This document shows, piece by piece, positions 1-25,117 of a stretch of 25,117 nt of DNA. Both the position numbers and the translations under genes were made by a program. Under the pieces are notes generated by a model. The model was not told where the DNA came from and made no database searches. It saw only the letters and a list, made by a program, of their open reading frames with translations. How positions within the stretch are numbered: the first letter of the stretch is position 1; each line of letters opens with the position of its first letter. Source of the DNA: a virus. The DNA lies in the IMG/VR virus record IMGVR_UViG_3300005882_000020, positions 1 to 25,117 of that record, one strand, 5' to 3'.

Positions 1-216
1 CAATGCTTGTGCATATTTTAAATTGTCTTCAATAAGTGCCCATTCTTTCCACGCCGAATAAATATCTTCTTGAACATCTAATTCGGTTACGCCTTCGTTG
101 ACTAATATCAGGCGATTAATTCCGTCAAATGTTACTTTTTGCTCACCAAAGAGCCCTTGGGTTGGGTCATACGTCCCCCAAAGGCTCCAATTATTGTAAT
201 TTAAAGTAACATTCAT
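1..216 (-). CDS. Partial conserved phage virion protein (3' part lies off the left edge)
   Basis: The reading frame starts with ATG at 216 and is still open at base 1, giving the first 72 residues (begins MNVTLNYNNWSLWGTYDP). It starts 5 nt after the TAA (222-224) of the preceding gene, so the two are co-transcribed. No strong Shine-Dalgarno site is visible; the nearest purine run is the GGGG inside the upstream stop region. The segment with VTFDGINRLILVNEGVTELDV followed by EDIYSAWKEW resembles a motif I associate with small structural proteins of marine T4-like phages, in which a short beta region is followed by a D-x-Y-S-x-W-K-x-W helix. The function is unknown and a virion role is inferred from context only. 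Confidence 0.75.
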   Translation of the reverse strand, partial: MNVTLNYNNWSLWGTYDPTQGLFGEQKVTFDGINRLILVNEGVTELDVQEDIYSAWKEWALIEDNLKYAQAL

Positions 217-221
217 TTAAG

Positions 222-1883
222 TTACCCCAATTCTCTCCATGTCAACGAAATTTTAACTAATGGGTCTGGGCTTAACGGCGAAACCTTTGATGCAACAAAC
301 ACAATCTCGGATTGTAATCCGTCTTCGCGACGTATTAACGGAGACTTTTGATATTCTGTTAAATCAGATACATCAATTGTATTGTCATATCCATTAACAT
401 AATATTCGCTAATCTTTAATCCAAATGGTGTAAAGGTGCCGGTTTTATTTACTTCAACTGCACTTATATTATATCCAGGCACTAGCGATCCGTTGTCTGC
501 ATTAACCCACGTGCCACCAGCTATTGAGCCCGTTGGCGATATAACATAGTAAACTTTAATTTCAACAGGCACCGGATTTCCAGATGCATCAAATGAACTA
601 ACAGCTAGTTTCTTAAATACACTTGCAACTGTATTTTTAATGCCAAAATGTGTTTGTGCAGATCGCAACCCTAACAACAATTGATCCGACGTAGTTACCG
701 TAACTTGATTAGATGACGACTCCATTGGAATACTTACATGATCAAAATCTAAAGTTCCTTCTTCTTCAACGCTAGCATTCCATATTTTTAAATCACTTGC
801 GCTTCCTGGTGCAGAAACATTTTCAATTTCAAACCGCAATGGTAGGCCACAGCGTCTTGATTTTGATACAGGGCTTTCATTTGCTTCAAAGAATTCGTGT
901 AAAACAATTCTTCCTTTGGGTCCTTCAATACCTACACGAATACGCCCAAGCCATTGGCCGTCAATCCAGTAAATGTTAATCTTTGACGGGTCTAAATTAT
1001 AAAAGCTTTTATTTTTAATTTCGTCTCTTGAACCGTCAACTACATCAACATTAAATTCGTTCTGTCTTACTTCTGTTTCAACTACTGTGCCGCTTGTGCT
1101 AGAACGAACTACAATTGCAAATCCTTGTTCATCAAGTTTAAAATAAATTCCGTCATTTTCGTCGAAATATCCCCAGCGTCTTACAACACCTGCTTTTCCA
1201 ACATCGCTTGATGCAACTGCTGTTCTTATAACTTGACTTGTCCCTGTTCGATAGTAGTGATATATGTTTGTTTGATATACTGCTTTGCTATTCGCTAGTC
1301 CGTCAGTTTCAAGAGAAACTGCACCAGTGGTAGTTGAGTGATTGATTGTGCCACCACCTGTTAAAATTTCAGAAAATAAAAGTGATTGACGATTAAACGT
1401 AAACTTATAATCGCCTAATGTTGTGGTTGAGGTTGTTTTTAAACGTCCGAAGCCGTCGATCTGTGGAGCGCCTTCCGAAAACCGTGTATATGCTGCGCCT
1501 TGGTTATCAACTAATTGCCCTTTAGTAATGTCGTCATAACTCACTAGTGTCGTTGCATTCGAAAACACATCGTAACCTTCATTTTGCACATTCGCAATCA
1601 CTGTGGAATTTTGAATTATATCTGAACCAGCGATTGGCGCTGTCTGTGCATCAATTGTGTTTTGATCAAGCATTAAAGTTACAAAGCCAGTTGTTGGTGT
1701 TGTTTCTGTTATCTTTACAACATTACCAACAAAAGTTTGACTATTGGTACCGCTACAACTTATTGTATCTCCTATAATAAACGAACCAACCTTATTAGTG
1801 TACGGTAAGTCGTATGACCCGCGCAACAACACTCGTTTGCCCGAACTATCTGGTGGTATTCTTACATATCTTCTTTCTGCCAT
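222..1883 (-). CDS. Putative virion structural protein, 553 aa
   Basis: The start is ATG at 1883 (MAERRYVRIPPDSSG), chosen over an in-frame ATG at 1922. It lies 2 nt after the upstream stop (1886-1888) and has AGGA about 9 nt before it, while the longer form would overlap the upstream gene. The protein is rich in Thr, Ser, Asn and Val, has no signal peptide or membrane segment, and looks beta-rich throughout. The first 80 residues look like a short beta-barrel module (IGDTISCSG, FVGNVVKITETTPTTGFVTLML) similar in style to modules in the neighbouring 792-aa and 1234-aa proteins. The C-terminal part (about 390-553) may be a separate domain. It lies in a polycistronic minus-strand group with the 108-aa gene upstream and the partial gene downstream. 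Position and composition suggest a baseplate, wedge or fibre-associated virion protein. I do not recognise a T4 counterpart. Confidence 0.7.
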   Translation of the reverse strand: MAERRYVRIPPDSSGKRVLLRGSYDLPYTNKVGSFIIGDTISCSGTNSQTFVGNVVKITETTPTTGFVTLMLDQNTIDAQTAPIAGSDIIQNSTVIANVQNEGYDVFSNATTLVSYDDITKGQLVDNQGAAYTRFSEGAPQIDGFGRLKTTSTTTLGDYKFTFNRQSLLFSEILTGGGTINHSTTTGAVSLETDGLANSKAVYQTNIYHYYRTGTSQVIRTAVASSDVGKAGVVRRWGYFDENDGIYFKLDEQGFAIVVRSSTSGTVVETEVRQNEFNVDVVDGSRDEIKNKSFYNLDPSKINIYWIDGQWLGRIRVGIEGPKGRIVLHEFFEANESPVSKSRRCGLPLRFEIENVSAPGSASDLKIWNASVEEEGTLDFDHVSIPMESSSNQVTVTTSDQLLLGLRSAQTHFGIKNTVASVFKKLAVSSFDASGNPVPVEIKVYYVISPTGSIAGGTWVNADNGSLVPGYNISAVEVNKTGTFTPFGLKISEYYVNGYDNTIDVSDLTEYQKSPLIRREDGLQSEIVFVASKVSPLSPDPLVKISLTWRELG

Positions 1884-1885
1884 AT

Positions 1886-2212
1886 TTAAAATTCCTGTTT
1901 TGTAAATGCAGGTGGTACACAATTTCCAGACACGTCAATTTTGCCGCCGGAAGCTACCCAGTCGTGAACGGTAACAACTGTTAGTGGATCTTTTGCCCCG
2001 ACGTCCCATGTAAACGAAAATGTCGACCATGTTTGCCCTTTCTTTGGATCTAACAAGTTAGCATAATATTGTTTTATATCGTTGTCATAATCGTTGCCGT
2101 TTCTTTTAATAAGAAACAATTGCTTTCTTATATGCCTGCGTTTAATTTTTCCGTTTTTAAAATCGTCAACAAAGCTGTATTCTTTTTTTGTTGACTTACT
2201 ATTTTCCGCCAT
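1886..2212 (-). CDS. Small conserved hypothetical phage protein, 108 aa
   Basis: The start is ATG at 2212, preceded by AGGA in CAGGACTAACAATATG and by a GATAAATA late-promoter octamer at 2235-2242, so this is the first gene of a transcription unit. The N-terminal half is very basic (KNGKIKRRHIRKQLFLIKR). The C-terminal half contains a Trp-rich segment (TWSTFSFTWDVGA ... VVTVHDWVASGGKIDVSGNC). No signal peptide or membrane helix is seen. The stop is followed 2 nt later by the start of the 553-aa virion protein, so the two are tightly coupled. No function can be assigned. Possible roles are a minor virion protein or an assembly partner of the downstream protein. Confidence 0.65.
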   Translation of the reverse strand: MAENSKSTKKEYSFVDDFKNGKIKRRHIRKQLFLIKRNGNDYDNDIKQYYANLLDPKKGQTWSTFSFTWDVGAKDPLTVVTVHDWVASGGKIDVSGNCVPPAFTKQEF

Positions 2213-2234
2213 ATTGTTAGTCCTGTTTATAAGC

Positions 2235-2242
2235 TATTTATC
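2235..2242 (-). promoter_or_regulatory. Phage late promoter, GATAAATA
   Basis: Exact GATAAATA on the minus strand, 23 nt upstream of the ATG at 2212 and inside the gap after the stop of the 792-aa gene. It is one member of a strand-consistent family of octamers that resemble the T4 late promoter TATAAATA. Confidence 0.75.
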
Positions 2243-2277
2243 GCAAATACAATTATCTGTTTGCTGTGCTAGATCTA

Positions 2278-4656
2278 TTAATTATTTGTATATGCCCGTT
2301 CTATGTCTGATGCTGCGCCGATTGTGTTGTTTGTTGCTCTTGTTATGACACCGCTAGTGATATCATACTTAGCTGTGTCTAATCCAATACATACAAGAAC
2401 AACAGGCGCATCAGTTCCTGCTGATGCAGCACCTCGTTGGGTATTTCCGTCATAATCGTATGTAAACTCAACAAACGATTGACCATTTATTTGTCCTGCA
2501 ATGTCCTGGCCTGTTGCATCTTTTACTATTATTGCATCTTTGGTTGAAAAATCTCGGCCAAGGTCGTCGCCGGCATCATCATTTAAAAAGAACAAGCGAT
2601 ATATTGCATTTGGGTCACTTTGCAAATATGTATTAAACGTAATTTTGCCTGTTGCGATAAATGGTGTGCTTCTCTTGTTTCCTGTTTCGTCGATAAACGA
2701 AACATCATTAATGTCAACAACTGACAAATCGTCAATATACATATTAAGTGTTGTGGCAACGGGTGGTGTATACTCCATTAGCAAATCTGTAATATCGCCC
2801 CGACTAACGCCTGGTCCGTAGTTGACATCAGTTGGTTGGCGCAACTGATGCTGTACAAACTCATAAACATCTTGTAACGTGCCACCGTTACTAAATAGTC
2901 GCCAACTAAATCCATAAACATCGTTGCCGATTGTTCGTTTAAATGTGTTATACACATCTATAATTGCTGTTGCATCTGTTGCATCTGTTACAATGGTGTC
3001 TGTTGACACTAATGTAATCTGTGTTGCAGAATCTCGACTTAAAACTGTAAAGCTTCCGTTGTTTGCAGGGTTTTGTGCGTTTTGCACTTCAATTATTGTA
3101 CCTGACACAATTGAGCTATCCCATGTTCCAGAAGCCCGTGTAATTGTATTTGCATTGCCGTCAAACGAATAACTAGTTGGGGCTGTGTTTGCAATAGGAT
3201 CTTTCTTATACTGCAAAAACATTCCTGCTTTTAATACACTAAATTCTAAGTTATTTTGAACAGTAAACGGTCCATCACTTGTATCAACTGTTATTTGGTT
3301 GTCTGTATCTACCGTAATTATTTTATACAGACCATTGTGTGCTGTTACCGCTGCGTCTTTAATCCACAACAAATCGCCCGGGCTTGCTGCTGACAACCCG
3401 CCTGTAACACTAGTTAACATGCCTGTCGCATTATTAATATTAACGATGCTGCCGTCTGTATTTGTTAAAATTTTGCTGCTTGTAGCTTCGTAAGTATTAG
3501 CGGCGCCTCCTACAAATGGGCCGGACTCGAGTGTATCTACAGTAACTTGTGTTTCCGAATCAACACTTAGTATTGTCCAATACCCAACATCGGTTCCTGC
3601 GGTTATATGTATTGTATCGCCTTGCTCTAAGCCGTTAGTTATAAACAATGCGGTAGCCGAAGTAACTGTTCCTGTTGCTCCGTTAACATCTGCTGTTACT
3701 GCATCTGTGCCTGATTCTTTTACAACTTGTCCGCGGAACGGAGATCGTCCTAAAATTTCAGAATCGGGTGTTACAATTGCAGGGTCTTTTTTGTGGCTTA
3801 GCGAAAATCGGTTTGTTTTTGGCTCTAAGCTAACAACACCGATGTCGTTAATTGATGCTTGTGCATAAGTATATCCTTTCTTTCTTGCAAATAATTTTAA
3901 ATAGTTTCTTTTGTCTGTCCCCGTTGACGTAAAAACCAAAAGCGGCTCATTTACTGAACCCAAGAATTTAAAATTTTGCGGAGCCGCAGTGGCGTTATCT
4001 TGCTGGTAATACACACGAGTGTCTTGTTGCAGATCACCCAATGTGACTATGCCTGTCCATTGCTCTAGAATTGTGCCGGCAACGTCTTTTTCTGACCACC
4101 CAGCAGTTCTAATAATTTTTTTAGTATAATTGTTATGCCATTTCCAATTTGCATGTTGTTCAGAGCCGCCAATTTCAAACGATTCTGTTGTTATAGACTC
4201 AAATGGAAATTCGTGTTTTATTAAGTCATCGCCGCCAACTAATTCTAAGTCGGTGTGCCATTCTTCCTTTGTAAAAGAATATAAAGCTTGCAATGTTACA
4301 CCAGACGCTACTGTGCCTCCAGAGCTTTGTCTTACGTTATAAACAAGACTACTTTCCGATGCAATAAACGACACTGGCTCTGATTCTACTCCTTCGACTT
4401 CAATAGTAAAATCGTCAATAATATTTGTTATTCGATAGTGTCCTGCATCTGAGCCGTTTTTTAAAACTAAGATGTCGCCAACTGTTGCACTAAGGAATCC
4501 TGCTCCTGCAAATGTTGAAGTTCCTAAGATTGTTGCACCATTTTGCTGTTCTGCTACAGTAATAGCACCAACAGGATAAACACTTATTGTTTGCGTTTTT
4601 GTTCCATAAATAACTTGGTTGCGATCAAGTAAATCTGGGTCTATGATTATTGCCAT
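2278..4656 (-). CDS. Large virion protein with repeated beta modules, 792 aa
   Basis: The start is ATG at 4656, with GAGGATAGG just upstream and a GATAAATA promoter at 4684-4691. The protein contains at least four divergent copies of a module of about 60 residues, near residues 40-107, 325-392, 408-472 and 500-568. Each has the pattern hydrophobic-x-x-GD-x-[IL]-x-[IVL], then an aspartate/glycine turn, then Y/W/F-x-I-x-x-VD-x-x-x-Q-[IV]-T-[VL]. Examples are GDTIHITAG with VDSETQVTVDT, and GDLLWIKDA with VDTDNQITVDT. Between copies 1 and 2 is a different region (about 120-310) rich in aromatic and charged residues. The C-terminal 220 residues look like another beta domain (TLNMYIDDLSVVDINDVSFID). 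It is probably a tail-fibre, baseplate-decoration or other surface-exposed virion protein. The exact T4 equivalent is unknown. Confidence 0.75.
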   Translation of the reverse strand: MAIIIDPDLLDRNQVIYGTKTQTISVYPVGAITVAEQQNGATILGTSTFAGAGFLSATVGDILVLKNGSDAGHYRITNIIDDFTIEVEGVESEPVSFIASESSLVYNVRQSSGGTVASGVTLQALYSFTKEEWHTDLELVGGDDLIKHEFPFESITTESFEIGGSEQHANWKWHNNYTKKIIRTAGWSEKDVAGTILEQWTGIVTLGDLQQDTRVYYQQDNATAAPQNFKFLGSVNEPLLVFTSTGTDKRNYLKLFARKKGYTYAQASINDIGVVSLEPKTNRFSLSHKKDPAIVTPDSEILGRSPFRGQVVKESGTDAVTADVNGATGTVTSATALFITNGLEQGDTIHITAGTDVGYWTILSVDSETQVTVDTLESGPFVGGAANTYEATSSKILTNTDGSIVNINNATGMLTSVTGGLSAASPGDLLWIKDAAVTAHNGLYKIITVDTDNQITVDTSDGPFTVQNNLEFSVLKAGMFLQYKKDPIANTAPTSYSFDGNANTITRASGTWDSSIVSGTIIEVQNAQNPANNGSFTVLSRDSATQITLVSTDTIVTDATDATAIIDVYNTFKRTIGNDVYGFSWRLFSNGGTLQDVYEFVQHQLRQPTDVNYGPGVSRGDITDLLMEYTPPVATTLNMYIDDLSVVDINDVSFIDETGNKRSTPFIATGKITFNTYLQSDPNAIYRLFFLNDDAGDDLGRDFSTKDAIIVKDATGQDIAGQINGQSFVEFTYDYDGNTQRGAASAGTDAPVVLVCIGLDTAKYDITSGVITRATNNTIGAASDIERAYTNN

Positions 4657-4683
4657 AACCTATCCTCTATTTAATACTTACTG

Positions 4684-4691
4684 TATTTATC
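4684..4691 (-). promoter_or_regulatory. Phage late promoter, GATAAATA
   Basis: Exact GATAAATAC on the minus strand in the 41-nt gap between the 1234-aa and 792-aa genes, 28 nt upstream of the ATG at 4656. Same octamer and spacing class as the other late promoters here. Confidence 0.75.
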
Positions 4692-4697
4692 AACTTT

Positions 4698-7600
4698 TTA
4701 TGGATTTTTATATACAAGGTCTTCGGTTGTATTGGCAGGAATTGTCTGGTCAAAATTAGTCAATTGTAATCCTGTTAGTCGTTTAACTTTCTGACTTAAC
4801 TCCATAACAACGACGTAAATCGGAATGGTTGTTCCAGTGAAAAGATAGTTATATACAAATTCTGTGCCAGCTAGTGTTTCAACACCAGCAATTTCTTCTT
4901 TAGTTACTGCGTTGAAAATTCTTACTTCGGATCCCGGCACAACATCAGAAATTGTAAACTTAACTAATGCTGGTTGTAGAGATTGTACTCCGTTATCGTC
5001 TGTGAAGTAAGAAACTTTACTATTCAGTGTATCATAATTGCACACCAACACGCCCTCGCCTGTTGAACTTACACGTTCTGTATAAAACGTATCATTATTT
5101 TTGTATAAGATATCGGTTTGTTCTCCTTTACCCCATGCTAGTGCCAACTTTATATCTGCTGAGGCTGGTATTTCTGCATACTTAGCTTGTATATAATCGT
5201 ACACAGTTTGCATATTGTGCCCTGCTGCATCGATTACCATCGTATAATACTCGTTTGCTATGCTATAATTAACTGAGCCAATTAGTGTTCCGGACGTGTA
5301 AAACGGATCATTGTCATAAATTTCTAATCCAGTTCTCTGAGTTACGATTATTTTTTGCGCATCTTGCGAAACGCAACCAACAACACCGTATAATGCACCT
5401 GACGAATATAAACTAGAAAATAATGTATCATGGTCGGCGTCAGTGAGTGTGCCGGGTGAATACCCAATGACTTGTGCTTTTCCTAAAAAGTTTGCTGGTG
5501 CTTGATTGCCACTAAATCCTAAATAACCTGCATCGTTAAATAGCCAGTTGACGTCGCCGGGGTGTCTATACAGTTTTCCAGCGCCTGTTGACACAATTTT
5601 TGTTAATCCGCCAGCCGGGTTGTTTATATCACCAATATACAATGTTACTGTGCCATCGTACAAGTTATCGCCTGATTCTCCATTATAAACACACCCAATG
5701 TAATAAACACCCGGAGTGATTGGTGTTGCTGCAAAAGCCGGACCACGCGATGATGTTGACCCCCAGTCATCGCCTGGGCCATCGTTGGTAGCTGCGTTCC
5801 ATGCATTAAAGACTATAGAACCAGATTCAATTGCAAGCGAAAGGCCACGAACACCTGCACCTTCTTCATAAATACATTGTAAGGTGTTTGTGTCTGTAAT
5901 TTCTACTACACAAAAGAACGATCTATTAAGTGTTACTGTTGCTAAATTTATATCAGCAGAAGAATTAATGTCTATTAGTGTACCAGTATTTAGGCTATTT
6001 GTGTATGCTGGTAAAATTCCAGGTGCTAGTACACCATTTGTAACACTAGCACCGTCAAATGGATTGTTTGCTTTATTGGCACCGGACAAGTTTGTGCTAT
6101 CGAGTGTATATACATAGAGCAAATTCATATTTAGTATAACACTTTCAAATGTATTTCCTATAAATACCTGCTCACCAACGGCGGGTGTTGCACCAGCATT
6201 TAAATTATCAAATCCAAATATATGTGCAGGATATGTTTCTCTGCTGATTGTTATCCCTGCACCATTTGAGATTGCTATTGCGGGATCTGTTTCGGAAATA
6301 CTTGTGTTATCTAACAACGAAACTGTTTTGTCGCGTTCTTCATTTAAATTGATTTTTCTGCTAAACCCGTGGTATCCGTATTTTCTTACATCAAGTACAA
6401 AATTGTCATAAGTTGTGGTAGTTATTAACGAACCGTTTGGCTGATACTTATGTTTTGTAACACTTAATCTAACTGGATTAGGAACAAAGTTGCCTAATAC
6501 CGAAGCACCAGTTCCTGTGCCGCCGGATAGTGTAAGTACATTGCTTGTTGGTAATTCTGTATAATTCCCTCCATCTTTTAAAAGAAGGGTTCCAATTTGA
6601 GTGCCGGACACAACTGCGGGTAATGTTCTTCTGACAATTAAATTATCTAATGCAACATCATTTTGCCATGTTTGGCCGCCACCCGTCGGATTTACTGTGT
6701 ACACAAACCGTATTTGCATATCAGTGTTGTTGTATGTAGACAAATTGATGGTTTGTGTTATCCATGGGTCACTGCTTGCTGTTTGCTGTTGTCCTGTTAC
6801 TGTAAATTCTGTATTCCAGTTTAAGCCGTCCCACACTAAACATTCAAGGACACTATCGGAAGCAGAATTTATAAACATATGATAATCAAAACTAAATGTA
6901 ATGCTACCGAACGATGCATCAATTACTTCGCTGTCCAAAACAAACTGATCGTTGGGTGATACAGGATTTGATGTTTCTGTATATATGTAAATGTTGTCTC
7001 CATTACCAGACGACGGCCCAGTATTAAAGCTTGGTGTTGTTCCTGTTTCGCCTTGCCACTGGCGATTGCCCACTGTTAAGTTGTTTGTCCAACCGCCGGG
7101 ATTAAACGGACCTGTTGATCCGTTCGTTCCTGCAAAGTCATTATTACTTATTTCAATAACTTGGCCAGGTGTATAATTTATAATCCCCGAAACTTGCACT
7201 GTTGCAGGCGTAGTAGCTACCCCTTCATTAACCGTTAATGTATCATTAATAGAATAAGAAGAGCCTGGATTTAATACTTTTATTGGCCCTAGTTGTGCTA
7301 AACTAGTATCTTCGGCAACAATGTCGTTTACTATACTATTTTCAATTACCCGAATTGCGGCGCCGGGCACTGGTTCTGCATCAACGTCTTGAACACTAAC
7401 ATCACTTGTATATAATTCATTTACTTCGGAGTCTGGTGTTTGGTCGCTAAAAACAAATCTATCAGCAATATCAACAACGTCCCAATTAGGATTGTGCAGA
7501 TTCCATGTTTTATTTGACTTAATGTCAATGTATAAGTCGTTTATGCCATTTATAAATGTTGGATTTACTAGGTTTATTGTTTGTGTTGCTAAAGATGACG

Positions 7601-8402
7601 TTGATAGTGTGCCCGACCTAGCAAATGTAGTGTGTGAAAATGTTGCATCGCTCGAAAATGTAACACCAGAAGTTTCTGTTATTTTGAGATCTTCAATAAT
7701 AGCATTTGTAAAGTCACATGTAGACGAAAATACAATATTAGTTAATTCGACATCCTTTAAAATGCAATTTCCTTGTATATTCACAACAGATTCGACATCA
7801 CTAATAAATTGTGCATTATAAATGCTTACATCGGAGTTAGCTTTAAAATCCAATGACAGTGATGCTACACCGTTTCTTAAATACAATGTGATGCCACCGT
7901 TTGGTGTGCCTTCGTCTTTGTATCCTATCATTAGTCGTCCATTTGCTTCAACAACAATATCTCCGTCAACTGACGAATTTGTTAGTGTTGTTAAAAAGAT
8001 ATTGTTGCCCGACATCCCTAGGAAGCCGGTGCCTGTTATGACAAGTCTTTGTGCAGCAGTATAGACTTTATTAGCACTGGTTACGTCTGCGGTGGTTAAA
8101 TCATCTAAATTATACGAAATGTCATAAGTGTCGCCTATGGCAGGCGGATTATCCCATGCTTCTGACACTGTACCTAAAGTATCAGTTGATGCTGCAACAA
8201 TAAACCGTGTTTCTTCAGTTGGTAGGCCGCGACGAATAGTTACAAACCGACCAGCAATACTTGTATTTAATATATTGCCGTTATTGTTTGATACTAAAGG
8301 ACTTGCAATTTTAATTTGATATGGGCCTGTAACTTCAGATATAACACCGGCTGATGCGGGCGAAGTTACTTGTGTTTGGCCAGCAAGTACATTTATTGAC
8401 AT
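4698..8402 (-). CDS. Giant tail-fibre/adhesin-like virion protein with MAM-like and LamG-like regions, 1234 aa
   Basis: The ATG at 8402 overlaps the upstream stop as TAATG, with GAGGA about 8 nt before, so translation is probably coupled to the 165-aa gene. The mosaic includes an N-terminal beta domain (1-100) and a Ser/Thr/Asn-rich region (about 140-300) that may be a beta-solenoid. A MAM-like region (about 417-592) carries W-x-x-x-x-G-x-T-P-S-x-N-x-GPSSG, IYIYTETS, FSFDYHMF and DVALDNLIV, the usual order of landmarks in that adhesive fold. Short glycine/tyrosine modules flank it (IKVLNPGSSYSINDTLTV near 374 and LLLKDGGNYTELPTSNVLTL near 606). A laminin-G/ConA-like jelly roll (about 800-980) shows SFFCVVEIT, LSLAIESGSIVFNAWN, GVYYIGCVYNG and GTVTLYIGD. 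The C-terminal 240 residues form further beta domains. A role in receptor binding or particle decoration is inferred. The domain calls rest on motifs read by eye. Confidence 0.7.
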   Translation of the reverse strand: MSINVLAGQTQVTSPASAGVISEVTGPYQIKIASPLVSNNNGNILNTSIAGRFVTIRRGLPTEETRFIVAASTDTLGTVSEAWDNPPAIGDTYDISYNLDDLTTADVTSANKVYTAAQRLVITGTGFLGMSGNNIFLTTLTNSSVDGDIVVEANGRLMIGYKDEGTPNGGITLYLRNGVASLSLDFKANSDVSIYNAQFISDVESVVNIQGNCILKDVELTNIVFSSTCDFTNAIIEDLKITETSGVTFSSDATFSHTTFARSGTLSTSSLATQTINLVNPTFINGINDLYIDIKSNKTWNLHNPNWDVVDIADRFVFSDQTPDSEVNELYTSDVSVQDVDAEPVPGAAIRVIENSIVNDIVAEDTSLAQLGPIKVLNPGSSYSINDTLTVNEGVATTPATVQVSGIINYTPGQVIEISNNDFAGTNGSTGPFNPGGWTNNLTVGNRQWQGETGTTPSFNTGPSSGNGDNIYIYTETSNPVSPNDQFVLDSEVIDASFGSITFSFDYHMFINSASDSVLECLVWDGLNWNTEFTVTGQQQTASSDPWITQTINLSTYNNTDMQIRFVYTVNPTGGGQTWQNDVALDNLIVRRTLPAVVSGTQIGTLLLKDGGNYTELPTSNVLTLSGGTGTGASVLGNFVPNPVRLSVTKHKYQPNGSLITTTTYDNFVLDVRKYGYHGFSRKINLNEERDKTVSLLDNTSISETDPAIAISNGAGITISRETYPAHIFGFDNLNAGATPAVGEQVFIGNTFESVILNMNLLYVYTLDSTNLSGANKANNPFDGASVTNGVLAPGILPAYTNSLNTGTLIDINSSADINLATVTLNRSFFCVVEITDTNTLQCIYEEGAGVRGLSLAIESGSIVFNAWNAATNDGPGDDWGSTSSRGPAFAATPITPGVYYIGCVYNGESGDNLYDGTVTLYIGDINNPAGGLTKIVSTGAGKLYRHPGDVNWLFNDAGYLGFSGNQAPANFLGKAQVIGYSPGTLTDADHDTLFSSLYSSGALYGVVGCVSQDAQKIIVTQRTGLEIYDNDPFYTSGTLIGSVNYSIANEYYTMVIDAAGHNMQTVYDYIQAKYAEIPASADIKLALAWGKGEQTDILYKNNDTFYTERVSSTGEGVLVCNYDTLNSKVSYFTDDNGVQSLQPALVKFTISDVVPGSEVRIFNAVTKEEIAGVETLAGTEFVYNYLFTGTTIPIYVVVMELSQKVKRLTGLQLTNFDQTIPANTTEDLVYKNP

Positions 8403-8899
8403 TAACTATCCTCATTGTCGTTGTCATGCTCTTCGACAATTGACTCAATTAGCCCTTTTTCGTTTCTTACTATTTTCTTTTTAACTTTTGGCACATTAAT
8501 ATTTACAACTGGTGTTGGTATTTCAATTTTTAACGATTCTACTAATGTGTCAAGTTTGTTGTTTAATTGTGTTATAGCTTCGATTAATTGGGCATTAGTT
8601 CTGTTATTCTCAATGACAGCTTCTGATAGTACGTCAGTATCACTTTTTATTTTTTCCGATAATTCTTTTTCTATTTTACTTCTTAATTCTTTTTCGACAC
8701 GTGCTTTAACTTGTTCTTCGATTTGCAAAGACAATTCTGTGCGCATTTCTTCGGTTATTTTGTCAATACTATTTGGCTGTTCATCCGCAGGTAAAGTTTT
8801 TTCAATGTCTTTGTCACAAGACTCTTTAGAAGCAGAAGTTTTTGTTTTATCTGCTTTTTGTTTAATTTCTTGATATGTATCTTTTAGTGATTTTGACAT
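8402..8899 (-). CDS. Charged coiled-coil phage protein, 165 aa
   Basis: The start is ATG at 8899 (MSKSLKDTYQEIKQKADK), with AAAAGG upstream, 14 nt after the stop of the 132-aa gene. Residues about 45-90 are a highly charged helix (ELSLQIEEQVKARVEKELRSKIEKEL as consecutive heptads), followed by a second helix (about 93-125). A conserved-looking tail contains PTPVVNINVPKVKKKIVRNEKGLIESIVEE, which I associate with small proteins in marine myovirus structural clusters. No membrane or signal sequence is seen. Its TAA overlaps the ATG of the 1234-aa adhesin-like protein. That suggests a dedicated chaperone, trimerisation aid or attachment protein for that fibre, which is inference from coupling and coiled-coil character only. 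Confidence 0.7.
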   Translation of the reverse strand: MSKSLKDTYQEIKQKADKTKTSASKESCDKDIEKTLPADEQPNSIDKITEEMRTELSLQIEEQVKARVEKELRSKIEKELSEKIKSDTDVLSEAVIENNRTNAQLIEAITQLNNKLDTLVESLKIEIPTPVVNINVPKVKKKIVRNEKGLIESIVEEHDNDNEDS

Positions 8900-8913
8900 T
8901 GTTTACCTTTTAC

Positions 8914-9312
8914 TTAATCTGCTGTTAATCTCGGTGTTATACGAATTTGATCATTATTATTTTGTATATTGTATGGCCCGTTAGTAAATCTTTCTGCCCA
9001 CACTAAATCGCCCGAAACTCGTCGAGTAATGTAGTATCCGTAAACATTACCAACTGGTCCAGTAAATGTCCATGCTACTTGCGGATGCTGTGCGACAGTA
9101 GGTGTGCCTGGTGTAATAGACCATTGTGAACTTTGAAGCTGTATTGGTGCATAATTAGCACCCGAAGCTTCGATATAATTTGTTACAGTATCAGCTTCGC
9201 TAGGGATATGATCATTAACATACAAACGTATATCTAAGTCTTCGGGCGTTTGCTGTTTTAATATATACCCAAGTATAAAAATTTCTGCGCTATTTGGAAC
9301 TACTAATGCCAT
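8914..9312 (-). CDS. Small phage structural protein, 132 aa
   Basis: The start is ATG at 9312, with AAAGGA in ATAAAAGGATTTTAGATATG and a GATAAATA promoter at 9331-9338. The protein is a compact, probably beta-rich domain (ALVVPNSAEIFILGYILKQ, then DLDIRLYVNDHIPSEADTV, then QVAWTFTGPVGNVYGYYITR, LVWAERF). This pattern resembles a family of short virion proteins that I know from marine T4-like phages, where a fold of this size sits among fibre genes. It heads a three-gene unit with the coiled-coil protein and the 1234-aa adhesin. No enzymatic motif is visible. A structural role as a fibre or baseplate accessory is likely but unproven. Confidence 0.7.
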   Translation of the reverse strand: MALVVPNSAEIFILGYILKQQTPEDLDIRLYVNDHIPSEADTVTNYIEASGANYAPIQLQSSQWSITPGTPTVAQHPQVAWTFTGPVGNVYGYYITRRVSGDLVWAERFTNGPYNIQNNNDQIRITPRLTAD

Positions 9313-9330
9313 ATCTAAAATCCTTTTATG

Positions 9331-9338
9331 TATTTATC
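9331..9338 (-). promoter_or_regulatory. Phage late promoter, GATAAATA, overlapping a stop codon
   Basis: Exact GATAAATAC on the minus strand, 19 nt upstream of the ATG at 9312. It overlaps the TGA (9337-9339) of the tail-fibre gene, reading TGATAAATA, so the promoter is embedded in the end of the preceding gene. Confidence 0.75.
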
Positions 9339-11019
9339 AAACAGTTTTTGTGTTTAGTGTTATTGTGATATTGCTTATTGTAGCATCTGGCGTAGCAGGG
9401 TTTTCGATGCTTAATATGTCGCCGGCGTTCAACGATGTAGTATTTATAATAAATTGTGTTGCGAAATTTTGTCCAGCTGTAAAATCAACACTGCCAACAG
9501 CTATAGACGCAGCCGATTGTCGGTGGCGTCGAATTGTGTACGATGTATTTGCTGTTGGTGCTGTTTCTGCAAACGCTGTATGCCCAGTTAATTGTATTTC
9601 TGAATTTTCTACTATACCAGCAGATGCAATAGTGCTATTAGCAGATGATGCAGCAAGAACCGACGAGTGTACAAAGAAATTTATTCTTCTTGTTGCGTTA
9701 ATTCCTGTTGTCTGCCCATTGACTTGTAAGTCTCCATCGACAATAACTTTGCCGTCTGCACCCAAGGCACTTGTACCGCCTTTTAAAATTAAGTCGCCGC
9801 CGTTAGCAACACTAGGTGCTAGCGAGTCGCCACCACTTAAAGTAAGAGTTTGTTCGTCTTCTGCTTGTATTTGAGAAACAGCGGAAGATTGCCCAATAAC
9901 AATATTTCCGTTTACACTTTCTAGTATTAAATCATTTGTAGCAGACAAAACAGAAGATGGTGCTAATGGATCGCCAATTATTACTGAACCCGGTTGGCCA
10001 CTTGTACTTGTTCCACCTTTTAAAATCAAATCTGAACCGTTATTGGCCCCAGTGCCTTGACCTGCTGTTATAGTTAACGGTGTATCATCTAGAGCTGTTA
10101 TACTTGTGACTTTATCTAAGCTTGCAGCTTCTAATGCACCGAGCGACTCTGTCGAATCTAAAATCTTTGTAACAGTATTTGACTTAATGTTTATATTGCT
10201 AGGCGACTCTACAAAAAAGTCTGCAGGAATGCCTGCTTCAACATTGTCTGCATGTTCTAATATTAGTCGACCGTTAGCGCCAAACCCAGTGGTTGGCATT
10301 AACTTAACATTGCCAGCTTCGGATGTTAAACTAGCAGTAAGCACAAGGGTGTCATCAATTGAAGCTAATGTATTTTTAACAAGAATGTAATCTGTTGTTT
10401 TGTCAGCTTCTAATAATGTATACGCTAATGTTCCTGTTATATATTTTGATAAATGAATGCGACCAGACGAGCTATCGTATCCGAAATCATAATTAATTTC
10501 TCCATCGTCGCGGAATAAAACTTTTGCGGTGGACGTTCCATCAATATCAACGTAACTATTGCCAATGTCGTTTTGTTTAAATACCCACCCGCCTGTAATT
10601 GTTTCTTCGCCTGCTTTTCTAGCAAACGCCGACGAATCAAAACCGTCGAGTGTGTCAGCGTCTAGTCCTGAGCCAACACCTGTATCTTGTACTGTTAGAA
10701 TTTTTGAAAACGTAGTTCCGTCATTTGTTATTTCCCAGCTTGTTGCAGTTTCGGACCATCGCAACAAAACATTTGGGCTAGTACCTCGCTCTATTTCGAT
10801 CCCAGCTGTTCCTTGTGTTACTCCGGCACCTACTTCGTTTTTATTTAAAACAATAACATTGTCGGATATGGTTAGGTTAGCTGTGTCGATCGTAGTGGTT
10901 GACCCAAGTATGACCAAATCGTTTGATACTGTTAAATTGCCGTTTATGTCTACATCAACTGTGCCACTAGGCGAGATTATGTTTAACTTTCCGTCTTGTA
11001 TTTTTATATTTTTTGGCAT
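9337..11019 (-). CDS. Tail fibre protein, 560 aa
   Basis: The start is ATG at 11019 (MPKNIKIQDGKLNI), with TTTTAGGA upstream and a GATAAATA promoter at 11054-11061. The N-terminal region (about 1-60) has short beta-strand repeats seen in phage fibres (DVDINGNLTVSNDLVILGSTTTIDTANLTI). Residues 119-133 are LDADTLDGFDSSAFA, a hallmark of phage tail-fibre and collar modules. Two copies of a 40-residue unit lie at about 311-350 and 388-427, sharing GxDLILKGGTS followed by a short turn and a VI[IV] strand. The C-terminal 120 residues (from about 440) form a different domain, probably the distal or trimerisation part. It is a structural component of the tail fibre or an adsorption apparatus. The specific T4 counterpart (gp34/36/37 type) cannot be decided. 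Confidence 0.8.
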   Translation of the reverse strand: MPKNIKIQDGKLNIISPSGTVDVDINGNLTVSNDLVILGSTTTIDTANLTISDNVIVLNKNEVGAGVTQGTAGIEIERGTSPNVLLRWSETATSWEITNDGTTFSKILTVQDTGVGSGLDADTLDGFDSSAFARKAGEETITGGWVFKQNDIGNSYVDIDGTSTAKVLFRDDGEINYDFGYDSSSGRIHLSKYITGTLAYTLLEADKTTDYILVKNTLASIDDTLVLTASLTSEAGNVKLMPTTGFGANGRLILEHADNVEAGIPADFFVESPSNINIKSNTVTKILDSTESLGALEAASLDKVTSITALDDTPLTITAGQGTGANNGSDLILKGGTSTSGQPGSVIIGDPLAPSSVLSATNDLILESVNGNIVIGQSSAVSQIQAEDEQTLTLSGGDSLAPSVANGGDLILKGGTSALGADGKVIVDGDLQVNGQTTGINATRRINFFVHSSVLAASSANSTIASAGIVENSEIQLTGHTAFAETAPTANTSYTIRRHRQSAASIAVGSVDFTAGQNFATQFIINTTSLNAGDILSIENPATPDATISNITITLNTKTV

Positions 11020-11053
11020 AGTGTTTTGCGTCCTAAAATCTTTAGCTTTAACA

Positions 11054-11061
11054 TATTTATC
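11054..11061 (-). promoter_or_regulatory. Phage late promoter, GATAAATA
   Basis: Exact GATAAATA on the minus strand, 35 nt upstream of the tail-fibre ATG at 11019 and downstream of the strong terminator at 11085-11117. The fibre gene is therefore transcribed as a new unit. Confidence 0.75.
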
Positions 11062-11084
11062 ATATTTTTAGATTTTGCAGACAC

Positions 11085-11117
11085 AAAAAAAGTCTGTACC
11101 AAAATGGTACAGACTTT
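11085..11117 (-). terminator. Rho-independent terminator of the small membrane-protein unit
   Basis: Arms 11089-11101 and 11105-11117 are perfectly complementary (13 bp, core GTCTGTACC/GGTACAGAC) with an AAA loop. Read on the minus strand, the stem is followed by a run of seven T (A tract at 11085-11091). The plus strand has only TTT after the stem, so it acts on minus-strand transcripts. Confidence 0.88.
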
Positions 11118-11122
11118 AACAT

Positions 11123-11187
11123 GTAAAAGGCGATGTTATTTTTATATTTTTATACGTTTTTTTATATTATCGCTAATTGCCTTTTAC
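11123..11187 (-). other. Long-range inverted repeat in a 3' untranslated region
   Basis: GTAAAAGGC (11123-11131) is complementary to GCCTTTTAC (11179-11187), with an AT-rich interior of 47 nt. A second short match (GCGAT 11130-11134 with ATCGC 11169-11173) could form an alternative inner stem. The right arm abuts the stop codon of the 76-aa gene (TGA at 11188-11190), and the element ends 6 nt before the terminator stem. It may shield the mRNA 3' end or be a small structured RNA. Confidence 0.45.
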
Positions 11188-11418
11188 TCATTCTTGATTT
11201 TTGCGCGACGGGGGTTCTACTAAATTGTGGATATCGTCGCCTAATGGTACTTCTTTTTCGGGCATACTAACAATTGTGGGTTTTACACTGTTAATTGCAG
11301 ATGTTGACAGTTCTTTGTCATATCGGCGATTAGCTTTTGATGCTCCACGGATAAATCCGTATGCAGACAGCACAAACGCTATGACTGCTAGAATTATACC
11401 TACATCAATTCCATTCAT
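11188..11418 (-). CDS. Small single-pass membrane protein, 76 aa
   Basis: The ATG at 11418 lies 23 nt after the stop of the 56-aa gene. The Shine-Dalgarno site is poor and the leader is AT-rich, which suggests coupling or weak expression. Residues about 4-24 (IDVGIILAVIAFVLSAYGFI) form one clear transmembrane helix. A basic stretch (RGASKANRRYDK) follows, consistent with the C-terminus in the cytoplasm, then a proline- and charge-rich soluble tail. Together with the similar 56-aa gene it forms a two-gene unit with its own late promoter and terminator. Small membrane proteins in late regions of T4-like phages can be holins, spanins, superinfection-exclusion proteins or minor virion proteins. 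The sequence alone does not decide. Confidence 0.65.
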   Translation of the reverse strand: MNGIDVGIILAVIAFVLSAYGFIRGASKANRRYDKELSTSAINSVKPTIVSMPEKEVPLGDDIHNLVEPPSRKNQE

Positions 11419-11441
11419 AATATAATAACTTTTATGTTATT

Positions 11442-11612
11442 TTACTTTTGATTCATATCTCTGTTGTTAGTGCGAGGGTTGCTTTTGCCGCCGCGCTTTC
11501 CGCCAGTGGAGCCAGTGCCGCTGCCTTTACTGTCACTTGATTTATCCCGCTTAATCATAAATGCTACAATACCCGCTACTACTAAAATAGCAACAATTAC
11601 TTCAATACTCAT
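11442..11612 (-). CDS. Small single-pass membrane protein with Gly/Ser/Lys tail, 56 aa
   Basis: The start is ATG at 11612, with a strong GAGGTGA Shine-Dalgarno site 6 nt upstream and a GATAAATA late promoter at 11639-11646. The stop is TAA at 11442-11444. Residues about 3-20 (IEVIVAILVVAGIVAFMI) are a transmembrane helix. The remainder is a short, strongly basic tail rich in glycine and serine (KGSGTGSTGGKRGGKSN). The N-terminal acidic residue and positive tail predict an N-out, C-in topology. Its layout mirrors the downstream 76-aa protein: N-terminal helix, then basic tail. The good ribosome site and dedicated promoter indicate a real gene despite the short length. Function is unknown; a holin-like or membrane-remodelling role is one option. 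Confidence 0.7.
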   Translation of the reverse strand: MSIEVIVAILVVAGIVAFMIKRDKSSDSKGSGTGSTGGKRGGKSNPRTNNRDMNQK

Positions 11613-11638
11613 ATTTCACCTCATTTCGTTTGTATTTT

Positions 11639-11646
11639 TATTTATC
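11639..11646 (-). promoter_or_regulatory. Phage late promoter, GATAAATA
   Basis: Exact GATAAATAAAAATAC on the minus strand, 27 nt upstream of the 56-aa gene start at 11612 and 34 nt beyond the endonuclease stop. It drives the two-gene membrane-protein unit that ends at the terminator 11085-11117. Confidence 0.72.
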
Positions 11647-11679
11647 TAAACTGTACAAAAATGCAACAAAAAATAGACT

Positions 11680-13299
11680 TTAAACAGTTAGTACCCAACG
11701 TATTTTTCCGGAATCATAATACCTTGCATATCCTAATTCTTGCATTAGCTGCCATTCTGTTTTATTCTCAACGTCTACTCCAAATCGTTTCGCAATTTTT
11801 GCTTTCATGTACTTTTGACGATTTTCTAAGTGTTTAAAATCATATGTATACCAATAAGCTGACTTAAATATTTTGTCAAGTTTAAATCCTGCTTGCTTAT
11901 ATAAATTGCCGTTGCTGTGATCGTTATTGCTAAATGAAACAATGTCGCCCGTGTGGCCTGTTTGCTTAATCATTGCTTTTAACATTTTACTAAAAAGACC
12001 CGGATAACTAGCTTTTCGATCACATACATATCTTGTTATTTCTAAATATTTTGGTCGCGAGCGCCAATTAATTACTGCTACCAAATTACCATTGTAATAT
12101 GCGCCAAGTGCATTATCACGAGCTAGCAAACGACCTTGTATGTGATTTTCATCTACAAATTTAAGTTCTTGTTCTGTTGTCACTTTATCGATTACAACTT
12201 TTCTTGCACCAATAACAGTGTTAATATGACCTACCATATACATTAGCTTTGACTTAATAACGTCAAAATTATTATTTAGATCTGCATCAGTATAACTTAG
12301 TAAAGTTACACCTTTGTCTCTACACTGCTTCCATTTTTCGTAGTGATAGTCTTTATCTCTAAATGCGGGCGATGCTGTGCTGTGCCAATATATTCCGTTA
12401 ATCTCTATAGCTAAATTATAGTCAGGAATGTAAAAGTCTACTTCTTTTGGTTTAATGAGCATCCTGTCATTTTTTATATATTCAACATTTAACTCTTTTA
12501 ATAAATTTTCCAATTTAAGTTCTGTACTAAACGAAGTAAACTCGTATTCAATGTTATGGCGATGTATTGCATTATACACAGAAGTTGGATTTAAATTGTA
12601 TTCTTCGGCTATCTGCGATGGTGTTTTACTTTTTAGTTCATTGCTAAGACGTGCTTTTTCTAAAACACTTACATCGCCTTCTGTTGTTAGTTGTGGGTAT
12701 GCAACCACACCGTATTTAGCAATCATTGTCTTTCTTGCTTTTTTTGGGTTATTGTAGTCTGGGTCGCCGTATTTTTCTTTTTTTGTTTCTTTTGCTTTTT
12801 CTATATTATTATAATTCGGGTCGCCGTATTTTTCTTTTTTTGTCTTTTTCAATTTGGCGCGAATACTTTCGCATTTCATTGGGTGGCCGTTGTACTTTTC
12901 TTCGAATGTTTCTTTTGTTTTTAAAATGTGTTCTTGTGTTCCTGCAAAAGTTTTTGACCCGTATCGTGTTATATTAGTGGCTTCTCTCTTTTTGGTTACA
13001 TCTGGAACTTTTTGTGTACATTGTTTGGAACAGGCTACGCCGTACCCAGTTAAGCCCCACTTTAGCTTATTATTACAATCTGGGTTTTTGCAAACAGGAA
13101 TTTCAAATACGCTATTTTCTATATGCCAAATTCTTTGTTTCCAGGGTGCATCAGCGTTAAGGAAAGTTGTTAGATCTAGTAATTGTTGTTTTAAGTCTGT
13201 TAGTCCTTTTTTAACCCACCACGAATCTTTATTAATGTTTACATTAATTCTTGTTTTGCCGTATAAGTGTTGCTTTATTTGTTGGAGTAGATCGTCCAT
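11680..13299 (-). CDS. Free-standing homing-endonuclease-like protein, 539 aa
   Basis: The start is ATG at 13299 with only a weak purine run (AAAAGAAAA). A late promoter lies at 13342-13349. A probable zinc finger carries Cys70, Cys75, Cys90 and Cys94. Tandem DNA-binding-type repeats at about 101-200 share [KE]TKKEKYGDPxYNN. A helix-turn-helix segment (SKTPSQIAEEYNLNPTSVYNAI) spans about 224-246. A Vsr-like/PD-(D/E)xK-type nuclease core spans about 256-340 (FSTELKLENLLKEL, KPKEVDFYIPDYNLAIEINGIYWHS). The C-terminal region (about 360-490) has FVDENHIQGR, LGAYYNGNLVAV, YLEITRYVCD and HSNGNLYKQAGFKL, the pattern of GNAT-like domains often fused to phage endonucleases. It probably cuts DNA to spread its own gene. 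Its site between gp23 and the membrane genes is not a T4 core gene position, so it is likely a mobile insertion. The nuclease class is inferred. Confidence 0.75.
   Translation of the reverse strand: MDDLLQQIKQHLYGKTRINVNINKDSWWVKKGLTDLKQQLLDLTTFLNADAPWKQRIWHIENSVFEIPVCKNPDCNNKLKWGLTGYGVACSKQCTQKVPDVTKKREATNITRYGSKTFAGTQEHILKTKETFEEKYNGHPMKCESIRAKLKKTKKEKYGDPNYNNIEKAKETKKEKYGDPDYNNPKKARKTMIAKYGVVAYPQLTTEGDVSVLEKARLSNELKSKTPSQIAEEYNLNPTSVYNAIHRHNIEYEFTSFSTELKLENLLKELNVEYIKNDRMLIKPKEVDFYIPDYNLAIEINGIYWHSTASPAFRDKDYHYEKWKQCRDKGVTLLSYTDADLNNNFDVIKSKLMYMVGHINTVIGARKVVIDKVTTEQELKFVDENHIQGRLLARDNALGAYYNGNLVAVINWRSRPKYLEITRYVCDRKASYPGLFSKMLKAMIKQTGHTGDIVSFSNNDHSNGNLYKQAGFKLDKIFKSAYWYTYDFKHLENRQKYMKAKIAKRFGVDVENKTEWQLMQELGYARYYDSGKIRWVLTV
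12761..12843 (-). repeat. 57-bp tandem repeat inside the endonuclease gene
   Basis: A 26-bp sequence is identical at 12761-12786 and 12818-12843, offset 57 bp (19 codons). It encodes the repeated TKKEKYGDP unit. The repeats are in frame, so copy number can change without frameshift. Flanking copies of the same protein motif are more diverged. Confidence 0.85.
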
Positions 13300-13341
13300 G
13301 TGTGTTTTCTTTTATAGGAATGTTGTGACGCTTAGTTTTTG

Positions 13342-13349
13342 TATTTATC
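13342..13349 (-). promoter_or_regulatory. Phage late promoter, GATAAATA
   Basis: Exact GATAAATAC on the minus strand, 43 nt upstream of the endonuclease ATG and 6 nt beyond the gp23 terminator. The endonuclease gene is therefore insulated from the capsid operon and has its own late promoter. Confidence 0.72.
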
Positions 13350-13355
13350 GGAGGC

Positions 13356-13385
13356 AAAAAAAAGCCCCGCAAAAGCGAGGCTTTT
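13356..13385 (-). terminator. Rho-independent terminator after gp23
   Basis: Arms 13360-13370 and 13375-13385 pair over 11 bp (AAAAGCC, one G-T wobble, then CGC) around a four-base loop. Read on the minus strand, eight T follow (A run 13356-13363). It lies 28 nt after the gp23 stop and ends the capsid operon. Confidence 0.9.
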
Positions 13386-13412
13386 AATTTCGAACCTTCA
13401 ACTAATTTAAAA

Positions 13413-14585
13413 TCAGAAGAATGTCAATGTAGCTGGGTTAATACCTACTTTGCTTAGGTAGTCAGCCGCGTTACCGAAAGAGTTCGCAGTGTTAGTTAAC
13501 TCTACATAACCGTAACGTGTCATGAAGCTAACCACTGGCTCTAAGGTATTAGGATCTAGGATCGGTCCAGTGCTCATCAATGGAATGTATGGGCAATAGA
13601 ACGCAGCCGCGTCAGTTTCGGTGTTACCTTTGTAACCAAGTAATACAGCTTCTGAATCAGCAGCATACTGGTCAACATATACTTTCATAGTATTGTTTAG
13701 AACACCTGCCAACTTAGTGTTAGTTGGTGCTTCAAACTGACCTTCAGTAGTACGTGCAAAGCTAGAAGTAGTAGCAGATTGCAAAATAGTCAATGCTGTT
13801 GGTGAAACAACTGCCCAGTTAGCAGCTGAACGACGTGTACGAGCAGCTACTAAGTTAGCTTGTTGGTTGATCATTACAGCTAGTGCAGCGTGTTCGTCAC
13901 CAACGTAAGTAGCAGTACCAGAAACCGCAGCTTGGTCATAAGTTACAGGAGCAGCACCTGCCAAGTTACGCATTTTGAATAGCATTTCTTGGTCGATTTC
14001 AACTGTAATTTCTTGAGCTAAAGCTTGCATGATTTCTGCTTCAATGTCGATGCCATGAACTGCATCAGCGTCTTGAGCAGCTTCAAAAGTCCAACGAGCA
14101 GATAGCTTGCGTGATTTAGCTTCTACTGTTTCTTTTACGATTTGGATTGACAAACGGTTACCTGGGTTACCTTCTAAAGCCGCAGTTGATCCAGCAGCTG
14201 GTGAAGCATCAACGTCGTTACCAGAGTAAGCACGAGCAATGTCAAAAGGACTAAGTGCTTCAGTACCTGCTGTAACGCCGTCTGCTGTGTCAGCATAGCG
14301 TACACGCAAGGTGTGGATTTGACCCACAGGACCAGTCATTGGCTGTACACCCATGATGTCGTTTGCAATAACAGTAGGCATAACACGTCGAATCAGCGGA
14401 AGCATTACTTTGTTAATTGAAGCAATGTTACCTGCTTGTGTTGCGCCTGCTGTTGCGCTTTCTTTCAACATAACTTTGCGTGTATTTTCATACACTTTAT
14501 CTAAGTTAGCTTTACGAGCACCAGACAACCCTTCTAAGAGTGCTTCTTTTGTCTGTGCCCAGTTTTTACCTTCAAATAAGTTCAT
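13413..14585 (-). CDS. 23: Major capsid protein gp23, 390 aa
   Basis: The start is ATG at 14585, with AAGGAGT about 8 nt upstream. It is the hexamer-forming shell protein of T4-like heads. Diagnostic segments are KVMLPLIRRVMPTVIANDIMGVQPMTGPVG near 60-88, then LRVRYAD, and near the C-terminus YCPYIPLMSTGPILDPNTLEP and FMTRYGYVELT. It follows scaffold gp22 by 16 nt and ends at a strong terminator, matching T4 order 21-22-23. At 390 residues it is shorter than T4 gp23 (521). In T4-like phages gp21 removes an N-terminal peptide after a hydrophobic-x-Glu motif; Leu40-Lys-Glu42/Ser43 is a candidate site here. Several alanine/serine-rich loops have reduced insertions relative to T4. Confidence 0.95.
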   Translation of the reverse strand: MNLFEGKNWAQTKEALLEGLSGARKANLDKVYENTRKVMLKESATAGATQAGNIASINKVMLPLIRRVMPTVIANDIMGVQPMTGPVGQIHTLRVRYADTADGVTAGTEALSPFDIARAYSGNDVDASPAAGSTAALEGNPGNRLSIQIVKETVEAKSRKLSARWTFEAAQDADAVHGIDIEAEIMQALAQEITVEIDQEMLFKMRNLAGAAPVTYDQAAVSGTATYVGDEHAALAVMINQQANLVAARTRRSAANWAVVSPTALTILQSATTSSFARTTEGQFEAPTNTKLAGVLNNTMKVYVDQYAADSEAVLLGYKGNTETDAAAFYCPYIPLMSTGPILDPNTLEPVVSFMTRYGYVELTNTANSFGNAADYLSKVGINPATLTFF

Positions 14586-14601
14586 TTTAAAAACTCCTTG
14601 T

Positions 14602-15705
14602 TTAAATTCCTGCTAATTTTTTGATATCAGCAAGTTCGATTATATCATCGTTGTTTGTTTGGGCAGTGCCCGCTTCTTTGTCGCCAGTTTTCTCAACACG
14701 AACAGATTCAGCTAGTGTTTGTTTGTTGTCAGTTGTTTTGGTCTGTTCGTTTAATACTGCTGGCAAATACTTGTTAAAAGTCGACTCCAACATAGATGTT
14801 TTTGTTGACTCAAGTAATTCTCGCATAATGTTTCGTTGTTCGCGCGTTAGCGGCTGTAACAACTCATTCATTATTTCTTTTCGTTTAGCAAGTTCGCTAG
14901 TAACTTTTAGCTGTTTCGTTGCCGATTCAGCTAATTTTTGTTTTTCTTCGATCTGCTGTTGTAAAGATTCAATTACTTTTTGCTGCTTGTCCATTTCTTT
15001 CTTAATCTTAGAAAGCTCAGTGCTTTCGTTTAAGTAAGAGTTCATGAACTCGCCGTAGAATGTTTCGAATATTTTACGTCCGAATTCATTTTGACGTGCA
15101 ACTGTAATATCTTCTTTTAGTTGTGTAATTTCAGAACGCAACGCTTCGTTGATTGTTTTTTCAACAAGGCTTGCGGCGCTCTTAATGAATTTCTGTTTAG
15201 CTTCACGGAGCTTAGTTTTACCTTCACGAATTAAGTTAATACGCTGTTCTGCAAGTGCTTTTTTATCTTCGTGGAAGTCAGCAATTTCTTCTGACAACTG
15301 TTTTAACACGAAGTTTTCAAGCATCTTAAAGTTTTTACTCATTTTATTTCGGTCTTCACGCAACTCTTTAACTTCTTTAGTTAAAGATTCTGTGATAAAC
15401 TTCTGCAAAAGAGCTGTGTGTTCTTTTACTTGCTTTTTATACTTAATTCGTTCGGCAACTAACTGCTTTTTGTCTTCTGCAAGTTCTGCAATTTCGTCTT
15501 TGATTTGTTCTGTTAAGAAACTTTCCATAGACTCAATTAGCACAGATTTGTCATGCTCAAAACGCTCAGAAAATTCTTCGCGTAATTGTGCTGCAATTTC
15601 TTCTCTTGCTTCTGACAATTTAGTTTCCCAAGCTTCTTGTATAAGAGCTTTTTGGGCTTCGCCAAATTTACTCTCATTCAAGATTTCTTCGAACTGTTTT
15701 GTCAT
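14602..15705 (-). CDS. 22: Prohead core scaffolding protein gp22, 367 aa
   Basis: The start is ATG at 15705, with AGGAGA overlapping the gp21 stop. The protein is almost entirely charged alpha helix and coiled coil, rich in Glu, Lys, Gln and Leu (KVIESLQQQIEEKQKLAESATKQ). The N-terminus FEEILNESKFGEAQKALIQEAWETKLSEAREE is typical of marine gp22. Near the end, residues about 285-325 (LLQPLTREQRNIMRELLESTKTSMLESTFNKYLPAVL) form the conserved gp22 C-terminal segment. In T4 it forms the head core around which gp23 assembles and is degraded by gp21. Many hydrophobic-x-Glu motifs are present, as expected of a protease substrate. The position between gp21 and gp23 is the T4 order, giving high confidence. 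Confidence 0.92.
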   Translation of the reverse strand: MTKQFEEILNESKFGEAQKALIQEAWETKLSEAREEIAAQLREEFSERFEHDKSVLIESMESFLTEQIKDEIAELAEDKKQLVAERIKYKKQVKEHTALLQKFITESLTKEVKELREDRNKMSKNFKMLENFVLKQLSEEIADFHEDKKALAEQRINLIREGKTKLREAKQKFIKSAASLVEKTINEALRSEITQLKEDITVARQNEFGRKIFETFYGEFMNSYLNESTELSKIKKEMDKQQKVIESLQQQIEEKQKLAESATKQLKVTSELAKRKEIMNELLQPLTREQRNIMRELLESTKTSMLESTFNKYLPAVLNEQTKTTDNKQTLAESVRVEKTGDKEAGTAQTNNDDIIELADIKKLAGI

Positions 15706-15709
15706 TGCC

Positions 15710-16345
15710 TTATCTCCTAATTTTCAAGTCACTAATAAATTTAGCAACTTCTTGGTGTATATATTTTTCGGCGACCGGGTCATTATTTGCAACGCCTTGT
15801 GCTGTTTCATAAACAATTTGGCCGCCACGCATGTTAAATAAGCTTTCGTATATTGCTTTTGGATATGCGTTTGGGGCGCTTGGCTGTGCAACAATGTCGA
15901 CAGTAACAATTTCAAAGTCACTAACAACACCGTCATGGTTAACATTTCCCGAACCCCGAGAACTAACACCTAACTTAACACCCGACTTTAACATAGTTTC
16001 TGCAATTTTACCCATTGGGGTAGGCAAAATTTTAAGGCGTCCATGCCCGGCGGTACCGTCCATCCACATCTCTGTAATGACATGTGACACACGATCTAAG
16101 TTAACCGTTAATTCTTCTGGATGATCTAATTCACCCATAACTGATAAGCCTTCGTTGATTCTGCTATTTACAGAATCAACAGCTTTAGTTATTTCGTGCA
16201 ACGGATATACTCTTTGATTGTGATTTCGTTGATCAGCTTGGATAAATATACCTTCCATATAAGTATATTTTTCGCCGCCTTCAACTTTTTGCTCAACAAT
16301 TGCGTGAGCTTTATCAAAGGGCATATATTCGTATAGTTTACGCAT
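15710..16345 (-). CDS. 21: Prohead protease gp21, 211 aa
   Basis: The start is ATG at 16345 (MRKLYEYMPFDKAHAIVEQ), with AAGG upstream. This serine protease matures the T4-like prohead, cutting scaffold and capsid proteins after hydrophobic-x-Glu. Expected family landmarks are present: RNHNQRVYPLHEI near 40-52, the catalytic histidine in GELDHPEE (His75), and the nucleophile in GVSSRGSG (Ser128/Ser129). These are followed by DFEIVTVDIVAQPSAPNA (143-160), the conserved strand-loop of this herpesvirus-like protease fold. The length is the same as T4 gp21 (about 212). It sits between the gp68-like core protein and gp22, which starts 4 nt after it. The C-terminal 50 residues after the P-S-A-P-N motif are probably regulatory and removed by self-cleavage. 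Confidence 0.95.
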   Translation of the reverse strand: MRKLYEYMPFDKAHAIVEQKVEGGEKYTYMEGIFIQADQRNHNQRVYPLHEITKAVDSVNSRINEGLSVMGELDHPEELTVNLDRVSHVITEMWMDGTAGHGRLKILPTPMGKIAETMLKSGVKLGVSSRGSGNVNHDGVVSDFEIVTVDIVAQPSAPNAYPKAIYESLFNMRGGQIVYETAQGVANNDPVAEKYIHQEVAKFISDLKIRR

Positions 16346-16359
16346 TTTAGCAAACCTTA

Positions 16360-17022
16360 TTACTTAACTTTATCAGTGAATATTGTGCTTTTGCCGTCAT
16401 CTTTAACATCTGTTTTAGCTTTTTCTTCTTTGCTATCAACATCGATGTTATCAGTTGGTGTATTGTCCTTGGCATCAACTTTACCAGAACCTTTTTCTTC
16501 ATCACTCACAAAGTCTACTGGCTCACCTTCAGTTTCGGTCTTTTCTGGTGCATCAGTATAAGGAGACTCTTTATTGTCTGCTTTGTCGCTGTTATCTGGT
16601 GCAGGAACTTCGTCACTTAGCTTAGTAGCTTCCATTACTTCTTCGCCTTCGTCGTCGAGTTCTGCTTCAACGTCTGCTTCGCCGGACATCAGTGCGTCGA
16701 ATTCTGCACGAAGGTCAGCTAAAGCAGCTTCTAGATCTTCTACTCGATCTTCAACTTCTTCAACGTCAACATCTCCGTCTTCTTCTTCGCTTGATTGTTC
16801 GTCGTCGGTGTCTGCAACAACTTCACTTTCAAAATCTTCTTTGGCGTCACCGCCAATTTCTTCATCAATTTCATCGTTGATTTCAAGATCGTCTTCTTCA
16901 CTTACAAGCTCTTGATAAATTTCTCGAGCTCGCTCAACAACAAAATCATGAAGCAATTCTGTGGCGCTTTCGTGCTCTTCATTAAGTAAGCACTCAAGTA
17001 CCTTTTCGAGCTTCTTTGACAT
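16360..17022 (-). CDS. 68: Acidic prohead core protein, gp68-like, 220 aa
   Basis: The start is ATG at 17022, with AAGGAGAA 8 nt upstream. Residues 1-45 (LEKVLECLLNEEHESATELLHDFVVERAREIYQELV) form two helices that I recognise from the head-core proteins lying before gp21 in marine T4-like phages. The rest is extremely acidic: Asp/Glu runs at about 40-90, a short coiled coil (VEDRVEDLEAALADLRAEFDALM), then a low-complexity Asp/Glu/Lys/Thr tail. It is longer than T4 gp68 (about 141) because of the acidic tail. As an internal core component it would be degraded or packaged with the prohead scaffold. The low-complexity tail is probably disordered. The stop is 14 nt before gp21. Confidence 0.75.
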   Translation of the reverse strand: MSKKLEKVLECLLNEEHESATELLHDFVVERAREIYQELVSEEDDLEINDEIDEEIGGDAKEDFESEVVADTDDEQSSEEEDGDVDVEEVEDRVEDLEAALADLRAEFDALMSGEADVEAELDDEGEEVMEATKLSDEVPAPDNSDKADNKESPYTDAPEKTETEGEPVDFVSDEEKGSGKVDAKDNTPTDNIDVDSKEEKAKTDVKDDGKSTIFTDKVK

Positions 17023-17093
17023 GTTAAAATTCTCCTTTATTTAAATGGTTTTGGTTCGAAAATACTTTTCTAGTTGTATTTAATATTTTTTTG

Positions 17094-17101
17094 TATTTAT
17101 T
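17094..17101 (-). promoter_or_regulatory. Candidate late promoter, AATAAATA
   Basis: Reads AATAAATAC on the minus strand, differing from the GATAAATA family by one base. It is 72 nt upstream of the gp68-like start, giving a longer leader than the others. Confidence 0.5.
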
Positions 17102-17112
17102 CAGCAGAAATA

Positions 17113-17135
17113 GGCCAAAAAGAACCTTTTTGACC
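17113..17135 (-). other. Hairpin between the gp67-slot and gp68-like genes
   Basis: GGCCAAAAAG (17113-17122) and CTTTTTGACC (17126-17135) can form a 10-bp stem with one wobble and a three-base loop. On the minus strand it is followed by TATTTCTG rather than a T run, so it would be a weak terminator or mRNA structural element. It lies between two AATAAATA candidate promoters. Confidence 0.45.
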
Positions 17136-17136
17136 G

Positions 17137-17144
17137 TATTTATT
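17137..17144 (-). promoter_or_regulatory. Second candidate late promoter, AATAAATA
   Basis: AATAAATAC on the minus strand, 115 nt upstream of the gp68-like start and upstream of the hairpin at 17113-17135. One mismatch from the local consensus. It may be a tandem promoter or a decayed copy. Confidence 0.35.
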
Positions 17145-17183
17145 GTTTATTTAGTTAGATTGCTTAACAAATTATGTTAATAC

Positions 17184-17402
17184 TTAATCGTGAGACCTGT
17201 ACATCTTCTGTACATTGTCAAGATATTCGTCACGTTCTTTGCGTTTAAAATCTTTCACTTGTCTTAACTTATTCAAATGTTTAAGTGTAAGTCTTGGTCG
17301 ACGAGTGTCGCTTTTTTTAGCAATGGGTCTTGAATCGGTTGCACTTGTCATGTAACCAAATGAACTATTGTAAAACTCCACTAACATTTCTTTATATCGC
17401 AT
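17184..17402 (-). CDS. Small basic protein in the gp67 position, 72 aa
   Basis: The start is ATG at 17402, with a strong GAGGAA site and a GATAAATA promoter at 17431-17438. The N-terminus is MRYKEMLVEFYNSSFGY. The core RRPRLTLKHLNKLRQVKDFKRKERDEYLDNV is a basic amphipathic helix. I associate this R-P-R-L-T-L-K-H-L-N-K-L-R pattern with short conserved proteins between portal and head-core genes in marine T4-like phages. T4 has gp67 (80 aa, head core) at this position, but that protein is acidic and I see no direct similarity. Equivalence to gp67 is therefore positional only. A role in head assembly is plausible given its place between gp20 and the gp68-like gene. Confidence 0.65.
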   Translation of the reverse strand: MRYKEMLVEFYNSSFGYMTSATDSRPIAKKSDTRRPRLTLKHLNKLRQVKDFKRKERDEYLDNVQKMYRSHD

Positions 17403-17430
17403 TGCTAATTCCTCTAAAACAGTTGCATAA

Positions 17431-17438
17431 TATTTATC
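17431..17438 (-). promoter_or_regulatory. Phage late promoter, GATAAATA
   Basis: Exact GATAAATA on the minus strand in the gap after the gp20 stop (17450), 29 nt upstream of the ATG at 17402. It restarts transcription for the head-core/capsid operon 17402-13413. Confidence 0.75.
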
Positions 17439-17449
17439 ACATCACACAA

Positions 17450-20404
17450 CTATTCTTCGCCTTCTACGTTATCATCGACGACATTGTCTGTGTCTACGTC
17501 TTCTATATCTTCATCAGCAAATTCGTCATCGTCAAAGTCACCGAGATCGCTGGACATGTTTTCGAAGTCTTCTGCACCTGGCGGTACAACGCCTACATCT
17601 CGTATGTCAGCACTTGTTTTGGCTGTGTTTGCATTATTTTCTTCTGCCCATAGCTTTTCGTTTTCTTTAACTTCTTCTTCAGATAGTCCTAGATATTTTT
17701 TTACTGCGAACCGCTTACTAATAAATCCAACATCAGATATAGATGTAAAATTATTAATTCTTGCCGAATCAAGTTCAATTTGTCTGTACTTACTAAAGTT
17801 TTGTGGCTCGTTAAATACTATTTCAAACATACTAGTATCGATGCCACTGTGCCCTTTAAACTTCAAATATTTTTTAAATTCTGCGTCAAATACATCAACA
17901 ATTTTGTTTTGGTGTCGCTGACATGTTTTACTGAATCTAAACTCTTGTATAAATGCTGTTCCTACGCGACCATCATTGTAACTTGCAGATCCATCTTCAG
18001 GTCCTGTAGGTAAGTATGAACTAGGAACACCTAACGCTCGCATCATTTTATTATTAAAGTAGCGCAAATCATCTATTTCGCCCATGTTTTCGCCGCCGGG
18101 TAAAGTTGTCACGTCACTTCCTCGACCGTCGGAAGTTTGAGCAAAGTAATAATCTTCTAACATACTATTTTTGACAAATATACCTGCTTCAAGAGCAAAA
18201 GTGTGATGTTTATGCCAGCGTTCTTGGAAGTCAACTGTAATTGTTCCTACGTCGCGGTTTTCAACTTTTTCGATTTTAGAAATTCGATGATTATACACTG
18301 CTGTTTTTTCTTTAAAATCTCTCCAGTTCTTATATCCGTATTTCTCATACATGATCTTTAACTTGGAATCAGTAAATACATCATTCTTAACATTTTGCGT
18401 AGACTTAGGATTTACTGGGTTTGCTTCTCTCATTAACGAAATAAAGTTCTTATCTTGGTTAAGTAACTCAATAGTCTCTAAACGATTACTGTCATTCTTT
18501 TTAACAGTTTCAACAACATAAGTTAGCATATCCTGTGTAAAATTAAAAGTTTGGTTTTGAGTTCGTTTCTTTGATAGTACATCTTTGCCTTGCTCAATAA
18601 ACTTCGCTTTGGCTTCAGGATTATTTTTTAAATATTCGCTACGTGATTTTCCGCTTTTTGCGAATTGTTCTTTCCTAATATCTGGGTCAATGTTGCTTAG
18701 AGCTTCTTTGATTTTATCCGAATGTCCTTTGTAGCAATCTTTCCAATTAGGGTTATTTTTGCGATATTCTTCTAAACCTTGACGTATTTTATCTTTGACA
18801 CGTTCTGCTTCTTCGTCGGAAATGTTTTCCCAGTATTCCTTTTTATTTAGAACATGAAAACGCTTATGATCTTCGAAACTCATCCAAGCAAGATTACGAG
18901 GATCATTATTATAACGATTGTAATCTTTGTGATGTACAGTATCCTTGTCTAACTCTTTTAACTTTTCATCAAATATCATTACTTGATGCTTTTCCATGTC
19001 TTTAAAAAATTCAGCGACTACTCGGTGAACATATTTCCATGTATTGTCACTATGGTCAAATACTTGAGTATAGCTTCTGTTTTTATCATTTGACAAACTT
19101 TTTTCGCGTGTTTCGAAACTAATTAACGGATCGTCGGCAGTCAAATCTTGTGCTTCAACAAAACCTTTACCTAACACAGGAATTTTATGATCCGGTGTAC
19201 AGATAATTTCTTTGCCATTATCTAACGTAATTTTAATTGTTTCGGCATCTTTTCTTGTAATTCCTGCCCATGTAATGTTACCTGGCATTATTTTACCAGT
19301 AATAGGATCTGTACTATATACCCAGTTTTCTTTACCTTGTTGGTATTCATTAATTAATTCATTTAACTCTAGCGTTCTGCCATCTAATAACGGAATACGT
19401 GTAGATAAGTCTAAGCACATCGGATTATATGCAGCATCTGTTACTGATGCTCCGCCGCCGTTCTTACTAGGAATGCGTTTTTGTTGAACTTCGTATTTAA
19501 CACGTTCGATATATTGTGCTGCTTTGTGCGGAGGCATTGTTCCTACATCAATTTTAAATACACGTCGCTCGGGTGCTCGGTGAATACGATATATTAGAAC
19601 ACTATCTTCGATAAGTTCTTTTTGTTTGTATATTTTAAATATCGGCTCTAATACACTAACACCAAACGGCCATGCGTTATCCATTCCTTCTGTTAAGCTA
19701 ACTTGAACAACATGTTCTGCATCAATCGGAACTGATTGTTCTGCTGCAACATAGCCTTGTCCTGTTGGCATGTTATGTGCAGTTGTGTAATTTGGCTGTC
19801 CTGGGTTTGGCGAGGACTTAAAGCCTCCAGAGCTATGGAATCCTGCAGGAGTTGTTTTTGATGTATCGGACGCAACAAGAGACGTTAAATTAAGGTCAAG
19901 ATTTTTAATATAATATTGCTCTATTTTTTTACCTTTGCTTTCGTTAACAATAACTTTTTCAACATTCTCTTGGCTTACCCATAGCAACTTAAAAGTTTCA
20001 GGATCTCTTATGAAAAACTGATCACCGTATTTAAGTGTTGACCGGAACAGCCGGAACATTCTTTTAGGAAATTCGTTGATATAGCACCATTGCATCAATA
20101 CATTTTCTAAAACTGACAGTTCGCTTTTAGATGGCTCTTTTTTCCATCTAATACTAAACGGCAAGCCTGTACGAGAATCTAATTGTGTGGAAAATTCTGC
20201 AATTGTGTCGAGAGCTGCATTAATTTCATGGTCCATGTCCATTTGATCGTATTGCACATATCGTTGCAAGCGATTAGGTGGCCCTTGATATACTTCTGGC
20301 AACCAGTTGCTAAACTTTGATGTTGCTGCCACAATACCGGGCGAAGTAACACCATTGCCTTGTGTTACTGTTTTGACGATTTTAAAATGCTTTTTCCACG
20401 ACAT
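17450..20404 (-). CDS. 20: Portal vertex protein gp20 interrupted by an intein, 984 aa precursor
   Basis: The start is ATG at 20404, with AAGAGGT upstream, 13 nt after the stop of the tape-measure-like gene. gp20 forms the dodecameric DNA entry ring and nucleates head assembly. N-extein residues 1-329 include PEVYQGPPNRLQRYVQYDQMDMDHEINAALDTIAEF, RLFRSTLKYGDQFF and SVLEPIFKIYKQKELIEDSVLIYRIHRAPERRVF, all typical of gp20. The C-extein (747-984) begins SMLEDYYFAQTSDGRGSDV, then LPGGENMGEIDDLRYFNNKM and VPSSYLP, and ends with an acidic tail. Removing residues 330-746 rejoins AAYNPM to SMLEDYYF, the uninterrupted motif of other gp20 proteins, leaving a 567-residue mature portal (T4 gp20 has 524). 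Downstream are the gp67-slot and gp68-like genes. Confidence 0.95.
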   Translation of the reverse strand: MSWKKHFKIVKTVTQGNGVTSPGIVAATSKFSNWLPEVYQGPPNRLQRYVQYDQMDMDHEINAALDTIAEFSTQLDSRTGLPFSIRWKKEPSKSELSVLENVLMQWCYINEFPKRMFRLFRSTLKYGDQFFIRDPETFKLLWVSQENVEKVIVNESKGKKIEQYYIKNLDLNLTSLVASDTSKTTPAGFHSSGGFKSSPNPGQPNYTTAHNMPTGQGYVAAEQSVPIDAEHVVQVSLTEGMDNAWPFGVSVLEPIFKIYKQKELIEDSVLIYRIHRAPERRVFKIDVGTMPPHKAAQYIERVKYEVQQKRIPSKNGGGASVTDAAYNPMCLDLSTRIPLLDGRTLELNELINEYQQGKENWVYSTDPITGKIMPGNITWAGITRKDAETIKITLDNGKEIICTPDHKIPVLGKGFVEAQDLTADDPLISFETREKSLSNDKNRSYTQVFDHSDNTWKYVHRVVAEFFKDMEKHQVMIFDEKLKELDKDTVHHKDYNRYNNDPRNLAWMSFEDHKRFHVLNKKEYWENISDEEAERVKDKIRQGLEEYRKNNPNWKDCYKGHSDKIKEALSNIDPDIRKEQFAKSGKSRSEYLKNNPEAKAKFIEQGKDVLSKKRTQNQTFNFTQDMLTYVVETVKKNDSNRLETIELLNQDKNFISLMREANPVNPKSTQNVKNDVFTDSKLKIMYEKYGYKNWRDFKEKTAVYNHRISKIEKVENRDVGTITVDFQERWHKHHTFALEAGIFVKNSMLEDYYFAQTSDGRGSDVTTLPGGENMGEIDDLRYFNNKMMRALGVPSSYLPTGPEDGSASYNDGRVGTAFIQEFRFSKTCQRHQNKIVDVFDAEFKKYLKFKGHSGIDTSMFEIVFNEPQNFSKYRQIELDSARINNFTSISDVGFISKRFAVKKYLGLSEEEVKENEKLWAEENNANTAKTSADIRDVGVVPPGAEDFENMSSDLGDFDDDEFADEDIEDVDTDNVVDDNVEGEE
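18167..19417 (-). mobile_element. Intein with HNH homing endonuclease in gp20 (Cys330-Asn746)
   Basis: It encodes 417 residues that should splice out of gp20. Block A is CLDLSTRIPLLDG with Cys330 as nucleophile. Block B contains ICTPDHKIPV with the T-x-x-H signature (Thr403, His406). The C-terminal splicing region has VGTITVDF, then HHTFALEAGIFVKN ending in Asn746, and the +1 residue is Ser747. The usual penultimate histidine is replaced by lysine (VKN). The middle holds an HNH nuclease: VHHKDYNRYNNDPRNL (His491, His492, Asn500, Asn504) and EDHKRFH (His513, His517). About 190 lysine-rich residues follow that look like DNA-binding modules, including GLEEYRKNNPNWKDCYKGHSDKIKEAL. The reading frame is intact, so both splicing and homing may be active. 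It interrupts a highly conserved portal motif, the usual choice of inteins. Confidence 0.9.
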
Positions 20405-20417
20405 TTGCTATACCTCT

Positions 20418-23003
20418 TTACAATGTTCCTGCTTGTCTGTCTGACTCGCGCTTTGCTTGCTTCATACGTTCTTTTTGCAATCTTACTTGTTCTTCTTGGA
20501 GCGCGATAGAACGTTTTTGTAGCTCGATCTTCTCTCTTTCAAGTAAAAGTTTTTCTTTTAATTGTTTTTCTTTATTTATCTTTGCTTTAGCAACATCGTT
20601 CGGTTTGGTGATATCATCTTCGTCGTGTGTTGCATTCCAAATAGATTCGCCAATAGACGACCCTATGTTTTCTAACACGTTTCCTATTGTTGACTTTGTT
20701 TCGTCATAAATCTTTCTTGTGTTTAATGTGTCAAATGATAAAAAGTCTATTAAATCAGCTGCGCTGCCGATGACGCCATCGAAAAATCCTTCAGCACCCG
20801 ACTTTAAGCCAGTTAAACTCGACAACACTGTGTCTCCACTGCTTTTTAATGTTTCCATAAAGTCTGTGACGCCAGATGTTATTCCTTCGTACATGCCATA
20901 AATTGCTGTGACGCCTGGTATTTTTTTAATTAATGATTTACCACCTGACATCAATTTGTCAACTGGTATTTTAGATATTAAATTCTTTGTTGCAGAAAAC
21001 CCTTTAGTGATTACATCTTTTCCTACTTGTAAAGCAGAGCCTATCATATTTTTAGTTGCGGAGCCTGCAGTCTTTAATACATTAAACACTGATCTTCCTG
21101 CACTAGCTGTTACATCTTTAGCAGTCACTAAGCCTGCTTTTGCTGATGTTGCAATTTTTGACATTACATTGCCGGTGCCTGCTTTTGCTTTTATTGCAGC
21201 ATCTTTCATAGAGCTTGTCATTCTTCTAAATCTGCCACGACGTCGAGCTCTTGGTTTGCCTTTGCCTTTTTTGCCGCGGCCGTCGCCGCCTGCATCAAAC
21301 CCGCCCGTGGTGTTTCCGTTAACAATCACTGTTCCTGCATTGATGACTTTGTTAGAGAAAAACCCTGCTAATTTACTAGCACCTAATATTGCAGCAACAC
21401 CGCCAAGTGCTAAACCTATGTCAGTCCACGATATTTTACTAATTGATTTAACTATATCAGCTAATTTTTCGCCAAATTTACTTACAGTTGCTAACACATC
21501 GTCAACATTATCACCAAATTGTCCAAGGAATGACGAAACAAAACGATCTTTTATAGTCGATATACTGTCAGTAAATTCTCGCATTTTTGCAAGCTCAGCT
21601 TCTTTTCTTAAACGCTCTTCTTTTGCAAGCTTTTTAGCTTCGTCAAGCGATATTCCTCGTTCTTTGGCGATTGCTCTTGCTCTTGCAAGATTAGCTTGCT
21701 CAACTGCTTGCTGTGTTTCGCTTTGTGCTTCGGCGCTTTGCTTTGCTTGCATTACTGCTTGCAACATGCTGGCAGCGGCCTGGTTATTTCCTGCTACTAA
21801 AGCTCGCAAGCGGTCTGTGTCTGCTTCGCTTAAAGCTTTTAATAATCTTTGCTCAGCTTTTCTTCGTTGCTCGCCAACTAATGTGCCAGACTTAATTCCG
21901 TTTGCAAATTCGGCCATTTGTGTTGCAACATTGCCCATACCTGCTTGTACCGCTACTTGGAATGTGTCTGTCACTTGGGGCGCGACAGATCCTACCATTT
22001 CAGTTAATGCGTCAGCTAAATATGGACTAGCTGCGGTAAATGTTGCAATTGATTGTTCAAACGCTTTCCTTGCATTAACAGGCAACGATCGTAATGTTGC
22101 TTGTATCATTGGGTCGTCAAATGCTGTTGCTACACCATCTAATATTTTTTCTTTTGAAACACCAAACGCAACCGATAACTGTTTAGAACTTAGTGCTAAT
22201 TCAGACATACTTTTGCGTGTGTTTGCGTTTTGTATTGTGTTAAACAACCCTAGCTTTCTTTGATTGTCAAGATATTGTGCTGCATATTCTGCAGATTCTT
22301 TTGTTGTAAAACCGTATACTCTTAGATTTTTTGACACGGTGTTAATGTTCTTACTAAGCCCTTTTGCAGACGTATTAAACACCCTAGCATATTGTGTTGC
22401 CATTCCAGTAAACTCGTCTAAAGACATGTTTAGTGATGTAGATGTTTTTATTAAGTTAGAAAGGCCGCCTGTTACATATACACCGCTATTTGACAAATCA
22501 GAAAATGTTTCTAATGTATTCATTACACTAGCTGCAAGAACACCTGCGGTACCTGCCACTAACCCTAAGCTGGCGGCAGCCAATGCTGATCTGCTACTTA
22601 CAAATTCAAAAGCAGGAGAAAGCTTACCCATTTTATTTGACATCATGTCATTGAATGACGATAATGCATTATTAGGCAAGTTAGCAGCAAACATCTTTAT
22701 ATTCTGTGTTGCTGTGCCATATTCCTTAATATACTTTTTTTGTTCTTCTGTTAAATCTTTAAAACTATTGACAGAATTCGAAACTGTTTTTACAAGTTTT
22801 TTAATTTCCTTTTCTTCGTCAACTTTAGACTTAGATGCTTTTTTAAAAGCTTCTTCTATTTTCTTTGAAACTTTTGCTAAATTGTCTTTTGTCTTTTTCG
22901 AAGGGTTGCCGGAGCCAAATGCGCGAGAATTTACAACTTCTTTTAGCGCGTCTGCTAATTCTTTTATTGATTGCCTATCTAATGCAACTATATTGTCTGC
23001 CAT
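20418..23003 (-). CDS. Tape-measure-like tail protein, 861 aa
   Basis: The start is ATG at 23003 with a poor ribosome site, downstream of a GATAAATA promoter at 23058-23065. The protein is mostly helical. There is a charged coiled coil at about 35-100, a first hydrophobic segment at about 137-162 (ALAAASLGLVAGTAGVLAASV) and a Gln/Ala/Arg-rich coiled coil at about 378-475. A second hydrophobic segment lies at about 527-549 and a very basic patch near 576-594 (GKGKPRARRRGRFRR). Glycine/alanine-rich amphipathic repeats fill 600-790, and a Glu/Lys/Gln coiled coil ends the protein (804-855). This mix is typical of tape-measure proteins, which set tail length and enter the host membrane. It is not obviously homologous to T4 gp29 by eye. 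The adjacent gp26-type gene supports a tail role. An internal head protein is the main alternative. Confidence 0.6.
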   Translation of the reverse strand: MADNIVALDRQSIKELADALKEVVNSRAFGSGNPSKKTKDNLAKVSKKIEEAFKKASKSKVDEEKEIKKLVKTVSNSVNSFKDLTEEQKKYIKEYGTATQNIKMFAANLPNNALSSFNDMMSNKMGKLSPAFEFVSSRSALAAASLGLVAGTAGVLAASVMNTLETFSDLSNSGVYVTGGLSNLIKTSTSLNMSLDEFTGMATQYARVFNTSAKGLSKNINTVSKNLRVYGFTTKESAEYAAQYLDNQRKLGLFNTIQNANTRKSMSELALSSKQLSVAFGVSKEKILDGVATAFDDPMIQATLRSLPVNARKAFEQSIATFTAASPYLADALTEMVGSVAPQVTDTFQVAVQAGMGNVATQMAEFANGIKSGTLVGEQRRKAEQRLLKALSEADTDRLRALVAGNNQAAASMLQAVMQAKQSAEAQSETQQAVEQANLARARAIAKERGISLDEAKKLAKEERLRKEAELAKMREFTDSISTIKDRFVSSFLGQFGDNVDDVLATVSKFGEKLADIVKSISKISWTDIGLALGGVAAILGASKLAGFFSNKVINAGTVIVNGNTTGGFDAGGDGRGKKGKGKPRARRRGRFRRMTSSMKDAAIKAKAGTGNVMSKIATSAKAGLVTAKDVTASAGRSVFNVLKTAGSATKNMIGSALQVGKDVITKGFSATKNLISKIPVDKLMSGGKSLIKKIPGVTAIYGMYEGITSGVTDFMETLKSSGDTVLSSLTGLKSGAEGFFDGVIGSAADLIDFLSFDTLNTRKIYDETKSTIGNVLENIGSSIGESIWNATHDEDDITKPNDVAKAKINKEKQLKEKLLLEREKIELQKRSIALQEEQVRLQKERMKQAKRESDRQAGTL
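20573..20580 (-). promoter_or_regulatory. Possible internal late promoter for gp20, GATAAATA
   Basis: Exact GATAAATA on the minus strand inside the 3' coding part of the tape-measure-like gene, 169 nt before the gp20 start. It encodes part of AKINKEK, so codon content alone could explain it. The spacing is longer than for the other promoters. Confidence 0.3.
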
Positions 23004-23030
23004 TTTTTGTTATGCCCAGTTTTTTGTATC

Positions 23031-23038
23031 GATAAATA
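23031..23038 (+). promoter_or_regulatory. Phage late promoter on the plus strand, GATAAATA
   Basis: Exact GATAAATAACTATATG on the plus strand, ending 52 nt before the gp26-type ATG at 23091. It drives the plus-strand unit 23091-24674. Its site lies inside the leader of the divergent minus-strand transcript. Confidence 0.75.
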
Positions 23039-23057
23039 ACTATATGATAGTTCATTG

Positions 23058-23065
23058 TATTTATC
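23058..23065 (-). promoter_or_regulatory. Phage late promoter on the minus strand, GATAAATA
   Basis: Exact GATAAATAC on the minus strand, 55 nt upstream of the tape-measure-like ATG at 23003. It starts the long minus-strand run. It lies to the right of the plus-strand promoter (23031-23038), so the two transcripts should overlap at their 5' ends. Confidence 0.75.
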
Positions 23066-23090
23066 ATCTACATTAAAAGGTATTATAACT

Positions 23091-23954
23091 ATGAGTACAA
23101 ATAACCCGTTACAGCAATTTTATCGTAGAGAGAAACTTTATGTTCCTTTGCCTAGCAACGGAAAATTTTACGACGATGGTGTTGTAGAACTTACAAGCGA
23201 CGGCGAAGTTGGTGTAATGCCAATGACTGCTGCTGATGAAATTTTATTTAAAAACCCAGATATGCTTTTAAACGGCGAAGCAGTTAAGCGTGTAATTGCA
23301 AGCTGTGTTCCAGCTGTTAAAAAGCCAGAAATGTTGTTGTCAAACGATGTTGACACACTAATCATTGCAATTAGACATGCAAGCTTCGGCGACACACTTG
23401 ACGTTGTTGCAGATTGTCCAAAGTGTGATCACGAAAATACGTTTGCTTTGTCAATGGAAAACACACTAAGCCAAGTTGAAAAATTGGAAGAAAGCTATCC
23501 AATTAAAATACTTGATTCAGTTGTAGTATATGTTCGTCCATACAACTTTTCTGAAAGTTTAAAAAGCATTAAGAAAAGCTTTGAGCAGTCAAATGCACTT
23601 AAACACTTAGAAAATCCTAGCTTATCAGAAGAACAAAAACTAAAAATGATAGGTCAAAGTGTTGACATTTTAGCAAAACTAAACTTCGATCTTGTTGCAG
23701 ATGCAATTATTAAAATTGAAGCACCAGGCGACAACGGTGAGACAGTTACAGTAACAGACAGACAAATAATTAAAGACTTTATTGCTAACATCGGAAGAGA
23801 TGAAGCTAACAAAGTTCAAAGCAAAATTGAAGAAATTAATAACATCGGTATTAAAAAGGAGTTTACAGGTACATGTCAAAAGTGCAGCGAATCATGGGAT
23901 ATCCCAATAGATTTTAATCCTGCTACTTTTTTTACCGAATCCTTGCAAGATTAA
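23091..23954 (+). CDS. 26: gp26-type baseplate hub/assembly protein, 287 aa (zero-frame product)
   Basis: The start is ATG at 23091 (MSTNNPLQQFYRREKLYVPLPS), with AAAAGG 10 nt upstream. This is preferred to an upstream in-frame ATG at 23055, which lacks a ribosome site and would overlap the promoter region. The sequence matches the T4 baseplate hub gp26 family of marine phages: KLYVPLPSNGKFYDDG, VGVMPMTAADEILFKNPDMLLNGEAV and LIIAIRHASFGDTLDV. Two CxxC pairs (Cys109/Cys112 in DCPKC and Cys262/Cys265 in TCQKC) form a probable zinc site. At 287 residues it is longer than T4 gp26 (208). The last codons run through a T7 slippery site (23927-23933), and a -1 frame continues for 76 more codons. The zero-frame stop is TAA at 23952-23954. 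It is probably a hub component or tail-assembly chaperone. Confidence 0.85.
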   Translation: MSTNNPLQQFYRREKLYVPLPSNGKFYDDGVVELTSDGEVGVMPMTAADEILFKNPDMLLNGEAVKRVIASCVPAVKKPEMLLSNDVDTLIIAIRHASFGDTLDVVADCPKCDHENTFALSMENTLSQVEKLEESYPIKILDSVVVYVRPYNFSESLKSIKKSFEQSNALKHLENPSLSEEQKLKMIGQSVDILAKLNFDLVADAIIKIEAPGDNGETVTVTDRQIIKDFIANIGRDEANKVQSKIEEINNIGIKKEFTGTCQKCSESWDIPIDFNPATFFTESLQD

Positions 23955-24163
23955 ACCCAGATGAAATACGAGATCATTTAAAACGACTTAGAAAAGACCA
24001 AGAACTAATTGAAAACGATATCATCGACATAGTATATTTTGCAAGGATTAGTTGGACAGATGCATGGGGTTTGTCTGCTTTACAAAGAAAGAGAATTGCT
24101 AATCGCATAAGTAAACACATAAAGGCACAAGCAGGTGCCGCAGCAAAAAACATAGGTGAATAA
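23091..24163 (+). CDS. Predicted -1 frameshift fusion of gp26, about 357 aa
   Basis: The zero frame is read to Phe281, then ribosomes slip -1 at T TTT TTT (23927-23933) and continue from TAC at 23933 to TAA at 24161-24163. This adds 76 residues: YRILARLNPDEIRDHLKRLR, an amphipathic helix DQELIENDIIDIVYFARISW, then DAWGLSALQRKRIANRISKH. The -1 frame has a stop (TAA, 23915-23917) just before the slippery site and no ATG, GTG or TTG codon until deep in the segment (TTG at 24071). Independent translation is therefore unlikely, yet the peptide looks genuinely coding. Similar small frames after gp26 in marine T4-like phages are familiar to me as separate short proteins. The design matches phage tail-assembly chaperones such as lambda G/GT and P2 E/E'. 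The frameshift itself is inferred. Confidence 0.65.
23927..23933 (+). promoter_or_regulatory. Candidate -1 ribosomal frameshift site, T TTT TTT A
   Basis: Seven T in the phase X XXY YYZ relative to the gp26 frame (ACT TTT TTT ACC), which lets both P- and A-site Phe tRNAs re-pair after slipping back one base. A short potential stem follows (AATC 23938-23941 with GATT 23949-23952, enclosing TTGCAA). No strong pseudoknot or upstream Shine-Dalgarno stimulator is obvious. Confidence 0.65.
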
Positions 24164-24164
24164 C

Positions 24165-24674
24165 ATGGATGCAAAAAAAGAACTTGCTGGAATTTGTCCT
24201 ACTACCTTCCGCGAAGCTTGGGCAAAATACCCAAAACGAAGACACTTAACGCAAGCATCTAACGTGCTAGATTTTCAGAACTTTGAATGGGCGCCATTTA
24301 AAGACGAGCATTTCCATAGAGAAATTAAACTGTATACAGGCAGTGACAGCGATGCAAAAATTTATATTAACGCAAATGATGATATCCTTTTTACAGAATC
24401 TGTTATTTGCAAAGGTGAGCTAAAACGTGTCGAACATTACGATTCGCAGTACAATAAAATACTTCCTATTATTGGTGTTTTAGAATTAAAAATTGCCGCT
24501 TTTGTTTCTACATACTTTAAAAGAACATCATGCATCATTACAACAGAATCAGTAGGTGATTACATTACTGGCATATCATTGTTACCAAACTTTGAATACA
24601 TTAATAGTAAAAATGACAGAGCTGAGCTTGATGCAATTATAAAACTATATAAACGAAGAATGTGGATAGATTAG
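24165..24674 (+). CDS. Conserved-looking phage protein of unknown function, 169 aa
   Basis: The start is ATG at 24165 (MDAKKELAGICPTTFREAW), preferred to GTG at 24156 because AGGTG at 24154-24158 gives a good ribosome site 6 nt before ATG and the GTG lies within it. The ATG begins 1 nt after the stop of the frameshift extension, so translation is coupled to it. The protein is a mixed alpha/beta globular domain with YPKRRHLTQASNVLDFQNFEWAPF, IKLYTGSDSDAKIYI and LLPNFEYI. It has no membrane segment, signal peptide or obvious catalytic motif. In T4 the genes around 26 encode baseplate hub proteins (51, 27, 28), so a tail-hub or tail-assembly role is a reasonable guess, but no specific equivalence is visible. 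It is followed by a strong terminator. Confidence 0.7.
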   Translation: MDAKKELAGICPTTFREAWAKYPKRRHLTQASNVLDFQNFEWAPFKDEHFHREIKLYTGSDSDAKIYINANDDILFTESVICKGELKRVEHYDSQYNKILPIIGVLELKIAAFVSTYFKRTSCIITTESVGDYITGISLLPNFEYINSKNDRAELDAIIKLYKRRMWID

Positions 24675-24704
24675 ATTTTTAACTATTTTTAATTTCCACT
24701 TAAT

Positions 24705-24735
24705 AAAAAAGGTAACATTTTTGTTACCTTTTTTT
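24705..24735 (+). terminator. Bidirectional rho-independent terminator
   Basis: AAAAAAGGTAAC (24705-24716) pairs with GTTACCTTTTTT (24723-24734) around a six-base loop. Seven T follow the GC-containing part on the plus strand and six T on the minus strand. It ends the gp26 unit and could also terminate any minus-strand transcript entering from the right. Confidence 0.88.
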
Positions 24736-24869
24736 ATGATTACACTATATGTAATTACATGACTGGTGCAAAAATTCTTACCAAAAACCGAAAAGTGGGT
24801 CGCTTCCTTATTATTATTTTTATTTCTGGCATTTTAACCAGAGCGATGAGATATGCACTATTCATCTCT

Positions 24870-24909
24870 ATTTGGTTGGTCAGACATCGCATAGCTCGTC
24901 TACCCAAAT
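24870..24909. repeat. Imperfect inverted repeat, 12-bp bulged hairpin
   Basis: ATTTGG (24870-24875) pairs with CCAAAT (24904-24909). An inner GT-AGAC (24879-24885, one bulged C) pairs with GTCT-AC (24898-24903). The terminal loop is 12 nt. Confidence 0.6.
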
Positions 24910-24960
24910 GTTTTGGTTTATGTTCGCATATCAAAGATCTGCTCACTCCAACCAAAACAT
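24908..24960. repeat. Perfect 11-bp inverted repeat with an internal hairpin
   Basis: ATGTTTTGGTT (24908-24918) is exactly complementary to AACCAAAACAT (24950-24960). Inside the 31-nt loop, TATG and CATA (24919-24922 with 24927-24930) enclose a TTCG loop. Confidence 0.7.
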
Positions 24961-24981
24961 AATTTTTAATATTATTTTTAA

Positions 24982-25000
24982 ACTAGCACGAAGTGCTAGT
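24982..25000. repeat. 8-bp hairpin ACTAGCAC-GAA-GTGCTAGT
   Basis: Perfect stem 24982-24989 with 24993-25000 and a three-base loop. Only three T follow it on the minus strand, so it would be a weak terminator at best. Confidence 0.6.
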
Positions 25001-25036
25001 TATTTGAGGTACTCACTTAATAAGATCATAACATTA

Positions 25037-25095
25037 CAGGTTTGATTTTAGAGCCGAAGGGCGATATGCCATTCGAAGCGATGAAATCAAACCTG
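25037..25095. repeat. Two-tier stem-loop with 12-bp perfect outer helix
   Basis: CAGGTTTGATTT (25037-25048) pairs with AAATCAAACCTG (25084-25095) and extends by a T-G and an A-T pair. Within it, CGAA-G-GGC (25055-25062) pairs with GCC-A-TTCG (25068-25075) around a GATAT loop. An asymmetric internal loop (25051-25054 and 25076-25081) separates the two helices. Confidence 0.75.
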
Positions 25096-25117
25096 ACATG
25101 ACAGACCAATGCGAAGT

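Follow-up and report, generated by a model that had tools for sequence, protein, structure and literature searches.

The gp26-like gene of the window, by which we mean the whole 25,117-nucleotide stretch of IMG/VR virus record IMGVR_UViG_3300005882_000020 analyzed here, closes shortly after a run of seven T residues, and a second reading frame remains open from that run well past the gp26 stop codon. The locus thus raises the question of whether the two frames are joined by a programmed -1 frameshift into a short and a long tail assembly chaperone, as the initial annotation had proposed, or whether the second frame is a gene of its own.

The gp26 gene and its phage

The gp26 open reading frame (positions 23091 to 23954, plus strand) runs from ATG at 23091 to TAA at 23952 to 23954 and encodes 287 amino acids. 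The predicted protein matches PF12322 (T4_baseplate) with an E value of 5.3e-19 (69.2 bits, cutoff 24.5) and phrog_150 (baseplate hub) with an E value of 1.7e-24. An AlphaFold model built with 27 relatives reached a pLDDT of 88, and its matches among the viral predictions of BFVD are T4-like baseplate hub assembly proteins, while a PDB search with the models of gp26 and of the extension described below found no solved structure alike. Profiles and structural matches together identify gp26 as a short tail assembly chaperone (TAC-N). Because the family is annotated "baseplate hub," its tape measure role is drawn from homology and genomic context.

The portal gene gp20, the major capsid gene gp23, and a prohead protease gene in the window mark it as part of a T4-like myovirus. 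Its nearest named relatives are the jumbo myoviruses PA5oct, Atu_ph07, Phosso, 121Q, RaK2, and XacN1; none of the named phages has a DNA-level match to the window locus, and the source of the window is a marine jumbo-type T4-like phage. Two possible mobile elements were also seen near the structural genes. The portal gene (17450 to 20404, minus strand) apparently carries an intein, with PF14890 (Intein_splicing) at residues 338 to 725 and hits to HNH endonucleases that fall within the portal match, and a gene for a 539-amino-acid homing endonuclease-like protein (11680 to 13299, minus strand; phrog_3339, E value 1e-77) lies directly after gp23 (13413 to 14585).

The divergent neighbor of gp26 (20418 to 23003, minus strand) encodes 861 amino acids and is a probable tape measure protein. 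It is long, with hydrophobic Ala/Gly-rich segments and a coiled C terminus, and had no profile match in PHROG or Pfam. Homologues lie equally divergent beside gp26 in two other loci (L109 and L106), in PA5oct (L002), and in RaK2 (L009), and the RaK2 copy is annotated as similar to tape measure protein.

A slippery heptamer and an open -1 frame

The zero-frame 3' end of gp26 reads GCT ACT TTT TTT ACC GAA TCC TTG CAA GAT TAA. It contains the slippery heptamer T TTT TTT (23927 to 23933, plus strand) over Phe280-Phe281, in the phase required for a tandem -1 slip, and the zero-frame stop is the seventh codon after it. The site claimed by the initial annotation was thereby located; the eight-base string given there (T TTT TTT A) is the heptamer plus the following base. 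After a slip, the first codon would be TAC at 23933, and from there the -1 frame encodes 76 residues and ends at TAA (24161 to 24163), so that the fusion would measure 357 amino acids. This extension (TAC-C; 23933 to 24163, plus strand) is preceded in its own frame by a stop at 23915 to 23917, it has no ATG, and its earliest GTG or TTG is codon 49, counting from 23927. The open frame, the upstream stop, and the want of a usable start codon were all read correctly at the outset. As a chance baseline, random-codon entry into the -1 frame of jumbo-type genes finds at least 70 open codons in 0.65% of cases, with a median of 5.

AlphaFold predicts the extension to be helical with a pLDDT of 92, and searched alone against Pfam, PHROG, and NCBIfam it belongs to no family. 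One nucleotide past its stop, as had been noted, an ATG at 24165 opens the next gene (24165 to 24674, plus strand; 169 amino acids), and homologues of this gene stand directly behind the extension in loci L106 to L119 and L124. Soon after the end of that gene, at about 24710 to 24736, comes a terminator-like hairpin with a T run behind it.

Conservation of the site and of the extension

Since the earlier reading called for an alignment of gp26 loci in related phages, two sets of relatives were compared. An IMG/VR scan with the window gp26 as a single protein returned zero relatives; the jumbo-type set was therefore assembled from 80 IMG/VR loci (33 to 44% identity) retrieved with a four-member alignment as the query and three further IMG/VR loci, to which the window and named phages were added, leaving 80 distinct gp26 genes after duplicates were dropped. 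The cyanophage-type set comprised 80 IMG/VR relatives (47 to 100% identity).

A canonical in-phase -1 heptamer occupies the same point in all 80 distinct jumbo-type genes, as T TTT TTC in 61, T TTT TTT in 5, and A AAT TTT in 14. In ten named jumbo phages, gp26 invariably ends in xxT TTT TT(C/T), with a -1 frame of matching length. Because the letters of the heptamer vary by lineage while it remains canonical, in place, and in phase, this pattern points to selection on slipping rather than on the Phe-Phe pair. A homologous -1 extension of 70 to 91 codons is present in 80/80 jumbo-type genes. At one further locus (L098; Stenotrophomonas phage IME-SM1), near position 1920, a run of five T residues is followed by a homologue of the extension that lies in the +1 frame instead of the -1 frame, and this arrangement is either an error in the record or a real variant.

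The arrangement reaches beyond the jumbo phages. The gp26 gene of cyanophage S-PM2 ends in TCT TTT TTC GCA TAA, with the annotated gp51 in the -1 frame, and T TTT TTC followed by one more codon before the stop was found in 80/80 cyanophage-type loci, the -1 frame again being "gp51." Among 63 distinct cyanophage gp26 genes, 48 alignment columns are invariant in amino acid, and the only ones invariant in codon are the two slippery Phe residues (TTT and TTC). The codon preceding this pair always has T as its 3' base, whether it specifies S, N, A, or D. The same T TTT TTC with a -1 extension was found in pf16, Asswx_1, ACP17, phi-pp2 (KVP40-like), and OLIVR6. Two Ackermannviridae, VP-1 (L101) and Kevin (L102), have GTT TTT C or GTT TTC at the end of gp26 in place of T TTT TTC; a homologous-looking extension still lies in the -1 frame, with an overlapping ATG in VP-1.

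These comparisons bear on the possibility that a small independent gene encodes the extension, with translation beginning downstream of the gp26 stop by reinitiation or at a non-AUG codon. Many public records do annotate it as a coding sequence of its own ("gp51/hypothetical protein"), and an ATG, GTG, or TTG lies near the beginning of the -1 frame in some relatives (26 of 55 cyanophage extensions, for example, have one at index 3). However, an ATG falls within the first 15 extension codons in only 13/80 jumbo-type genes, conserved residues are often lost when the annotated starts are used, the window itself offers no start before codon 49, and a separate gene leaves the codon invariance of the heptamer unexplained. 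We consider an independent start very unlikely. As far as homology can tell, the extensions of the window and its relatives are one conserved protein family with no conserved start codon, a point that the initial annotation had proposed to check.

RNA structure 3' of the site

A downstream RNA stimulator is a common, nonobligatory feature of frameshifted tail assembly chaperones. The 60 nucleotides directly 3' of each site were folded as pseudoknot-free structures and scored against shuffled sequences. Just 3' of the site, the median z-score was -2.5 in the cyanophages (75% below -1.5) and -2.0 in the jumbo types (62% below -1.5), and at the remaining offsets the medians ranged from about -0.95 to +0.3. 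The hairpins differ among lineages but share their distance from the site. Pair covariation was counted in two subsets of hairpins and turned up a single clear compensatory pair in A3 and none in A4; as covariation was weak, the predicted hairpins are supported by folding energy and position. Unlike most relatives, the window has no convincing hairpin 3' of the heptamer (z-scores of +0.5 to +0.8 for pseudoknot-free folds), and slipping in the window may be promoted by its run of seven T residues or by a pseudoknot. On the 5' side, a Shine-Dalgarno-like GAG GGN often occurs about 10 nucleotides before the heptamer in cyanophage loci (L015 to L094); its Glu codon is GAG in 39 of 52 cyanophage genes, against about 30% GAG gene-wide, which recalls the dnaX stimulator.

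A long form could also arise if RNA polymerase, rather than the ribosome, slipped on the T run. T runs can provoke such slippage, and that of the window is seven residues long, but the run is T6 ended by C in most relatives, and the 14 genes with A AAT TTT mostly have a five-T run, a short stretch for the polymerase to slip on efficiently. Strict codon phasing and the placement of the RNA structures suit ribosomal slippage instead. Slippage of the transcript thus appears improbable, at a level comparable to that of an independent start. Least probable of all is that a single fused gene has been split in the record by an error of sequencing or assembly: homopolymer runs are prone to error and a change of one base would fuse the frames, but the same out-of-frame layout recurs in about 160 other loci from many independent contigs and isolates, where the run is mostly ended by C (T TTT TTC).

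Relationship to T4 gp26 and gp51

T4 gp51 matches PF12322 with an E value of 3.9e-52, covers both PF12322 and phrog_150 over the whole profile, and matches phrog_634, the cyanophage gp51 family, at its C terminus. Because gp51 matches the gp26 family as well as phrog_634, T4 gp26 and gp51 are paralogues, and by these profile matches gp26 is the short form and gp51 is gp26 plus the extension, that is, the long form. Alignment of profiles with hhalign related the jumbo extensions to the cyanophage gp51/extensions (probability of 81) and the cyanophage extensions to the T4 gp51 C terminus (probability of 75), while jumbo extensions aligned directly with T4 gp51 gave no significant match (probability of 0.5). 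The jumbo extension would thus correspond to the T4 gp51 C terminus through the cyanophage extensions as intermediates.

T4 resembles the window in that its gp26 and gp51 both have matches to the gp26 family, with the extension at the C terminus of gp51. It differs in having a separate gene for each form, one on either strand, and in the end of its gp26 (GAG TTC TTT GAG), which lacks a slippery heptamer. The initial annotation had described the T4 region as separate genes without a frameshift; this holds for the slippery site, while the implied absence of a counterpart does not, gp51 being the paralogue with the extension. In a 2010 review, both proteins appear among the T4 hub assembly chaperones, and gp51 is described as essential, of unknown function, and not in the virion (PMC3004832).

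Proposed mechanism and comparison with known systems

The sequence arrangement, its deep conservation, the homology to T4 gp26 and gp51, and the codon constraint at the slippery site were observed directly. The best overall explanation, in which we place high confidence, is a programmed -1 slip that yields a short and a long form of gp26 as a tail assembly chaperone pair; the conserved heptamer, the extension family, and the stimulator position in relatives support this reading as it was originally put forward. Most ribosomes on gp26 would terminate at 23952 and release the 287-amino-acid TAC-N. A minority would slip by -1 on T TTT TTT with Phe-tRNAs in both the P and A sites, resume at TAC 23933, and produce the 357-amino-acid long form (TAC-NC) with its helical C-terminal domain. 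By analogy with gpG and gpGT of lambda, coating of the tape measure protein would fall to the short form and recruitment of tail tube subunits to the long form during tail and baseplate hub assembly. We infer the slipping itself and its rate from sequence, and the division of labor between the two forms and their partners by analogy.

Frameshifted T4-like tail assembly chaperones are a class known since 2022, and the idea is not new. The abstract of Vladimirov, Gautam, and Davidson (2022; Virology 566:9-15) reportedly names genes 26 and 51, and frameshifting is said there to be conserved in several T4-like groups. Those chaperones share with the window the same gene pair (gp26 as the short form and a gp51-type C-terminal part) and the same short/long logic. 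As far as citing papers relate it, they also share the poly-T slippery site near the TAC-N end; the window has the T TTT TTT site and no obvious hairpin. One of these papers, in its account of the 2022 work, ascribes poly-T signals for frameshifting to the TAC-N genes of T4-like phages (PMC12846349), and the PRFect paper, in the part that cites the same work, refers to T4-like phages in which the frameshift is replaced by two genes, one short and one long and fused (PMC10885494). Our literature searches, whose coverage did not extend to the text of the 2022 Virology paper, found no paper on a frameshift in jumbo-phage gp26.

The frameshifted chaperones of lambda (gpG/gpGT) and P2 (E/E') have slippery sequences that differ from that of the window and are likened to it by analogy. 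Vandenendeviridae and Andersonviridae are alike in having a -1 frameshift at a T-rich motif (GTTTTT) at the TAC-N end and in that the part beyond it has mistakenly been annotated as its own gene; they differ in phage group and in motif (PMC12846349). The VP-1 and Kevin sites resemble the Vandenendeviridae motif more than the window site does.

Implications for T4-like phages

Hundreds of records of marine and jumbo phages split what would be one recoded protein into "gp26/baseplate hub" and "gp51/hypothetical protein" or carry no annotation for its second part, and automatic annotation should therefore join the two. The value that remains beyond the 2022 class lies in the jumbo lineage, in the turnover of slippery sites, and in the annotation error exposed. 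In jumbo T4-like phages, the recoding signal may have turned over while the -1 shift was kept, with interchanged heptamers and hairpins that are unlike or missing; together with the two-gene version of T4, this might form a series from frameshift to duplication that is undescribed in giant phages, a proposal for and against which we find the balance even. The slippery sites and hairpins that vary at this one position among related phages are a ready set for studying what determines -1 frameshift efficiency, and the finding supports the view that T4 gp26 and gp51, essential and poorly understood, are short and long tail assembly chaperones.
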